In this document: positions 1 to 64,000 of the stretch, one piece after another
Numbering within the stretch: position 1 is the first letter of the stretch
How the letters are laid out: every line of letters starts with the position of its first letter
From: Oceanospirillaceae bacterium
Lineage (GTDB): Bacteria > Pseudomonadota > Gammaproteobacteria > Pseudomonadales > Balneatricaceae
NCBI GenBank assembly: GCA_029938085.1
Contig: JAPYOS010000002.1
Span: 62,001-126,000, forward strand
Direction of reading: 5' to 3'
DNA length: 64,000 nucleotides
The notes under the pieces: generated by a model
Databases searched by the model: none
Told to the model about the DNA's origin: nothing
What the model saw: the letters and a program-made list of their open reading frames with translations, nothing else
Position numbers and translations under genes: made by a program

Positions 1-393
1 CCCAGTACCTGGCATATAAACCAAATAACGTGACGGAATAGAAATTTGTGTCGTTAATCTGGCGCCTTTGGTGCCTATAGGATCTTTTAGCACCTGCACC
101 AACAGGCTTTGGCCTTCTCGGACCAATTGTGCAATGGGGGTTTCACTGGCTTCTGAACGATCGTCGTGGGGGGCTAGATCGGCAACATGGATAAAGCCGG
201 CTCGTTCCAAACCAATCTCTATAAAAGCCGCCTGCATACCCGGTAAAACACGCACAATTTTACCTAAATAAATGTTGCCCACAATGCCACGATGGTCGTT
301 ACGCTCAACATGAACCTCTTGCAACATGCCATTTTCAATAACCGCAACACGGGTTTCCATGGGGCTAAAGTTGATGAGAATTTCTTCGTTCAT
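1..393 (-). CDS. rng: Ribonuclease G, N-terminal part (cut by window edge)
   Basis: This is the first 131 codons of RNase G, an endoribonuclease of the RNase E/G family that matures the 5' end of 16S rRNA and decays some mRNAs in the cytoplasm. The protein opens MNEEILINFSPMETRVAVIE and continues through the S1-like RNA-binding region with GNIYLGKIVRVLPGMQAAFI and ERAGFIHVADL, typical of the family. The full protein is usually near 490 residues, so the catalytic part lies outside the window. The ATG overlaps the mreD stop by one base (TAATG), which suggests translational coupling. In Pseudomonas a maf gene sits between mreD and rng; here it is missing. Confidence 0.95.
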   Translation of the reverse strand, partial: MNEEILINFSPMETRVAVIENGMLQEVHVERNDHRGIVGNIYLGKIVRVLPGMQAAFIEIGLERAGFIHVADLAPHDDRSEASETPIAQLVREGQSLLVQVLKDPIGTKGARLTTQISIPSRYLVYMPGTG

Positions 394-881
394 TAAGCCA
401 CCTTAAAGGCGCGGCGAATACCGCGTAATACGACAAATAACCATAACCATAATAGCCCACTGGTTAAGGCTGGCAATAAAAACCACAGCCCACTGCTCGC
501 GTCACTACCAATGCCTTGCGCCCAATAGCTCACCATTTGATGAAGCGCCACTAACAGGGTCACCATAAAGGCCTGCTGCCATACTCGATACATACGTAAA
601 CGGCGATACATGAGGATGGCAAAAAAAGTGACGCTAACCATAGCCAACGCATTAATACCCAGATGATTGCCTTGCAATAGATCCAACAACAAACCCAAAA
701 TAAAAGCCCAGCCCAATCCAAACCGGTGTGGCAAAGCAATGACCCAATATAAGAACACCACCAGCACCCATTCTGGCCAACCCCATTGCACCGACTCAGG
801 TAAAGGCAACGCGCTGAGCATAAAGGCTAACAACAAAGTAATAAAAGGCACCCATAGGTTGTGCGCTCTAGCTAACTCCAT
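393..881 (-). CDS. mreD: Rod shape-determining membrane protein MreD
   Basis: MreD is an inner-membrane partner of the MreB/MreC elongasome that directs lateral-wall peptidoglycan synthesis. The 162-residue product is almost wholly hydrophobic, with about five membrane segments and few charged loops, and contains the stretch GLGWAFILGLLLDLLQG, which fits the family pattern of a G-x-x-x-G-L-x-x-D motif in the middle. Length matches E. coli MreD (162). It overlaps mreC by one base and rng by one base, so mreC-mreD-rng must be a single transcript. Confidence 0.93.
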   Translation of the reverse strand: MELARAHNLWVPFITLLLAFMLSALPLPESVQWGWPEWVLVVFLYWVIALPHRFGLGWAFILGLLLDLLQGNHLGINALAMVSVTFFAILMYRRLRMYRVWQQAFMVTLLVALHQMVSYWAQGIGSDASSGLWFLLPALTSGLLWLWLFVVLRGIRRAFKVA

Positions 882-1720
882 TATTCACCCCCACTGGCCG
901 CAGCCGTTTGTTGATGGGCTGTTTCGATTAACAGCAAATGTCTTGAACGACTCAATTGTGCAGTAGGCTTAGCCAAAACTTTAGCAAAGTCCTGGCCAGC
1001 TAAGTGCCGTACTTCAATCACTTCTGCCACGGGGTAGCCTTTGGGAAAGCGTAAGCCCAAACCAGAACTCACAAGAATGTCGCCCACTTCGATGTCTGCC
1101 GTATCAGCTAAATCTTCTAACTCTAAATAATCGTAATGACCGCGGCCGTAAGCCACGCTTCGTAAACCGTTGCGATTAACTTGCACGGGAATGGCGTGGT
1201 CCGCATCGGTAATTAACAATACGCGGCTGGTAAACGCAGATGTAGAGGTCACTTGTCCCATGACGCCAGTGGCGTCCAATACCGGTTGACCAACAAACAC
1301 ATTACTGTCGAAACCGTTATTGATAATGATTTGATGTACAAAAGGGTCTGAGTTAGTGCCAATTAACTCACTCACCATCACTTTTTCATCCAGCCGCTCG
1401 CCGCTATTCAGCAAATCTCTTAGGCGAAAATTTTCCACCGTAAGTGACGCCAGTTTTTGCACCCTACGTTCAGCCAACAAAGCTTGGGCGCGTAATTGTT
1501 TGTTTTCGGCGATCAACTCGTCTCTTACTTGCAAGCGCTCGCCGAGCCAAGTCCACGACCTTTGTGGCACATCCACCAACCATTGCACTGGGGTCACCGC
1601 AAGGGACATCCAGGCACGAATTTGTTGCATCTGCTGAAACTGGTAGTCGGCAACAATTAAGACTAAACAGATCACCCCATAAGTGATGAACTTTTTCACC
1701 GTGGAGCGGCCCTTAAACAA
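881..1720 (-). CDS. mreC: Rod shape-determining protein MreC
   Basis: MreC is a bitopic inner-membrane protein whose periplasmic part binds penicillin-binding proteins and links them to MreB. The product has an N-terminal membrane segment at about residues 9-27, a coiled-coil region at about 60-100, then the two-lobed beta domain with the conserved region GVMGQVTSTSAFTSRVLLIT. The start is uncertain. No ATG exists at the N terminus. The coordinate given is a TTG; a GTG lies seven codons later (protein starting KKFITYG). By analogy with Pseudomonas MreC (MIKPLF...) translation could begin a few codons upstream at a non-standard ATC or ATT just after a GAGGA ribosome-binding site. Confidence 0.92.
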   Translation of the reverse strand: MFKGRSTVKKFITYGVICLVLIVADYQFQQMQQIRAWMSLAVTPVQWLVDVPQRSWTWLGERLQVRDELIAENKQLRAQALLAERRVQKLASLTVENFRLRDLLNSGERLDEKVMVSELIGTNSDPFVHQIIINNGFDSNVFVGQPVLDATGVMGQVTSTSAFTSRVLLITDADHAIPVQVNRNGLRSVAYGRGHYDYLELEDLADTADIEVGDILVSSGLGLRFPKGYPVAEVIEVRHLAGQDFAKVLAKPTAQLSRSRHLLLIETAHQQTAAASGGE

Positions 1721-1746
1721 AGGATCGATAACAATTCCTCAAGCAA

Positions 1747-1780
1747 AAACGGCGAGATGGCTTACGCCACCTCGCCGTTT
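1747..1780 (-). terminator. Intergenic terminator/attenuator between mreB and mreC
   Basis: On the minus strand a 15-base stem with one mismatch (AAACGGCGAGGTGGC and its partner) closes a GTAA loop and is followed by TTTTTGC. It lies after the mreB stop and just before mreC. It should end most transcripts after mreB and let some reading into mreCD-rng, which matches the excess of monocistronic mreB message known in E. coli. The stem strength and T-run are seen in the sequence; the degree of read-through is inferred. Confidence 0.8.
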
Positions 1781-1800
1781 GTTTGTTCTAGTCGTGCTGG

Positions 1801-3112
<1,312 letters not shown>

Positions 3113-3400
3113 ATGGCCCTAGAAAACGCCGATATCGAGAACATAGCCGTGCTTGCACGCCTGCAAGTGCCTGCTACCGAAACTAGCGACTACGCCGACA
3201 GCATTTCCAGCATTCTGGCACTTGTGGACCAAATGCAACAAGTCGATACCCATGGCGTAGAGCCCTTGTCCAATCCACATGATGCGACCCAGCGCCTACG
3301 CGCCGATGAAGTGACCTGCGACAACCAACGTGAGGCCTTTATGGCGATTGCCCCAGCCACCGAAGAAGGCCTATACCTTGTGCCTAAAGTGATTGACTAA
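3113..3400 (+). CDS. gatC: Asp-tRNA(Asn)/Glu-tRNA(Gln) amidotransferase subunit C
   Basis: GatC is the small clamp that holds GatA and GatB together in the transamidase that converts Asp-tRNA(Asn) or Glu-tRNA(Gln) to the amidated form. The 95-residue product shows the family pattern: an N-terminal helix ([12 protein letters not shown]), a central [15 protein letters not shown] helix, and the typical tail region (RADEVT...[20 protein letters not shown]). It is first of a tight gatC-gatA-gatB operon; gatA begins one base after its stop. Confidence 0.97.
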
Positions 3401-3401
3401 T

Positions 3402-4868
3402 ATGACTAACAAAACCTTAATTCAAATTTCCAATGAGCTCAGTGCTGGCCAATATTCTAGCCGTGAGATCACTCAAGACATTATTGCTGGCATTAAGACC
3501 CACGATCATCAGTTTAATAGTTTCATCACAGTATCTGAAGAGTTGGCACTTGAACAAGCCGATGCCGCCGATGCACGCCGCGCCGCTGGCCATGCCGATC
3601 TATTAACAGGCGTACCCTTTGCCCACAAAGATCTGTTCTGTACCCAAGGCTTACGCACCACGTGTGCCTCCAAAATGCTGGAAGACTTTATTCCGCCATA
3701 CGAATCCACCGTAGGCCAACGTTTACTCGCCACCGGCGCCGTATGTGTAGGCAAAACCAACATGGACGAATTTGCCATGGGTTCGTCTAACGAAAACAGT
3801 TACTTTGGCGCGGTAAAAAACCCGTGGGACCTTAACGCCGTACCCGGCGGTTCGTCTGGTGGTTCTGCTGCGGCAGTCGCAGCCGGCTTAGTACCGGCAG
3901 CAACAGGCACCGATACCGGAGGCTCCATCCGCCAACCTGCCTCATTTTGCAACTTAACCGGCATCAAACCGACTTATGGCCGCGTTTCACGTTTTGGTAT
4001 TGTGGCGTATGCCTCTAGCCTCGACCAAGCAGGCCCAATGTGTACCACCGCCGAAGATGCCGCGGTGATGCTTAATGCCATGGCAGGCTTCGACCCCCAA
4101 GACTCCACCAGCGTGCAGCAAGACGCACCCGATTTTACGGCCGACCTAAACCAGCCTCTTGCGGGCCTTAAAGTAGGTTTGCCAAAAGAGTTTTTTGGTT
4201 CGGGTTTAGACCCACAAGTAGCCGATTGTATTATGGCCGCAGTGAAACAAATTGAAGCCTTAGGCGCACAAATCGTAGACATTAGCCTACCCAACCTAGA
4301 GCTATCCATTCCTGCTTATTACGTCATTGCGCCGTCTGAGGCGTCATCAAACCTCAGCCGTTTTGACGGCGTACGTTATGGTTATCGTTGTGATCAGCCA
4401 GAAGATTTAATGGACTTATATTGCCGCACCCGCGCCGAAGGTTTTGGCAAGGAAGTGAAGCGCCGTATTATGGTAGGCACCTACGCCTTATCCGAAGGTT
4501 ATTACGATGCCTACTATGTAAAAGCCCAACGTATTCGCCGCCTCATTAAAGACGACTTTGCCCGCGCATTAGCGCAAGTAGATGTCATTATGGGCCCAGT
4601 AGCACCCACCCCTGCCTTCGACTTAGGCAGCAATACCAAAGACCCAGTGGCCATGTACCTAGAAGACATTTACACCTTGTCTGCCAACATGGCCGGCATC
4701 CCAGCCATGTCGACGCCGGCAGGTTTTGTTAATGGCCGGCCCGTAGGTCTGCACATTATGGGCAACTATTTTGCCGAAGCAAAATTATTGAACATTGCCC
4801 ACCAGTATCAACAAGTCACCGATTGGCACCTACAAACGCCAACATCTAACACAGAAAAGGGGGCTTAA
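3402..4868 (+). CDS. gatA: Asp-tRNA(Asn)/Glu-tRNA(Gln) amidotransferase subunit A
   Basis: GatA is the amidase-signature glutaminase that releases ammonia for the transamidation done by GatB. The 488-residue product contains the Ser-cisSer-Lys machinery: a Lys in [10 protein letters not shown] (about residue 75), the Gly/Ser-rich segment [15 protein letters not shown] (about 150) and [15 protein letters not shown] with the nucleophile Ser (about 175). I chose the ATG at 3402, one base after the gatC stop, rather than an in-frame TTG three codons earlier. Close spacing shows co-translation with gatC and gatB. Confidence 0.97.
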
Positions 4869-4870
4869 TC

Positions 4871-6322
4871 ATGGCTTGGGAAATTGTTATTGGTCTAGAA
4901 ATTCACGTTCAATTGGCCACCAAATCCAAATTATTCTCGGGTGCTAAAGTCGCTTTTGGTGCAGCACCTAACACGCAAACCACCTTAGTAGATTTAGGTA
5001 TGCCAGGCGCCCTACCCGTATTCAACGAAGAAGCGTTGCGTATGGCGGTCACCTTTGGCACCGCCATTGATGCAGAAATTGGTAAACACTCGGTATTTGC
5101 CCGTAAAAACTACTTCTACCCAGACTCACCCAAAGGCTACCAAACCAGCCAGATGGACCACCCCATTGTAGGCATTGGCCACTTAGACATTCAGTTAGAA
5201 GACGGCAGCACTAAGCGCATTGGCGTAACCCGTGCCCACCTTGAAGAAGATGCTGGCAAATCGTTACATGACGACTTTGACGGCATGACCGGTATCGACC
5301 TTAACCGCTCCAGCACACCTTTGTTAGAAATTGTGTCTGAGCCAGACATGCGTAGCGCCAAAGAAGCCGTGGCCTACATGCGTAAAATGCATGCCATTGT
5401 TACCACCATTGGCATTTCTGATGGCAACATGGCCGAAGGCTCCATGCGTTGCGATGCTAACGTCTCTATTCGCCCTAAAGGCCAAGAAAAGTTGGGCACC
5501 CGTGCCGAATTAAAGAACATTAACTCCTTCCGATTTATTGAACGCGCGATTAACGTAGAAGTAGAGCGTCAAATCGACATCTTAGAAGATGGCGGCAAAA
5601 TTGCCCAAGAAACCCGCCTGTACGACGCAGATAAGAACGAAACACGCCCGATGCGCAGCAAGGAAGAAGCCAACGACTACCGTTACTTCCCGTGCCCAGA
5701 CTTATTACCTATCAACATCGACGACGCGTATATCGATGCTATTCGTAAGGCTCTGCCCGAGTTACCAGACCAACGCAGCGCCCGCTTTGTGAGCCAACTC
5801 AGCCTTAGCGAATATGATGCTGGCGTGTTGTCTGCAAGCCGTGCCCTAGCCGATTATTTTGAAGCAGTGGTGGCCGTATGTAATGACCCTAAACTGAGCG
5901 CCAACTGGGTCACCGGCGAATTGGCCAAGTTCCTTAATCAAAATAATATGGAGATTAATGCCGCGCCAGTATCTGCCGAGCAACTAGGCCAACTGATTAG
6001 TCGCATTAAAGATGACACCATCAATACCAAAGGTGCAAAAACCGTATTTGAAGAACTATGGGATCAAACCGGCACAGTGGATGGCATTATTGCTGACAAA
6101 GGCTTAAAGCAAGTCAGCGACATGGGTGCCATTGAAGCTATGGTGGACGATGTGATTGCGGCTAGCCCCAAACAAGTGCAGCAATACCGTGACGCCGAAG
6201 TAGAAAAACGTGGCAAGATGCTAGGTTTCTTTATGGGCCAAGTAATGAAGGCCTCTAAGGGCTCTGCTAACCCAGGCCAGGTGAATGGCTTGCTTAAAAA
6301 GAAGCTCGACGCCCTCTGCTAA
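4871..6322 (+). CDS. gatB: Asp-tRNA(Asn)/Glu-tRNA(Gln) amidotransferase subunit B
   Basis: GatB activates the tRNA-bound aspartate or glutamate with ATP and transfers ammonia from GatA. The N terminus [24 protein letters not shown] and the [13 protein letters not shown] segment are diagnostic, followed by the kinase-like core, the [11 protein letters not shown] motif near residue 270 and a C-terminal YqeY-like tail that binds tRNA. Length 483 is normal. It ends the gatCAB operon; a separate YqeY homologue is encoded at 31.6 kb. Confidence 0.97.
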
Positions 6323-6348
6323 CAAAAGCGCCATCCTGACCACCTAAG

Positions 6349-6405
6349 CGTCGTCCTGACGTAGGTCAGGATCTCTACACCCTTGAGATTGCGGCCTACG
6401 CCGCA
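6349..6405. terminator. Inverted repeats between convergent gatB and putA
   Basis: Two hairpins stand between the convergent genes. The first pairs GTCCTGAC with GTCAGGAT around GTAG (about 6351-6370). The second pairs TTGCGG with CCGCAA around CCTACG (about 6390-6404). Neither has a long T-run, but their place between two gene ends suggests transcription ending on both strands. The words CATCCTGAC and CGTCCTGAC occur just upstream as imperfect repeats, so the segment may also be a dispersed REP-like element. Confidence 0.5.
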
Positions 6406-6418
6406 ATAACCTAGCGCC

Positions 6419-9400
6419 CTACTCCCCAGCAGCAATCAAACTGGCATTACCACCGGCGGCCGTTGTATCAATACACAAATGCCGCTCCATGGTATAACGC
6501 TGAGGATCTGATATTTCGCTAATCAACGGCAACAACGCACCCGCTTTATGTGCCAAAGCGCTACGCAACTGCTGCTGGTAAGCTAACGCAGCGTTAGCCG
6601 CCACCCCGTGATAACCCGTCAACTCGGTGACTGCAGAGGCCGCCATTTGGCCATTCAGTACCAATAAGGGCAAATCGCTTTTAGGTAGCACCACATCACT
6701 CACTACCAGTACTACCGCATTACCCTGAGCTAACGCCGTTTGCGCCTGCACTAAGGCCGCCTGACGGTCAGGCCCTAAACAAAGCACCACGCCGCGAGCG
6801 ACAGTAGATAATTGATTCAGCTCCCCTGTTGGCCCAGGCAACAATACGGCATCACGGCAAAGGTCCTGCATCTGGCTGGTTTGTGGGCCAAACACCTGAC
6901 ACAACTGTGACAAACGATCACTCGATTGCTGCCACTGGGTTAACCTTGTACCAGATACGCTGTTAACCGCTTGCTGTACCTGCTCCAAACCCACAAGCTC
7001 GCCACTAGGGGTGTGACCCACAAAAGAACGAGGGCTACGCAAACGTTGCACGTACTGTGGGCCACCCGCTTTAGGTCCAGTGCCCGACAAACCTTCACCA
7101 CCAAATGGCTGACTGCCCACCACCGCACCAATTTGGTTACGGTTAACATAGGTATTACCAGCATGAACACCTTTTACCAACTGCTCAACCCGAGCATCCA
7201 CACGGGTATGCACACCAAAGGTTAAACCGTACCCTTGAGCATTGATGGTATCAATGAGTTTAGGTAAGGATTGCGCCGAAAAAGTAGCCACGTGTAATAC
7301 TGGGCCAAAAATCTCTTCTGCAAGATCCTCTATACCATTTAACTTAATCACCGTAGGCCCAACAAATAGACCATGATCAGGAATAGGCATACGTTTTAGC
7401 ACCTTGCCTTGAGCAGCGCAGGCCTCAATATGAGCTTCAATTTTTGCCTTAGAAGCCGCGTCGATTACGGGGCCAACATCGGTATCTAAGTGCCAAGGGT
7501 TGCCTAGTTTCAACTCATCCATGGCACCATAAAGCATGTGTAATACTTTGTCGGCAATGTCTTCTTGCAAATACAGCATGCGTAACGCCGAACACCGTTG
7601 CCCAGCACTCTGAAAGGCCGAGGCCAACACATCGCGTACCACTTGCTCTGGCAACGCCGTTGAATCGACGATCATGGCATTGAGGCCACCGGTTTCGGCA
7701 ATCATCACCGCATCGGGAGCCAATTTTTCGGCCATCACGCGGTTGATGTGTTGCGCCGTTGCCGTTGAACCGGTGAAACACACACCACTAATACGCGAGT
7801 CGCTAGTAATCGGCACACCCACCTCCTGCGCACCACCCGGAAGGTATTGAATGGCAGCGACAGGAAACCCAGCCTCATGCATTAACTGCACAGCCCGAAA
7901 AGCCACCAAATTAGTTTGGCCCGCAGGTTTTGCCAACACCGCATTGCCCGCCGCTAAAGCAGCAAATACTTGGCCACTAAAAATGGCTAAGGGGAAATTC
8001 CACGGCGAGATACAGCTCATAACACCGCGGCCCTGAGCTTGTGGCATAGACGCCATTTCTTGCGCATAGAAGCGAGCAAAATCAATGGCTTCGCGCAGTT
8101 CACCCACAGCATCTAACCAAGTTTTACCTGCTTCGCGGGCTAAAATCGCAAATAGTTCAGTGGCATTTTGTTCATATAAGTCGGCCACTTTTTCAAAACA
8201 GGCCACTCGTTCTGCCATAGGCATTGCCAACCACTGTGCTTGGCCTTGGGGGGCGGCGCTAATCGCCGACTCAATTTGCGCAGCAGACGCCATACTCACC
8301 TGCCCCACTTGCTCGTCATCAAGGGCAGGGTTAGCCACCCATTGAGACGCAAGCGATAGACCCGCGGGGTTAGCAATAATAGGCATAGCCTGCCAATATT
8401 CCTGAGCCAAATGAGTACGTGCATGCTCCATGGCCGTGACGGTAGGGGCATCTGTAATGTCCCAACCCATGGCGTTTTTCCGATAACTCGCACCTGCGCT
8501 AGCAAACAAATCTTTAGGTTGAACGATGGCATGGCTGCCACAACTCAGACCTTGCTCTAAACGGGATAACACTAGATTGACCGGATCTTGTGCAATGGTT
8601 TCTGGGGTGATCTCTGGGTTCACCAACTGGTGTACAAATGAGGAGTTAGCGCCATTTTCTAGTAAGCGACGCACCAGATAAGCCAGTAAATCTTGATGTG
8701 CACCTACGGGAGCGTATATCCGGCAGCGCACATTGCCTTGTGCCATAACACTGGCATGTAAAGATTCACCCATGCCATGCAAGCGTTGAAATTCGTAGGC
8801 ATAGGTGCGGCTTTGGTCATCCGCATCGTTAGCCGCCAATTGCAAAATAGCAGCCACCGAATGGGCATTGTGGGTGGCAAATTGGGCATAAATGCAGTCG
8901 TTCATCGCCAGCAATTGTTTAGCGCAGGCCAGGTAAGACAAGTCGGTATTGGCCTTACGAGTAAACACAGGAAAGCCCGTTAAACCCATAACCTGGGCGC
9001 GTTTAATCTCTGCATCCCAATAAGCGCCTTTTACCAAACGCACCATAATCTGGCGACCTAACCCTTTAGCCAAGGCGTACAACCAGTCTAAAACCCAAGG
9101 TGCACGTTTGCTAAAGGCCTGTACCACCACACCAAACCCTTGCCATCCCTCAAGTTCCGAAGAAGCCAATACCGTAGCAATAACATCTAAAGAAATATCC
9201 AACCGGTCGGCCTCTTCGGCATCGATATTAAACCCCATATTGGCGGCTTTGGCTTGCGAGGCTAAGGCCAGCACTTGAGGTACCAGCTCTTGAAGTACGC
9301 GTTCGCGCTGGCCCCATTCATAACGTGGATGTAAGGCAGACAATTTAACCGAAATTCCCGGATTATTGCAGATGTCGGTGTCGGTGCAGTGAGGCGCCAA

Positions 9401-10069
9401 ATCGGCAATGGCTTGGCTATACGAATCGAAGTAACGCGCGGCATCTTCTGCCGTACGTGCAGCTTCACCCAACATGTCGTAGGAATGAGTGTAACCTTGG
9501 CCGGAGAGCTTTTTGGCCCGTCGAGTGGCTTCGTGCATGGTGCGCCCCAATACAAACTGAGAGCCTAATTCTTTCATCGCTTGAGCCACGGCCGTACGTA
9601 CTACCGGCTCACCTACACGCTTGACCAAGCCGCGCATAGTAGACCCTACTTTGTCGGCGTCTACTGGTGCCAGTAACTTACCGGTGACCAAAAGCGCCCA
9701 AGTGGAGGAATTGATGAGCGACGAATTTGAATGGCCCAAGTGGCTAGACCAGTCGCCAGCTTGTACTTTGTCTTCGATGAGGGCGTCTATTGTAGCTTTG
9801 TCTGGCACTCGTAATAGTGCTTCCGCCATACACATAAGGGCTACACCCTCTTTAGTACTAAGGCCATATTCACCTAAAAACTTTTCCATCATGGTGGGGC
9901 TAGAGTGGCTACGTACATGACGCACCAAATCTGCCGCTTGAGCAGACATCTGTTGACGCTGAGCTTGGGGCAAGTCTACGCGAGACAACAGGGCCTCTAC
10001 ACAGTCTTGTTCATTGGCAAGGTAAGCTGCGCGCATGGCGGTACGAATAGTATCAAGTTGCTGGTTCAT
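6419..10069 (-). CDS. putA: Bifunctional proline dehydrogenase / P5C dehydrogenase (PutA, no DNA-binding domain)
   Basis: PutA oxidises proline to glutamate in two steps: an FAD proline dehydrogenase barrel and an NAD-dependent glutamate-semialdehyde (P5C) dehydrogenase, with channeling between them. The 1216-residue product has the PRODH alpha domain and barrel (about 70-480, with RLVKGAYWDAEIKRAQ and the R-x-Y-x-P-V-G segment RIYAPVGAHQDLLAYLVRR), the aldehyde dehydrogenase domain (about 560-1000, with FTGSTATAQ and the nucleophile Cys in SAGQRCSALR), and a C-terminal domain of about 200 residues. It lacks the N-terminal ribbon-helix-helix of E. coli PutA (1320 residues), so it cannot repress itself in that way; the divergent Lrp-type gene is the likely regulator. 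An opposite-facing small gap to gatB makes it convergent with that operon. Confidence 0.96.
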   Translation of the reverse strand: MNQQLDTIRTAMRAAYLANEQDCVEALLSRVDLPQAQRQQMSAQAADLVRHVRSHSSPTMMEKFLGEYGLSTKEGVALMCMAEALLRVPDKATIDALIEDKVQAGDWSSHLGHSNSSLINSSTWALLVTGKLLAPVDADKVGSTMRGLVKRVGEPVVRTAVAQAMKELGSQFVLGRTMHEATRRAKKLSGQGYTHSYDMLGEAARTAEDAARYFDSYSQAIADLAPHCTDTDICNNPGISVKLSALHPRYEWGQRERVLQELVPQVLALASQAKAANMGFNIDAEEADRLDISLDVIATVLASSELEGWQGFGVVVQAFSKRAPWVLDWLYALAKGLGRQIMVRLVKGAYWDAEIKRAQVMGLTGFPVFTRKANTDLSYLACAKQLLAMNDCIYAQFATHNAHSVAAILQLAANDADDQSRTYAYEFQRLHGMGESLHASVMAQGNVRCRIYAPVGAHQDLLAYLVRRLLENGANSSFVHQLVNPEITPETIAQDPVNLVLSRLEQGLSCGSHAIVQPKDLFASAGASYRKNAMGWDITDAPTVTAMEHARTHLAQEYWQAMPIIANPAGLSLASQWVANPALDDEQVGQVSMASAAQIESAISAAPQGQAQWLAMPMAERVACFEKVADLYEQNATELFAILAREAGKTWLDAVGELREAIDFARFYAQEMASMPQAQGRGVMSCISPWNFPLAIFSGQVFAALAAGNAVLAKPAGQTNLVAFRAVQLMHEAGFPVAAIQYLPGGAQEVGVPITSDSRISGVCFTGSTATAQHINRVMAEKLAPDAVMIAETGGLNAMIVDSTALPEQVVRDVLASAFQSAGQRCSALRMLYLQEDIADKVLHMLYGAMDELKLGNPWHLDTDVGPVIDAASKAKIEAHIEACAAQGKVLKRMPIPDHGLFVGPTVIKLNGIEDLAEEIFGPVLHVATFSAQSLPKLIDTINAQGYGLTFGVHTRVDARVEQLVKGVHAGNTYVNRNQIGAVVGSQPFGGEGLSGTGPKAGGPQYVQRLRSPRSFVGHTPSGELVGLEQVQQAVNSVSGTRLTQWQQSSDRLSQLCQVFGPQTSQMQDLCRDAVLLPGPTGELNQLSTVARGVVLCLGPDRQAALVQAQTALAQGNAVVLVVSDVVLPKSDLPLLVLNGQMAASAVTELTGYHGVAANAALAYQQQLRSALAHKAGALLPLISEISDPQRYTMERHLCIDTTAAGGNASLIAAGE

Positions 10070-10260
10070 GTGAGCCCCACTGGTTAGTCGATAAATATCT
10101 GGCCATTTTAGACCCTAACCTAAAGTGAAATTCACCTCATTAACCAATACCAAATAAACTAATAACTAAATATTTACGATAATATGATATTTATACCTAC
10201 AATTATTGATATTTAAGGTATATTCACTAAACAACAAATCACCCACCGAAGCGCGCTGCC
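10070..10260. promoter_or_regulatory. Divergent putA / Lrp-type regulator control region
   Basis: The 191-base gap is very AT-rich from about 10130 to 10230 and carries dyads such as TAAATATTTA (about 10167) and a nearby ATGATATTTAT repeat. This is the sort of sequence bound by Lrp/AsnC proteins. It probably contains both promoters and the sites by which the regulator at 10261 controls putA. The dyads are seen; the binding is inferred. Confidence 0.5.
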
Positions 10261-10707
10261 ATGGAAAAACTAGACCGCCACGACAAAGCTATCATTGCCG
10301 CCATGCAAAAAGATGGCCGTATGACCATTACCGCCCTCGCCCAACACGTTGGTTTATCTAACACACCTTGCCAGATGCGCCTAAAGCGGCTGCAAGATCA
10401 GGGTTACATTACCGGCTATGTGGCACTGGTTAACAAAACTAAACTGGGCCTAGATCACGTGGCCTTTGTGCAAGCCACGTTAGCCTCCACCAGCAGTAAG
10501 TCATTAGAAGCCTTTAACGAAGCCGTAAACAAAATTGCGGAAATAGAGCAGTGCCACATGACCGCTGCCAACTTTGATTATTTACTCAAGGTAAGAACTA
10601 AAGACATGGCCTCATATCGAGCCATATTAGGAGAAAAGATTTCCACGTTGCCGCACGTAGTACAAACCAGCACCTTCGTAGTAATGGAAAGTGTTAAAGA
10701 CGTCTAG
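10261..10707 (+). CDS. Lrp/AsnC-family regulator, probable PutR
   Basis: The 148-residue protein has the Lrp layout: an N-terminal winged helix-turn-helix (residues about 1-60, DRHDKAIIAAMQKDGRMTIT then LAQHVGLSNTPCQMRLKRL) and a C-terminal RAM ligand-binding domain (about 65-145, with the CHMTAANFDYLLKVRTKDMA strand pair). Lrp-type genes divergent from putA act as proline-responsive activators (PutR) in alphaproteobacteria and some others. That role is inferred here from position and from the absence of a DNA-binding domain in PutA. No strong ribosome-binding site precedes the ATG. Confidence 0.85.
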   Translation: MEKLDRHDKAIIAAMQKDGRMTITALAQHVGLSNTPCQMRLKRLQDQGYITGYVALVNKTKLGLDHVAFVQATLASTSSKSLEAFNEAVNKIAEIEQCHMTAANFDYLLKVRTKDMASYRAILGEKISTLPHVVQTSTFVVMESVKDV

Positions 10708-10718
10708 TCTGCCTTTTG

Positions 10719-11516
10719 TCAGCGGGCTTCACGCGTTTGCGAAGGCAGTGAAGTCATCCAATCTAACCCTTCTAGCGTAGTGGTTTTAGGCTGGTACTCA
10801 CAGGCCACATAGCCTGAGTATTCAGACGCATCTATCACATCCAACACAGGGCCATAATCCAACACTCCCGTATTAGGCTCATGCCGCTCCGGCACACCGG
10901 CTATTTGAACATGGAAAATGTAGGGTAACAGCTGCTCAAACTGCGCCAACGCATTGCCTTCAAACTTTTGACAGTGAAAAAAATCAAACTGAACACCTAC
11001 GTTGCTGGCCCCAATCACTTTACACAACCGCAAGGCCTGCGCTTGGTTAGACAACATGTAATTAGGCATATCAATAGGGTTGATTGCCTCCATTGTAAGA
11101 CCAACTCCCACACACTTAGCCTCACCCGCCGCCCAGCGCATATTGCTTACATACACGGCTTCGGCCGCCTCAAGGGTCACGCCATCAGGCACCAAACCAG
11201 CCATCACATGCACCAATGGATTACCCATGGGCGCAGCGTATTGTAACGCCTGCCTCACCGAACGCTCAAATTCTGACCGACGGCTAGCATCACACGCCAT
11301 ACCCCGATCTCCCTTATGCCAACCGCCAGCCGAAGTATTGATCAACACCTGACGCATGCCACTGAGCCTAATCGCGCTAGACACCTCTTCGATGCTGAAA
11401 TCATAGGGAAACAAACATTCTACACCTACAAACCCCGCATCCGCAGCCGCTTGATAGCGCTGTAAAAATGGCAATTCGTTAAATAACATAGAAATGTTGG
11501 CACACAGGTTAAGCAT
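10719..11516 (-). CDS. hyi: Hydroxypyruvate isomerase
   Basis: A 265-residue xylose-isomerase-like TIM barrel that matches hydroxypyruvate isomerase, which interconverts hydroxypyruvate and tartronate semialdehyde. The opening LCANISMLFNELPFLQRYQAAADAGF is characteristic, as are the metal-ligand positions in TMEAINPIDMPNYML (Glu), VGVQFDFFHCQ (Asp/His) and VACEYQPK (Glu). It is divergent from the tartronate-semialdehyde reductase gene with only 56 bases between, so both are likely co-regulated. Together they form the glyoxylate/hydroxypyruvate to glycerate route; glyoxylate carboligase itself is not in the window. Confidence 0.9.
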   Translation of the reverse strand: MLNLCANISMLFNELPFLQRYQAAADAGFVGVECLFPYDFSIEEVSSAIRLSGMRQVLINTSAGGWHKGDRGMACDASRRSEFERSVRQALQYAAPMGNPLVHVMAGLVPDGVTLEAAEAVYVSNMRWAAGEAKCVGVGLTMEAINPIDMPNYMLSNQAQALRLCKVIGASNVGVQFDFFHCQKFEGNALAQFEQLLPYIFHVQIAGVPERHEPNTGVLDYGPVLDVIDASEYSGYVACEYQPKTTTLEGLDWMTSLPSQTREAR

Positions 11517-11572
11517 ATGGATAATGGCAATGATAGGGTTAACTTCAATTTACATCGTCAGAGCAGCTTATC

Positions 11573-12457
11573 ATGAACACATTAGCACCAGTAGGTTTCA
11601 TTGGCGCGGGTTTAATGGGCCAAGCCATGGCTAGCCAATTGATCAAGGCGGGTTTCAGCCTTTGTATTCATAGCCGCACAGCCCACAAAGCCGAGCCATT
11701 AATTACCCTAGGTGCAAGCTATGCCCACAGCCCAGCCGAACTAGCACAGCAGGTACAAGGCGGCATTGTTATTGTTTGTGTAACCGATTCCCTAGCCCTA
11801 GAACAAGTCATCACCGGGCCCCAAGGCTTATTAACCCGCTTGGCCAAGGATAGTTTAATCATCGACATGGGCACCAGCCGTTATGACCTCACCATAACCT
11901 TAGCGCAACAAGCGCAACACCAACACATTCATTATATCGATGCGCCCGTCTCCGGCGGCCAAATAGGCGCACAGCAAGGCAGCTTATCGATTATGGCGGG
12001 CGGTAACGCCAGCCAGATACAAAGAGCACAAGCGATGTTTGATGTCATGGGCCACAAGACTACCCATGTAGGCGACGTGGGCTGTGGCCAATTAGCCAAG
12101 GCGGCCAACCAAATGATTGTAGGCGCCACACTCAACATTGTTGCCGAGGCACTATTTTTAGCCCAACAAAATGGCGCTGACCCCGCCAAAGTAAGAGATG
12201 CACTGAGCGGTGGTTTTGCCGACAGTAAAATCTTACAAGTACACGGCCAGCGTATGGTCGAGCAAAGTTACACCCCGGGCGCCAGAGCAACCACCCAGCT
12301 TAAAGACTTACAACAAGCGCAAGATTTAGCTCAGCAAAACAACCTCAAACTACCCCTTAATGAAACCTGCCTCAACCAATGGCAAGGCATGGTTAAGGCA
12401 GGGTTGGGTGATTTAGATCAGGCGGGCATTTTAGCGTGGGTAGAACGTAATAATTAG
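11573..12457 (+). CDS. 2-hydroxy-3-oxopropionate (tartronate semialdehyde) reductase family protein
   Basis: A 294-residue member of the 3-hydroxyisobutyrate/tartronate-semialdehyde reductase family that uses NAD(P)H. The Rossmann motif is GFIGAGLMGQAMASQL (residues about 8-23), the substrate-binding loop DAPVSGGQIGAQQGSLSIM lies near 123-141, and the catalytic Lys is in CGQLAKAANQMIVGA (about 171). Its neighbour hyi makes the tartronate-semialdehyde role (GlxR/GarR type) more likely than hydroxyisobutyrate dehydrogenase. The product would be D-glycerate. No terminator hairpin is evident after it. Confidence 0.85.
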   Translation: MNTLAPVGFIGAGLMGQAMASQLIKAGFSLCIHSRTAHKAEPLITLGASYAHSPAELAQQVQGGIVIVCVTDSLALEQVITGPQGLLTRLAKDSLIIDMGTSRYDLTITLAQQAQHQHIHYIDAPVSGGQIGAQQGSLSIMAGGNASQIQRAQAMFDVMGHKTTHVGDVGCGQLAKAANQMIVGATLNIVAEALFLAQQNGADPAKVRDALSGGFADSKILQVHGQRMVEQSYTPGARATTQLKDLQQAQDLAQQNNLKLPLNETCLNQWQGMVKAGLGDLDQAGILAWVERNN

Positions 12458-12533
12458 GTTCTATTATGACCGATAAGGCACAACAACAAGTGCAACCTTA
12501 TGCATAACCGATCATGAGTTTAGCGCGATCACC

Positions 12534-12777
12534 TTAGTCTTCGGGTAACGCTTCAAACTCTTGTTTTTTTGACTCCATTCACTGGTTCATTTTTTCTGGG
12601 CTTTGCATAAACTCACCCATCTTCTGCATGGCCGCTAGGTGATCTGGGTCTTGCGTCTTGCGTCTTGTGCATTTCCATACCGTGTTGCTTACTCAGTTCG
12701 GCTATTGCTTCAAAGGTGCTTGCCCGAAACTCCAGACTGCAGGCCCCACCAAATTGATTGCAAGTCATTGTTTTCAT
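12534..12777 (-). pseudogene. Broken small gene of the MKTMTC.LGGAC (DUF1059-like) type
   Basis: The minus strand starts MKTMTCNQFGGACSLEFRAS and continues through IAELSKQHGMEMHKTQD, then loses frame. A 7-base unit (CTTGCGT on the plus strand) is present twice in tandem at about 12652-12665. Removing one copy restores the frame into PDHLAAMQKMGEFMQSPEKM and on to ESKKQEFEALPED. A second lesion is an in-frame TGA where the family would be expected to have Trp (NQ*MESKKQEF). The repaired protein would have about 78 residues. It resembles small proteins annotated DUF1059, of unknown function. An AGAGG ribosome-binding site precedes the ATG. Clearly inactive. Confidence 0.8.
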
Positions 12778-12806
12778 GTACTTAAGCCTCTTTAGTTACT
12801 ATGTTC

Positions 12807-12816
12807 ATTTAACGCC
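12807..12816 (-). repeat. attC right-end half-site (GGCGTTAAAT) abutting brnA
   Basis: On the minus strand the brnA stop TGA is followed at once by GGCGTTAAAT. This matches the right end of integron attC sites (R' box GTTRRRY, here GTTAAAT). The rest of an attC site is absent, so it looks like the scar of a deleted site or the edge of the cassette array. Ten bases alone could occur by chance; the polarity agrees with the two fuller sites at 13.5 and 15.25 kb. Confidence 0.4.
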
Positions 12817-13089
12817 TCATACACCGGAAGCATGTATGCTGTCTGTATGTTTTGCTTTATTGGCAACTTCCGACTGCAGCCGCTCTACTAACCACACTTT
12901 AATGATGGATTGGCGAGTTACACCGATACGCGCAGCCTCTTTATCCAGAGAATCTACAACCCAAGCAGGGAAATCGACATTTATGCGCTTTTGCTTTTGA
13001 TTGACCCGGCGTACTGAGGCCAAATTAAGGTGATCAACTACGTCTTGGTTATTGTCATCAAATATTTTATCAAACTCTTTAGCTTGCAT
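12817..13089 (-). CDS. brnA: BrnA-type ribbon-helix-helix antitoxin
   Basis: A 90-residue protein with a CopG/BrnA C-terminal ribbon-helix-helix: strand region KQKRINVDFPAWVVDSLDKEAARIGVTRQSIIKVWLVERL (split here as the strand RINVDFP and helices after it). BrnA antitoxins neutralise BrnT and repress their own promoter. The gene lies downstream of the toxin gene and overlaps it by 11 bases, the toxin-first order known for brnTA. The C-terminal tail (EVANKAKHTDSIHASGV) is not conserved in the family and may result from truncation at the attC scar. Confidence 0.88.
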   Translation of the reverse strand: MQAKEFDKIFDDNNQDVVDHLNLASVRRVNQKQKRINVDFPAWVVDSLDKEAARIGVTRQSIIKVWLVERLQSEVANKAKHTDSIHASGV

Positions 13090-13342
13090 AAATCTCCACC
13101 TCTTTATCTCGTGATCGCCTAACCGAAATTAACCTTACTACCTCATTCCGATAAGTAACAACAGCAGACCAGTGCTTATTATCAATAATACCTACAACAA
13201 TAAACCTAGATTCATTTTCTGAAATTGCTTCAACCTCAACGGCCTCAGGATCATTCCAAAGAGCCTGTGCATTCAGAAAGTCTATACCATGTTTTTTAAG
13301 GTTAGCTACGCTTTTAGCTGGGTCGTACTCAAATATGGTCAT
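13079..13342 (-). CDS. brnT: BrnT-type ribonuclease toxin
   Basis: An 87-residue BrnT (DUF497) toxin, a RelE-fold ribonuclease that stops translation. The family signatures are visible: FEYDPAKSVANLKKHGIDFLNAQ at the N terminus, the ERF-like strand ESRFIVVG and the C-terminal arginine motif VRLISVRRSRDKEVEIY. It is first in the pair and overlaps brnA. Intact length and motifs suggest it is active. Such pairs are common in integron cassettes, where they stabilise arrays. Confidence 0.9.
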   Translation of the reverse strand: MTIFEYDPAKSVANLKKHGIDFLNAQALWNDPEAVEVEAISENESRFIVVGIIDNKHWSAVVTYRNEVVRLISVRRSRDKEVEIYAS

Positions 13343-13344
13343 GA

Positions 13345-13357
13345 GTATAAAGTATAC
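13345..13357. promoter_or_regulatory. Dyad GTATA-AAG-TATAC at the brnT promoter
   Basis: A perfect 5+5 dyad lies two bases upstream of the brnT start codon and overlaps a TATACT word that could be the -10 box on the minus strand. This is the expected place for the BrnA (or BrnT-BrnA) autorepressor to bind. The dyad is seen; its function is inferred. Confidence 0.4.
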
Positions 13358-13369
13358 CTATATTACTCA

Positions 13370-13489
13370 AAGCACAACCTTTCGGGGTTATGGTCAAAAC
13401 GCCTATCTCAAAAAGATCGTCTTATCTATAAATTTGACGATGAACACATTTACATTTTTGCTATTGGCGGTCACTACGACCAGCCCTAA
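13370..13489 (+). pseudogene. C-terminal remnant of a YoeB/Txe-type toxin
   Basis: The plus-strand frame reads KHNLSGLWSKRLSQKDRLIY and then KFDDEHIYIFAIGGHYDQP before TAA. This closely follows the last 35 residues of E. coli YoeB (KHNLSGFWSRRITEEHRLVY...YHY), including the conserved W-S-R-R/K and HY end. The first half of the toxin and any YefM antitoxin are missing; the upstream in-frame codons overlap the brnT gene on the other strand. The stop codon lies inside the adjoining attC-like site. It is a fragment left by rearrangement of the array. Confidence 0.75.
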
Positions 13490-13548
13490 CGCCGCGCTTT
13501 GTGGCGAACTGCGTAGCAGTTTGTCCAATGCAACAGCGCCTTGTTATG
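13483..13548 (-). repeat. attC-like integron recombination site 1
   Basis: Read on the minus strand this 66-base element starts CATAACAAGGCGCTG, ends GCGCGGCGTTAGGGC and is an imperfect palindrome with a perfect AACTGC-TAC-GCAGTT centre. The TAACAA...GGCGTTAG ends, about 60-base length and single-strand folding pattern are those of integron attC sites. It begins 14 bases after the stop of the ATPase gene, exactly where a cassette's attC should be. R'/R'' boxes each deviate from the consensus at one position. Confidence 0.75.
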
Positions 13549-13562
13549 TTCAGCTATGTACA

Positions 13563-15173
13563 TTACTGGGCCTGAATCTCAGGAAGTAACTCTTGAATTG
13601 TTGATGTGAGACTCGGAACACTTCCATTTCTTAGAGCTCTGGTAAGCCAGTTTTCAAAATTTTGACGTCGACAACTTTTTAAGTGCGTAGCAGCTAACGC
13701 AATCATTCCCTTGTTGTCATAATTTTTTAGAAGGACAGGTAAATCTCTATTCTCAATTGCTGCTACTATCCTGCTTCTTGACTCTTCCGCAATAGCATCA
13801 ATATTTAGGGCGTCAGTTTCTTGCATATATTTTCCCTTTAATTCTGAAATATTCCCTGCATCACTTAAATCAATTTTCTTAAGTGTACGATCGATGCGTC
13901 TTCTACAATACCTAACCACAACGTCTTCGATGGCCCTTTCCGAATTAAGCGTTTGAAAAATAGACTCTGAAAGCCCTGTTAGCTTTGCGTCTAACTCACT
14001 TCCTGAATAGCCCTCACTTTCAGCTATCGCCTGACTAACGTTAGGCATAAGTATTATGTTTTCAATCTCTGATACGGGCAATGTGACAATACCTAGCCTA
14101 GCAAGGTATTCAATGTCTTCTGTGCAGTAATCATCTGCATCAACTATCCCGGAACATGTCACTCTTGTTAGATTTTCATTTCGCCTCATTGTGACTACAG
14201 AATGAATTACTTGCTCGCAGGAACCTTTTGGTATAATTGTCCAATTTGTAAAGCAGCTTCTGTATATTGCAATGTCTAAACTAGTATTTGAACCCTCGAC
14301 AAATAAGATAGGTTTTCGGCTACCGAGAATGATCGTAGTTAATTCTTCGTCAAATCCAGATTCTTCTGGCACCCTTTCAATAGTCCAATAAGGCTTAGCG
14401 TTGTATTCTCGCAATACGTACTTTTCCGCGACACGAGAGGATGCAAATTCGAGATCATGGGTTATAAATACAAAAGCACAGTCAGGGCGCACAGCCTCAA
14501 TTTCATCCCAAAGCCTAGACATTATAGAGGGATGTATATGTAGTTCTGGTTCATCAAAAATAATAAGGGAATCTTCAGCTGCTACTAGTGTTTGACCAAG
14601 CATATAAAAAACCGCTCTCTCCCCGTCACTCATTTCGCTACCAGAATATCGCTCCAAATCACCAGTTACAGAAACTTGAATATCATCACCTGATACGTGT
14701 AGTTTCCGGTGGGGAAGAAGCTGTTCCCAAATATTTATTAGAATTTCAAACTTTGTTGGTTCAGCCGGGCCATTCTCGCCGCTACGAACTTTCTTATGCG
14801 TTTCCAGCGACTTGTTAGATTGCTCTGCGAATAAAGCCTGGACCAGAAAATCAAAGTCATTTAGTAGTGCAACCGACCCTTTGCTTCCCCAACGATGGCC
14901 TAGCCTATGGTCGGCGCCAGCAGCCTCATTTGCATAACCGGTTCGTAGTCCAAGTAAGGCTTCAGTCTCATTGATTTTTGGAACAGAAGGGTTTAGAGAA
15001 AGTGCTCTATGTGCAGATATGCGATGGGCATTTAAACTTAGAGTGTTTTCTATGTGCGTTGCTAATCTTGTTTTACCTGTTCCATTAGCACCTACAAAAA
15101 CAACAGATGAGCCTGCTTCAATTCTTATTTCTTCGCGGTCGTTTTGCGTTGGTACATTAATCGTGAACGTCAT
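13563..15173 (-). CDS. Single-gene ABC-type ATPase + DUF4435 (TOPRIM) protein, resembling merged PARIS (AriA-AriB)
   Basis: The 536-residue protein joins two modules. Residues 1-255 form an ABC/SMC-like ATPase: Walker A GANGTGKT (28-35), signature-like SGSEMSDGE (177-185), Walker B LIIFDEPELHIHP (203-215) and switch His in FITHD (236-240). Residues about 285-536 match DUF4435, a TOPRIM-like nuclease: acidic motif ILFVEGSN (Glu293), DxD motif GIVDADD (Asp345/Asp347) and the VSEIENIIL segment. In the PARIS anti-phage system AriA (ATPase) and AriB (DUF4435) are separate or fused; activation frees AriB to cut host tRNA. Architecture therefore suggests a merged PARIS-like defence gene. It sits alone between two attC-like sites and is visibly more AT-rich than the core genes. 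An OLD-like nuclease of other function remains possible. Confidence 0.72.
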   Translation of the reverse strand: MTFTINVPTQNDREEIRIEAGSSVVFVGANGTGKTRLATHIENTLSLNAHRISAHRALSLNPSVPKINETEALLGLRTGYANEAAGADHRLGHRWGSKGSVALLNDFDFLVQALFAEQSNKSLETHKKVRSGENGPAEPTKFEILINIWEQLLPHRKLHVSGDDIQVSVTGDLERYSGSEMSDGERAVFYMLGQTLVAAEDSLIIFDEPELHIHPSIMSRLWDEIEAVRPDCAFVFITHDLEFASSRVAEKYVLREYNAKPYWTIERVPEESGFDEELTTIILGSRKPILFVEGSNTSLDIAIYRSCFTNWTIIPKGSCEQVIHSVVTMRRNENLTRVTCSGIVDADDYCTEDIEYLARLGIVTLPVSEIENIILMPNVSQAIAESEGYSGSELDAKLTGLSESIFQTLNSERAIEDVVVRYCRRRIDRTLKKIDLSDAGNISELKGKYMQETDALNIDAIAEESRSRIVAAIENRDLPVLLKNYDNKGMIALAATHLKSCRRQNFENWLTRALRNGSVPSLTSTIQELLPEIQAQ

Positions 15174-15203
15174 TTCATAACTCCTTCTATTACTTTCTTA
15201 ATC

Positions 15204-15302
15204 ACATAACGCCACAATAAGCGGCTAAGTAATTGTTGGCTAAAATGTGAAGCGAAGCGGAACCGAGCCAACTGTTGCGTGTCCGTTTAATTGCCTTGTC
15301 AG
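15204..15302 (-). repeat. attC-like integron recombination site 2
   Basis: On the minus strand it runs from CTGACAAGGCAATTAAACGG to GCCGCTTATTGTGGCGTTATG, about 98 bases. Inner arms AGTTGGCT/AGCCAAC pair perfectly around a variable centre, and outer arms TAAACGG/CCGCTTA pair with one mismatch, the usual attC fold with spaced arms. The TGA stop of the DUF6680 gene overlaps its left box. The polarity is the same as site 1. Together the two sites bracket the ATPase cassette. Confidence 0.78.
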
Positions 15303-15811
15303 CTTTGCTCTGGCCAATTAGTGATGTTCATTGGCACACCACGTTTATCCTCTAGTATTTGTAGAATACCTTCACGAATTTTTGCTTGCTGTGCATCAAT
15401 ATTGCCATGCACCATAGGTGAGTATGATGAGTTTTTAATGTGGGTTTTATCAAAGTCGTAATCCAAAACCAACGCCATTTTATAAAGTAGTTCAACGAGC
15501 AACTCGACACGTTTTGTACCCCATTGCTCACCAGTAATAGTTTTATCGCCGAGTAAATCTAGGTATTGCTTCCAAGCCTCAATAACCGCCTTTTCTTTCG
15601 GTTGTGCTAGCTCAAACTCTAAATCAATGCGGTTAAGTGTCATAACGTGATCCCATGATGTAGCATAAGATCGAGTTGCCATTAGAGTTTTAAATATATC
15701 TAATTTGCGTTGACGCTTTTCCTTTTTGGCATCCAAATATTTAGTTAACTGCACTGCAACAATAGGCCCCAAAAATACAGCTAAAATCATTACCCAATCT
15801 GAAATAGTCAA
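15299..15811 (-). CDS. DUF6680-like membrane-anchored protein (integron cassette)
   Basis: A 170-residue protein of unknown function resembling the DUF6680 family. It opens with one membrane segment (about residues 4-22, WVMILAVFLGPIVAVQL), then a basic stretch (KKEKRQRKLDIFKTLMATR) and a helical cytoplasmic domain with HVMTLNRIDLEFE and VIEAWKQYLDLL. Translation probably begins at TTG, six bases after GGAGAG; no ATG is suitably placed. The stop codon overlaps attC-like site 2, so the gene plus site form one cassette. Its function is not known. Confidence 0.7.
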   Translation of the reverse strand: MTISDWVMILAVFLGPIVAVQLTKYLDAKKEKRQRKLDIFKTLMATRSYATSWDHVMTLNRIDLEFELAQPKEKAVIEAWKQYLDLLGDKTITGEQWGTKRVELLVELLYKMALVLDYDFDKTHIKNSSYSPMVHGNIDAQQAKIREGILQILEDKRGVPMNITNWPEQS

Positions 15812-15836
15812 AAATACTCTCCGTGTGTGATTGCAA

Positions 15837-15873
15837 AGCTAACAGCCCATTTATGAGGCCCAAGGCCTCATAA
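15837..15873. repeat. Cassette-start GTTAGC motif and perfect hairpin
   Basis: On the minus strand GGGCTGTTAGC (15837-15847) resembles the right end of an attC or attI core (GTTAGCT) and would be the 5' edge of the DUF6680 cassette. Next to it a perfect 10-base palindrome TTATGAGGCC-CAA-GGCCTCATAA spans 15851-15873. It may be part of a degenerate recombination site or a terminator without a T-run. Interpretation is tentative. Confidence 0.35.
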
Positions 15874-15973
15874 TAATTATTAGAGAGCGGCACTTCTAAT
15901 AAACATTTGCTCGCCTTGCCACTCTCAACATACTGAAAAGTATAGGAGTTTATTTCTGAATTTCCAGCAGGCG

Positions 15974-15998
15974 AAAAAAAAGAGCGCTGAGCGCTCCT
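15974..15998 (-). terminator. Rho-independent terminator of trpREG
   Basis: On the minus strand GAGCGC-TCA-GCGCTC is followed by eight T residues, 35 bases after the trpG stop. It is a textbook terminator and marks the end of the trp transcript before the cassette array. Confidence 0.85.
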
Positions 15999-16031
15999 TA
16001 ATTTTAACAACAGGCTTTGCTGTACAGGGGG

Positions 16032-16667
16032 CTAAGAACCCAGTAAAAAGTTCTCCATCAGCTCTTTGCCGCCTTCGGTCGCAAAGGATTCTGGGTGAAA
16101 CTGGATGCCCTGAATAGGGTATTGTTTATGTTTAACACCCATAATTTCATAGCTGTCTGCTCCAAACTCGCCCACTACTGCGGTGAGCTGTAGGCAGTCT
16201 GGGATGGACTCTGCTTCTGCCATCAAAGAGTGGTATCGCATCACTTCTAATTGGTCGGGGATGTCTTTAAATACGCCGCTGCCATCGTGGCTGATGGGGC
16301 TGACTTTGCCGTGCATTGGCAAGTGCGCCTTAACCACCTTGCCACCAAAACAATGCACTATGCCCTGCATGCCTAGGCACACGCCTAGTAACGGGATCTT
16401 TGGGCCTAGCTCGGTGATCACTTGGGCACACACGCCAAAATAGCTTTGGTCGTCTGGCGAGCCAGGGCCTGGGGAGATGATAATACGGTCGGTTTGCGCG
16501 GCCTCTATATCTGCCACCGTAACTTGATCGTTGCGGGCGACAATCACTTCAAAATCACCTATTTGGCCTCTGAGCTTAGCCGTTGATAAAACCTCACCAA
16601 TATATTGGTAGAGGTTATAGGTAAATGAGTCATAGTTGTCGACTAGGTAAACAGTAAACTTGCTCAT
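16032..16667 (-). CDS. trpG: Anthranilate synthase component II (glutamine amidotransferase)
   Basis: TrpG hydrolyses glutamine to supply ammonia to TrpE in the first step of tryptophan synthesis. The 211-residue protein has the class-I amidotransferase triad: nucleophile Cys in LLGVCLGMQGI (about residue 97) and His/Glu in GIQFHPESFAT (about 192-194), with the oxyanion loop SPGPGSPDD near 65. Its ATG overlaps the trpE stop by four bases. No trpD or trpC follows; the operon ends here with a terminator. Confidence 0.93.
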   Translation of the reverse strand: MSKFTVYLVDNYDSFTYNLYQYIGEVLSTAKLRGQIGDFEVIVARNDQVTVADIEAAQTDRIIISPGPGSPDDQSYFGVCAQVITELGPKIPLLGVCLGMQGIVHCFGGKVVKAHLPMHGKVSPISHDGSGVFKDIPDQLEVMRYHSLMAEAESIPDCLQLTAVVGEFGADSYEIMGVKHKQYPIQGIQFHPESFATEGGKELMENFLLGS

Positions 16668-18055
16668 GCTTTAGCCTCCATAAATTGCTCTAACACTTTG
16701 AGAGTGCCGGCAAATTTACGTTGAATTTCTTGATACTCATCGTCTGGATTGGAGTCGTAAACATTGCCACCGCAGGTTTGTACGTAAGCTTTTGATCCGT
16801 TAGCAAACACCGTGCGAATGGGAATAGCAAAGGTACAATCGCCATTAAAACCAAAGTGGCCTACCGCGCCGCCGTATGGTCCACGTCCATCTAGCTCCAG
16901 ATCATCGATAATTTTCATGGCTTCGATTTTTGGCGCGCCGGTTAAGGTGCCTGCAGGGAAGTTGCTGGCTAAAGCAGAGAACATGTCTTCATTTTCGGCC
17001 ATGATGCCCACGATCTCACTGGAAATATGTTGCACATGGCTAAACCGCTTAATGTCCATCAAACTACGCACTTTTACGGTGCCAAAGCGTGCTACACGGC
17101 CAATGTCGTTGCGGTGCAGGTCCACAATCATATTGTGTTCGGCAATTTCTTTAGGGTCATTCAGCAAGGTACGCGCTAGGGCTGTGTCTTCTTCTGGCGT
17201 GGCGCCACGTTTGGTAGTGCCGGCTAACGGGTAGGTTTCCATCTCGCCTTGGCGCAAACGAAACAATAGCTCTGGGCTTGCGCCGATGACCTTTTGCTCG
17301 CCAAATTTAATGTAATACATTTGTGGCGACGGGTTAATAACGCGCAACTGTTCGTATAAATTGATACTTTCGCCGTGCATGTCGAAGCGGTATTTGAAGC
17401 CCACTTCGCATTGGAAAATTTTACCTTCTACGATGTCGCCTTTCACCTTTTTAACGGCCGCCGCATGTTGTTCACGGTTCATGTCTTCGCCTTGCGGCAC
17501 CACAGTTAGGCCGCCAATATTAGGCATAGGCTGGCTGATAATGGTTTCAACCAAACCAATACGATTTTCTTCGTAATGGAAATAGATCAACTCGCCTGTC
17601 ATTTTGTCGTAAATGAGGCCGTCTTTGTACAAGCCAAACTTAAACGCATCAAATGCGTCGCTGGCCGTTAGGCTTAAGCTGGGTTCAAAGTAGTTCATGG
17701 CATCGTAGCCAATATAACCCGTTAAACCACCGGCATAGCGGCGGCTAATAATGTTTTGTGGCACGATTTCGCGCAACAAATAGTATGGGTTTTCGCTCTC
17801 GTAAGACTGACAATTGCCTTGCCTGTCGGTAATGTGCAGTTGATTGCCATTAGCCCAAAAAATTTGCTCTGGATCGAAACCAATAAGCGAATAACGCGAG
17901 ATATGGCTGTCTTCGCCGAGGGATTCGAGCATGTAGCAGGTATCGAATTTTTGCTCAATTTTTTTGAACAACTCAAAAAAGTCACAGCTAGACGTGACTG
18001 TGAGGTAGCTTGGTTTACGAGCCATGTTAATTTTATTGGGGCGTGCTTGAGTCAC
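16664..18055 (-). CDS. trpE: Anthranilate synthase component I
   Basis: TrpE converts chorismate plus ammonia to anthranilate. The product (453-463 residues) carries the chorismate-binding fold with GASPELLFRL, YPLAGTTKRG, EIAEHNMIVDLHRNDIGRVA, FPAGTLTGAPKIEAM and the end motif YVQTCGGNVYDSNPDDEYQE. It is shorter than most proteobacterial TrpE (about 500) and the FKYRF/QMYYIKFGEQ segment is unusual, suggesting a divergent lineage. Start choice: GTG at 18055 overlaps the trpR stop as GTGA; an ATG at 18025 (MARKPSYLTV) is the alternative but has no ribosome-binding site. Feedback inhibition by tryptophan is likely (L-E-S-x-x motif LESLGEDSHISRYS). Confidence 0.92.
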   Translation of the reverse strand: MTQARPNKINMARKPSYLTVTSSCDFFELFKKIEQKFDTCYMLESLGEDSHISRYSLIGFDPEQIFWANGNQLHITDRQGNCQSYESENPYYLLREIVPQNIISRRYAGGLTGYIGYDAMNYFEPSLSLTASDAFDAFKFGLYKDGLIYDKMTGELIYFHYEENRIGLVETIISQPMPNIGGLTVVPQGEDMNREQHAAAVKKVKGDIVEGKIFQCEVGFKYRFDMHGESINLYEQLRVINPSPQMYYIKFGEQKVIGASPELLFRLRQGEMETYPLAGTTKRGATPEEDTALARTLLNDPKEIAEHNMIVDLHRNDIGRVARFGTVKVRSLMDIKRFSHVQHISSEIVGIMAENEDMFSALASNFPAGTLTGAPKIEAMKIIDDLELDGRGPYGGAVGHFGFNGDCTFAIPIRTVFANGSKAYVQTCGGNVYDSNPDDEYQEIQRKFAGTLKVLEQFMEAKA

Positions 18056-18339
18056 GATGGTGTAGTCTCTAATGGAGTCGGTGATGGGTGCCCGGCAAAT
18101 TTGCCAGCTTGAAGGGCCCGAGAGCCACGGGTTACGGTGGCAATGCCAACGCCCAGCTGTTGAGCGACTTGCCGTTGCGACAAACCTTGAGAAAGCAGCT
18201 CAAATATTTGTAAGCGATTGATCAGTTCCTGTTGTTCGTTAGGCGTTAACAGGCCCTCTAGGGCTGCAGTCATAGACTGAGCGTCGGTTTGCAGAAGCAA
18301 ATAGTCGGCGACGGGTGCAATGGCTTTGTTGTAGGGCAT
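18052..18339 (-). CDS. trpR: TrpR-family repressor heading the trp operon
   Basis: A 95-residue all-helical protein with the Trp repressor helix-turn-helix LSQRQVAQQLGVGIATVTRGS (core LSQ..VA..LGVGIATVTRG) and the preceding LLTPNEQQELINRLQIFELL helices. TrpR binds operator DNA when charged with L-tryptophan. Here the gene is first in a trpR-trpE-trpG operon, overlapping trpE by four bases, so the repressor would control itself and the synthase together. In E. coli trpR is a separate locus. Confidence 0.88.
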   Translation of the reverse strand: MPYNKAIAPVADYLLLQTDAQSMTAALEGLLTPNEQQELINRLQIFELLSQGLSQRQVAQQLGVGIATVTRGSRALQAGKFAGHPSPTPLETTPS

Positions 18340-18359
18340 AACTAAAAACAGACTGTATC

Positions 18360-18375
18360 AGTGTACTAGTACACT
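18360..18375. promoter_or_regulatory. trpO: Candidate TrpR operator
   Basis: A perfect 16-base palindrome, AGTGTACTAGTACACT, lies 20 bases upstream of the trpR ATG. It contains GTACT and AGTAC half-sites and the CTAG core seen in TrpR operators, although spacing differs from the E. coli trp operator. It falls between TTGTGT and a GATACA-like -10 box on the minus strand, where a bound repressor would block RNA polymerase. Confidence 0.6.
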
Positions 18376-18384
18376 ATCACACAA

Positions 18385-19047
18385 TTACAAGCAATCCAAT
18401 ACCCAGTCTGGTTCGCATTCCGATACGTCGCGACCATGGTTGTAACCGCCTCTAACCCCAACGCTGGGCATTCCGCAGGTTTTGGCGGCGATAATATCGT
18501 TGCTCGAATCACCCACCATCAAACAGTCTTTAATCTCTAGCTCTAGGGATTTAGCGGCATTGATGAGGGGCATGGGGTGGGGCTTTTTCTCATCGAATGT
18601 ATCACCGCAATACACCAATTCAAAATACTCTAAAATACCAAATTGCTGCAATAAAGGTTGGGTGAATCGGCTGGGTTTGTTAGTAATCACTCCCTGCTTA
18701 ATGCCTTGTGATTGCAGCAGTGTTAACAAAGGAACCACACCATCGTAGAGCCGGCTTTGTTGGTTGCCAAGCTGGTGATAGGCTTCCATATATAGGTTTA
18801 AGGCAGCGTCAAAACGAGGATCGACTGCCTCGGGGGTAAAATTATCAGCGAGAATACGTTGCACCAACATGGCCGCCCCATTACCCACCCACTGCTCTAC
18901 TTGAGTATGCGTGGGTGCAGCAATATCGAGATTTTTGGCCATGCTCAAGCTAGCCGCATACAAGTCTGACAGGCTATCCAATAACGTGCCATCTAAGTCG
19001 AACAGGACTAATTTTGGCCGAAATCCAACCGTATCAATTAAACTCAC
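18385..19047 (-). CDS. gph: Phosphoglycolate phosphatase
   Basis: A 220-residue HAD-superfamily hydrolase that removes phosphate from 2-phosphoglycolate, a product of DNA repair and oxygenation. HAD motifs are intact: I LVLFDLDGTLLDS (nucleophile Asp about 17), II VITNKPS (about 120), III KPHPMPL (Lys about 153), IV CLMVGDSSNDIIAAK (about 175-190). The order rpe-gph-trpE matches Pseudomonas. It follows rpe by four bases. Confidence 0.92.
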   Translation of the reverse strand: MSLIDTVGFRPKLVLFDLDGTLLDSLSDLYAASLSMAKNLDIAAPTHTQVEQWVGNGAAMLVQRILADNFTPEAVDPRFDAALNLYMEAYHQLGNQQSRLYDGVVPLLTLLQSQGIKQGVITNKPSRFTQPLLQQFGILEYFELVYCGDTFDEKKPHPMPLINAAKSLELEIKDCLMVGDSSNDIIAAKTCGMPSVGVRGGYNHGRDVSECEPDWVLDCL

Positions 19048-19051
19048 AAGT

Positions 19052-19720
19052 TTAGCTTGATGCCAGCTGTTCGCGCATTAAATCGATGGTGGCTTTATAG
19101 TCATCAGTATTAAAAATGGCTGAGCCTGCCACAAAGGTGTCGGCGCCCGCTGCTGCTATCTCGGCAATATTGGCTACACCCACACCACCGTCAACTTCTA
19201 AACGAATATCTAGCCCAGAATTGTCTATACGCTGGCGTACCAAACGTAACTTATCTAGGGTCGATGGGATGAACTTTTGACCACCAAAACCTGGGTTAAC
19301 CGACATCAATAGAATCATATCCAAGCGATCCATTACATGGTCAAGGTAATGCAGCGATGTTGCGGGGTTAAATACCAAACCGGCTTTAGCACCGCCATCT
19401 TTGATCATTTGCAGGGACCGGTCAATATGGTCACTCGCTTCTGGGTGAAAGGTAATGTAACTGGCACCGGCAGCCAAAAACTCTTCGATCATACGATCCA
19501 CCGGCTTCACCATTAAATGTACATCAATAGGCGCGGTGATACCGAAGTCCCGTAACGCTTTACAGACCATGGGGCCAATGGTGAGGTTAGGCACATAATG
19601 GTTATCCATCACATCAAAATGAACAATATCAGCCCCCGCTGCCAATACATTTTCAACTTCTTCGCCTAAGCGCGCAAAGTCGGCAGCTAGTATGGAGGGT
19701 GCGATTTTAAAATCAGCCAT
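19052..19720 (-). CDS. rpe: Ribulose-phosphate 3-epimerase
   Basis: Interconverts ribulose-5-phosphate and xylulose-5-phosphate in the pentose phosphate pathway. The 222-residue TIM barrel shows all family motifs: [36 protein letters not shown] (metal His/Asp), [23 protein letters not shown] and EVDGGVG near the end. It is first of an rpe-gph pair that runs towards trpREG. Confidence 0.97.
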
Positions 19721-19758
19721 AATAAAGGTCTTTCCAGGAATTAATTAATACAGTAAAA

Positions 19759-20583
19759 CTACTTGCGTGACTTTTTGATAGCGTCGTAAGCAGCTTGAAT
19801 TTCTTGCGTTTTTTCTTTGGCTATTTGCATCATTTCATCGGGCAAACCGCGAGCCACCAACTTATCTGGATGGTGCTGACTCATCAACTTACGGTAGGCC
19901 GTTTTAAGGGTTTTGGCATCACAGGCTTGGTCTACACCCAAAACCCCATAGGCTTGCTTTAAGCCCAGGCCACCGGCAGATTCAAATTGTCCTTGGCCAC
20001 CACCTTGGTGAAACGATTGTTCGGCTTTCATGCGCTGCGCTACAGCTTCAAATTCTTGCTGACTAATCCCTAACAGCTGGCAAACTTCTGTTAACACGCG
20101 GCCTTCGGAGGGACTAAATTCACCATCAACCAAAGCCGCTTGTAGCTGAATTTCAATAAACATTTGCCTTACGGAGACATTGTTCACTAAGGCGCGGCGA
20201 AGCGGTTCTAGCACTTGGTTCAGGTCAAATTGTGCGCTTTTGCCTTGGCTAAAGCACTCAATCGCACGTTTTCTTAGCTCGCCGGTGAGCTGCATCCGCG
20301 TCATCACCGCTTCGGCGTACTGAATTTCTTCTGCAGTCACTTGCCCATCAGCTTTGGCAATTTTGCCCATGACACAAAACGTAGCATCAAAAAAAGCGGT
20401 TTGCGCCTTGGCTTGGGTCCAGCTCTCGGCACCCGCTACGCTGCGGATCAACTTATCGAGGTAATAACCAATGGCGGCGCCAAAAAACACACCGCTAATA
20501 CCACCTGTTAAGCCAATTAAGGCGCCAATAACCAACCCAGTACGGTGGCGCCCCATGTTGACGCCAAAGCTATAACCGTTCAC
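19759..20583 (-). CDS. djlA: DjlA-like membrane co-chaperone (TerB + J domain)
   Basis: DjlA is an inner-membrane J-protein that stimulates DnaK. The 274-residue product has an N-terminal glycine-rich membrane segment (about residues 15-40, LVIGALIGLTGGISGVFFGA), a TerB-like helical domain (about 60-190, with KIAKADGQVTAEEI and LVDGEFSPSEGRVL metal-site-like loops) and a C-terminal J domain with the HPD motif in YRKLMSQHHPDKLVARG (about 238-240). A GTG start at 20583 follows AGGTGA; an ATG nine codons on (MGRHRTGLV) is the alternative. It is divergent from lptD. Confidence 0.9.
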   Translation of the reverse strand: MNGYSFGVNMGRHRTGLVIGALIGLTGGISGVFFGAAIGYYLDKLIRSVAGAESWTQAKAQTAFFDATFCVMGKIAKADGQVTAEEIQYAEAVMTRMQLTGELRKRAIECFSQGKSAQFDLNQVLEPLRRALVNNVSVRQMFIEIQLQAALVDGEFSPSEGRVLTEVCQLLGISQQEFEAVAQRMKAEQSFHQGGGQGQFESAGGLGLKQAYGVLGVDQACDAKTLKTAYRKLMSQHHPDKLVARGLPDEMMQIAKEKTQEIQAAYDAIKKSRK

Positions 20584-20797
20584 ACATTCACCTGTTTAAA
20601 AAAATTCGTGTCTAAATCTGTGCCTATGATAGGCAAACCACGCATTAAGTGCCATATCAGCTGGCTATTAATTACCAAAACTGACACTTTTAGCCAATTC
20701 CAACCGCAAGTCGCACCCTTCTCTTAAAAATTGGTTTAAACTTAGGCGAAGTTAAAGTGTAAACTCCTGATCAGTCACTGTTGCCAACGGATTCCTT
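20584..20797. promoter_or_regulatory. Divergent djlA / lptD intergenic region
   Basis: This 214-base gap must carry promoters for djlA and the lptD-surA-pdxA-rsmA-apaGH run. I found no convincing sigma-E or sigma-70 box pair and no hairpin. Confidence 0.35.
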
Positions 20798-23119
20798 TTG
20801 TTATTTCTTAAGCCCTCTCTAGCTCAACATTTTATTGCCAATCGTTCTGTTACATTGATTTGTACAAGCCTTATGATGCTATTGGCTGCCTCTACAGTAA
20901 CGGCAGAAACAAGCTCACCCCAACCACTGCTGCTCGACTGGCAACCTCAACCCGCAACCACGGATGATTACTGCCCAGGATATTATTTACCTTACCAGGC
21001 TCCCGCACTAGACCCAAACACTCCAGCCAATCAACAGCTTTTGTACAGCCACTCCGATGCTAGCGAATATGAAGAGGGCGTGACTCACCTAAAAGGTAAC
21101 GTAGAGATACGCCAAGGCGTACAACAAATTACCGGCGATTACGCGCGTTTTGATAATAACCAGCGTTTAGTCGACATTATTGGCAACGTAAAATACCGTC
21201 GCCACAATATCATCATGCAAAGCGCCGACGCCTCGTTTGATATGGACAGCTCCGAAGCTCAGTTCAACCAAGCGCAGTTGGCCGTGCCTAAAAATGAATT
21301 ACGCGCCAGCGCCTCATCTATCGATTATCACAGTGACGAAACCGTGACTATGAACCAAGGCAGCTTTACCTTTTGCCCACCCGGCAATAATGCATGGGCT
21401 ATTCATAGTAATAAAATTGACTTGGACCCCAGCCAAGGGTTTGGCGAAGCCCAAAATGCCGTATTAAAAATTGGTGCGGTGCCGGTATTTTATTTACCGT
21501 GGATGAGTTTTCCCATAGACGACCAACGTCGCTCGGGGCTTCTCTTCCCTACACTGGTTCGATCAAGTCAAATGGGGTTAGACATTACTACGCCTTATTA
21601 CCTCAATTTAGCACCTAACTATGACGCCTTAATGACGCCTCGCTTTACTGAGTTGGGTGGTGCCACCTTAGGCACAAAAATTCGCCACATGAACGCCAAC
21701 ACCGAGCAGTCGCTGTACTTTAATTGGGCGCTTTCAGACCCCAACTCCACACAACAGCGTTGGTTAACCGAGTTCGACCACAAGGGCCAAATCAGTCCTA
21801 ATCTGTCTTCCAGCCTTCACATCAAAAGGGTGAGCGACGCCGACGTGTTTAACGATTTCGACTTAACCCGAGCAGCAAGCGAAACCAGCAGCCTAACCAG
21901 CAAGGCCCAAGTTAACTACCAAGGCAAAAATGTATGGTTTAGTAGCGCAAGCTTAGCCCTGATCACCCACCAAAATTTAACCACCGGTACACCAGCGTAT
22001 GACCAGCTGCCTCACGCCAGCCTTGCCGGTGGCACCACAGCAGACTACGGCTCTGTGCCTGTCACTGGCAGCTACCAGCTCGACCTAAGCCACTTTACTC
22101 GTGACACCAGTAACTTATCTGCCAACAATCAACTCACTGGCACGCGTATTCATCTGCAACCTAGCGTGAGCTCTGCTTGGACCACCGACTACAGCTTTAT
22201 TAAACCTAAACTGAGCCTGCCTATCACTCAATACCAACTGGCCAATAGCCCTACCAACATCCAAGCGAGTAAAACTCGCATAGTGCCCCAATTTGAGTTG
22301 GATACCGGCCTGCTATTCGAGCGCGAGCTAAGGTTAGGCTATAGCCAAACCCTAGAACCTAGGCTGTACTACGCCTACGCACCCTTTAAATCGCAGAATG
22401 ACATCACTATTTTTGACACCAGCCTCAACGGCAAACCATTCTACCAAGCCAACCGATTTAATGGTTCCGATCGTATTGGCGACACCAACCGCGTTACCTT
22501 AGGTGTAGCCAGCCAATTTTTGGATGCTAAAGGTTGGCAGAAAGCCAAACTATCAATGACCCAAATCCATTACCTGAGCAACCGGCAGGTGCAGTTAAGC
22601 AGTAGCACCCCTGCCAACACTGAAACTTATTCACCTATTTATGGTCACATGAGTTATCAATTTAATCCGTATTGGAGTTCGAGTTTGAACCTCGACTGGA
22701 ACCCACGTTCGGGCAACGTTGAAGCCACTACGGCAAGTATGAAATATCAACCTAGCAACAACCAGGTTGTTGATGTGAAATACACCGAAAAACTGAACAG
22801 CACCCAACAAGGTGAGGTGTCAGTGGTATGGCCGCTAAACCCACAATGGACGTTAATTGCCAAACACAAAGAAGACCTGCGCAATCAACAATTACAGGAC
22901 GAAATTGTAGGTATAGAATATGCCAACTGCTGCTGGAAAGGCCGCTTGGTAAGCCGCCATTGGTTGGTAGACCAAACCAAAGGTGTTGAGCACGGCGTAT
23001 TTTTTGAACTCTCCCTTAAAGGCTTGGGTGACAGCGACAAACAACTGACCAGCGGCAGCCAAGTCCGCATGGCCGATTTTATGAAAGGAATTACAGGTTA
23101 CAATGAACGCACTCAATAA
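20798..23119 (+). CDS. lptD: LPS-assembly outer membrane protein LptD
   Basis: LptD is the outer-membrane barrel that, with LptE, inserts lipopolysaccharide into the outer leaflet. The 773-residue precursor has a signal peptide ending near SLMMLLAASTVTA-ETSS, an OstA/LptA-like periplasmic jellyroll (about 80-190, with LKGNVEIRQGVQQITGDYAR) and a C-terminal barrel with the conserved EYANCCWKGRLVSRHW cysteine pair. The first Cys pair position is represented by DYCPGYY near residue 58. Translation appears to start at TTG (20798); the first in-frame ATG falls inside the signal peptide. It overlaps surA by 17 bases. Confidence 0.94.
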   Translation: MLFLKPSLAQHFIANRSVTLICTSLMMLLAASTVTAETSSPQPLLLDWQPQPATTDDYCPGYYLPYQAPALDPNTPANQQLLYSHSDASEYEEGVTHLKGNVEIRQGVQQITGDYARFDNNQRLVDIIGNVKYRRHNIIMQSADASFDMDSSEAQFNQAQLAVPKNELRASASSIDYHSDETVTMNQGSFTFCPPGNNAWAIHSNKIDLDPSQGFGEAQNAVLKIGAVPVFYLPWMSFPIDDQRRSGLLFPTLVRSSQMGLDITTPYYLNLAPNYDALMTPRFTELGGATLGTKIRHMNANTEQSLYFNWALSDPNSTQQRWLTEFDHKGQISPNLSSSLHIKRVSDADVFNDFDLTRAASETSSLTSKAQVNYQGKNVWFSSASLALITHQNLTTGTPAYDQLPHASLAGGTTADYGSVPVTGSYQLDLSHFTRDTSNLSANNQLTGTRIHLQPSVSSAWTTDYSFIKPKLSLPITQYQLANSPTNIQASKTRIVPQFELDTGLLFERELRLGYSQTLEPRLYYAYAPFKSQNDITIFDTSLNGKPFYQANRFNGSDRIGDTNRVTLGVASQFLDAKGWQKAKLSMTQIHYLSNRQVQLSSSTPANTETYSPIYGHMSYQFNPYWSSSLNLDWNPRSGNVEATTASMKYQPSNNQVVDVKYTEKLNSTQQGEVSVVWPLNPQWTLIAKHKEDLRNQQLQDEIVGIEYANCCWKGRLVSRHWLVDQTKGVEHGVFFELSLKGLGDSDKQLTSGSQVRMADFMKGITGYNERTQ

Positions 23120-24392
23120 ATACGGCTTGGGTTTTGCCTTAAGTTTAACCCTGAGCCTGACCACCATTAACGCTTTTGCAGCACAGCAGCTAGACCGCAT
23201 TATGGCTGTAGTGAATGACGACATAGTTTTGCAAACCGACTTTAATCTGCGCCTAAGTGAGATACAGCAACAATTGGCCCAAAACAATACCCAGGCGCCT
23301 AGCCTTGATGTATTAACGTCGCAAGTATTGGATCAGTTGATTATTGAAAATTTACAACTGCAGCTAGCCCAAGCACAAGGCGTGCATATTGCCGATGCGA
23401 GCTTAGACCAAGCCCTTGAACGGATTGCTAAAAGCAACCAACTCAGCCTTGCGCAATTGCAACAAGCGGTGACCAACTCAGGCGACTCTATGGCGCGTTT
23501 TCGTGACAAAATTCGCCAAGAAATGACCATTAATGAAATTCAAACCAGCTCGGTTAACAAGCGCATTCGCGTCAGTGAACACCAAGTTGATCGCTATCTG
23601 GCGTCTAACCAAGGCCAAGCCTTAGCCGAAACTGAGTACGAAATTGGCCATATATTGATTAATCTTAGTGCTACCCCAGACGCGCAAGAACTAGCAGCAG
23701 CACAGGCAAAACTAGACCTAATTGCTGCCGAACTCGCGCAAGGCAGCGATTTTTCTAGCCTTGCAGCAAGCCACTCAGATGCACTTAACGCCTTAGAGGG
23801 TGGTAACCTTGGCTGGCGCAAGGGCAGCCAGCTACCCAGCCTATTTGCCGATCCTATTAGTGACATGCAAACAGGTGATGTGAGTCAACCTATTCGTAAC
23901 AGCAGCGGTTTTCACCTCATCAAACTCATCAATAAACGCGGCGTGAGTGTGCAAACCATCGCTCAAACTAAGGCCAACCACTTGCTCATTTTGCCCAATG
24001 AGATTAGAACCGCCACACAAGCCGAAGAGCTCATTAACGAATTACATCAACGCATTATTAACGGCGCAGACTTTTACGACCTAGCTCGCACCTTTAGTGA
24101 CGATGCTAACTCGGCCCCTAGTGGCGGCGACTTAGGCTGGGTTAATCACGACCAGCTCCCACAGCTGTTACAATCTGAGCTAGAAAAGCTGGCCCTGGGC
24201 GAACTCAGCGCACCCATTCAAAGTGAATCTGGATGGCACCTATTGCAAGCCATAGAGCGCCGTACCAAAGACGTAGGACAAGCCAACTTACGCTACCAAG
24301 CCAAACAAACCATTCGCCAAAGTAAGTTTGCTGGTGAGTTAGAAAATTGGTTACGAGAAATTCGCAACCAAGCCTACATCGAGATTCGTTAA
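23103..24392 (+). CDS. surA: Periplasmic chaperone / peptidyl-prolyl isomerase SurA
   Basis: SurA escorts unfolded outer-membrane proteins, LptD among them. The 429-residue precursor has a signal peptide cleaved near INAFAAQQ, the N-terminal chaperone domain (LDRIMAVVNDDIVLQTDFNLRL), two parvulin domains (about 170-270, with ARSHSD-like LAASHSDALNALEGGNLGWR; and about 285-385, with LARTFSDDANSAPSGGDLGW) and a short C-terminal helix. It overlaps the end of lptD and precedes pdxA by two bases, the classical order. Confidence 0.96.
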   Translation: MNALNKYGLGFALSLTLSLTTINAFAAQQLDRIMAVVNDDIVLQTDFNLRLSEIQQQLAQNNTQAPSLDVLTSQVLDQLIIENLQLQLAQAQGVHIADASLDQALERIAKSNQLSLAQLQQAVTNSGDSMARFRDKIRQEMTINEIQTSSVNKRIRVSEHQVDRYLASNQGQALAETEYEIGHILINLSATPDAQELAAAQAKLDLIAAELAQGSDFSSLAASHSDALNALEGGNLGWRKGSQLPSLFADPISDMQTGDVSQPIRNSSGFHLIKLINKRGVSVQTIAQTKANHLLILPNEIRTATQAEELINELHQRIINGADFYDLARTFSDDANSAPSGGDLGWVNHDQLPQLLQSELEKLALGELSAPIQSESGWHLLQAIERRTKDVGQANLRYQAKQTIRQSKFAGELENWLREIRNQAYIEIR

Positions 24393-24394
24393 TC

Positions 24395-25393
24395 ATGTCA
24401 GTAGTGAGCCGATTACTCGTCACTGCGGGAGAACCCGCAGGCATTGGTCCTGATCTATGTTTAACCTTGGCAGGCCAGCCCCACGCGCAGCTTTGCGATG
24501 TTGAGATTGTTATTGTTGCCGACATGGGCGTATTGCAAGACAGAGCCTGCAAGCTTGGTTTAAGTATCGATTTTTGCCATTTTGACCTCAAGCACCCCGC
24601 CGCTATCACCCCTAGCAATCAACTCAAAGTACTACACGTGCCATTAGCGGTAGAAAGCCGCGCGGGTCACTTAGATGCAGACAACGCAGGCTATGTGCTC
24701 AATACGCTTAATATTGCCTGTGATGCATGCCTGGACGGCCGTGCTCAAGCCATGATCACGGCACCGGTTCATAAAGGCATTATTAACCATGCAGGCACGC
24801 CCTTTAGTGGCCACACCGAATACTTGCAGCAACGTTGCGGCGCAGAACAAGTGGTAATGATGCTGGCGTGTGACGCCATGCGCGTCACCCTAGCCACCAC
24901 ACACTTGCCACTTAAAGACGTGTCTGCCGCCATAACGCCCAAGCTACTAAGCCAAACATTACACATTATAAACAACGAGTTAAAGGCTAAATTTGGCATT
25001 GCTCAACCCACTATTTATGTGTGCGGCCTAAACCCCCATGCAGGCGAAGACGGCCACTTAGGCCGCGAAGAGATCGATGTTATTATCCCGGCACTGGATC
25101 AGTTGCGTAGCGAAGGCCTTAACCTCGTTGGCCCGTTACCTGCAGATACCTTGTTTAATCCCACCAACCTCGATCGAGCCGATGCCGTTTTGGCCATGTA
25201 TCACGATCAAGGTCTACCCGTGCTAAAATACGCGGGCTTTGGTGATGCGGTAAACATCACCTTAGGTTTACCCATTATTCGCACTTCCGTTGACCACGGC
25301 ACCGCATTAGATTTGGCTGGCACCGGCCAAGCCAACGCCAACAGTTTATTGCAGGCCACGTTACAAGCTATGCAGTTAACCAAGCTTTACTAG
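24395..25393 (+). CDS. pdxA: 4-hydroxythreonine-4-phosphate dehydrogenase
   Basis: PdxA oxidises 4-phosphohydroxy-L-threonine in the vitamin B6 pathway. The 332-residue product has TAGEPAGIGPDL at the N terminus, ITAPVHKGIINHAG, FSGHTEYLQQ, the metal ligands in CGLNPHAGEDGHLGREE and MYHDQGLPVLKYAGF, and the TSVDHGTALDLAGTG end motif. I chose the ATG at 24395, two bases after the surA stop; an in-frame ATG 16 codons upstream lies inside surA and adds non-family residues. Confidence 0.96.
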   Translation: MSVVSRLLVTAGEPAGIGPDLCLTLAGQPHAQLCDVEIVIVADMGVLQDRACKLGLSIDFCHFDLKHPAAITPSNQLKVLHVPLAVESRAGHLDADNAGYVLNTLNIACDACLDGRAQAMITAPVHKGIINHAGTPFSGHTEYLQQRCGAEQVVMMLACDAMRVTLATTHLPLKDVSAAITPKLLSQTLHIINNELKAKFGIAQPTIYVCGLNPHAGEDGHLGREEIDVIIPALDQLRSEGLNLVGPLPADTLFNPTNLDRADAVLAMYHDQGLPVLKYAGFGDAVNITLGLPIIRTSVDHGTALDLAGTGQANANSLLQATLQAMQLTKLY

Positions 25394-25401
25394 AGACATT
25401 T

Positions 25402-26211
25402 ATGGCTAGCCAAACTCCAAAAAAACACCAAGCTCGTAAGCGTTTTGGGCAAAACTTTTTACAAGACCAAGGCATTATTCGTCATATTGTGGCCTGTATT
25501 CGCCCTAAACCAGAACAAACTATCGTTGAAATTGGCCCCGGCCTAGGCGCCATTACTGAGCACCTGCTCGCATCGACGGGCAGCCTTGACGTGGTGGAGC
25601 TCGACCGCGATTTACTACCTCATCTACGCATTGCGTTTGCCAGCTATGGCAACAATTTACGTATTCACGAGGCCGATGCACTTAAATTTGATTTTAGCAG
25701 TATCAGTAGCGAGCCTAATCCTAAACCCAAGTCTTTACGTATTGTAGGCAACTTGCCCTACAACATTTCTACGCCATTAATCTTCCACCTGTTGGATCAA
25801 GCCGATCTCATTGAAGACATGCATTTTATGTTGCAAAAAGAAGTGGTGTTACGTTTAGCCGCAGGTGCAGGCACCAACAACTACGGCCGCCTGAGTATTA
25901 TGGCGCAGTATTTTTGCCGTGTAGACAACTTGTTTGAAGTGCCGCCAGAGGCCTTTGACCCAAGGCCCAAAGTGGATTCTGCCATTGTACGTATGGCGCC
26001 CTACGCCGAACTACCACACCCAGCAAAAGATTTTAAACATTTTGAAAGCTTGGTTAAAACCGGTTTTGCCCAACGCCGAAAAACTTTACGTAACAACTTA
26101 AAAGGCATAATTGACGACCAACAGTTGCAAAGTTTAGGCATAGACCCTAGCATTCGACCTGAGCGCTTAACCGTGGCCGACTTTGTGGCCATAAGCAACC
26201 TTCTTACTTGA
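25402..26211 (+). CDS. rsmA: 16S rRNA dimethyladenosine transferase (KsgA)
   Basis: RsmA dimethylates the two adjacent adenosines in helix 45 of 16S rRNA. The 269-residue protein has ARKRFGQNFLQDQ at the N terminus, SAM motif I VEIGPGLGAITEHLL, acidic motif VVELDRDLLPHL and catalytic motif IV NLPYNIST. It follows pdxA by eight bases and precedes apaG, the conserved gammaproteobacterial order. Confidence 0.97.
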   Translation: MASQTPKKHQARKRFGQNFLQDQGIIRHIVACIRPKPEQTIVEIGPGLGAITEHLLASTGSLDVVELDRDLLPHLRIAFASYGNNLRIHEADALKFDFSSISSEPNPKPKSLRIVGNLPYNISTPLIFHLLDQADLIEDMHFMLQKEVVLRLAAGAGTNNYGRLSIMAQYFCRVDNLFEVPPEAFDPRPKVDSAIVRMAPYAELPHPAKDFKHFESLVKTGFAQRRKTLRNNLKGIIDDQQLQSLGIDPSIRPERLTVADFVAISNLLT

Positions 26212-26225
26212 GCTAGGCCCAACCG

Positions 26226-26624
26226 ATGCAAACCCCAGACCACGACTTAGACCAAGATTACGACTGTAATGTTGGTGTGCAAACCGAATTTCTTGCTGAA
26301 CAGTCGGACCCCAGCCGCAACCGTTATGTGTTTTCGTATAAAATCACCATTACCAATAGTGGTAGCCAAAGTGCCCAACTAATGAGCCGTAAATGGCTGA
26401 TTACCGACGGCGACGGCAAGACCCAAGAAGTGTCTGGCGACGGCGTAGTAGGCCAGCAGCCGGTGATCGACCCGGGCCAACGTCATCAATACACCAGTGG
26501 CACAGTACTTGAGACAAAAGTGGGCAGCATGAGTGGATTTTACCAAATGGTGGCTTCCGATGGCCATGAGTTTTCTGCCACCATACCGCCATTTACCTTG
26601 TCTTACCCTAACGCGCTGCACTAA
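26226..26624 (+). CDS. apaG: ApaG protein (Co2+/Mg2+ efflux-associated, DUF525)
   Basis: ApaG is a small immunoglobulin-fold protein of unclear function, tied genetically to ApaH and to metal tolerance. The 132-residue product shows the family segments RYVFSYKITITNSGSQSAQL, SRKWLITDGDGKTQEVSGDGVVGQQP, the pyrophosphate-like loop, and MSGFYQMVASDG. It lies 14 bases after rsmA and 13 before apaH. Confidence 0.95.
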   Translation: MQTPDHDLDQDYDCNVGVQTEFLAEQSDPSRNRYVFSYKITITNSGSQSAQLMSRKWLITDGDGKTQEVSGDGVVGQQPVIDPGQRHQYTSGTVLETKVGSMSGFYQMVASDGHEFSATIPPFTLSYPNALH

Positions 26625-26637
26625 CGGCCTTACCACC

Positions 26638-27450
26638 ATGACCAGCTATGCCGTTGGCGACATACAAGGCTGCTTAGAACCGCTCAAAGCGCTACTGCAA
26701 AAAGTGAAGTTTGCGAGTGGAGACCAACTTTGGGTTGCCGGCGACTTAGTTAATCGCGGTCCCGACTCCCTCAATACGCTACGCTTTATTAAGTCATTGG
26801 GTACCGACGCCAAGGCAGTACTGGGCAATCACGACTTACACCTACTCGCCCTAGATGCCAAACAAGCCATACTCAAACCAGACGACACGCTACAGCCTAT
26901 TTTTGAGGCCCATGACCGCCGCGAGTTATTGCATTGGTTACAGCAACAACCCCTACTGCACTACAACGCCCAATTCAACACGGTGATGACCCACGCAGGC
27001 GTACCCCCTTGTTGGGATTTACCACAAGCCATAGCGTACGCCCAAGAAATACAAAACGTGTTGCAGAGTAACCAAGCCCATCGATTCTTTAGCCATATGT
27101 ACGGCAACCTACCCGACCTATGGCAAGATGATTTACAAGACGTAGAACGCTGGCGCTGCATCACCAACTACTTCACTCGTATGCGTTTTGTGCGCCCAGA
27201 CGGTGGCCTCGACTTAGTCAATAAAGACAAACCCGACCTATCATCAGACTACCAAAATGCAAGCACCTTACCTTGGTTTAAATTAGCCAGCCCCGTTACA
27301 GCACGGCAAGTGTTTGGCCATTGGGCCGCCTTAGAGGGCGAAACCGGCCTATCCGAGGTGATTAACTTAGACATGGGCTGTGTATGGGGAGGCCATCTTA
27401 AACTCATGCGTTTAGACGACGGTCAATGTTTTAGCGTCGCTTGCAGCTAA
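26638..27450 (+). CDS. apaH: Diadenosine tetraphosphatase (symmetrical)
   Basis: ApaH cleaves Ap4A and other dinucleoside polyphosphates, including Np4 caps on RNA. The 270-residue protein carries the phosphoesterase motifs VGDIQGCLEPL, AGDLVNRGPDSLNTLRF and LGNHDLHLL, and MTHAGVPPCW. The ATG at 26638 gives the family N terminus MTSYAVGDIQG; an open frame upstream overlaps apaG and is not used. Confidence 0.97.
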   Translation: MTSYAVGDIQGCLEPLKALLQKVKFASGDQLWVAGDLVNRGPDSLNTLRFIKSLGTDAKAVLGNHDLHLLALDAKQAILKPDDTLQPIFEAHDRRELLHWLQQQPLLHYNAQFNTVMTHAGVPPCWDLPQAIAYAQEIQNVLQSNQAHRFFSHMYGNLPDLWQDDLQDVERWRCITNYFTRMRFVRPDGGLDLVNKDKPDLSSDYQNASTLPWFKLASPVTARQVFGHWAALEGETGLSEVINLDMGCVWGGHLKLMRLDDGQCFSVACS

Positions 27451-27451
27451 T

Positions 27452-27479
27452 TTGAGTTATTACTTTTAAATAAGATAAT
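27452..27479 (+). promoter_or_regulatory. Sigma-70-like promoter before glpE
   Basis: TTGAGT and GATAAT boxes are separated by 16 bases, 66 bases upstream of glpE in an AT-rich gap. A second TATAAT lies at about 27486. This could give glpE-cca its own transcript apart from the apaH operon. Confidence 0.5.
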
Positions 27480-27545
27480 TCTAATATATAATTGCACAAA
27501 CCTTTTCGAAGCACTAAACTGCTCATCTCTTAATAGGATTCCCAT

Positions 27546-27866
27546 ATGTCTGAAATACTTTATATCGCCCCAGTCGACGTTATGTCCAAAGTTGAGCAAG
27601 GTGCCTACTTGGTTGATATTCGTGATATTAACAGCTACCAAAACCACCACATTAAAAACAGCCAGCGTATCGATAACGAAATCATGCCAGAATTTCTTCG
27701 TCAAGCCAACATGGAGAAAGCCATTATCGTTTGTTGCTACCATGGCGTCAGTTCAATCCAAGCGGCTGGTTTTTTAGCCCAACAAGGTTTTGACGAAGTG
27801 TATAGCATCGAAGGAGGCTTCTCGGCCTACTCCTTACAACAGCCGGAACATTGCAACGCCATATGA
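27546..27866 (+). CDS. glpE: Thiosulfate sulfurtransferase GlpE (single rhodanese domain)
   Basis: A 106-residue single-domain rhodanese that moves sulfane sulfur from thiosulfate to cyanide or thioredoxin. The active-site loop is VCCYHGVSSIQAA with the catalytic Cys near residue 65, and the N-terminal rhodanese signature is YLVDIRDINSYQNHHIKNS. It is preceded by TAATAGGATT-type ribosome-binding sequence. It precedes cca by 12 bases and may share its transcript. Confidence 0.93.
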   Translation: MSEILYIAPVDVMSKVEQGAYLVDIRDINSYQNHHIKNSQRIDNEIMPEFLRQANMEKAIIVCCYHGVSSIQAAGFLAQQGFDEVYSIEGGFSAYSLQQPEHCNAI

Positions 27867-27878
27867 GAATAAGCCTTT

Positions 27879-29000
27879 ATGAGCACTAGCCAAACCTACC
27901 TCGTAGGCGGCGCTGTACGTGATAAATTACTGGGGTTGCCAGTGCACGAACACGACTACGTGGTGGTGGGCAGTACGCCAGAAGCATTGGTCGCTCAAGG
28001 CTATACTCAAGTAGGCAAAGACTTTCCGGTTTTTTTGCATCCCCAAAGTAAACAAGAATATGCACTGGCGCGTACCGAACGAAAGGCAGGCCAAGGCTAC
28101 AAAGGGTTTGACGTTTATGCCTCACCGGAGGTAACGTTAGAAGAAGACCTGTTACGACGTGACCTTACTATCAATGCCATCGCTCAAGCCGATGACGGTC
28201 GCCTCATCGACCCCTATGGCGGCCAGCAAGACATACAGGCCAAACTCATTCGCCATGTATCCCCCGCCTTTAGCGAAGACCCGCTTAGGGTATTACGTGC
28301 CGCACGTTTTGCCGCCCATTTACACCACTTAGATTTTAACATTGCCCCAGAAACACAGGCGCTACTGGTCACTTTGGTGCGTTCGGGCGAACTCAACACC
28401 TTAGCTAAAGAACGTATCTGGCAAGAAACCCAGAAAGCCCTCACCAGCCAAAGCCCGTGGGTTTATTTTGAAGTGCTGGAACAATGTGGTGCGTTAGAAC
28501 AACTGATGTCACCAATTGCCGAACTACTAAACCGTAAGCCGCAGGCCCTCACCGGCCTACAATTATTAAGCCAATCAGATGCCAGCGTTGATTTACGTTT
28601 GGCGGGTATTCTGTACCAGCTTAACAAGCTACAAATAGAAGACTTAGCGGCTCAAATTAAGCTCCCAAATGCGCCCAAAACGCTGGCCCTAGCCATCAGC
28701 AACCACCAGCGTGCGTTACGCGCCTACGACGAACTCGACGCACCCCAAAGACACCACTTATTAAGCAGCCTTGGGCTCGTTCGTAAACCAGAATTATTAA
28801 CAGCGTTAATGACCTTATGCCAAGCCATTACCCAAAGCAAAGAGCCTCTGTTTGGCTGGAACTCCCCACAAGCACAGATATTGGCCGACTTAAACGCCAT
28901 CAACAGCGTTAAACCTGCCGAACTCATGGCGCAAGGGTATAGCGGTAAAGACTTAGGTGAAGCCCTTAAAAAAGCGCAGGTCGCACAGCTAGAAGGTTAG
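27879..29000 (+). CDS. cca: tRNA CCA-adding enzyme (nucleotidyltransferase), no HD domain
   Basis: Adds or repairs the 3' CCA of tRNA. The 373-residue protein has the class-II head YLVGGAVRDKLLGLPVHEHD with the metal-binding HDY (DxD-like) pair, the ERKAGQGYKGF segment, RRDLTINAIAQ (motif B) and the EDPLRVLRAARFAAHL ribose/base-recognition motifs. E. coli CCA has about 412 residues and a C-terminal HD phosphohydrolase; here the corresponding region (LRLAGILYQLNKL) lacks the His-Asp pair and the end is shorter, so only the nucleotidyltransferase function is expected. Its 3' end overlaps convergent folK by 12 bases. Confidence 0.94.
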   Translation: MSTSQTYLVGGAVRDKLLGLPVHEHDYVVVGSTPEALVAQGYTQVGKDFPVFLHPQSKQEYALARTERKAGQGYKGFDVYASPEVTLEEDLLRRDLTINAIAQADDGRLIDPYGGQQDIQAKLIRHVSPAFSEDPLRVLRAARFAAHLHHLDFNIAPETQALLVTLVRSGELNTLAKERIWQETQKALTSQSPWVYFEVLEQCGALEQLMSPIAELLNRKPQALTGLQLLSQSDASVDLRLAGILYQLNKLQIEDLAAQIKLPNAPKTLALAISNHQRALRAYDELDAPQRHHLLSSLGLVRKPELLTALMTLCQAITQSKEPLFGWNSPQAQILADLNAINSVKPAELMAQGYSGKDLGEALKKAQVAQLEG

Positions 29001-29480
29001 TTGTACTGGGGTAAGGTGCTGCGCTGGGGGGCAGCTAGAGTGCAGCTGAACCATGTTTTTACCCGAACATGGGTGGACCAGGTTAGGTGCTAAATCTGCT
29101 AGGGGTTGTAATACATAAGCACAGGTGAGGATATCCGGCCGCGGCACTTTTAGCGCGCTATCAACCAGCTCACCAAATAACAGCACATCCATATCAAGGC
29201 CATGACTGGTTGGCTTGTGGTTGACCGCTGCAGATCTAACACGGCCATGTTTAGCCTCTACCTTGCGGATCCAGGTCATCAGCTCACTATGACTCATAGG
29301 GCAAGCAATCCCCACCACCATATTAAGAAAGTCTGGCCCATTCATGCCTATAGCTGGCGCCAAGTACACTGGCGACAAGTCTATTGCACCAAACTGCTCT
29401 CGCAACTCAGCAACACCTGCCTGCAAGCTCGCTTGAGGCTTAATGTTAGCACCAAGGCCCAAATAGACTTGCGTCATCAT
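28989..29480 (-). CDS. folK: 2-amino-4-hydroxy-6-hydroxymethyldihydropteridine pyrophosphokinase
   Basis: FolK transfers pyrophosphate from ATP to the pterin in folate synthesis. The 163-residue protein has YLGLGANIKPQASLQAGV, the YLAPAIGMNGPDFLNMVVG substrate region and, in place of the usual R-W-x-P-R-x-x-D-x-D-x-x, the sequence HKPTSHGLDMDVLLFG with the two catalytic Asp. It overlaps folB by four bases and converges with cca. Confidence 0.93.
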   Translation of the reverse strand: MMTQVYLGLGANIKPQASLQAGVAELREQFGAIDLSPVYLAPAIGMNGPDFLNMVVGIACPMSHSELMTWIRKVEAKHGRVRSAAVNHKPTSHGLDMDVLLFGELVDSALKVPRPDILTCAYVLQPLADLAPNLVHPCSGKNMVQLHSSCPPAQHLTPVQLTF

Positions 29481-29836
29481 GCAGGCTTTTGGCCACGTTC
29501 AATAATAACACCCACGTCTGCTGCATTGGCGATGGCGTCGGGTTTGCCCAACTTAATACGCACGAAAGGCACGGGAAATTCTGCCAACACTAAAGCAGCA
29601 ATTTCTTCGGCCATGGTTTCAACCAACAAAAACTCACTGGCTTGCACAAACTGCGTCAATCGATCCGACACGTCTTTGTAGCTTACGGTGCGGTCAATGT
29701 CTTCGGTGGCTGCAGAAGGGCTGATATCCACCGCCATTTCAATGTCTAGCACGACCTTTTGCTTGATTTCGCGTTCCCAATCGAAGATGCCAATCACGGT
29801 CTCAACGGTTAAGCCGTGTACATATACTGTGTCCAT
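29477..29836 (-). CDS. folB: Dihydroneopterin aldolase
   Basis: FolB cleaves or epimerises dihydroneopterin, the step before FolK. The 119-residue product has VYVHGLTVETVIGIFDWERE, the catalytic Tyr in TVSYKDVSDRL and the ETMAEEIAALVLAEF helix and Lys in VRIKLGKPDA. The folB-folK overlap shows coupling of two successive pathway steps. The plsY gene usually found between folB and tsaD is absent here. Confidence 0.95.
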   Translation of the reverse strand: MDTVYVHGLTVETVIGIFDWEREIKQKVVLDIEMAVDISPSAATEDIDRTVSYKDVSDRLTQFVQASEFLLVETMAEEIAALVLAEFPVPFVRIKLGKPDAIANAADVGVIIERGQKPA

Positions 29837-29868
29837 AAAAGAGTCTCGTCATTAAATCTACTAAATTA

Positions 29869-30936
29869 TTAAACTACTTCGGGTAGTTCATTAACTGCCA
29901 ACAGCTCATTAAGCGGCCAGCGTGGTTTTACTTTGAGGGTTAAGTCGTCGCTTTGCCCTGCTGCCAGACGCTGAGCGCCCGCGTAAGCGATCATGGCGCC
30001 ATTGTCGGTGCAATACTCGGGCCTAGGGTAATACACCTTAGCGCGCAGCTTAGCGGTTTCTGTTGCCAATTTTTCGCGTAATTTTAAATTAGCGCTCACG
30101 CCGCCCGCCATCACCAAGGTTGAAAGCTCGGTCTGCTGCAGCGCACGCCTGCATTTAATGGCTAAAGTATCCACCACAGCCTGCTGAAAGGCCACTGCAA
30201 TGTCGGCCTTGTCTTGCTGGTTAAGGCTACCTTGCTGTTTTTGAATATCTTGGATGGCATATAGGGTGGCTGTTTTTAGGCCGCTAAAGCTCATATCTAA
30301 GCCTGGGCGATCCACCATGGGGCGCGGAAACTTAAACCGAGTGGCGTCGCCCTGCAAGGCTAAGTTAGCCACCAACGGGCCGCCGGGGTAGTCTAAGTCC
30401 ATCATTTTGGCGACCTTATCAAAGGCTTCGCCTGCAGCATCATCCAGCGATTCACCCAGTAGCTCATAGTCACCTAACGCACGCACGTGCACTAATTGGG
30501 TATGGCCACCAGAAACCAACAAAGCCACAAACGGTGGTTTAGGGGCATTTTCTTCTAACATCGGGGCCAATAAGTGGCCTTCCATATGGTGTACGCCAAG
30601 GGTGGGTATATCCCACGCCATGCCCAATGCTCGGCCGGTGGCTGCGCCCACCATTAACGCACCAATGAGGCCAGGCCCAGCGGTGTAGGCAATGCCGTCA
30701 ACATGACCATAGGCAAGACCGGCCTTGCCAAACACCTCACGCATCAAGGGCACGAGCTTGCGAATGTGGTCGCGGGAGGCTAACTCGGGTACCACGCCGC
30801 CGTATTCTGCATGCACTGCCACTTGGCTATATAAGGCTTCGGCCAAAATGGCGCCATTACCTAAACCGTCCACGTCGGTGTCGTAGATCGCCACGCCAGT
30901 TTCGTCGCAAGATGTTTCTATGCCTAATACACGCAT
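29869..30936 (-). CDS. tsaD: tRNA N6-threonylcarbamoyladenosine synthase subunit TsaD
   Basis: TsaD transfers the threonylcarbamoyl group to A37 of ANN-decoding tRNAs. The 355-residue ASKHA-fold protein has [17 protein letters not shown], the metal His motif [25 protein letters not shown] and [17 protein letters not shown] chose the ATG at 30936 ([12 protein letters not shown]); a TTG four codons upstream is also open. It is divergent from rpsU, the usual macromolecular synthesis arrangement. Confidence 0.97.
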
Positions 30937-31073
30937 CAATAAAGCCAAATAAAGTCTATAATAGGGCGCGAATTTTACCCCTCATCTGCCTCAATAACCA
31001 CCTGCACAAGTGGCTATAGTCGCAGTTAACTCATAACTTGAGTAAAAGTCTGTTAACTTAACCCAAACTGGGG

Positions 31074-31103
31074 TTTACACTGACCAACACATAGGAGTAA
31101 AAT
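31074..31103 (+). promoter_or_regulatory. Sigma-70-like promoter of rpsU-yqeY-dnaG
   Basis: TTTACA and TAAAAT are separated by 18 bases, 115 bases upstream of rpsU in the 282-base tsaD/rpsU gap. A second TTGAGT word lies at about 31038. The long 5' leader could carry regulation of rpsU, but no clear structure was seen. Confidence 0.5.
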
Positions 31104-31218
31104 ACGCGGCCTTGAAGACTCAGGAACACCTTCCGCTAGTCGTTAATACAATGACTGGAATGTGAATAGAAAACATTAGGATTACTGCCTACCGCAGCAT
31201 CCACAATTAGGTAAAGAT

Positions 31219-31434
31219 ATGCCAGCTGTAAAACTGAAAGACAACGAACCATTTGATATTGCCCTACGTCGCTTCAAGCGCGCTTGTGAAAAAGCAGGCA
31301 CTTTAGCAGACGTGCGCTCAAAAGAATTCTACGAAAAGCCTACCAGCGTTCGTAAGCGTCAAGCTGCTGCAGCTGTTAAGCGTCATGCCAAGAAGCTAGT
31401 ACGCGAAAACCGTCGTCACGTTCGTCTTTACTAG
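31219..31434 (+). CDS. rpsU: 30S ribosomal protein S21
   Basis: Small basic ribosomal protein needed for initiation with Shine-Dalgarno mRNAs. The 71-residue product matches the family over its length: [44 protein letters not shown] and the C-terminal HVRLY. It heads the rpsU-yqeY-dnaG-rpoD set. Confidence 0.98.
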
Positions 31435-31512
31435 GTTTCACACCTACTAATACAGAACCTTGCACGACCCGTTAATTGCACTATGCACATAGTGTGGCTA
31501 ACGATCTTACAT

Positions 31513-31543
31513 AGGGGCGGTTTTTCAGTTACCCGCCCCTTTG
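31513..31543 (+). terminator. Hairpin terminator/attenuator after rpsU
   Basis: AGGGGCGG and CCGCCCCT form a perfect 8-base stem around a 12-base loop and are followed by TTGTCGTTT. It lies 78 bases after the rpsU stop. A terminator here is known in other bacteria and keeps S21 message in excess over dnaG. Confidence 0.65.
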
Positions 31544-31619
31544 TCGTTTCTGACGTTTGTGTGTAAAACCCAAATGCAGCAACATCAAGCAACTGAAACC
31601 AACACAGGTACAACTCACC

Positions 31620-32066
31620 ATGTCAGACTTAAAGCTTCAACTTAAAGACGCTCAAAAACAAGCCATGCGTGACAAAAACAAGCCTCGCTTAATTTGCATT
31701 CGCACTATGCTTGCAGAATTCAAGCGCATTGAAGTAGATGAGCGCATCGAACTAGACCAAGCCCGTGGCTTAGGTGTGTTAGACAAAATGCTCAAGCAAC
31801 GCCGCGACTCCATCACCCAATACGAAGCAGCAGCACGCCAAGACTTGGCCGACGTTGAGCACTTTGAAATGGGCGTTATTCAAGAATTTCTACCCACGCC
31901 TTTAACCGACGACGAAGTGACTGCGTTAATCGCACAAGCCATTACCGACTCCGGTGCAAGCAACATGAAGGACATGGGTAAAGTAATGGGTATTCTTAAG
32001 CCACAGTTGCAAGGTCGCGCAGATATTGGCAAAGTAAGCGGTAAGATTAAAGCGCAACTCGCGTAA
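31620..32066 (+). CDS. yqeY: GatB/YqeY domain protein
   Basis: A 148-residue all-helical protein related to the tRNA-binding tail of GatB. Its opening SDLKLQLKDAQKQAMRDKNK and the segments VLDKMLKQRRDSITQYEAA and EIFLP-like VIQEFLPTPLTDDEVTALI fit the family; MGKVMGILKPQLQGRADIGK near the end is diagnostic. Biochemical role is unknown, though it is almost always found between rpsU and dnaG. ATG at 31620 is chosen; upstream in-frame codons lie in the terminator region. Confidence 0.93.
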   Translation: MSDLKLQLKDAQKQAMRDKNKPRLICIRTMLAEFKRIEVDERIELDQARGLGVLDKMLKQRRDSITQYEAAARQDLADVEHFEMGVIQEFLPTPLTDDEVTALIAQAITDSGASNMKDMGKVMGILKPQLQGRADIGKVSGKIKAQLA

Positions 32067-32089
32067 GCTTTTAAAAAAAGGCAAACCCC

Positions 32090-34117
32090 TTGGCCGCACG
32101 CATACCGCAATCGTTTATCGATGACCTACTCGACCGCACCGACATTGTTGATTTGGTTGATAGCCGCGTAAAGCTCAAAAAAACCGGCCGCAACTACTCC
32201 GCCTGCTGCCCCTTTCACAAAGAAAAAACCCCTTCGTTTAGCGTGGCGCCAGATAAGCAATTTTACTATTGCTTTGGCTGTGGTGCTGGCGGCAATGCCA
32301 TTGGTTTTTTAATGGAGTTAGAAAACCTCAACTTCCCCGAAGCCGTGGAAGAACTCGCAGGCAAAGCCGGGCTCACAGTACCTAAAGACGACAGCATTAC
32401 CAGCCAAGCGGCCACCGAAGCCAGCCAAGCCAAAACCAAGGCGCGCAACCAAGCCTATGACCTACTCAACCGTGCTAGCCAGTACTACCAGAGCCAACTA
32501 CGCCGCCATAGCGACCGCCAAAAGGCCGTATCTTACCTTAAAGGCCGAGGCCTCAGCGGCCAAATAGCGCAACGCTTTGGCATCGGCTATGCCCCCACTG
32601 GCTGGCAGAACCTGATGACGGAACTAGCCCCCAATGGCAGCCAAGAACCCAACCAAGAACAACACTTAATTGATTGCGGCATGGTGGTTGAAAAAGAAGA
32701 AAGCAAACGCCGTTACGACCGCTTTCGCGACCGCATTATGTTCCCCATTAAAGACTACAAAGGCCGCATTATTGCCTTTGGTGGCCGTGTATTAGGCGAT
32801 GAAAAACCAAAATACCTCAACTCACCAGAAACCGAGGTCTTCCACAAGCAGCGCGAACTGTACGGCCTCTACGAAGCCCGCCAGCAAGAGCGCAACCTCA
32901 AGCGCATTTTGGTGGTTGAAGGGTACATGGATGTAGTGGCCCTAGCGCAACATCAAATTAACTATGCTGTGGCCACCTTAGGCACCAGCACCAGCAGCTA
33001 CCACCTAGAACGTATTTTCAAGCTCGTGAGCGAGGTGGTATTTTGTTTTGATGGCGATGCCGCCGGCCTCAAAGCCGCCGACCGAGCCATGCTCACCTGC
33101 CTACCATTTATGGAAGACGGCCGACAAGCACGGTTTTTATTACTGCCAGACGGCGAAGACCCCGATTCGGTAGTACGCCAAATTGGCAAAGATCAACTCA
33201 GCCAACGCATTGTTGAAGCCACACCGCTGAGCGACTTCCTGTTTCAGCGCTTAGGCAAAGAGCTAGACCCCCACAACCTGGAACACCGTGCCAAATTAGC
33301 CACCGACGCTAACCCACTCATCAACACCATGCCTAAGGGCATCATGCGCAGTATGATGCAGGCACGCTTGAGCAAAATTACCGGCCTAGACAAAGACACA
33401 CTCGCCGAACTTGCGGCCCTTAAAGCACCCATTACCAAACCGCAACCAGCCCCTGCGAACGCCTCGGTCCCCACGCCCATCGCAGCCAAGCCCGAACCCA
33501 AAACACCGTCCGACAGCACCCACGACTACGCCGACTACCACATGGCTGATGCCGAATCACAAGCCGATGACAACGCCAATTACTGGCACCACGACGAGCA
33601 TCAGGCAGCGCCTCAAATGCCGCAAGATGCTGCACCGTCGCGCAACTTTAACGCCAACTTACCCAAGGTGCAAAATCCTGCTCAAGCGGCTATTCGGGTC
33701 ATTCTTCGCCACCCAGAAACAGTGCGGCAAATCAGCCATATACCTAGCCACCTTAGCGAATTACAAATGCCCGATGCGGCGGTGCTAATCCAGCTATTAA
33801 CCACCGTTCAAGCCATGCAAGTGACCCTTGGACGCTGGCCTATCACCTCCGAAGTACACATTGAATGTACGCCATGGGATGCTTGGCCAATGTTACGCCA
33901 ACTCGCCGCCATGGAGTCGCTATTACCTCTAGGTGATCACGCACACCAACTTCAAGCGGCCATAGATAAGTTACTCGAACACCACCTAGACGAGCGCTTT
34001 AACCAGCTATTACATCAAGTTGCGCAACCCAATGCCGACCCAGCCACCAAACAACAGATAAAAACTCTATTAAAAGAGAAAGAAGAGTTGCAAAAGCGGC
34101 TGAAAAGTAGACAATAG
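32090..34117 (+). CDS. dnaG: DNA primase
   Basis: DnaG makes RNA primers at the replication fork. The 675-residue protein has the CHC2 zinc domain (CPFHKEKTPSFSV and FYYCFGCG, residues about 40-65), the RNA polymerase core with TOPRIM motif LVVEGYMDVVAL (about 275) and FCFDGDAAGLKAADRA (about 320), and a C-terminal DnaB-interacting helical domain (about 520-675). Between them is a long Pro/Ala-rich linker at about 445-520. Translation starts at TTG after an AAAAAAAGGC ribosome-binding sequence, giving the standard MAARIPQSFIDDLL terminus; a weak start fits the low cellular need for primase. Confidence 0.97.
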   Translation: MAARIPQSFIDDLLDRTDIVDLVDSRVKLKKTGRNYSACCPFHKEKTPSFSVAPDKQFYYCFGCGAGGNAIGFLMELENLNFPEAVEELAGKAGLTVPKDDSITSQAATEASQAKTKARNQAYDLLNRASQYYQSQLRRHSDRQKAVSYLKGRGLSGQIAQRFGIGYAPTGWQNLMTELAPNGSQEPNQEQHLIDCGMVVEKEESKRRYDRFRDRIMFPIKDYKGRIIAFGGRVLGDEKPKYLNSPETEVFHKQRELYGLYEARQQERNLKRILVVEGYMDVVALAQHQINYAVATLGTSTSSYHLERIFKLVSEVVFCFDGDAAGLKAADRAMLTCLPFMEDGRQARFLLLPDGEDPDSVVRQIGKDQLSQRIVEATPLSDFLFQRLGKELDPHNLEHRAKLATDANPLINTMPKGIMRSMMQARLSKITGLDKDTLAELAALKAPITKPQPAPANASVPTPIAAKPEPKTPSDSTHDYADYHMADAESQADDNANYWHHDEHQAAPQMPQDAAPSRNFNANLPKVQNPAQAAIRVILRHPETVRQISHIPSHLSELQMPDAAVLIQLLTTVQAMQVTLGRWPITSEVHIECTPWDAWPMLRQLAAMESLLPLGDHAHQLQAAIDKLLEHHLDERFNQLLHQVAQPNADPATKQQIKTLLKEKEELQKRLKSRQ

Positions 34118-34275
34118 CCTTACCTAAGGATCTTATACTGGTCCGCGGCTCAAGGGCGGCATGCTAAGCATCGCAAAAACAGACCCATTTAGAGCCATCG
34201 TCTAGTGCAGGCACTCAAAAGCACAATTCATTAGCTAATTCCGAGTCATTTGTGGAAGAGCCTCCTCTTCTCGAC

Positions 34276-34281
34276 TATAAT
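34276..34281 (+). promoter_or_regulatory. Likely -10 box before rpoD
   Basis: A perfect TATAAT stands 46 bases upstream of the rpoD ATG in the 209-base dnaG/rpoD gap. The nearest TTGTGG (-35-like) is 20 bases upstream, longer than usual, so the promoter may be weak or need another factor. It would allow rpoD expression apart from dnaG. Confidence 0.45.
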
Positions 34282-34326
34282 GGAGAGCTAGCATTTTATA
34301 TTATCCGTCCACCTAATAGGGTAGTC

Positions 34327-36135
34327 ATGGCCGCCAACGAACAGCAACAATCACGTTTAAAACAACTGATCACCAAAGGTCGTGAACAGGGTTTCTTAAC
34401 TTACGCAGAAGTTAACGATCACCTGCCACAAGATATCGCCGATCCAGATCAAGTCGAAGACATTATCGGCATGATCAACGACATGGGTATTACCGTATCT
34501 GAGCAAGCGCCAGATGCCGAAACCTTACTCATGACCGATGGCGACTCCACCGACGAAGCCGCCGCCGAAGAAGCTGCCGCAGCCCTGGCTGCCGTAGAAA
34601 CAGAAGCCGGCCGCACCACCGACCCCGTGCGTATGTATATGCGCGAAATGGGCACGGTAGAACTACTGACTCGTGAAGGCGAAATCGTCATTGCCAAGCG
34701 CATTGAAGAAGGCTTGCGCGATGTTATGTCTGCTTTGGCGCACTATCCAGACAGCGTTATCACCATTATTGATTCCTACAAGCGCATCGTTGCAGACGAA
34801 GGCCGCTTAAGCGACCTATTTAGTGGTTATATCGATCCAGATGGCGAGCCAAATCCGTCTCCAATCAACCCCACCACCGTGGTTAAAAGCGATGATGACG
34901 AGGAAGAGGAAGAAACAGATAACGGCCCAGACCCAATTGAAACAGCAGAGCGCTTTGCAGAACTAGAAGAACACCTAGTTAAAACCTTGCTGCTTGTTGA
35001 AAAACACGGCCGCGAAAGCAAACAAGCCAAAGAGTCATACGCTCACCTTGGTTTCTTGTTCTCACCACTTAAGCTGGTACCCAAGCACTTTGAGTCAATT
35101 GCTAAGTGGCCACGCGCCGCACTCGCCAATATTCGTGCTCAAGAAAAGATCATCAGCACCATTTGTTACCGTAAAGCCAAGATGCCGCGTGAAGACTTCC
35201 TTGCGCAATTCCCAGGCAACGAAACTAACACTGGCTGGGCCGACGAACTCATTGCCCAAAACGCACCTTACTCCAATATCATCCGCCGCAACGCGGTTGA
35301 CCTTAGGCGCGCACAACGCAAACTCTCCGAGGTAGTGGACGATTCTGGCATTAGCCTTAGAGAAATCAAAGACATCCACCGTCGTATGACTATTGGCGAA
35401 GCCCGCACACGCCGCGCCAAGAAAGAAATGGTAGAAGCCAACTTACGTTTGGTTATCTCCATTGCCAAAAAGTACACCAACCGTGGTTTGCAGTTCTTAG
35501 ACTTGATCCAAGAAGGCAATATCGGCCTGATGAAAGCCGTAGATAAATTTGAATACCGCCGTGGTTATAAGTTCTCTACTTATGCCACTTGGTGGATTCG
35601 CCAAGCCATCACTCGCTCAATCGCCGACCAAGCACGTACCATTCGTATTCCGGTACATATGATCGAGACCATCAACAAGCTGAACCGTATTTCTCGTCAA
35701 ATGCTACAGGAAATGGGCCGCGAGCCTACGCCAGAAGAATTAGGCGAACGTATGGAAATGCCGGAAGATAAGATCCGCAAGGTATTAAAAATCGCTAAAG
35801 AGCCGATTTCTATGGAAACCCCCATCGGCGACGATGAAGATTCTAGCCTAGGCGACTTTATAGAAGACAGCTCCATGGACTCCCCCATCGACTCCGCTAC
35901 TGGCGAAGGCTTAAGGGAAGCCACCAAGGATGTATTGGCAGGCCTTACAGCCCGTGAATCTAAGGTATTGCGCATGCGTTTCGGTATCGAAATGAACACC
36001 GACCATACATTAGAAGAAGTAGGAAAACAGTTTGACGTAACACGTGAACGTATTCGTCAAATCGAAGCCAAAGCCTTACGTAAATTGCGCCACCCAATGC
36101 GCTCAGATCACCTACGTAGCTTCATCGAAGATTAA
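34327..36135 (+). CDS. rpoD: RNA polymerase primary sigma factor (sigma-70)
   Basis: The housekeeping sigma factor. The 602-residue protein shows region 1.1 ([20 protein letters not shown]), region 1.2 ([21 protein letters not shown]), the non-conserved insert with an acidic DDDEEEEE stretch near 195, region 2 ([59 protein letters not shown]), region 3 and region 4 ([20 protein letters not shown]). I chose ATG 34327 for the family N terminus; an in-frame upstream extension contains the promoter. Confidence 0.98.
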
Positions 36136-36159
36136 GCCTATAGCTATAATTAGGCCAAT

Positions 36160-36213
36160 AAAAAGCCATGCTCAGCTGCCAGACACTTGTCGGCAGTTGG
36201 ACATGGCTTTTTT
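36160..36213. terminator. Bidirectional terminator between rpoD and the VF530-like gene
   Basis: A long stem pairs AAAAAGCCATG and AGCTGCC with GGCAGTT and CATGGCTTTTTT. Runs of A on one side and T on the other allow ending of both convergent genes. Confidence 0.85.
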
Positions 36214-36220
36214 GTGTTTG

Positions 36221-36775
36221 TTACTTAAGTTTATTGCGGGAATTCGCCCACGGGTCAAAATTGCCACTCTCATCTTTAACCGGTGCCTCTGCACGAGCTT
36301 TAGGCTGTGGCGTCCACGGTGACTTTGATTCAGACCGGCCACCCGCCTTTTGCCAAGGCTTATCATCACTGCGTGAACTCTGGCTACGGCCAGACTTACG
36401 GTCATAATCTTGAGCCAGCTTGGCACGCTGCTCCTGCATCCGTTCGGCATCCTCCAAGGTTAACTCACACGGCTCTCCGGGCACCTGACCTTCTGGGATA
36501 ATGCGATCTCGTGGGGGCAACTCAAATTGGTCACTCGCCACCTTAGGTAAGTTTTTAAACTTGTAAAGGTAAAAGCCCTCTACCTTTTCGCGAGCCCAGG
36601 TTGTTTTCTTCAAAAACTTAACACTAGAATCAATACTTGGGTTAATTTTGAAGGTATTAATCCACAGGTAAGCGTGAAGGATTTCAAAGCCATAGTGATC
36701 CACAATTTCCGTCAACATGGTTTTCAAATTCAAACCATGCAAAGGGTTATTTTGGTAATTAACGTCGTCTATCAT
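36221..36775 (-). CDS. VF530-family (DUF2132) protein with basic tail
   Basis: Residues 1-75 match the VF530/DUF2132 family, small proteins of unknown role with a possible nucleic-acid-binding fold: [53 protein letters not shown]. The remaining 110 residues are hydrophilic, rich in Arg, Lys, Ser and Pro ([16 protein letters not shown]), and look disordered; most family members end near residue 80. The final ATG is at the CAT of 36773-36775. It converges with rpoD. Confidence 0.8.
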
Positions 36776-36911
36776 GCGCTTGTGTACCCTATAAGAATTA
36801 TTGCGCTAATTATACCCTATAGTCACGCCTAATCGTTTACTAACACACCTATTGACGCCAACCTGTGGCGGCGGCTATATTGAAGACAGTAAACCACTTG
36901 ATGTTAGGCTT

Positions 36912-37874
36912 ATGTCATTTACCCTATTTAAATCAAATAATGCGATTGGCATTATTTGTGCCATCGGCGCTAGCCTATGTTTTTCTGCCACCGATGTGAC
37001 CATCAAGTTCCTCAGCGAGGCCTATGCTCTGCATCAAATCATCCTGTTACGCTCGTTAATTGGCATATTTGTTATTATTCTTCTAGTGGTGGCTGGCAAA
37101 GGCAGTTGGCGCAGTTTCAAAACCCAGCGCTTACCCATGCACCTTATACGCGGCGGCTTTGTCGTCATGGCCAACATGCTGTTTTTCTTAGGTTTAGCGG
37201 CTATGCCATTGGCAGATGCTGTGGCTTTATTTTTTATTAGCCCTAGCCTCATCACCTTGTTCTCCATCATTTTCCTAAAAGAACACGTGGGGCCACACCG
37301 ATGGTTTGCTATAGTTTTGGGGTTTGCTGGCGTATTAGTAATGATTCAGCCAGGCAGTAGCAGCTTTGTATTAGCGTCTCTCCTGCCTATTGGCGCCGCC
37401 TTTGGCTATGCGGCCTTGCACACGCTTACACGCACCATGCGCACCACAGAATCAGCGTCTACCATGACCTTTTATATTCAACTGACGTTTATTTTCGTGA
37501 GCACCGTCATGTGGGCCATCGTAGGTGATGGCAGTTATAACCAGCCCGACAGCCCATCGCTCAACTTTTTACTGAGACAATGGGGCCCATGGCAGACCCC
37601 AGACCTCAAACTATTTGTACTGTTAGGCGTAGCCAGCACCTTTGGCGGCTACCTTATTAGCCAAGCCTACCGCATGGCCGAAGCCGCATTAGCCGCACCC
37701 TTTGAATACACAGCACTACCTTTGGCCATGGTTTGGGGAGTGGTCATATTTGGCGAATGGCCCAGCAGCATCACGTTGATTGGCAGCAGCCTTATATTAG
37801 TATCCGGCCTCTATACCTTATACCGAGAGCTGCTCCACCGGCCCAAACAGCAAACGGCAGCACCCCACTTGTAG
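36912..37874 (+). CDS. EamA/DMT-family permease
   Basis: A 320-residue inner-membrane transporter with ten predicted membrane segments in two EamA halves (about 8-145 and 160-310). Typical segments are GASLCFSATDVTIKFLSEAY, LGLAAMPLADAVALFFISP and GVVIFGEWPSSITLIGSSLIL. Substrate of such permeases is usually a small metabolite or amino acid and cannot be told here. The start at 36912 omits an upstream open stretch with no membrane character. It precedes the dioxygenase gene by 11 bases, so export or uptake of that enzyme's product or substrate is possible. Confidence 0.85.
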   Translation: MSFTLFKSNNAIGIICAIGASLCFSATDVTIKFLSEAYALHQIILLRSLIGIFVIILLVVAGKGSWRSFKTQRLPMHLIRGGFVVMANMLFFLGLAAMPLADAVALFFISPSLITLFSIIFLKEHVGPHRWFAIVLGFAGVLVMIQPGSSSFVLASLLPIGAAFGYAALHTLTRTMRTTESASTMTFYIQLTFIFVSTVMWAIVGDGSYNQPDSPSLNFLLRQWGPWQTPDLKLFVLLGVASTFGGYLISQAYRMAEAALAAPFEYTALPLAMVWGVVIFGEWPSSITLIGSSLILVSGLYTLYRELLHRPKQQTAAPHL

Positions 37875-37885
37875 GAATCATACCC

Positions 37886-38719
37886 ATGGGCAAAGTATTG
37901 ACGCAACAGCAAATCGACGATTATCAAAAGACGGGCTTTGTCTCTCCCATTGATGTCATGTCTGAAGACGAAGCACTGTCTTACGCACAACGCTTACACC
38001 ACGCAGAAGCCCAATACCCTAGCGACTTAAGCGGCGCAAACCGCAATAACGCCCACCTGTGTTTTAAATTTTTAGATGAGCTATCCTATCACTCCAGAGT
38101 TTTAGACGCTGTTGAAGACCTCATTGGGGCTGAGTTTTCGCTTTGGGGCAGTGTGTTATTTATCAAAGAGCCTAGCTCCAGCCATTTCGTTAGCTGGCAC
38201 CAAGACGCCACCTATATGGGCATTACTCCCCGCCACTTTGTTACCCCTTGGATCGCATTAACACCAAGCACGCGCGAAACCGGCTGCATGAGCATGATTC
38301 CAGGCAGCCACCACAATGACATTCAACCCCACGAAGACACTTACGGTGAAGACAACATCCTTACTCGAGGTCAAGAGGTGAAAAATATAGACCCCACTCA
38401 AGCCGTAGACCTCATCTTAAAACCCGGACAAATGTCGATCCATCACGCCATGGTAGTGCACGGCTCGCAACCCAACCTCAGTAAAGACCAACGACGTATT
38501 GGTTTTGCCCTGCAATCCTTTATGCCCAAAGGAGCACGCCAAACCATAGGTGAGAATTACTGGTCCCTAGTACGAGGCCAATGTGCTCAGGATGGAGACA
38601 TCACACTCCAACGCCCCAACCAAGATATGGACGTCACTGGCATAACCATACGGGACAAGGCCAATAAAAACTTTAGCGATATTCTCTATCACGGCGCAAA
38701 GACAAAAAGAGACTATTAA
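37886..38719 (+). CDS. Phytanoyl-CoA dioxygenase (PhyH) family protein
   Basis: A 277-residue Fe(II)/2-oxoglutarate-dependent oxygenase. The metal triad is visible: His and Asp in SWHQDATYMG (about residues 110-112) and the distal His in MVVHGSQPNLS (about 194), with an Arg for 2-oxoglutarate in DQRRIGFALQ. PhyH proteins hydroxylate or halogenate diverse small molecules in bacteria; the substrate is not evident. I chose ATG 37886 (MGKVLTQQQIDDY), since the frame further upstream overlaps the permease gene. Likely co-transcribed with that permease. Confidence 0.85.
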   Translation: MGKVLTQQQIDDYQKTGFVSPIDVMSEDEALSYAQRLHHAEAQYPSDLSGANRNNAHLCFKFLDELSYHSRVLDAVEDLIGAEFSLWGSVLFIKEPSSSHFVSWHQDATYMGITPRHFVTPWIALTPSTRETGCMSMIPGSHHNDIQPHEDTYGEDNILTRGQEVKNIDPTQAVDLILKPGQMSIHHAMVVHGSQPNLSKDQRRIGFALQSFMPKGARQTIGENYWSLVRGQCAQDGDITLQRPNQDMDVTGITIRDKANKNFSDILYHGAKTKRDY

Positions 38720-38787
38720 ATCAGTGTTTTAGAGGCTATGAATGTTGCCCTAACCCACCAGCACGGGTATCATGCGTGCTCCCATAC

Positions 38788-38863
38788 GGGCCTGTGGCGC
38801 AGCGGTTAGCGCAGAGGACTCATAATCCTTTGGTCGTCAGTTCAAATCTGACCAGGCCCACCA
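38788..38863 (+). tRNA. tRNA-Ile2 (CAU anticodon, lysidine type)
   Basis: A 76-base cloverleaf: acceptor GGGCCTG/CAGGCCC, D arm with AGCGGTTAGCGC, anticodon loop CTCATAA (CAT), T loop TTCAAAT and encoded CCA. The anticodon CAT leaves elongator Met, initiator Met or Ile2. The GGACTCATAATCC context and variable loop TTTGGTC resemble E. coli ileX rather than metT, so isoleucine (AUA after TilS lysidine modification) is most likely. Confidence 0.85.
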
Positions 38864-38871
38864 TATTCAGA

Positions 38872-38905
38872 GAGTTAGTAGGTTAGCGCTTACTAACTCT
38901 TTTTT
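38872..38905 (+). terminator. Rho-independent terminator after tRNA-Ile2
   Basis: GAGTTAGTA and TACTAACTC form a perfect 9-base stem with a 10-base loop, followed by six T residues, nine bases after the tRNA CCA. Confidence 0.88.
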
Positions 38906-39028
38906 ATGGGGCTACCATAGGGCTACCCCAGAACTACTCTGCCCACCGTGTTGACCGAGAGGGCACTTAGATAAAATACGGTTCTAGTGTTGCCTTTAAG
39001 GTGATCATCAAATGCAGTAGGCACGGGG

Positions 39029-39041
39029 CAAATCTGACCAG
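39029..39041 (+). repeat. 13-bp copy of the tRNA-Ile2 T-arm
   Basis: CAAATCTGACCAG at 38843-38855 inside the tRNA recurs here 186 bases downstream. Direct repeats of tRNA 3' segments are typical of integrative-element attachment sites. With the decayed genes that follow it, this looks like an old island scar. A 13-base match is short, so it is only suggestive. Confidence 0.4.
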
Positions 39042-39118
39042 CGTGTTAGATATTGTGGAGACAAGGATTCACGACGCATAGCGAAAGACTCTTCCTTTTT
39101 ACTAATTTTGTAATGAAA

Positions 39119-39144
39119 AGGCTTAGAACTGAAGCTCTAAGCCT
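39119..39144. terminator. Terminator of the 39.2-39.6 kb gene
   Basis: AGGCTTAGA and TCTAAGCCT pair around an 8-base loop, ten bases after the gene's stop on the minus strand. T/A-rich flanks occur on both sides, so it may work in both directions. Confidence 0.65.
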
Positions 39145-39153
39145 ATATTTTTA

Positions 39154-39558
39154 TTATTTACAGGGGTAAAGGTTCCATTCTGCAATACCCTCTGCATCAG
39201 ATTCGTAAGTAAACATATAATACTTACCATTCAGTTCAGATAACGCTTCAGATGTAGTTTCAAATGAAGCACCACCTTTAAACGACACACCACCAGCTTC
39301 CGTCCTGTTCCCAACGCCATTGCATATGAATGTGGCAACACCTTCTGCGCAGGCTATAATTCCAGCAGAACATTCGCCCAACCATGAACCGTCGGGTCTC
39401 ATCGCAGCAGTAAATGTTGCTCGTGCCATAACATCATGACCTACAAGCTTTCCGCTGCCAACATTGTGTGTTTCCATGGCAGGTAATCCATATTTTCCAG
39501 ACGCTATCGGCTTACTGGTTTCCTTTAAAGTCACTGTTCCGGCTTTATCTCCAAGCAT
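39154..39558 (-). CDS. Unrecognised 134-residue protein
   Basis: A complete small gene with a good ribosome-binding site (AAGGAGAG, five to six bases before ATG) and its own terminator. The product has no signal peptide or membrane segment and seems rich in beta strands, with alternating Gly/Ser-rich turns (GSGKLVGHDVMARATFTAAM, DGSWLGECSAGIIACAEGVA, GGVSFKGGASFETTSEAL) and four Cys. The pattern is that of a small beta-barrel, but I cannot assign a family. It stands alone in the degraded zone next to the tRNA. Confidence 0.65.
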   Translation of the reverse strand: MLGDKAGTVTLKETSKPIASGKYGLPAMETHNVGSGKLVGHDVMARATFTAAMRPDGSWLGECSAGIIACAEGVATFICNGVGNRTEAGGVSFKGGASFETTSEALSELNGKYYMFTYESDAEGIAEWNLYPCK

Positions 39559-39720
39559 TTTTACTCTCCTTATGAAATCGTTGACTCAGTCCTCAGACGA
39601 CCAACTTGAAAAGCCCAACCAGCCCCATGCCACTCAGGCTTGAGTTAACAGCATACCTCCTAATTTATAGGAATTTTTCCTAAACCTGTCATGCATGGCT
39701 AGGTTTCCTGATTCCAGACA

Positions 39721-40230
39721 CTAACGACATGCCGCTTTAGCTGAGTTGATGTTGTTATGGATAAAACTTAACCCATACTTTTGCTTCACTTGAACATAAA
39801 GATCAACATACTCAACACACTTCCCGTTAGCGAAAGCATAGCGCGAGTTACGCAGCTTGGTTATGAACTTCAGAGGCACGTATGCGTTCTTCAAGGTGCG
39901 ATTGACATAAGGTACTGCTGCAACATGGTTGAAGGGATCATTTGCAAAAATTCGCTTTTGAGAACTGTTCCAGCCCTGCCCGCCTGATAGATAGGCATCT
40001 TTTAATGCCACAACATGATCTACATCAGTGGCGCTGCCATCTATCCCCGTATACCAGCCTAAAACAGAGCTTGATACTTGTGATGCTGATGAGTCGAATT
40101 TTCAGCTGTCGCGGTTGTAGCTAGCCGATACAGCACTATTACTAGCGTTGGCCTTGGTGCTAGATCGTTGGCAATGATATGTCCCAGCCTTGGTGTCATT
40201 ATGGCAGCCCTCAGAGTTTAGTCGTCCACC
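39721..40230 (-). pseudogene. Broken secreted-type HNH nuclease gene with YHYH-like motif
   Basis: The minus-strand frame can be read from GGRLNSEGCHNDTKAGTYHCQ through SAVSASYNRDS, then an in-frame TGA at 40102-40104, then KFDSSASQ, LGWYTGIDG, TDVDHVVALKDAYLSGGQGW and NDPFNHVAAVPYVNRTLKNA to the stop at 39721. TDVDHVV...LKDAYLSG is the HNH core of DUF1524/GmrSD-C type nucleases and GCHNDTKAGTYHC is a Cys/His motif often seen before such domains. The 5' end is lost into a repeat at 40231. The TGA probably replaced a Trp codon. An internal GTG could express the last 96 residues but without the Asp/His of the active site, so I judge it inactive. Confidence 0.7.
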
Positions 40231-40258
40231 GTCATCCCGAGCGAAGCCGAGGGATCTC
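40231..40258. repeat. Dispersed-type repeat with CCCGAGCGAAGCCGAGGGA hairpin
   Basis: The element GTCATCCCGAGCGAAGCCGA followed by GGGATCTC is an inverted repeat (TCCC..GAGC-GAAGC-CGAGGGA) of a kind found many times in various bacterial genomes. It borders the broken HNH gene, whose 5' end is missing, so it may have been inserted there or be a rearrangement point. Only one copy is in the window; the related CATCCTGAC segment at 6.35 kb is similar in plan. Confidence 0.5.
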
Positions 40259-40420
40259 AATGGGTTAGCTCTTAACTGAGCGCATCAAAGCCAGCCTTAG
40301 AGCTGATTTTTTGTGCCTGACTCTATAATACGCGGGGAAGTAACTCCTTATCTACACAGCACTTAGCCATACATTGATGTACTATTAAGTGAAAATTATC
40401 GTGAGCATGAGGACATGTGA

Positions 40421-40621
40421 ATGCAGATAAACAAGTTACCAACAGCCTTAACGCTAGCCTCTTTGATACTGTTTAATAGTGAGGTTGCGATTGCCGCTGG
40501 TTTTCAAAAGGGGCTAACGGCAGCGTCAGGTGATTTTAAGACTGCTCTAGCCGAGTGGACTCCTTTAGCTGAGCAGGGATATGCTAACTCTCAACATTTT
40601 ATATGGTTAGATATACTTTAA
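40421..40621 (+). pseudogene. 5' fragment of a Sel1/TPR-repeat periplasmic protein gene
   Basis: The product begins with a signal peptide (MQINKLPTALTLASLILFNS...AIAA) and continues with the start of a Sel1-like repeat, AGFQKGLTAASGDFKTALAEWTPLAEQGYANSQ. Full-length proteins of this type carry several such repeats; here the frame ends 10 residues later at TAA, inside the LysR gene start at 40603. The break at about 40600 marks a junction between the decayed zone and the catabolic cluster. An AGGAC ribosome-binding site is present, so a short product may be made. Confidence 0.65.
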
Positions 40622-41499
40622 AACAACTTTACTATTTTATGGCCGTGGCCGATCACGGTGGCATAGCTCAAGCGGCCCGCACCCTACACCTTTCACAACC
40701 AGCCATCGCACAGGCCCTGAACAAACTAGAACAACACTATGGGTTCAGCCTATTCTTGCGCCAGCGTTCACGGGGCGTTGAACTCACTGTACAGGGGCGC
40801 CAACTGCACCAAATGGCACAACAACTGCTACAACAGGCCGAACGGCAAGAAGCCGCCATGGGATTAATCGCCGCAGGCAAGTCGGCCACCATACGCTTAG
40901 GCTGCTTTCACACCTTAGCCCCCTTCTACATGATTCCCTTAATTCAACAATTCAAACAACAACACCCTGACATCGCGCTGCTAGGCGAAGAATTATTACA
41001 AGATCGATTGCTAGGTAAGCTGTTAAATAAAGAGCTGGATTTGGCTATATCTTATGATATGGGCATTAGCAATAGTGCGCTGATCAAACAAAAAATTGCC
41101 AGCCAAGCACCCTACATTCTGCTCAGTAAACAACACCCTTTGGCCAAACAAAAAGCACTTAGGGCTGAGCAGTTGCAAGGCCAACCTTTGGTGATGTTTG
41201 ATGGGGCGGGTAGTAAAGACTATTACCATAGCCTGCTGACTAGCTTGGGGTTGAACCCAGAAATAGCCCTAGTCTCACAATCCATGGAAACCGTGCGTTC
41301 AGCCGTAGGCAACCAAATGGGTTTTGGCATTAGCGTAATGCACCCTAAAACGAGCATCAGCTATGACGGCTGCGAATTGGTTGATATTCCTTTGCTAGAC
41401 CCATGCCCTGAATTAGCAATTGTCCTATTACGCTTACGCGACATAGAACCTAGCCCCGCAATGGCGTTACTATTATCCCAATATCAAAGTTTTAATTAG
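40603..41499 (+). CDS. LysR-family transcriptional regulator (first)
   Basis: A 298-residue LysR protein: N-terminal winged helix-turn-helix (LKQLYYFMAVADHGGIAQAARTLHLSQPAIAQALNKLEQ, shown in parts: AQAARTLHLSQPAIAQALNK) and a periplasmic-binding-fold effector domain from about residue 90 (TIRLGCFHTLAPFYM). It is convergent with the class-V PLP enzyme gene and close in sequence style to the second LysR gene at 44.2 kb. It probably senses an intermediate of the 41.5-47.6 kb pathway. The promoter must lie in the Sel1 remnant. Confidence 0.88.
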   Translation: MVRYTLKQLYYFMAVADHGGIAQAARTLHLSQPAIAQALNKLEQHYGFSLFLRQRSRGVELTVQGRQLHQMAQQLLQQAERQEAAMGLIAAGKSATIRLGCFHTLAPFYMIPLIQQFKQQHPDIALLGEELLQDRLLGKLLNKELDLAISYDMGISNSALIKQKIASQAPYILLSKQHPLAKQKALRAEQLQGQPLVMFDGAGSKDYYHSLLTSLGLNPEIALVSQSMETVRSAVGNQMGFGISVMHPKTSISYDGCELVDIPLLDPCPELAIVLLRLRDIEPSPAMALLLSQYQSFN

Positions 41500-41506
41500 C
41501 AGCTGA

Positions 41507-42721
41507 TCACAATAGTTCATCTAAGCTGCTTAGCAGTTGCTGCATTTCTGAAGGGCTGGTGTAGTGCACAAAAGACAAACGCAACACCCCCGTTTGAGGA
41601 TCGATACCCATGGCTTCAAGCAAACGCACGGCATAAAAATGCCCAGCGCCTGCCATTACCCCACGCTCAGCTAACCCCTTAGCCAATTGTTGCGGTGTGA
41701 ATTTATCACTCACCACAGACACTGTAGCAGCCCGCAATACGGCATCATCTGGGCCCACGATTCGAATACCATCTCGTTGTTTTAACCAACCCAATAGTTC
41801 AGCCAGTAAAGGCTGTTCGGCCACGTGAATTAAATTAGCCACCGCTCGCTGGCGTGACCCACTTAATTGATGATGCTCGTACAAGGCATCAAAATAATCA
41901 ATGACGCCTTGTGCAGCAGCAACTTGGGCATGGTCAGGGCCTGCTGGGACAAACTTTTTGCTTTGGGCTTGGGCATTAAAATAATGACTTTGGTTAGCCA
42001 GTTGATCTTCAATGGTATTGCGAACAACCATTAAGCCTTGATGGGGGCCAAAGGTTTTATAAAGAGAGAACAAATAGATATCTGCCCCTAGTGCAGCAAT
42101 ATCAAGAAAGCCATGACCCGCTGCAGACACACCATCAACCACCGCTAGGGCACCCGCTTGGTGGATTAACTCACACCATTGCGCCACTGGGTTTATTTCG
42201 GCAACAATATTGGAACAGTGAGGAAAAGCCACCAAACGTGTTTTACTATTTAACAAACGCGTTAAGTCTTGGCTGCGTAATGAACCCGTGCTGGCATCAA
42301 CCTGCCACTCCCGCACACGTATGCCTTGATCGGCTAATTTGCGCCAAGCACCGCCATTGGCTTCGTGATCTTGATTGGTCACAATGATCTCATCACCTGC
42401 CTGCCATTTATTAGCCAAGGCTTGCGCTAAAACATAGGTATTTTGTGACGTAGATGGCCCCAAATGCACTTCATCTGCACTTACACCTAAGTAACTTGCC
42501 AAACGTGCCAAACTGGCATCCATCGCCTCGCCAGCAATCCATGAAGCATCATACATACCATAAGGCTGTACCTTAGTGGCGCGGTAATAGTGGCTCAAAC
42601 GATCAATCACCTGAGTGCAGGCATAAGATCCGCCGGCATTTTCAAAAAAGGCTTGGCCTTGCAAACTAGTTTCACCAAAGGCGGGAAATTGCTGCCTTAC
42701 AAAATCTAAATCTAAACTCAT
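41507..42721 (-). CDS. Class-V aminotransferase / cysteine desulfurase-like PLP enzyme
   Basis: A 404-residue PLP-dependent fold-type I protein. Recognisable features: FFENAGGSYACTQVIDRL at the start, the substrate/phosphate segment GPSTSQNTYVLAQAL, NQDHEANGGAWRKL, the Asp/His region VVDGVSAAGHGFLDI and the PLP Lys in YLFSLYKTFGPHQGL (about residue 230). The family includes cysteine desulfurases, kynureninases and serine-glyoxylate aminotransferases; lack of the desulfurase Cys loop argues against a SufS role. ATG 42721 is chosen, seven bases after GAGG. It is divergent from the monooxygenase gene and likely belongs to the same pathway. Confidence 0.82.
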   Translation of the reverse strand: MSLDLDFVRQQFPAFGETSLQGQAFFENAGGSYACTQVIDRLSHYYRATKVQPYGMYDASWIAGEAMDASLARLASYLGVSADEVHLGPSTSQNTYVLAQALANKWQAGDEIIVTNQDHEANGGAWRKLADQGIRVREWQVDASTGSLRSQDLTRLLNSKTRLVAFPHCSNIVAEINPVAQWCELIHQAGALAVVDGVSAAGHGFLDIAALGADIYLFSLYKTFGPHQGLMVVRNTIEDQLANQSHYFNAQAQSKKFVPAGPDHAQVAAAQGVIDYFDALYEHHQLSGSRQRAVANLIHVAEQPLLAELLGWLKQRDGIRIVGPDDAVLRAATVSVVSDKFTPQQLAKGLAERGVMAGAGHFYAVRLLEAMGIDPQTGVLRLSFVHYTSPSEMQQLLSSLDELL

Positions 42722-42831
42722 TACCAACCTCACTTAACTACAGCTTAAATTTGGGTCGAGGACCCGTTGGCCTAACATAACGTGATAGAGGGCAGCAATC
42801 TAGGCCTGATAAACAACCTTTAGATAGTTTT

Positions 42832-42889
42832 TATTAATACAATTGCAATTTTAATAATATTTGACCTATGCTGGTTTTGTACCTAATCT
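42832..42889 (+). promoter_or_regulatory. Monooxygenase promoter with LysR-type dyad
   Basis: A TTGACC box (42861-42866) and TAATCT (42884-42889) are spaced by 17 bases. Directly upstream lies a dyad centred on AATTGCAATT (42841-42850) flanked by ATTAAT and TTAATAAT, in the usual place of a LysR activator site. The segment 42853-42873 recurs nearly unchanged before the RidA gene. Confidence 0.65.
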
Positions 42890-42945
42890 GAATCTATAAC
42901 TGCAGGCGCTGTTAAACGCCAGCTGCCATTTAGAAGGACTAAAAC

Positions 42946-44202
42946 ATGACGATAGAGACCACCGATACTTTAGTAATCGGCGCAGGCCAAGCTGGCATAG
43001 CCACTAGTGAACACCTTACCAATTTAGGTGTAGAGCACTTGGTGCTAGAGCGTAGACGTATTGCTGAACATTGGCGCACTATGCGCTGGGACTCTCTAGT
43101 TGCTAATGGCCCAGCTTGGCATGATCGTTTTCCTGGTTTGGAATTTGAAGGTGTCGACCCAGATGGTTTCGCGTCTAAAGAACGTACGGCGGATTATTTT
43201 GTTGAGTACGCTAAAAAGTACAATGCGCCTATTCGCGAGGGAGTTTCTGTAACCAAAGTAACACGTCATGAAGGCCGCCCTGGCTTCACTATTGAAACAT
43301 CTCAAGGCACTATTGAAGCCAACCGTGTGGTGGTTGCTACGGGGCCGTTCCAGAACCCTGCAATTCCTCCCATTGCCAAGCAATACGACCACATTACCCA
43401 GATACACTCCTCTGCATATAAGAATCCACAACAACTACCTAAAGGGGGTGTATTGGTTGTTGGGGCGGGGTCTTCAGGTGTGCAAATCGCCGATGAATTG
43501 CAACGTGCGGGTAAAGATATTTACCTTTCCGTAGGTGCGCACGATCGCCCTCCTCGCAGCTACCGCAAGCGTGATTTTGTATGGTGGTTGGGCGTTTTAG
43601 GCCTGTGGGACTTAGAAACTATGGAGCCAGGCAAAGAGCACGTTACCATCGCTGTAAGTGGCGCTCATGGTGGTTACACCATCGACTTTCGAGCGTTGGC
43701 CCATCAAGGCATTAAGCTTGTGGGGCTGACTAAAGCGTTTACGGGTAACACTGTTAGCTTTCAGTCCGACTTGAACGATAACGTTAAGGCGGGTGATGAG
43801 AACTACTTGTCCTTGCTAGACGCTGCCGATGCTTATATCGAGCGCAATGGTTTGGATCTTCCAGAAGAGCCAGAGGCACGCAATATGCTTGCTGATCCAG
43901 CATGCATGACCAACCCAATTATGCAATTGGACATGGTAGAAGCAGGCATTAGCAGCATCATTTGGGCTACTGGTTTTTCTACTGACTACAGCTGGTTACA
44001 AGTGAATGCGGTAAATAAAAATGGCAAACCGCAGCATCAACGTGGTGTATCAGCCGAACCAGGCGTTTATTTTGTGGGTTTACCTTGGCTGTCACGCCGT
44101 GGCTCTACCTTTATTTGGGGTGTATGGCACGATGCTAAACACGTCGCAGGCCATATTGCTACGCAGCTTCAGTACACCGATTACCGTGACCCTTCGCAGT
44201 AA
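42946..44202 (+). CDS. Flavin-containing monooxygenase
   Basis: A 418-residue FAD/NADPH monooxygenase of the FMO/CzcO type. The FAD motif is TLVIGAGQAGIATSEHL (about residues 8-24), the NADPH motif is VLVVGAGSSGVQIADEL (about 168-184), with an FMO-like linker IHSSAYKNPQQLP and the ATGF segment SSIIWATGFSTDYSWL near 345. FMOs oxygenate N or S atoms or perform Baeyer-Villiger reactions. AGAAGGA ribosome-binding sequence precedes the ATG. It shares its promoter element with ridA, so it is probably the first oxidation step of the cluster. Confidence 0.9.
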   Translation: MTIETTDTLVIGAGQAGIATSEHLTNLGVEHLVLERRRIAEHWRTMRWDSLVANGPAWHDRFPGLEFEGVDPDGFASKERTADYFVEYAKKYNAPIREGVSVTKVTRHEGRPGFTIETSQGTIEANRVVVATGPFQNPAIPPIAKQYDHITQIHSSAYKNPQQLPKGGVLVVGAGSSGVQIADELQRAGKDIYLSVGAHDRPPRSYRKRDFVWWLGVLGLWDLETMEPGKEHVTIAVSGAHGGYTIDFRALAHQGIKLVGLTKAFTGNTVSFQSDLNDNVKAGDENYLSLLDAADAYIERNGLDLPEEPEARNMLADPACMTNPIMQLDMVEAGISSIIWATGFSTDYSWLQVNAVNKNGKPQHQRGVSAEPGVYFVGLPWLSRRGSTFIWGVWHDAKHVAGHIATQLQYTDYRDPSQ

Positions 44203-44214
44203 GCAGCAATACAC

Positions 44215-45135
44215 TCATCCTTCAGTATTGTGCTGATCAAATTGGCCTACGTGTTGCTGTAACATATCGATAAAAGCCGCAGCGGCTGGTGTTGCACGCA
44301 CCCCATGTAAGGTCGCCAAGCCTAAGCATGTTGGCCTTGGTGATCCTGCCAAGGGCACCACCGCCATCTGGTTACCGTCCAAGCTGATATGGTTAGCCAA
44401 CGGGGTATTAAATAAGGTGTAGCCCAAGCCGTTTGCCACTAAGCCCCGCACCATAGCCAAAGACTTAGCTCGGTAGGCCACATTAGGCTCAACGCCCGCG
44501 GCTAAAAACAGTGAATAAAAATAATCGCGACTTAAGGGCCAGTCCAACAACACCATAGGCTCAGCAGCCAACTCCTGTATCTGCAACTCATCACGAGCTG
44601 CCAAAGGGTGCGTTTGCGGTAGCAATACATAAGGGGGAAAATCTACCAGCGGTGTAAAATCGAGTTCAGGTGGCAATTTAATGTCGTAGGTTAGAGCAAA
44701 CTCAAAGCGCCCAGTGAGCAAACCACTGATGATTTTCTCTTGATCCGCCTCCTCGCACTGTACCTGTACGTCCCTATGACGCTCAACAAACTGATGCATT
44801 ACTGGGGGCACCAGCACAGGGGCCAAGGTGGGCAAACTGACAAAACGTAAACTGCCGCTAACATCTTCAGTTAAAGAGGTCGCAAACTTCCCAAGGTTAT
44901 CGGCCTCAGTAAGCAACTGCTTGGCCTTTAACAAAAAGCGCTGCCCGGTTGGAGTGAGCGATACACCTTGCGCATGATGGCGAATCAATAAATCCAATCC
45001 CGTTTGCTCTTCGATATGCAGGATGGCGGACGAAATAGAGGGCTGAGACACAAACATGGCCTGCGCTGCTTTGGTAACACTGGCATTTTCCCCAGCAGCA
45101 ACAAAATAGCGCAATTGTTTTAAGGTTAATTGCAT
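44215..45135 (-). CDS. LysR-family transcriptional regulator (second)
   Basis: A 306-residue LysR protein with helix-turn-helix TKAAQAMFVSQPSISSAILH (about residues 20-40) and an effector domain from about 90. It is divergent from ridA and separated by a region with two perfect dyads, the standard layout for a LysR gene that controls its neighbour and itself. It ends 13 bases past the monooxygenase gene (convergent). Two ATG codons are possible (45135 and 45147); I favour 45135 for the usual MxLTLKQLRYF terminus. Confidence 0.88.
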   Translation of the reverse strand: MQLTLKQLRYFVAAGENASVTKAAQAMFVSQPSISSAILHIEEQTGLDLLIRHHAQGVSLTPTGQRFLLKAKQLLTEADNLGKFATSLTEDVSGSLRFVSLPTLAPVLVPPVMHQFVERHRDVQVQCEEADQEKIISGLLTGRFEFALTYDIKLPPELDFTPLVDFPPYVLLPQTHPLAARDELQIQELAAEPMVLLDWPLSRDYFYSLFLAAGVEPNVAYRAKSLAMVRGLVANGLGYTLFNTPLANHISLDGNQMAVVPLAGSPRPTCLGLATLHGVRATPAAAAFIDMLQQHVGQFDQHNTEG

Positions 45136-45185
45136 CACATGACCCATCCAATAATAGTAAAATTGAAAATCAGCATAGCAGCCTG

Positions 45186-45256
45186 TATAGGATTTTCCTA
45201 TACCTTGCTAATATTAATAATATTTTACTAATGCTGCGCTTATTCCTACCCTAGAA
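45186..45256 (+). promoter_or_regulatory. RidA promoter with two dyads
   Basis: A 17-base perfect palindrome TATAGGATTTTCCTATA (45186-45202) and a 15-base one AATATTAATAATATT (about 45210-45224) stand upstream of TTTACT-17-TACCCT (45225-45254). The segment 45216-45236 matches the monooxygenase promoter at 18 of 21 positions. This is the likely binding region of the divergent LysR protein. Confidence 0.6.
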
Positions 45257-45316
45257 AGCTAACTTTAATAGTAGGCTAGTAGCTGCACAACTGTCATCAC
45301 AACCAAGGAATTCTTC

Positions 45317-45733
45317 ATGCCAACACACACTCGCATCCGCATGTTCAATACTAAAGATACCTACCCTAACCAAGTACTAGATAACGACTTATGCCAAGCC
45401 GTACGCGCTGGTAACACGGTTTATGTACGCGGCCAAGTAGGCACTGATTTTGATGGCAACCTCATTGGCCTTGATGATCCAGGGGCACAAGCAGCACAGG
45501 CTATGAAAAATGCCGCTCAATTACTAGAAGAAGCAGGTTCTGACATTAGTCATGTGGTGAAAACCACTACCTATATCACTGATCCGCGTTTCCGTGAAGC
45601 TGTGTACCTAGAAACCGGCAAATGGTTTAAGGGCGTGTTCCCTATTTCTACAGGCATTGTTGTACAAGCCTTGGCACAGCCAGAATGGTTGATGGAAATT
45701 GACATCATTGCTGTAATCCCTGACGATGCGTAA
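45317..45733 (+). CDS. RidA-family enamine/imine deaminase
   Basis: A 138-residue RidA/YjgF-family protein; these trimers hydrolyse reactive enamine/imine intermediates to ketones. It has the family segments AVRAGNTVYVRGQVGTDFDG, AAQAMKNAAQLLEEAGSDIS, VVKTTTYITDPRFREAVY and the end WLMEIDIIAVIP; the usual C-terminal catalytic Arg-Glu pair is not evident (VEIEAIA replaced by MEIDIIA), so it belongs to a divergent subgroup. It begins the ridA-DUF1028-M20 operon. Such members often sit in amine-catabolic clusters. Confidence 0.85.
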   Translation: MPTHTRIRMFNTKDTYPNQVLDNDLCQAVRAGNTVYVRGQVGTDFDGNLIGLDDPGAQAAQAMKNAAQLLEEAGSDISHVVKTTTYITDPRFREAVYLETGKWFKGVFPISTGIVVQALAQPEWLMEIDIIAVIPDDA

Positions 45734-45747
45734 CTAAGGAATAAATT

Positions 45748-46419
45748 ATGACATTTTCCGTCGCAGGAATTTGCCCAGACACTGGTATGCTAGGCTGCGC
45801 CATCACGTCTTCTAGTATTGCTGTAACTAGCCGCTGTGCCTTTGCCGCAAGTAATACGGGTGTTTGCCTTACCCAAAACATCACTAATCCAAACCTAGGC
45901 CCTATGGGCTTGCAGGCCTTAAAAGAAGGCGCTACTGCAGAACAGGCCATGGCGCAATTACAGCAGTCTGAAAGCCAAATTGAGTGGCGTCAATTGGGCG
46001 TGCTGGCAAAAGATGGCACTGGTGCTGTGTTTAGTGGTGCACAGGCCCTTGGCATCTTTGCTACTGCTACCGGCAACAACTGCTTGGCTATGGGCAATAT
46101 GCTGGCTAATACTAAAGTGCCTCAAGCCATGGTCGATCACTTTGAAAGTTCCACGGGCCACCTAGCTGATCGTCTCATTGCAGCTTTAGAAGCAGGCCTA
46201 GTTGCGGGTGGCGAGATGGGCCCAGTGCATTCCGCTGGTATTCTGGTTTACGGAGAACCCGAATGGCCAATTGTGAATTTGAGAGTGGATTGGCATGAGT
46301 TCCCTATAGACCAATTGCACAGGATTTGGGGAGAATACCAACCACAAATGCAAGCCTATATTACCCGTGCTGTTGACCCGGCCAACTCTGAATCTTACGG
46401 CGTACCTGGGGACGAATAA
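45748..46419 (+). CDS. DUF1028 putative Ntn-hydrolase
   Basis: A 223-residue DUF1028 protein, a family placed in the Ntn-hydrolase superfamily but without an established reaction. The N terminus MTFSVAGICPDTGMLGCAIT fits the family, in which the conserved Ser after MTF is a candidate nucleophile exposed by processing. Further family segments are CLTQNITNPNLGPMGLQAL and EAGLVAGGEMGPVHSAGILV. Its place between ridA and an M20 deacylase (14 and 5 bases apart) suggests hydrolysis of an amide in the same pathway. Confidence 0.85.
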   Translation: MTFSVAGICPDTGMLGCAITSSSIAVTSRCAFAASNTGVCLTQNITNPNLGPMGLQALKEGATAEQAMAQLQQSESQIEWRQLGVLAKDGTGAVFSGAQALGIFATATGNNCLAMGNMLANTKVPQAMVDHFESSTGHLADRLIAALEAGLVAGGEMGPVHSAGILVYGEPEWPIVNLRVDWHEFPIDQLHRIWGEYQPQMQAYITRAVDPANSESYGVPGDE

Positions 46420-46424
46420 CGACC

Positions 46425-47588
46425 ATGACGACACCCGCTACAACCATTAAGCTACTGGATAGTCTCATTGCTTTTGACACCACTAGCGTCAATTCCAACT
46501 TGCAGTTGATGCAACACATTCAAGATTACTTGAGTAAGCACGGTGTCAGTAGCGAGCTAGTGCACGATCCCGCCTTACCTAAAGCGAATTTATTTGCCAT
46601 CATCGGCCCTGATATCGATGGTGGAGTCATGCTTTCAGGCCACACGGACACCGTACCCGTAACAGGTCAAAACTGGACCAAAAATCCTTTTCAGCTCACC
46701 AAAGAAGGCGACCGTTATTACGGCCGAGGCACCACTGACATGAAGGGTTTCTTAGCCTGCGTGTTGGCTGCAGTGCCTGATATGGTGAGCCAACCGCTAA
46801 CGCAACCCATTCATCTTGCCTTCTCATACGATGAAGAAATTGGTTGCGTAGGTGTGCGCCACCTCATTGAACGGATGCAAAGCCACACCCACCGCCCTGC
46901 AGTGTGTGTTATTGGAGAACCCACGACCATGGAACTGGTTACGGCTCACAAAGGCAAAGTAGCTATGGAAGTGAAAGTACTTGGCAAAGAGTGTCATTCA
47001 GGCATGGCCCCTTCAGGGGTTAACGCCGTCAACTATGCTGCTCGAATCGTCAACTGGTTAGAAACCCTAGCCATAGACAAGCAACAAAATGGCCCCTTCC
47101 AAGATACCTTTTCGCCGCCGTTCACTACGGTACATACGGGTACAATCAATGGTGGCACGGCACTCAACATCGTGCCCAGCCAATGCCATCTGCGTTTTGA
47201 AATTCGTAATATTGCCGATGAAAACCCACAAACTCTGTTGCTAGAGTTTCAGGCCTTCATACAAGAATTACGCGAAGAAATGCAGGCCAAGCACGCTGAC
47301 TGCGATATAGAAACCCGCGTACTATCTGAGTACCCAGGCCTACAAACTCCAGAAAACAAAGCTATTGTAGCCTTAATGCGACAGTTAGCAGAAAGCCATA
47401 ACACCGACACAAAGATCAACTTTGGAACCGAAGGTGGCCTGTTCAGCAATATACTCAACATCACCACAGTAGTGTGTGGACCCGGCAGCATGGAGCAAGG
47501 CCACAAACCTGATGAGTTTATTCAAGAGCAGCAATTAACCCAGTGCATGGGTTTCTTGCAGCGTTTGATCGCTCACTTCAGAAGCTAA
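46425..47588 (+). CDS. M20-family deacylase, ArgE-like
   Basis: A 387-residue M20 metallopeptidase close to acetylornithine deacetylase. Metal-site motifs: MLSGHTDTVPV (His), YGRGTTDMKGFLA (bridging Asp), AFSYDEEIGCVGV (catalytic Glu pair), VIGEPTTMELV and the late His in GPGSMEQGHKPDEF; a dimerisation domain lies at about 180-290. True arginine biosynthesis is possible, but the third position in a RidA-DUF1028 operon points to a catabolic N-deacylase. A strong hairpin follows the stop. Confidence 0.88.
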   Translation: MTTPATTIKLLDSLIAFDTTSVNSNLQLMQHIQDYLSKHGVSSELVHDPALPKANLFAIIGPDIDGGVMLSGHTDTVPVTGQNWTKNPFQLTKEGDRYYGRGTTDMKGFLACVLAAVPDMVSQPLTQPIHLAFSYDEEIGCVGVRHLIERMQSHTHRPAVCVIGEPTTMELVTAHKGKVAMEVKVLGKECHSGMAPSGVNAVNYAARIVNWLETLAIDKQQNGPFQDTFSPPFTTVHTGTINGGTALNIVPSQCHLRFEIRNIADENPQTLLLEFQAFIQELREEMQAKHADCDIETRVLSEYPGLQTPENKAIVALMRQLAESHNTDTKINFGTEGGLFSNILNITTVVCGPGSMEQGHKPDEFIQEQQLTQCMGFLQRLIAHFRS

Positions 47589-47594
47589 CGCGGG

Positions 47595-47744
47595 TCAGAG
47601 GCAAGGCACAACCTTGCCTCTTATACCGTGGCCTTTTTGTACTTGTATAAGGCCTTCACCGGCTACAGCTTGGCATATACCGCAACCAGTGCATAACGCA
47701 TGCTCAACAATCTGTTCAACTCGTTGCTTAGCGCTAAGACTCAT
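47595..47744 (-). pseudogene. Short ferredoxin-like ORF, possible FrhB/FdhB N-terminal remnant
   Basis: A 49-codon minus-strand frame with an AAGG ribosome-binding site encodes VEQIVEHALCTGCGICQAVA followed by GEGLIQVQKG. The LCTGCGxCQxVAG pattern is that of the N-terminal iron-sulfur segment of coenzyme F420 hydrogenase/dehydrogenase beta-subunit-like proteins, which are normally over 350 residues. Here the frame ends soon after, running through the M20 terminator hairpin. The fourth cluster ligand of a CxxCxxCxxxCP ferredoxin is not present. I take it as a gene start left by deletion, though a real small protein cannot be excluded. Confidence 0.5.
47597..47621 (+). terminator. Hairpin after the M20 gene
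   Basis: AGAGGCAAGG and CCTTGCCTCT form a perfect 10-base stem with a 5-base loop, eight bases after the M20 stop. There is no T-run, but the site is right for ending the ridA operon. Confidence 0.6.
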
Positions 47745-48034
47745 GGAGTGCCCTTGTCATCTGTAGTTATACATGTGTTTCTAGTGGGAGGATGTTCTAG
47801 TATGTCGTTACTGTCAATCACGACCTACTTGGTCAAGTTCGATTAGCCAGATCACCTGCCCAGTTCGCACAACAATAGTGCAAAAATGAGGCCTGTAAAG
47901 ACAACGTGCTATATAAGCATCCACCCCAACCTATAACACCCGCCAGAAAACACCCATATTAGGGATTTATTGTGAATTGGCACAAAACCTGCATTTTATT
48001 GGTTTGTCTTTAGCAACTAACCTCAGGGAAACAT
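47745..48034. other. Gap upstream of nasT
   Basis: About 290 bases without a gene. Apart from the sigma-54-type element at 47977-47993 I see no open frame or hairpin of note. NtrC-type upstream sites would be expected at roughly 47800-47900; no clear dyad matching TGCACC-N5-GGTGCA was found. Confidence 0.4.
47977..47993 (+). promoter_or_regulatory. Sigma-54 (-24/-12) promoter of nasT
   Basis: TTGGCACAAAACCTGCA has the invariant GG and GC exactly ten bases apart and a TGGCAC core, against the consensus TGGCACG-N4-TTGCW. It lies about 42 bases upstream of the nasT GTG. This implies RpoN plus an activator such as NtrC, so the nitrate genes should respond to nitrogen limitation. Confidence 0.8.
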
Positions 48035-48598
48035 GTGAAGCCACATCGTTCGGCGGCAACGCTCCTGCTTGACCAGCACACACAATCAACAGTACTTATT
48101 CCAGCTATTGAAGGCTGTGGCTACCTGTGCCAAAAGATCCAGTGGTCTCAGCTGCATAATCTATCTCCCCAGTCTCAGAGTATTTTAGTGGTTTCTCTGT
48201 TAGTCATTGAACAACGGCAGATGCGAGAGCTTATTCAACACACTGAGTCGGCTAATTATGCCACCTTGGTTTTGCTTGAGCAGGCCGATGATAGCGTTAT
48301 CAACAGGTTAGTCAGGGCCGACATTGCTCTACTACATGTTGGGCCGTTACCCCATGAACGTATGCCGTCTTTACTAAAAGTGGCCAAGGTTCGCCACGAG
48401 TCGCGGTTACGCCGAGAGTTACAAGTCAAGGAATTACAGGTGCAAATGCAAGACATGAAGCTTGTGCACCGAGCCAAAGGAAAACTCATGCAAGAGCAAG
48501 GCATAAGCGAACCTAGAGCCCATGCCACAATGCAAAAATTAGCCATGGCTCGTGGTCAAACCTTAGGAGAATTAGCACAAGCGATATTGACAAGTTAA
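48035..48598 (+). CDS. nasT: ANTAR-domain antiterminator NasT
   Basis: A 187-residue two-domain regulator: a degenerate receiver-like N-terminal part (about 1-115; no clear phospho-acceptor Asp set) and a C-terminal ANTAR RNA-binding domain (about 130-187) with AKGKLMQEQGISEPRAHATM and the Q-x-x-A/L-N helices. NasT-type proteins bind paired hairpins in nitrate-gene leaders and prevent termination when nitrate or nitrite is sensed, usually through the partner NasS. The start is a GTG after AGGGAA. NasS is not next to it in this window. A terminator-bearing leader follows directly. Confidence 0.88.
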   Translation: MKPHRSAATLLLDQHTQSTVLIPAIEGCGYLCQKIQWSQLHNLSPQSQSILVVSLLVIEQRQMRELIQHTESANYATLVLLEQADDSVINRLVRADIALLHVGPLPHERMPSLLKVAKVRHESRLRRELQVKELQVQMQDMKLVHRAKGKLMQEQGISEPRAHATMQKLAMARGQTLGELAQAILTS

Positions 48599-48604
48599 AC
48601 CTAC

Positions 48605-48684
48605 TATTGAGCCACTGGTTCAATAACACTATTTTTTAAAGCAAAGGCGCTTTAACACCCACGGGGGTGTTGGCGCCTTTTTTT
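48605..48684 (+). promoter_or_regulatory. Nitrate leader: hairpin plus terminator before the transporter gene
   Basis: After the nasT stop comes a small hairpin (TATTGA/TCAATA closing GCCACTGGT, 48605-48625) and then a strong terminator (48643-48684): AAAGGCGC and AACACCC pair with GGGTGTT and GCGCCTTT, followed by seven T residues. This is the plan expected for ANTAR-controlled antitermination. The loop sequence of the first hairpin does not clearly show the A1/G4 hexaloop, so the exact binding pair is unsure. Confidence 0.72.
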
Positions 48685-48709
48685 GTGAGTTATCAGCGAG
48701 GTAGTTTAA

Positions 48710-50176
48710 ATGGCAGAAAAGACACTCAAGTTATTGTCTTTCCAAGGTAAAACTAAAATTTTGCACATGAGTTGGATGGCCTTCTTTCTCTCATTTGTGG
48801 TGTGGTTCAATCATGCGCCTCTGATGGGTATGATTAGCGCATCCTTAAGCTTAACCAAATCCCAAGTCAGCACCTTACTTGTGCTTAACGTGGCCCTCAC
48901 CATACCTGCGCGCATTGTAATTGGTATGCTTACGGACCGTTACGGACCGCGCATCACTTATAGCGTCTTGCTGGCCGTCGTAAGCCTACCCTGCTTTATA
49001 TTTGCCTGGGGTGATGACTTTACCACCTTGGCCTGGTCACGTTTGGCGCTAGGTTTTGTAGGAGCGGGCTTTGTAGTGGGCATTCGTATGGTGAGCGAAT
49101 GGTTTCCTGCCCATGAGTTAGGCATCGCAGAAGGTATCTACGGTGGCTGGGGTAATTTCGGTTCTGCCGCTGCGGCCATGAGCTTACCCGCCTTGGCTTT
49201 GTGGTTGGGCGGTGACAACGGCTGGCGCTGGGCCATTACTATGACGGGCATCTTAAGCCTAGGCTTCAGTGCTATTTGGTGGACCCAGGTAACCGACACG
49301 CCAAAGGGCGGCACCTATTTTAAGGCCCGCAATTTGGGTGGGCTAGAGGTGTCTACTCGAGGTGATTACTACCTTTTGCTGGTTATGAAAATACCCTTAT
49401 ATCTGGCCCTGTCCATGCTATCTTGGAAGTTATCTTCCGCCACTGTAGGCCTTTTGTCCCCATCCAGCGCAATGCTGGTATACATTATATTGGGGGCCAT
49501 TTTAGGGTACGATATTTGGTCTACATACCGAGCAAATCACCGGCTTTTCAACAACCAAATAGAAGTACATGATCATTATGAGTTCAAACAAGTAGCGGTA
49601 CTCAACGTACTCTATTTCGCTACTTTTGGCTCGGAATTAGCAGTAGTATCCATGCTACCTATATTTTTTGCAGAGACCTTTTCCTTAGACCTAGTTGTAG
49701 CAGGTTTAGTGGCTTCAACCTATGCGTTCATGAACCTTATGTCTCGGCCCGGAGGTGGTTGGTTGAGTGATCGATATGGGCGCAAAAGAACGCTATTACT
49801 ACTTACCGCTGGGTTGGCTATCGGCTATGCCGCCATGTCGACGATCAATTTTCAATGGCCACTCTACTTAGCCGTTATTTGCACCATGTTATGTTCCTTT
49901 TTTGTGCAAGCCGGAGAGGGTGCTGTATTTTCCATTGTGCCACTTATCAAACGTCGACTCACAGGGCAAATCGCCGGCTTAACTGGCGCTTATGGTAATG
50001 TAGGGGCTGTATTTTACCTCACCATGCTCACCAGCTTAACCTACGCTGAATTTTTTATGTTAATGAGCAGCACTGCAATTTTGGGGTTAGTTACGCTGCT
50101 GCTTTTGCGCGAACCTAAAGGCCACATGATGGAAGCAGCCGATGACGGTAGCGTGGTGATGATAAAAATTAGTTAA
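48710..50176 (+). CDS. nasA: Nitrate/nitrite MFS transporter (NarK/NasA family)
   Basis: A 488-residue inner-membrane MFS protein with twelve membrane segments. Nitrate-porter signatures are present: the first conserved Arg in NVALTIPARIVIGMLTDRYGPR, the first NS motif GGWGNFGSAAAAM (about residue 145), MFS motif in SRPGGGWLSDRYGRKRTLL, and the second NS motif GLTGAYGNVGAVFYLTM (about 430). A loop of about 80 residues lies between helices 6 and 7. It imports nitrate for the reductases encoded downstream. Position after a NasT-controlled leader supports nitrate-induced expression. Confidence 0.92.
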   Translation: MAEKTLKLLSFQGKTKILHMSWMAFFLSFVVWFNHAPLMGMISASLSLTKSQVSTLLVLNVALTIPARIVIGMLTDRYGPRITYSVLLAVVSLPCFIFAWGDDFTTLAWSRLALGFVGAGFVVGIRMVSEWFPAHELGIAEGIYGGWGNFGSAAAAMSLPALALWLGGDNGWRWAITMTGILSLGFSAIWWTQVTDTPKGGTYFKARNLGGLEVSTRGDYYLLLVMKIPLYLALSMLSWKLSSATVGLLSPSSAMLVYIILGAILGYDIWSTYRANHRLFNNQIEVHDHYEFKQVAVLNVLYFATFGSELAVVSMLPIFFAETFSLDLVVAGLVASTYAFMNLMSRPGGGWLSDRYGRKRTLLLLTAGLAIGYAAMSTINFQWPLYLAVICTMLCSFFVQAGEGAVFSIVPLIKRRLTGQIAGLTGAYGNVGAVFYLTMLTSLTYAEFFMLMSSTAILGLVTLLLLREPKGHMMEAADDGSVVMIKIS

Positions 50177-50188
50177 CAGGCGGACAGC

Positions 50189-51892
50189 GTGTCACAGCAA
50201 CTCAGAATAAGTATTGGCAGTTATAGTCACCGCGGCCAACAGCCCATTAATCAGGATGCCTTTGCGGTGCGCGGAGATAATCTCAATGCCGCTGGCCATA
50301 AAGGTATGGTGGCCGTTATCGCCGATGGTGTAAGCCACTGCAAGGATGGCCAACTAGCTAGCCAAGCTTGCGTTACCGGGTTTATGCAAGACTATTTTAA
50401 TACGCCTAAAACATGGCGAACGGAGCAATCGGTAGGTCAAGTGCTAACCGGTCTCAACCGTTGGCTGTATCGGCCAGACCAAACCGATCAACGAATAGAA
50501 CAACAACGTTTAACTACCTTTACTGCAGCAATCATACAAAACACCTGGCTACATATATTTCATGTTGGAGACAGCCGCGCATACCTATACCGCGATGGCC
50601 AGCTTCAACAATTAACCCACGATCATTGTACTTGGGTGGGCAGCAACCAGGTTTTGAATCGCGCTATGGGCGCGGGCCCCAATGTTCAGATTGATTTTTC
50701 GAGTCATCAATTACGCCAAGGTGATGGCGTTTTACTAACCACAGACGGGGTACACCAATCGGTCACTCCTGCACAACTATCCTATTACAACGCAAGCTTA
50801 TCTGAAGTTGATTTAGATGCGCGCGCCCAACAATTAGTAGAGTGGTCTGCAGAACAAGGCAGTGAAGACAACATGACCGCCGTGTTGTTGCGCGTAGATG
50901 AATTACCACCGGTTAGCGTGAATGATCAATTGCAAGACCCCGCTCACTTACCTATCGCTCCAGTGCTCTCGCTGGGCCAGAGCCTTGATGGTTTCAAAGT
51001 ACTGGAAGTGATCTCCGCCACGCCTCGTAGCGTGGTATACAAGGTACTGTGCCTGCATTCTGGCAGCACCCTAGTACTCAAGGCCCTTTCGATTGGGTTA
51101 CGTGATGACCCCTTGGCGATGTCTGCCCTTGTTCGAGAAGCCTGGGTGGCCAACAACGTTAAGCATCCACAGTTAATGCATGGTCATGAAAAGCCCAACA
51201 CGCCTAGTGCCAATTATATATTGTTGGAGTATGTGCCAGGCACCAGCCTGCGCCAATGGATGTACGACCATCCAAACGCCAGTTTAGACAGTGTTCGAGA
51301 TATCATTAAGCAACTAATTCGAGCCGTACGCTCACTGCATCGTCTCGGTGTGCAGCATAGGGACTTAAGGCCAGAGAATATCATCATACAGGCAGACCAA
51401 AAGTTAGTAATCATAGACTATGGCAGTGTGGCTGTCGCCGGCTTAAACACCCATGTAGAGGAGCGTGTTGGGGCCTTAGAGTATGCTGCACCCGAGCTCA
51501 TATTAGGTGCTCCATGCCAACAACCAGACCATTACGCCATGGTGGTCATTGCTTATGAATTACTCACCGGACACTCGCCTTTTGCCCAAACACCCAATCA
51601 CTGGCAGCGTTATCGTCGCTTAAGTGAGTTTCGCTACCGGCCGATTTATACTTCAAGAAGTGACCTGCCACACTGGCTCAACGCCTGCTTTGACAAAGCT
51701 TTAAGCCCAGATCCCAGACACCGTTACCCTGCCATGTCCGAATTTTGGCAAGATTTCACCACGCCCTCCAGCCACCTAGTGCGGGCCGACGACATCCCCT
51801 TGGTAGAGCGTTACCCCGTGACTGTTTGGCAAAGCCTGTGCCTTATATTGGTTTTAGTGCTACTGGTGCAAAACGTATATTGGTGGTTATAA
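50189..51892 (+). CDS. PP2C phosphatase - Ser/Thr kinase fusion with C-terminal membrane anchor
   Basis: A 567-residue fused signalling enzyme. Residues about 1-240 form a PP2C-type phosphatase (QDAFAVRGDN, VAVIADGVSHCKDGQLAS, FHVGDSRAYLYRDGQLQQLT, GSEDNMTAVLLRVDEL). Residues about 265-530 form a Hanks-type kinase with Lys in STLVLKALS, the catalytic loop HRDLRPENIII and DYG in place of DFG. One membrane helix ends the protein (LCLILVLVLLVQNVYWWL). The same fusion occupies the same place in the Pseudomonas nitrate-assimilation cluster. Its target is not known. Starts at GTG, 12 bases after nasA. Confidence 0.9.
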   Translation: MSQQLRISIGSYSHRGQQPINQDAFAVRGDNLNAAGHKGMVAVIADGVSHCKDGQLASQACVTGFMQDYFNTPKTWRTEQSVGQVLTGLNRWLYRPDQTDQRIEQQRLTTFTAAIIQNTWLHIFHVGDSRAYLYRDGQLQQLTHDHCTWVGSNQVLNRAMGAGPNVQIDFSSHQLRQGDGVLLTTDGVHQSVTPAQLSYYNASLSEVDLDARAQQLVEWSAEQGSEDNMTAVLLRVDELPPVSVNDQLQDPAHLPIAPVLSLGQSLDGFKVLEVISATPRSVVYKVLCLHSGSTLVLKALSIGLRDDPLAMSALVREAWVANNVKHPQLMHGHEKPNTPSANYILLEYVPGTSLRQWMYDHPNASLDSVRDIIKQLIRAVRSLHRLGVQHRDLRPENIIIQADQKLVIIDYGSVAVAGLNTHVEERVGALEYAAPELILGAPCQQPDHYAMVVIAYELLTGHSPFAQTPNHWQRYRRLSEFRYRPIYTSRSDLPHWLNACFDKALSPDPRHRYPAMSEFWQDFTTPSSHLVRADDIPLVERYPVTVWQSLCLILVLVLLVQNVYWWL

Positions 51893-52005
51893 ACGCACAC
51901 TCTTGGTGCGCCGACTCACCTCGAGTTACCAATTTAACCTAACCCCGCCACGCAAAACCTTTGATAGAAAAGGCTATAGCAAATTACCATGAATTACACA
52001 AAGTT

Positions 52006-52020
52006 GGCCTGATTAATGCA
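52006..52020 (+). promoter_or_regulatory. Second sigma-54-like element, upstream of nirB
   Basis: In the 294-base gap before nirB the sequence TTGGCCTGATTAATGCAT has GG and GC ten bases apart. It departs from consensus at the -24 CAC. Two hairpins follow: GTTCTC/GAGAAC (about 52057-52072) and ACGTCTAC/GTAGACGT (52122-52155). So nirB-nirD-nasC may have its own RpoN promoter and structured leader. Confidence 0.5.
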
Positions 52021-52186
52021 TTAACAGCCCCGTAGGCCGTCATTATTGTGGTATCTGTTCTCAGATGAGAACTACATTAATGCTGATGCCACGCCATCAC
52101 CCTAAATTATTATCGACAAAGACGTCTACCACCTGCCAGGGTTGTCAGTAGACGTGCGCGGGCAGAGTAGGCATTGGAGCAAGACA

Positions 52187-54712
52187 ATGTTATTAACCCG
52201 CTTGGCCATAGTTGGCAACGGTATGGTTGGCCACCACCTCATTCAATCCTTGGCAGATCAGGGCGTTATCGACCAGTACGCCATTACCTTATTTTGCGAG
52301 GAGCCACAGCTGGCTTATGATCGGGTCAATCTAACTAAATACCTCAGCGGCAGCAGTGCTGACGACTTATCCTTAGGCAATATGGGTGACTATGAACGCT
52401 GGGGTCTAGACGTAAAACTGGGTGTAACCGTAACAAACATTGACTTGCAGTCACACTGTGTTTCAGCCAGTGATGGCAGCCACACGCAATACCACAAATT
52501 AATACTAGCCACCGGTTCATACCCGTTCGTGCCCCCTGTACCAGGACACGATTTAAAGCCTTGTTTTGTGTATCGCACACTCGCCGACTTAGACGTTATA
52601 GAAGCGGCCGCAAAAAGCGCCCAAATAGGTGTTGTGGTGGGCGGGGGCTTATTAGGTTTAGAGGCCGCAAAAGCACTTGTTGATCTGGGCTTAACCACCC
52701 ATGTGGTTGAGTTTTCTGATCGCCTTATGATGCAACAGCTCGACGCTGATGGTGGCGCCTTATTGCGCCAAAAAATAACCTCGCTCGGGGTTCAAATTCA
52801 CACGAGCAAAAACACCAAGAGCATTAACCTCAATGATGACGGCAGCTTGAGCATGGCCTTTGCCGATGGCAGCACACTCAACACCGACCTGCTGGTATTC
52901 TCTGCCGGCATTCGCCCCAGAGATCAACTTGCACGAGACTCAGGGCTTGGTGTTGGTGAACGCGGCGGCATCACTATTGATGACAATTGCCAAACCTCAG
53001 ATGCCGATGTCTACGCCATTGGCGAATGTGCGCTTTGGCAGGGGCGCATCTTTGGTTTGGTGGCACCGGGGTACCAAATGGCTAAAGTGGTGATCGGCCA
53101 CTTACAGCACACATGCCAGCCATTTACTGGGGCCGACATGAGTACCAAACTAAAACTCATGGGTGTTGATGTAGCCAGTATTGGTGATGCTCAAGGTACC
53201 ACGGACGGCGCTAGAAGTTACCGCCTAATCGATGAACGCAATGGCACCTACCAAAAGTTAGTGGTTAATAGCGACGGTAATACACTACTCGGCGCAATCT
53301 TAGTGGGCGACGCCAGCCTCTACGGCGAGTTATTGCAATATTGCCTTAATGGCCTAGCGCTGCCTGAACACCCTGAGACACTGTTATTGCCAAGCGTCGG
53401 TGAGTCCGACCAAAAGCCGGAGCTACCAGATAGCGCCACCATATGTGCTTGCCATAATGTGACCAAAGGTGATTTATGTAACTCGGTACAGGCAGGCCAC
53501 TCCAACCTCGCGCAGGTAAAATCCCAAACCAAAGCAGGCACCGGCTGTGGTGGTTGCAGCCCCATGGTTGCAGACATCGTTAAAACAGCCGTATTAGCAC
53601 ATGGTGGTGAAGTTAATCACAATTTGTGCGACCACTTTCCCTATAGTCGCCAAGCACTGTATGACCTAATACGCATTAAACAATTAACAACCTTTGATCA
53701 AGCGCTGGCCCAATACGGTAGCGGCATCGGCTGTGAAATATGCAAGCCAGCCATCGCTTCTATACTAGCGTCCTGTTGGAATCACTATGTGCTTGCTCGT
53801 GAACACGTATCACAACAAGACAGCAACGATCGTTTTTTAGCCAACATTCAAAAAAACGGCACCTATTCCGTAGTGCCTAGAGTCGCCGCCGGTGAAATTA
53901 AACCCGAGCAATTGATCGTATTAGGTGAGGTGGCGCAAGAGTTTAATCTGTATTGCAAAATTACTGGTGGCCAGCGCATCGACTTATTGGGAGCGCAACA
54001 GGAGCAGCTGCCCGACATTTGGCATCAGTTGATTGATGCTGGGTTTGAAACGGGCCAGGCCTATGGCAAGTCTGTACGTACCGTTAAATCGTGCGTTGGA
54101 GATAATTGGTGTCGGTACGGTACCGGCGACAGCATGGGCTTAGCCATTGCCTTGGAAAATCGTTACAAAGGTCTGCGTTCGCCCCATAAACTAAAATTTG
54201 CCGTTTCTGGCTGTATCCGCGAATGTGCCGAAGCTCGTAGCAAAGACATTGGCGTCATCGCCACCGACAAGGGTTGGAACCTGTATGTGTGTGGTAATGG
54301 TGGTATTCAGCCCCGTCACGCCGACCTATTTGCTACCGACTTAAGTTCTGAAACCTTAATTAAGTATGTGGACCGGTTACTCATGTTTTATATCAAGACC
54401 GCCGATCGATTACAGCGTACATCGACTTGGCTTGGTCAGTTAGATGGCGGTTTGGACTACCTAAAACAAGTGGTAATTGATGATTATTTAGACCTTTCAG
54501 CCGAGTTTGAGCAACAAATGCAACACATAGTCGACAGCTATCAGTGCGAATGGAAGGCGACGTTACAAGACCCTGAAGCGAGCGCCAGATTTAAGCCTTT
54601 TGTTAACAGCGAAGCTAAGGATACAAGTATTCAGATGCATATGCTTCGAGGCCAAACCAGCCCCCTCCCCCTTGCTGGGCGAGACAACCTTATCAACCTA
54701 GAGCAAATATAA
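52187..54712 (+). CDS. nirB: Assimilatory nitrite reductase [NAD(P)H] large subunit
   Basis: NirB reduces nitrite to ammonium with six electrons. The 841-residue protein has FAD (LAIVGNGMVGHHLIQSL) and NAD(P) (VVVGGGLLGLEAAKAL, DVYAIGEC) domains to about 330, two BFD-type [2Fe-2S] regions (CACHNVTKGDL...GTGCGGCSPMV about 425-470 and GIGCEICKPAIAS about 500), and the siroheme/[4Fe-4S] part (SCVGDNWCRYGTGDSM, VSGCIRECAEARSKDIG, YVCGNGG, about 640-705). I chose ATG 52187 after GGAGC; the frame upstream is not family-like. It is followed by nirD at 14 bases. Confidence 0.95.
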   Translation: MLLTRLAIVGNGMVGHHLIQSLADQGVIDQYAITLFCEEPQLAYDRVNLTKYLSGSSADDLSLGNMGDYERWGLDVKLGVTVTNIDLQSHCVSASDGSHTQYHKLILATGSYPFVPPVPGHDLKPCFVYRTLADLDVIEAAAKSAQIGVVVGGGLLGLEAAKALVDLGLTTHVVEFSDRLMMQQLDADGGALLRQKITSLGVQIHTSKNTKSINLNDDGSLSMAFADGSTLNTDLLVFSAGIRPRDQLARDSGLGVGERGGITIDDNCQTSDADVYAIGECALWQGRIFGLVAPGYQMAKVVIGHLQHTCQPFTGADMSTKLKLMGVDVASIGDAQGTTDGARSYRLIDERNGTYQKLVVNSDGNTLLGAILVGDASLYGELLQYCLNGLALPEHPETLLLPSVGESDQKPELPDSATICACHNVTKGDLCNSVQAGHSNLAQVKSQTKAGTGCGGCSPMVADIVKTAVLAHGGEVNHNLCDHFPYSRQALYDLIRIKQLTTFDQALAQYGSGIGCEICKPAIASILASCWNHYVLAREHVSQQDSNDRFLANIQKNGTYSVVPRVAAGEIKPEQLIVLGEVAQEFNLYCKITGGQRIDLLGAQQEQLPDIWHQLIDAGFETGQAYGKSVRTVKSCVGDNWCRYGTGDSMGLAIALENRYKGLRSPHKLKFAVSGCIRECAEARSKDIGVIATDKGWNLYVCGNGGIQPRHADLFATDLSSETLIKYVDRLLMFYIKTADRLQRTSTWLGQLDGGLDYLKQVVIDDYLDLSAEFEQQMQHIVDSYQCEWKATLQDPEASARFKPFVNSEAKDTSIQMHMLRGQTSPLPLAGRDNLINLEQI

Positions 54713-54726
54713 TAAGGAAGTCAGTT

Positions 54727-55092
54727 ATGAGACAGTCGACATGGTTACCCGTGTGCAACGCCGATGATTTAATTGCAGGCGCCGGTGTCTGCGTGTTAAT
54801 AAACCAACAACAAATTGCCCTCTTCTTTGAACCTAAAAAGGCGCAAGTGTATGCGGTGAGCAATCTTGATCCGATGCAATATGTAGAATCAGTTTCGAGG
54901 GGGCTGATGGGAGACACAGCAGACCAAACCTACGTTGCCACACCATTACTTAAGCACCGCTACGAGCTAGCAACAGGCCTTTCATTGGACGGAGGCGATC
55001 GGCACTTAAGTTGCTGGCCAGCGCGTATTTCAGGCCCTGTCGTAGAAGTATTATATTCGCCCGGAAGCACCCCCGAGGCTAGCTATGAATGA
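54727..55092 (+). CDS. nirD: Nitrite reductase small subunit NirD (Rieske-like)
   Basis: A 121-residue Rieske-fold protein that partners NirB. It begins WLPVCNADDLIAGAGVCVLI and has VSRGLMGDTADQTYVATPLLKHRYELATG, as in other NirD. As usual for NirD, the Rieske Cys/His cluster ligands are absent. GAAGTCAGTT precedes the ATG; the last bases overlap nasC by eight. Confidence 0.93.
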   Translation: MRQSTWLPVCNADDLIAGAGVCVLINQQQIALFFEPKKAQVYAVSNLDPMQYVESVSRGLMGDTADQTYVATPLLKHRYELATGLSLDGGDRHLSCWPARISGPVVEVLYSPGSTPEASYE

Positions 55093-57769
55093 TATTGCCA
55101 ATGTAATGGATATCAACAGCACCTGTGCATACTGTGGTGTGGGTTGTGGCATCACCAGCAAACACGACATCAACTCTGGCGAACTCATTAGCGTAGGGGG
55201 TGATGTAAAACACCCAGCCAACCGTGGCCGCCTTTGCCTTAAAGGCGCCACCTTAGGTGCCACACTTAACGCAGGCAAGCGCCTCCAACAACCTATGCTA
55301 GCAGGCCAACCTGTGAGCTGGGACCACGCAATGGACCATGTGGCCACCCAATTTCAACGTATTATTGACACCCATGGGCCGCAATCTGTGGCCTTTTACC
55401 TTTCTGGGCAATTATTGACCGAAGATTACTATGTTGCCAACAAACTCATGAAAGGTTTTATTGGCAGCCCCAACGTAGATACTAATTCACGTCTATGTAT
55501 GTCGTCGTCGGTGATCGGCCATCAACGTGCGTTTGGCGAGGACACTGTGCCCGGCTGTTATGACGATTTAGAACACGCTGATTTGGTGTTATTGGTCGGT
55601 TCCAATATGGCATGGACTCACCCTATTTTGCACCAGCGGCTACTCAAGGCCAGAGAGTCGAATCCCTCATTAAAAATTGTGGTGCTAGACCCACGGAGCA
55701 CCGCTACGGCTCAACTAGCCGATGTGCATTTACCTATTGCCCCAGATAGCGACACCTCTTTCTTCGTTGGGCTGCTTGCATACATGGCCAGCAACAATGG
55801 TTTGGACCATGGCTTTATTGCAGATCATTGCCAGGGTTTTGATGCCAGCCTTAAAGTAGCTCAAAGTAGTTGCCCGGATATTGCTAGCGTCGCCAAGGCC
55901 TGCAATTTACCCATTACACAAATAACTCAAGTGTTTGATTGGTTTTGCCAAACATCAAAGGTTGTCAGCGTATTTTCGCAAGGGGTTAATCAGTCGACCA
56001 GCGGCAGCGACAAGGTTAGTGCCATTATTAATTGCCATTTAGCCAGCGGTAAAATTGGCAAACCTGGCGCCACTCCGTTTTCTATTACCGGTCAACCTAA
56101 TGCTATGGGTGGCCGAGAAGTAGGCGGGCTAGCCAACCAGTTAGCCGCCCACATGGACTACGAAAAGCCCCAAGACATTGACCGAGTGCGGCGTTTTTGG
56201 CAAGCACCAAACATAGTTAATGGTGCCGGCCTAAAGGCAGTCGATTTATTCTCGGCCATGGGCGATGGCCGCATAAAAGCCGTTTGGATTATGGCCACCA
56301 ACCCTGTATTCAGTCTACCGGACAGCCATCAAGTGGAAAAAGCATTACAACAATGCGAACTGGTGGTGGTATCTGACTGTGTGGCTACTACCGACACAAC
56401 AGCTTTTGCTCACGTGCAACTACCGGCTTCTGGCTGGGGAGAAAAAGACGGTACAGTCACTAATTCTGAACGTATGATCAGCCGCCAACGCAGCATTATC
56501 ACACAGCCATCCGGGTGCCGCCATGATTGGCAAATGGTGGTCGACCTTGCCCACCGGTTAGGTTATGCCAATGCCTTTGATTATCAGTCTAGTGCCGATA
56601 TCTTTCGTGAGCATGCGGCCTTATCGGGCTTTGAAAATAACCAGCAACGCCTATTTAATATCTCCGAACTGGCGCACCTCAATGACGATGAATATCGCGA
56701 CCTGAAACCCATACAGTGGCCGATTAGCCGATCCCAAGGCGCCTTGAGCGGTCAACAGCGTCTATTTGCCAACGGCAGATATGCAACAGCCAACGGCCGG
56801 GCCAGATTTCACCCCGTGACACCCAGCGGATTAAGTACAGCCACTGCACCTCAATTTCCCCTATGGCTTAATACTGGCAGAGCGCGGGATCAATGGCACA
56901 GTATGAGCCGCACGGGCCAAGTCGCACAGCTTAATCAACATCAGCCGGTACTGCAGGTGGACTTACACCCGTTTGATGCCAAGGCCTTTGGCCTCAGGCA
57001 GTCTGAATGGGCCGCCATTAGCAGCGCCCTAGGTGTCGTGCATGCACAGGCCAACATCAACCCCAACCAACTGCAGGGGCACGTGTTTATGCCTATGCAT
57101 TGGGGCAAGCAGTTTGCCAGCCGCGGCCGCGTAGGCCAACTCATAGCAGCCCGTACCGATGCCGCGTCTGGGCAGCCCGATTACAAACATACACCCGTCA
57201 ACGTGAGCCCCATTGCAACACTTTGGCGCGCCAGTTTAATAAGCCGTGAGGAACTCACCTTTGATAACACCATACTCTGGTTTAAGCGCCACACCGAAGC
57301 TGGCTACCACTATGAATTGGCCGGCACCAGCCGGCCCAATGACTGGTTAAAGTTGGCCCATGAATGGCTACCGCCATACAACGACCTACTGCAGCTAAAA
57401 ATCTGTGATCAAAGTAGCTACCGCCTGGCAACCTACTTAAACGATGCGCTACAAGCCGTGTTGGTGATTGCACCCACCCTACCCCTGGTAAATACCGCCA
57501 TGGTTAACATTTTAATGCAGCAACAGAAATTGACACCGCAACAACGCCTGCAAGTGCTTTCTACAGGCTTAAGCAATCACGATGGGAAGCTAGAAAAACT
57601 TATTTGTGCCTGCATGCGCGTGTCTGCATCAGACATCGTTGGAGCCATTGACCAGGGCAACCAAGATATAAAGTCGCTCAAAAAAACGTTAGGTTGCGGT
57701 ACCGGTTGCGGATCGTGCCTAGGAGAGGTGCAGCAGCTACTTAAATCACACTCGGTTTGCGCAGTGTAA
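55085..57769 (+). CDS. nasC: Assimilatory nitrate reductase, molybdopterin subunit with C-terminal BFD domain
   Basis: An 894-residue cytoplasmic Mo-bisMGD reductase that converts nitrate to nitrite. The N-terminal [4Fe-4S] motif is CAYCGVGCGITSKH (about residues 15-28) with NRGRLCLKG; the Mo-ligand Cys is in TNSRLCMSSSVIG (about 139); SNMAWTHPI and GQPNAMGGREVGGLANQL are cofactor segments; the molydopterin-binding C domain lies at about 595-710. A bacterioferritin-associated-ferredoxin-like [2Fe-2S] domain ends it (ICACMRVSASDI, TGCGSCLGE, about 840-890), which is typical of the NAD(P)H-coupled form. It closes the nitrate operon. Start ATG overlaps nirD. Confidence 0.95.
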   Translation: MNDIANVMDINSTCAYCGVGCGITSKHDINSGELISVGGDVKHPANRGRLCLKGATLGATLNAGKRLQQPMLAGQPVSWDHAMDHVATQFQRIIDTHGPQSVAFYLSGQLLTEDYYVANKLMKGFIGSPNVDTNSRLCMSSSVIGHQRAFGEDTVPGCYDDLEHADLVLLVGSNMAWTHPILHQRLLKARESNPSLKIVVLDPRSTATAQLADVHLPIAPDSDTSFFVGLLAYMASNNGLDHGFIADHCQGFDASLKVAQSSCPDIASVAKACNLPITQITQVFDWFCQTSKVVSVFSQGVNQSTSGSDKVSAIINCHLASGKIGKPGATPFSITGQPNAMGGREVGGLANQLAAHMDYEKPQDIDRVRRFWQAPNIVNGAGLKAVDLFSAMGDGRIKAVWIMATNPVFSLPDSHQVEKALQQCELVVVSDCVATTDTTAFAHVQLPASGWGEKDGTVTNSERMISRQRSIITQPSGCRHDWQMVVDLAHRLGYANAFDYQSSADIFREHAALSGFENNQQRLFNISELAHLNDDEYRDLKPIQWPISRSQGALSGQQRLFANGRYATANGRARFHPVTPSGLSTATAPQFPLWLNTGRARDQWHSMSRTGQVAQLNQHQPVLQVDLHPFDAKAFGLRQSEWAAISSALGVVHAQANINPNQLQGHVFMPMHWGKQFASRGRVGQLIAARTDAASGQPDYKHTPVNVSPIATLWRASLISREELTFDNTILWFKRHTEAGYHYELAGTSRPNDWLKLAHEWLPPYNDLLQLKICDQSSYRLATYLNDALQAVLVIAPTLPLVNTAMVNILMQQQKLTPQQRLQVLSTGLSNHDGKLEKLICACMRVSASDIVGAIDQGNQDIKSLKKTLGCGTGCGSCLGEVQQLLKSHSVCAV

Positions 57770-57974
57770 GTGATATAGTGGGCCACCTCTTTGGTTACCA
57801 GCCTTGGCCCTATGCCCAGCACTTCAGACAACTTCACCGGCATGTTTTATATGACCCTATCTATGGCATCATTTACCTTTGCCGACCTTGCGGTTAGGTA
57901 GTCTAGTTCATCAATATGGTGGCTCTCTAGTGTGGGGCATATTGTGAATGACTGTTGTGCTGCGTCACTTCTAA

Positions 57975-58226
57975 TTATCTATATAGCAGTAGTCCCCTCA
58001 TAGCTGCTTCATCAATAAGCGATTCCACGCGCTTACTGATTGGCAGATTCGTCATCACACCCTTTGGACCGCCAGCAACATCTTTAACAGTGTCCGCTGC
58101 CATTGTCTGATCGTTGCTAATACTATAATTGTAGATAAGCACAGCTGCCAAAGTGATCAGGGCGGTAAGCGCCGCATATCCAAGGCCTAGTGCTAGACGG
58201 TTTATTAGATGACCTATTCGTTTCAT
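57975..58226 (-). CDS. Small membrane-anchored protein of unknown function
   Basis: An 83-residue product with a basic N terminus (MKRIGHLINR), one membrane segment (about residues 11-34, LALGLGYAALTALITLAAVLIY) and a hydrophilic periplasmic tail. AAAGGA stands four bases before the ATG at 58226. I know no family for it. It could be a genuine small gene or a remnant; the ribosome-binding site and membrane helix favour expression. Confidence 0.45.
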   Translation of the reverse strand: MKRIGHLINRLALGLGYAALTALITLAAVLIYNYSISNDQTMAADTVKDVAGGPKGVMTNLPISKRVESLIDEAAMRGLLLYR

Positions 58227-58238
58227 TAGTCCTTTCAA

Positions 58239-58810
58239 CTGTCTCTACCCTTATATGTACAACCAAGCTACCAGCTTGGGTAATCAACCTTCAACTTTGT
58301 CCCTACACCACCAACCACATCAGACCACACCCTTGCCATAGCCTCTTGCGCCCACTCTGCATGCTCATGATTAACTGCTAGCGCATCGTGAACTGGCAAT
58401 GAGCTGATGCCTAGGTTTACACCTTCCAACAAATGCTAAGCTTTCTTTTTACGATAGTTTGGACCAGGTAGTGACCCCTCTCAAGTTTGACTCTCGTTAA
58501 AAACCTAATTCACTCTGGGCCAAATCTCCCCACTTCCAATGGTAGATATTAAACAATCTCGACAAAAAGCATTAGAGTCTTATAGTATTACAAAGGAATT
58601 TTAGTATTCATTGCAGTTAACGTCAGTGTTACGCATGAGTATGCAGATTAAGGTGGTGCTGGCGTCATTGATGTTGCAGGTATTTGCTAGAAACTCCATT
58701 AACGTAGTTGAATTTTTTATTCCTAGATAACTTCATTTCCCTAATCAAAGAGGATATGAAAATAAAATTTCATTACACTAGGCCAACCTGCCATTAGAGC
58801 AACTGTAACT
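58239..58810. other. Gene-poor 572-base gap with decayed fragments
   Basis: Between the small membrane protein and the xdhC-like gene the sequence holds no intact gene. It contains the polymerase-like C-terminal scrap at 58268-58437 and a 32-codon plus-strand frame at 58635-58733 (MSMQIKVVLASLMLQVFA...) that resembles an isolated signal peptide. The last 70 bases are AT-rich and may hold the xdhC promoter. Confidence 0.5.
58268..58437 (-). pseudogene. C-terminal scrap resembling phage/plasmid polymerase-type protein
   Basis: A minus-strand frame ending at TAG (58268-58270) reads LEGVNLGISSLPVHDALAVN and HEHAEWAQEAMARVWSDVVG, then KLKVDYPSW. The LPVHDAL...EHAEWA pattern recalls motif C and the last 50 residues of family-A-like or phage-encoded polymerases, in which HD is catalytic. 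A TAG immediately upstream and the lack of any further frame show it is only a tail. Assignment to a family is tentative. Confidence 0.35.
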
Positions 58811-59773
58811 ATGCTTGATCAACTCAGTAAGCAACTTAAACTCGCTCAGGGAAAAAAACAAGCAATAGTGCTGGTTAGGGTTTTAGCAACTGAAGGTTCG
58901 ACCTACCGTAAAATAGGTGCGCGTATGTTGATCGATGAGCAAGGTCAGCAGTTTGACTTGATCAGTGGTGGGTGTTTAGAAACTCATTTAGGCCATCACG
59001 CCATACAGGTAATACAGCAAGGCCAGCCCAAGGTGATTGAGTATGATTTTGGTGACCCTGATTCTCCTGCATGGCTATTAGGAGTGGGCTGCCGAGGTCG
59101 GATTAAGTTATTGTTAGAAAAATTATGCTTGGAAAATAACTACGGTAGCTTGGCCTATTATATCAAGGCTAAGCAGGCGACTTCCCCTAGCTGGTTGATT
59201 ACTGATCTTGCTACGGGGCAAAGCCAGCTATGCAATCAAGTTCCTGAAACGAATAACAATGATGTAACAGAATATATAAGGCCGGCCCCACGGTTGTTGC
59301 TGATAGGTGCGGGGCCAGATACTCCACCACTATTCAACCTTGCCCAACAGCTTGGTTTTTTGGTGCAAGTCATTGACCAGCGAAGCCAGGTTCTACAACG
59401 CTATAATTTCACACAAAATGTTTCAGCATTAGAAGTGAGTAGCAACAACTTGGACGCTTTCATTAACCAAAATCCACAAGATTTTGTATTAGTAAAAACT
59501 CATAATCAACAACTTGATGCTGATTATTTAAGCCAAGCTAGCCTTGCTGAACTCTCCTATGTGGGGTTGCTGGGGCCTAAAGAGAGAGCTCAGAGGGTGG
59601 TAGATCAGATGCTGGCGCCTGCTCCAAAAAACCTAGTTGCACCAGCTGGCCTTGATTTAGGTGGTGATGGCGCTCATGCTATTGCACTCTCTATTGTGGC
59701 GCAGATCCAAGCCCAGCATGAAAACATGAGCGCACAAAGTTTAGCAATAAAAGCGCAAGGTATTCACGATTAG
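58811..59773 (+). CDS. XdhC/CoxI-family molybdenum-cofactor insertion factor
   Basis: A 320-residue XdhC-family protein, which binds sulfurated molybdenum cofactor and delivers it to a xanthine-oxidase-family enzyme. The N-terminal XdhC_CoxI domain shows LATEGSTYRKIGARMLID, ISGGCLETHLG and DSPAWLLGVGCRGRIKLLLE; the C-terminal Rossmann domain shows LLLIGAGPDTPPLFNL (about 163) and the end motif LDLGGDGAHAIALSIVAQI. It faces the IorB gene, and the cofactor-type transferase downstream completes a maturation set. Confidence 0.9.
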   Translation: MLDQLSKQLKLAQGKKQAIVLVRVLATEGSTYRKIGARMLIDEQGQQFDLISGGCLETHLGHHAIQVIQQGQPKVIEYDFGDPDSPAWLLGVGCRGRIKLLLEKLCLENNYGSLAYYIKAKQATSPSWLITDLATGQSQLCNQVPETNNNDVTEYIRPAPRLLLIGAGPDTPPLFNLAQQLGFLVQVIDQRSQVLQRYNFTQNVSALEVSSNNLDAFINQNPQDFVLVKTHNQQLDADYLSQASLAELSYVGLLGPKERAQRVVDQMLAPAPKNLVAPAGLDLGGDGAHAIALSIVAQIQAQHENMSAQSLAIKAQGIHD

Positions 59774-59822
59774 CTATTTGCTATAGCCTCATCAATTATA
59801 GGCCTAGCTGTTGATAATTAAT

Positions 59823-61973
59823 TTAGGCCAGCCTCAAGCCAGATTTGCCAAATGGCAGATGGCGAATACGCGGCTGACCAGCAGCGACCAAAGCATTAGC
59901 CATCGCAGGGGCTAGTGGAGGAACGCCTACTTCACCAACCCCAGTTGGGGCTTCATTCGATGGCATTAGATGCACTTCAATGAGTGGCGCATTGTTTAAA
60001 CGCATGATTGGATAGTCATGGAAGTTGCTTTGTTTTACACGTCCTTTCTCAATACTTATTTCACCATGCATAGCCGCAGAAATGGCGAAGTTAATCCCCC
60101 CTTCAATTTGCGCTATGACGCCATTCGGGTTGACTATTTTGCCACAATCCACGGCACAAGTGACTTTATGCACGGTGACTATGTTGTTGTCGACACTTAG
60201 TTCCACCACCATCGCGGCATAGGACTCAAAACCATATTCTACTGCGATGCCTTGGAAGTGGCCGGTTTTGGCCTTGCCCCAATTGCCTAACTTAGCAGCT
60301 TTATTGAGTACAGCCCTTTCACGCGGTGAAGACGTGAGTAAATTGCGGCGGTACTCATAGCCATCTTGCTGGGCCAACTGTGCGGCTTCATCAATCACAC
60401 TTTCAGTAAAGAATGCGTTTGAAGAGTGGCCTACAGAGCGCCAAAAGCCAACGGGTATATTGCTTTCAACTAGACTTAAATGTGCATCGGCTTCTATACC
60501 TTCTGGCAGGTAGGGGATCTCAGTAGCACCTTGAGCAATTATTGGATCACCAATGAATGCGGTTACCGGGATCCATTTTAGTGCTGAGGGCAGCATGCCA
60601 GAGATGACGCGCTCAAATACTGAGCTGCTAGCAAACTGGTTATGCCAAGCTATGGGTTTGAATTGTGCATCTAAACCAACTTGAAAGCGGCTAATGACCA
60701 TCGGACGGTAGAAATCGTGTTGCATGTCTTCTTCACGACTCCAAATTAATTTAATAGGTTGTTTCATCATCATTGATATCTGCACAGCTTGTGTCACAAA
60801 GTCCGTTTCTCCTCGACGTCCGAAGCCTCCACCTAAGAGCTGATTGTGGACGTGAATTTGTTCCGTATCGAGGCCCGTGATATCCGCCGCCGCTTTTGCA
60901 GTTGCAGTTTGGCTTTGGGTTGGTAGCCATAAATCTACGCGGTCGTCTTGTACCCAGGCAGTGCAGTTCATTGGCTCCATTGTTGCATGAGCCAACCAAG
61001 GAACACTATATTCTACATCTAATACGTAGGGCGTATTAGGCGTGGCTTTGCCCTGTTCGTCGAGTGCGTCACTGTAGGCTTTGTGTACTTCTTTTGTATT
61101 AAAACCTGCAATTGACTTATCGTAATCACTAAAGCTGGCTTGCAAAACGGCGGCGCCTTTTTTGGCTTGCCAGTATTTTTCTGCGACCACTACTAGAGCT
61201 CCGTCAATGGGAAGTACTCTTTTAACACCGGTGACTTGCAAAGCTGTTGCTTCGTTATAAGCCTTAACTTTTGAACCAAAAATGGGAGCTTGCACGATCG
61301 CTGCGTTAAGCATGTTTGGCACTTGTACATCAATACCGTAGATTGCTTTGCCAGTGATGCGATTATAAGTATCGATTTGCGGCAACGATTTGCCTATTAA
61401 GTTGAGTTGATCGTCGGATTTTAAAGGCACATCATCAGGCACCGGCCAGTTAGCTGCATCGGAGGCAAATTGCCCGTAGGGGAAAGCTTTGCCTTGGTAG
61501 ATGACATGTGAGTCTTGCGTGCTTAAGTTGGCTACAGTGGTGCCTAATTGAGCAGCAGCGGCTTTAATGATAATGCTGCGAGCGCCAGCACCCACTTTGC
61601 GCATCGTTAAGTAATAGTCTCTAACGGCCGTTGATCCGCCAGTTAATTGCATTCCCAGTGAGTTGTTGAACTTGCTGTTTAAAGGGGCTTGGCGCATTTC
61701 TAATGTATCCCAGTCGGCGTCCAATTCATCAGCTACCAGTTGAGCCAAACTGGTGTTAACTCCTTGGCCCATTTCAGCGCTGGGTACAGTAACAATGATG
61801 CGGTTATCTGTACCGATGAATAGCCAGTTATGCATTTCATCGGTTGGTGGCGTATTACTGTGCAGTAATTCCACTTCTGTATTGATATTGCTACAACCTA
61901 TTAGTAAACCACTGACGCCAAAGGCTGCACTGTTTTTTAAAAAATGACGACGTGTTAAAAGTGTCGCTTTCAT
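59823..61973 (-). CDS. Molybdopterin-binding subunit of an aldehyde/heterocycle hydroxylase (IorB type), Tat-exported
   Basis: A 716-residue xanthine-oxidase-family catalytic subunit of the isoquinoline 1-oxidoreductase beta kind. A twin-arginine signal opens it (LLTRRHFLKNSAAFGVSGLLIGCS), with a possible lipoprotein-like Cys after it. Cofactor segments are SAEMGQGVNTSLAQLVADEL, TGGSTAVRDYY, NQLLGGGFGRRGETDF, GFWRSVGHSSNAFF and TGVGEVGVPPLAPAMANA with the catalytic Glu. The family oxidises aldehydes or N-heterocycles; the substrate here is unknown. A perfect AAGGAGG precedes the ATG. iorA lies one base upstream, so the subunits are coupled. Confidence 0.9.
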   Translation of the reverse strand: MKATLLTRRHFLKNSAAFGVSGLLIGCSNINTEVELLHSNTPPTDEMHNWLFIGTDNRIIVTVPSAEMGQGVNTSLAQLVADELDADWDTLEMRQAPLNSKFNNSLGMQLTGGSTAVRDYYLTMRKVGAGARSIIIKAAAAQLGTTVANLSTQDSHVIYQGKAFPYGQFASDAANWPVPDDVPLKSDDQLNLIGKSLPQIDTYNRITGKAIYGIDVQVPNMLNAAIVQAPIFGSKVKAYNEATALQVTGVKRVLPIDGALVVVAEKYWQAKKGAAVLQASFSDYDKSIAGFNTKEVHKAYSDALDEQGKATPNTPYVLDVEYSVPWLAHATMEPMNCTAWVQDDRVDLWLPTQSQTATAKAAADITGLDTEQIHVHNQLLGGGFGRRGETDFVTQAVQISMMMKQPIKLIWSREEDMQHDFYRPMVISRFQVGLDAQFKPIAWHNQFASSSVFERVISGMLPSALKWIPVTAFIGDPIIAQGATEIPYLPEGIEADAHLSLVESNIPVGFWRSVGHSSNAFFTESVIDEAAQLAQQDGYEYRRNLLTSSPRERAVLNKAAKLGNWGKAKTGHFQGIAVEYGFESYAAMVVELSVDNNIVTVHKVTCAVDCGKIVNPNGVIAQIEGGINFAISAAMHGEISIEKGRVKQSNFHDYPIMRLNNAPLIEVHLMPSNEAPTGVGEVGVPPLAPAMANALVAAGQPRIRHLPFGKSGLRLA

Positions 61974-61974
61974 A

Positions 61975-62457
61975 CTAAGCCTCCTTATTAGCGTCATAAG
62001 CTAAGTCCAACGCGCGCTCCATGGCTGGACGAATGCGGTTGTACGTGCCACAGCGGCATATGTTATTCATTTGTTGCTTAATCTTTTCGGGACTCGGGCG
62101 CTGGCCTGCGAGTGCTTGGTTGACAATGGCAGTGGCAACCATGATTTGTCCAGACTGACAATACCCACATTGGGGTACATCTAACTCCAGCCAAGCTTGC
62201 TGAATTGTATTGAGATGTCCATCAGCGGAAAGAGACTCTATGGTTTCAATTTGTGTTCCGGACATGGCGGTTGCTGGCACACTGCATGAGCGCAATGGTT
62301 TGCCATTGACTAGCACCGTGCATGCGCCACATTGACCTATTCCACAACCAAATTTGGTTCCAGTTAAGCCAACTTCTTCCCGTATAGCCCATAACAATGG
62401 AGTGTCTGTATCGACTTTTATTTCGACGTCTTTGCCGTTAATGTTGAGTGTTAACAT
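61975..62457 (-). CDS. [2Fe-2S] subunit of the molybdenum hydroxylase (IorA type)
   Basis: A 160-residue protein with two iron-sulfur domains. The plant-type cluster ligands are in KFGCGIGQCGACTVLVNGKPLRSC (Cys about 40, 45, 48, 60) and the second cluster in QCGYCQSGQIM and NNICRCGTYNRI. It has no export signal, in line with piggy-back Tat export with IorB. It passes electrons from the Mo site to a cytochrome. ATG 62457 is chosen (MLTLNINGKDVEI); the frame extends upstream into the transferase gene, which it overlaps by 20 bases. Confidence 0.93.
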   Translation of the reverse strand: MLTLNINGKDVEIKVDTDTPLLWAIREEVGLTGTKFGCGIGQCGACTVLVNGKPLRSCSVPATAMSGTQIETIESLSADGHLNTIQQAWLELDVPQCGYCQSGQIMVATAIVNQALAGQRPSPEKIKQQMNNICRCGTYNRIRPAMERALDLAYDANKEA

Positions 62458-63061
62458 GCCAGCTCTCCTGGTGTTGTATTGTTTGCCATTGGGACTTCGT
62501 ATCAAGATCCACTTCGGCGTGTGGCCAGATAAAATAATGTATAGGCACACGGTGCTGATTAGCTAGAAGCCAAGGTTTCAAACCACGTTCAGGAGCATTG
62601 ACCGTGGCCATAACCTTGTGTGGAATGATGACTGGAACGCCCCACGAATTGATATCCTGGTGTTGGTATTGGCTTACTAAAACTTGCGCGGGTTGCTGTT
62701 TCCAATACTGGTAAAACTCGAACGCTTGCTCGGTGGTAATAGCGTATTGGTCTACTAAGACCCAGCCAATACTTTTCTGATTGTGAGTTTTTTGGGCTAA
62801 TATGACGCTAGTGCCCATACCTTTGTGCCAATCTGGGTTGTGCAATATGTTCAGATTGGCGTGGGGTGTTATATCGTCATTTAAATCCACGGCTCCACTG
62901 ACAACACATACAGGTAATCCGGTGGCTAATAACGTTTGGACTTGGTGTTGAATCAGGCTTTGGCTGCCCAACTGCAACAGTTGCTTTGGTTGGCCAAGAC
63001 GGGTTGAATTACCGGCCGCCAATATAACCCAAATAAAGTCATCAACAATCATCAAAGTCAC
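62438..63061 (-). CDS. Molybdenum cofactor cytidylyltransferase-like protein (MocA type)
   Basis: A 207-residue NTP-transferase (MobA-like) protein with VILAAGNSTRLGQPKQLLQL at residues about 12-31 and the metal-site LVDQYAITTEQAF. MocA attaches CMP to molybdopterin for xanthine-oxidase-family enzymes of the IorAB kind. It is first in a mocA-iorA-iorB operon and overlaps iorA, so the cofactor maker and user are translated together. Start at 63061, or at the ATG three codons on. Confidence 0.82.
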   Translation of the reverse strand: MTLMIVDDFIWVILAAGNSTRLGQPKQLLQLGSQSLIQHQVQTLLATGLPVCVVSGAVDLNDDITPHANLNILHNPDWHKGMGTSVILAQKTHNQKSIGWVLVDQYAITTEQAFEFYQYWKQQPAQVLVSQYQHQDINSWGVPVIIPHKVMATVNAPERGLKPWLLANQHRVPIHYFIWPHAEVDLDTKSQWQTIQHQESWHVNTQH

Positions 63062-63415
63062 CTTGCTTTAGACAGACTGGAAAGCGAAGCATAAAACGCT
63101 AACATGCCCCTCTATTATGCATACAAATACATGCACATAAATGCAAATATATGTAAAGACACGCAAAGATGGACAGGTTGCATTAATACCTTGCCTTTAA
63201 TGCCGGGCATGGCGCTCTAAAAGCAATGAAACTGTTAATAATTAGGCAGTTTTATTCCTTACGGGGCACCGATCGATCTGGTTAACAACGAGGGTTATAG
63301 GTAAAGTCTACTAAAATAAGATGCGCCTTAAGCAGATGCTTATTAGACCCTTGAGAATATTCTTTTCATTAAAATGAACGTTAGTGAATTTAGGTGGGTA
63401 CAAGAATTAAGCTGG
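63062..63415. promoter_or_regulatory. Upstream region of the mocA-iorAB operon with short phased repeats
   Basis: About 350 bases without a gene. Between 63118 and 63170 short related units follow each other about every 10-12 bases: ATGCATACAAAT, ACATGCACATAA, ATGCAAATAT, ATGTAAAGAC, ACGCAAAGAT. Such helically phased words can be a bend or a cooperative regulator site. The remainder (63180-63415) shows nothing I can name. Confidence 0.4.
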
Positions 63416-64000
63416 TTATTCTTCTTTATTTACCGCCCTAGGGACAAGTTTAGCTATTCCCCATAAAATCCCTGCTAAAATAAAGACGCCTATATAATCG
63501 GCTACCGGGATGCGGGGTAATACGGTATAAAACATCGGCCCCTGTTTTATCGCTACTAGGGTTGCGCCAACGAGATATAACAGGGTGAACCCCCACTTAT
63601 GGAGTTTGGTAAAGTTTAAACCATGCATTTGAGTGATTATAAAAATGCCTGCAAAACCAAAAAAGAACATACCCCACATGTTGTTGTCACTCTCTAAGGC
63701 CACTAGGGTGCCGTGCACAATGACCCACATTTCTAAAAAAAGCGTCCACTTCCGATTAACATGAAACTGTGTAAAAAATAGCGACCCTTGGAGGAGGAGA
63801 ACAAAGATGTAGGAGAAGCCCATTAGATGTCCGAAGGTGGCTTCCGTAGGGTGGTACCAAAAGGTATAGATGATGGCCCAAGAGAAATAATACCCGTGGT
63901 ATTTTTTGGCAGCGTATATTAACTTTTTTGAAAATGGCACTTTCTTACCAAAGAATAAGCCCCGTCTGGGGGTTTCCATAAGCAAAACCCAAATGAGCAT
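63416..64000 (-). CDS. Multi-spanning membrane protein, C-terminal part (cut by window edge)
   Basis: The last 195 or so residues of an inner-membrane protein with about six membrane segments, for example YFSWAIIYTFWY, LMGFSYIFVLLLQGSLFF, WTLFLEMWVIVHGTLVAL, MFFFGFAGIFIIT, GFTLLYLVGATLVAI and YIGVFILAGILWGIAKLV. Basic stretches with His and Tyr (KKLIYAAKKYHGYY) lie on one loop. I do not recognise the family and the start is outside the window. Confidence 0.6.
   Translation of the reverse strand: MLIWVLLMETPRRGLFFGKKVPFSKKLIYAAKKYHGYYFSWAIIYTFWYHPTEATFGHLMGFSYIFVLLLQGSLFFTQFHVNRKWTLFLEMWVIVHGTLVALESDNNMWGMFFFGFAGIFIITQMHGLNFTKLHKWGFTLLYLVGATLVAIKQGPMFYTVLPRIPVADYIGVFILAGILWGIAKLVPRAVNKEE

Follow-up and report, generated by a model that had tools for sequence, protein, structure and literature searches.

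Organization of the ariAB locus

The window, a 64,000-nucleotide stretch of a contig from an Oceanospirillaceae bacterium, carries a small minus-strand array next to trpG (Table 1). Read in the direction of the array, the order is an attI-like stub, a DUF6680 gene, the gene studied here (ariAB) and the toxin–antitoxin pair brnT-brnA. ariAB is a single ORF encoding 536 uninterrupted amino acids, and separate ariA and ariB genes are absent at the locus. Its product consists of an ABC ATPase half (residues 1 to ~270) followed by a DUF4435/TOPRIM-like half (~280–536).

Table 1. Coordinates of the array features, listed from the trpG side.
Feature	Position	Strand	Basis or remarks
attI relic with truncated DNA from upstream of intI; no intI, trpG follows	15838..16024	-	Similarity to same-genus integrase loci
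First cassette, DUF6680 protein, TTG start in ORF list	15299..15811	-	PF20385, 190.6 bits
attC1, site of the preceding DUF6680 cassette	15204..15304	-	R' GTTATGT; R'' degenerate AGCTGAC, overlaps DUF6680 stop
Predicted excisable ariAB cassette, 1,720 bp	13490..15209	-	Bounded by crossover at G^TT in attC1 and in attC2
ariAB-type gene, fused ABC ATPase and DUF4435/TOPRIM-like	13563..15173	-	ORF, Pfam, PADLOC, alignment
attC2, site of the ariAB cassette	13484..13549	-	R'' ACATAAC, R' GTTAGGG; begins +14 after stop codon
BrnT toxin gene, next in array	13079..13342	-	PF04365, 84.7 bits
BrnA antitoxin gene	12817..13089	-	NF047399, 109.8 bits
Core-like site GTTAAAT, far edge of variable segment; homology with G011 resumes	12807..12813	-	Comparison with G011

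The ariAB product resembles fused PARIS proteins

Both domains were recovered by Pfam above the curated cut-off of 27 bits, AAA_21 at 47.9 bits and DUF4435 at 30.1 bits in the full protein (32.4 bits when the C half was searched alone, where it was the sole match above cut-off). The combination by which fused PARIS is recognized, AAA_21 or AAA_15 together with DUF4435 in one protein, is therefore present, as the sequence-only reading had proposed. The PADLOC AriAB profile (PDLC02982) aligned residues 2–534 to profile positions 26–568 of 570 with 480.6 bits (E 1.6e-144). Among the best 25 of 82 PADLOC matches, a second AriAB model scored 60.4 bits and AriA 58.6 bits, and all non-Ari models remained below 40 bits (mad3 39.8, PtuA 38.9, ATPase-Toprim_I-B 32.4). 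When searched separately, the N and C halves each matched AriAB (4.2e-83 and 1.4e-55, respectively), and the isolated N half also matched AriA (E 6.1e-17). The suggested profile check thus succeeded for DUF4435 and AriA, but not for AriB, since the AriB-only PADLOC profiles gave no match to the C half at E up to 1.

The protein contains GANGTGKT at residues 28–35, MSDGER at 181–186, D207/E208, H239 and E293/D345/D347; we take GANGTGKT to be Walker A, MSDGER the ABC signature, D207/E208 part of Walker B and E293/D345/D347 the acidic residues of a TOPRIM site. In an alignment of 12 sequences (the window protein plus 11 relatives, of which ten come from viral contigs and the other from Colwellia), G28, G33, K34, S182–R186, D207, E208 and H239 in the ATPase half and E293, D345, D347 and E371 in the C half were invariant in all 12, window included, so that the complete motif set read earlier from the single sequence extends across its relatives. 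Omitted from the alignments were L025 (Rhizobium) and L076, which have a stop inside the stretch used, and the short matches L083–L087; L019–L023 and L060–L063 were not aligned. The profile matches, with AriAB at 480.6 bits and no listed ATPase-Toprim model above 32.4, support the assignment of the ariAB product as a fused AriA/AriB-type (PARIS) protein and uphold the likeness to merged PARIS.

Such fusions are known. Passages of Rousset et al. 2022 (PMC9122126) report PARIS in 5.2% of genomes, encoded by two genes or fused into one, with fusion profiles built from AAA_15/AAA_21 plus DUF4435 proteins; an excerpt of PMC12409363 notes that AriA and AriB are occasionally fused, and in the available text of PMC12874462 the name PARIS_II_merge is used once for merged PARIS, in a prophage. 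On these sources the window protein is a member of an already known fusion type, and its single-gene form is not new, as single-gene PARIS was already counted in the passages of PMC9122126. The gene type is already catalogued; what the locus usefully adds is a further example, set in an integron. With the fused PARIS of that study and of PADLOC (AriAB, PDLC02982) the window protein shares the same two domains in one polypeptide and a near full-length profile match; it differs in lying in an integron cassette, whereas the word integron is absent from the PMC9122126 text available. Among the literature matches listed we identified no report of PARIS in integrons, and an earlier one may exist. 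With two-gene PARIS, as described in the PMC12409363 excerpt, the fusion shares an ABC ATPase sensor and a TOPRIM nuclease. AriA has 464 amino acids, however, whereas the ATPase half of the fusion has only ~270.

Predicted structure and fold comparison

An AlphaFold2 model of the ariAB protein built from the 12 sequences had a mean pLDDT of 85.7 and a pTM of 0.77. In this model strand 289–293 terminates at E293, and D345 directly follows strand 340–344. Acidic residues placed in this manner are the layout expected of a TOPRIM site. The linker region, residues 261–300, is predicted to be ordered (block means of 87–91), and the C half modelled alone reached a pLDDT of 88.5.

The suggested structural comparison with AriA–AriB recovered neither protein among the best 50 PDB matches. 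The whole model gave 227 PDB fold matches at E up to 0.001, and the best 50, which were considered, comprised mostly retron/Septu PtuA, SMC/cohesin/Rad50/RecN heads and ABC transporters, with one GajA and no AriA. For the C half nothing was found at E <0.079 and AriB was not among the best 50 of 865 matches; those listed were low-scoring Rossmann-like and other folds. Searching the PDB by sequence, the 12-sequence profile reached the AriA chains 8v45 and 8ux9 at E 1.4e-6 over residues 181–248 only, with several PtuA and ABC chains ranking ahead. Only weak PtuA and ABC chains were found by phmmer with the single protein and again by a 4-sequence profile, a C-half profile returned nothing below E 0.17 and no AriB, and the C half of a relative likewise found no AriB. 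As AriA and AriB are absent among the best 50 fold matches, it is the sequence profiles and not the fold that place the protein in PARIS. The TOPRIM identity of the C half, which draws on sequence profiles and residue placement, is among the weaker parts of the assignment.

attC sites flanking ariAB

A first simple pattern scan of the window for attC sites gave no matches, and a fold-based scan detected attC2 as the only site there and missed attC1. In attC sites, recombination takes place on the bottom strand. The attC2 bottom strand folded at −14.2 kcal/mol (z −2.2), equalled by 5 of 200 shuffles, and the other strand was unremarkable (z −0.65, 46 of 200 shuffles). Of the 390 same-order genomes searched, 44 carry DNA similar to attC2, counting the genome of the window itself, with several matches spanning only 19–46 bases. 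Fourteen of the long matches were taken for alignment; they align core to core, from the TAAC to the GTT core, and the sequence outside diverges. At several related sites R' is followed by a ribosome-site-like stretch and a start codon, which gives attC2 the direction of ariAB. Judged by this conservation, attC2 belongs to a family of attC sites that other genomes of the order share. A plasmid search with attC2 gave no match.

The fold of attC1 was no better than that of shuffles (z +0.6), and its recognition comes from sequence: it shares 82.5% identity, across 103 bp, with an attC from the G402 integron (same genus) and ~85% with a site in a Pseudoalteromonas xiamenensis array, and seven such attC sites align with it.

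On the opposite strand a C-terminal fragment of a YoeB-like toxin gene (13289–13489, plus strand, 33.4 bits) runs antisense to the array and has its stop inside attC2. Assigning attC2 to this fragment was rejected, as several of the related sites have start codons after R' in the ariAB direction and the bottom strand folds better.

Integron crossover occurs at G^TT of the attC core site. Such crossover at attC1 and attC2, which are both oriented with the ariAB gene, is predicted to release 1,720 bp in which ariAB is the only large gene. The arrangement of a cassette, an ORF followed by a same-direction attC and preceded by another, was found, with attC1 identified by sequence, not by fold. The earlier claim of two attC-like flanks therefore holds, for attC2 by sequence and bottom-strand fold and for attC1 by sequence only. 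Of the further claim, that the whole defence would move as one mobile cassette, the single cassette between two attC-type sites stands, but it is at most potentially mobile, given that the genome search revealed no integron integrase and the local attI-like DNA lacks intI.

Remains of an integron platform beside trpG

The region at 15840–16024 resembles DNA adjacent to intI in genomes of the same genus (G001, 68.9 bits; G402, 51.8 and 47.3; G005, 37.4) as well as DNA beside the broken intI of G009 (40.1 bits), compared with 33.7 bits for the best of 100 mononucleotide shuffles; G012, one of the five same-genus integrase loci searched, showed no similarity. The alignment retains the core TAACAG, a hairpin region and the A-rich stretch that precedes intI. 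Near intI lie CTGTATAAATAACCAG in G001 and CTGTATGAATAACCAG in G402, which resemble an SOS box, and it is at this point that the window diverges from both genomes and runs into trpG. Integron integrases above cut-off occurred in 4 of the 15 genomes of the genus, the window's own counted among the 15. The own genome (95.6% complete) had no TIGR02249 match above 265 bits; the best reached 78.4 bits, and its matches were split, without the part around model positions 197–236, and look XerC/XerD-like. A tblastn search of the window with the G402 integrase revealed no intI remnant (best E 1.4). We read the locus as a decayed integron with an attI-like stub and cassettes and without intI, not mobile by itself, since attI- and intI-upstream-like DNA remains and no integron integrase was found in the genome. 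In the available text of PMC12444791, CALINs are likewise attC arrays without an integrase; the window additionally keeps an attI-like stub and intI upstream DNA. The integrase gene of the G009 locus (L068, on G009:C1) is broken into two separate matches, perhaps a second case of platform decay.

Comparison with the same-genus genome G011 places boundaries on the array. G011 shares both flanks with the window (91% over 15840–18167 and 87% over 12524–12815), including the attI-like stub beside trpG, and carries other DNA between them, the switch falling at a core-like GTT at both edges. Eleven other same-genus trpG loci were compared (L008–L018), of which that of G011 (L008) has the array site. 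At L010, L012, L016 and L017 trpG lies ~25–45 bases from an mmsB-like gene with no array; at L018 the two genes are close with some other DNA, L009 contains N at this position, and L011 and L013–L015 had no mmsB-like match adjoining trpG.

Among the neighbours, brnT-brnA (12817–13342, minus strand) ends at a core-like site only, no full attC being recognized after brnA. The DUF6680 protein has relatives in 5 plasmid records, all but one from Vibrio. Beyond the array a DUF1059-like gene remnant (~12570–12779, minus strand), a 42-residue piece at 20.0 bits and just below the cut-off of 21.1, lies in DNA also present in G011.

Relatives of ariAB on other mobile elements

At E up to 1e-20, a protein search found ariAB in 6 of 390 genomes of the order and in 8 of 369 genomes of a class sample (own included in each), together with 54 plasmid and 2 phage records. 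Only 3 of the 17 ariAB loci scanned (window included) had attC-like sites within 300 bp; L069–L071, longer stretches of the L057–L059 genomes, were used only in this flank scan. On a Colwellia MAG contig (L006) a gene 78% identical to ariAB is followed by an attC at +11 past the stop codon, whose bottom strand folds with z −5.1 (0 of 200 shuffles). DNA similarity to the window stops a few bases beyond the gene, and this attC resembles attC1 (71%), not attC2. In Pseudoalteromonas piscicida (L049) an integron integrase (IntI, 460 bits) is followed by a run of attC-like sites, among which six fold at −17 to −30 kcal/mol, and then by a 32% identical ariAB homologue, which has a site upstream only and no attC within 300 bp after it. 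One AriB-only PADLOC profile matches this relative (E 6.3e-14).

Other relatives are a 72% identical gene in a viral contig (L072), near tail genes that we take to be P2-like and with no attC found nearby, and a 69% identical gene on a 5.8-kb mobilizable Psychrobacter plasmid. Relatives outside integrons measure about 515–545 amino acids, about as long as the window protein, and we therefore rejected an integron-specific shortening of the fusion. The integron, P2-like prophage and small mobilizable plasmid settings suggest one defence gene crossing several kinds of mobile element.

Insertion sequences and other genes also occur near such sites. A transposase gene, presumably IS110-type, lies a few hundred bases past the Colwellia attC (L006:5474–6742), and annotated IS110 genes are likewise near attC-like sites in L050. 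On an Aliivibrio salmonicida plasmid an attC 84.9% identical to that of the Colwellia ariAB (L052:4396–4821) lies ~2 kb from a predicted dfrA1 gene.

Identity, arrival and expression of the gene

We consider it probable that ariAB encodes a PARIS-type anti-phage protein in a single polypeptide and is itself one gene cassette of a decayed integron. Weighing against this reading are the poor fold of attC1, the small share of ariAB loci with attC-like sites nearby (3 of 17) and the missing similarity of the attI relic to the G012 locus. The AriAB label could instead come from a broad PADLOC model applied to a different ABC ATPase–TOPRIM defence protein (OLD, retron/Septu PtuA or another), with a possibly unrelated trigger and target, for instance DNA cleavage. 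The many PtuA chains and the GajA among the top fold matches, from which AriA is missing, the short ATPase half and the lack of an AriB-only match in the C half all point that way; the score gap between AriAB and mad3, PtuA or ATPase-Toprim_I-B, the recognition of each half by AriAB and DUF4435 as the only Pfam match above cut-off in the C half speak against it, and we judge a protein of this other kind unlikely, with an OLD or PtuA identity set aside on account of the far higher AriAB score. Far less credible still is that the repeats are unrelated dispersed palindromes rather than attC sites and that the gene was brought in otherwise, for example by a P2-like prophage. Here the L072 relative with its tail genes and the phage replication gene A homologue upstream on the Colwellia contig have to be set against the core sites, their direction, their alignment to attC sites beside intact integrases and the attI-like stub heading the array.

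A PARIS-type cassette may nevertheless be a silent passenger in a dead integron, having no promoter of its own and contributing no defence in its host. For integron cassettes, transcription is expected to start at a promoter within attI or close to it. Here intI is missing, attC1 is separated from the start codon by 30 bases only, and the region holds 8 promoter-like sites against a shuffle mean of 9.9, and 7 terminator-like sites against 3.6 in shuffles. One of these, on the minus strand at 15999–15979, is situated between trpG and the array and disfavours read-through from trp. The intact ORF with its motifs kept argues in the other direction, as does the attI-like sequence that remains, although the one minus-strand promoter-like match inside it (15966–15939) is at chance level. 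We regard silent carriage as somewhat doubtful, yet a good deal less so than either alternative above. Transcription of ariAB probably has to come from attI or its vicinity, and the gene may be weakly expressed or silent.

Proposed mechanism and implications

The window, as read, contains two fused domains with intact motifs, attC sites and an attI-like stub, and its integrase is missing; function is approached here through the two-gene system. In the texts excerpted from PMC12409363, PMC12707154 and PMC12593503, an AriA hexamer holds three AriB, binding of the trigger leads to release of AriB, and AriB cleaves tRNA-Lys, an activity lost in E26A. We propose E293 of the fusion as the counterpart of AriB E26. 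The ATPase half would form a sensor oligomer keeping the TOPRIM nuclease half inactive, and a phage-encoded trigger, which in two-gene PARIS is an anti-restriction protein such as Ocr, would alter this assembly. The TOPRIM halves would then act in place on host tRNA, most likely as a tethered pair, stopping translation. Both trigger and tRNA target we infer for the fusion from family membership alone. Two-gene PARIS, in the available descriptions, has separate chains, a 6:3 assembly and effector release, whereas the fusion is one chain to which neither feature applies as described: as the nuclease is part of the ATPase chain and the linker between them is predicted to be ordered, release and a 6:3 (2:1) stoichiometry would be impossible unless the chain were cut. 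Activation in place is proposed because an uncut fusion could not release its nuclease.

An integron integrase acting at G^TT would have captured the cassette; with that enzyme gone here, remobilization would depend on an integrase provided in trans. According to the available text of a review (PMC12409362), it is already published that integrons store compact defence genes, and systems of more than two genes are absent from them. The defence cassettes that this review describes from integrons of both chromosomes and mobile elements (Darracq et al. 2025; Kieffer et al. 2025) are likewise compact one-gene attC defences; the window differs from these in that its platform lacks intI and its fused protein is no shorter than non-integron relatives. 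Tentatively, single-chain PARIS may be mechanistically distinct, with one nuclease per ATPase and no release, and its one-gene format may have let integrases capture it in several marine gammaproteobacterial lineages.

The locus offers a clean case of a defence gene stranded after integrase loss: an attI-like stub remains, core sites mark the boundaries, and a sister genome has different content at this position. A working fusion could not release its AriB-like half unless cut, so that ariAB and its relatives would provide a direct test of the need for release. If the proposal is true, integrons shuffle PARIS as they shuffle resistance genes.
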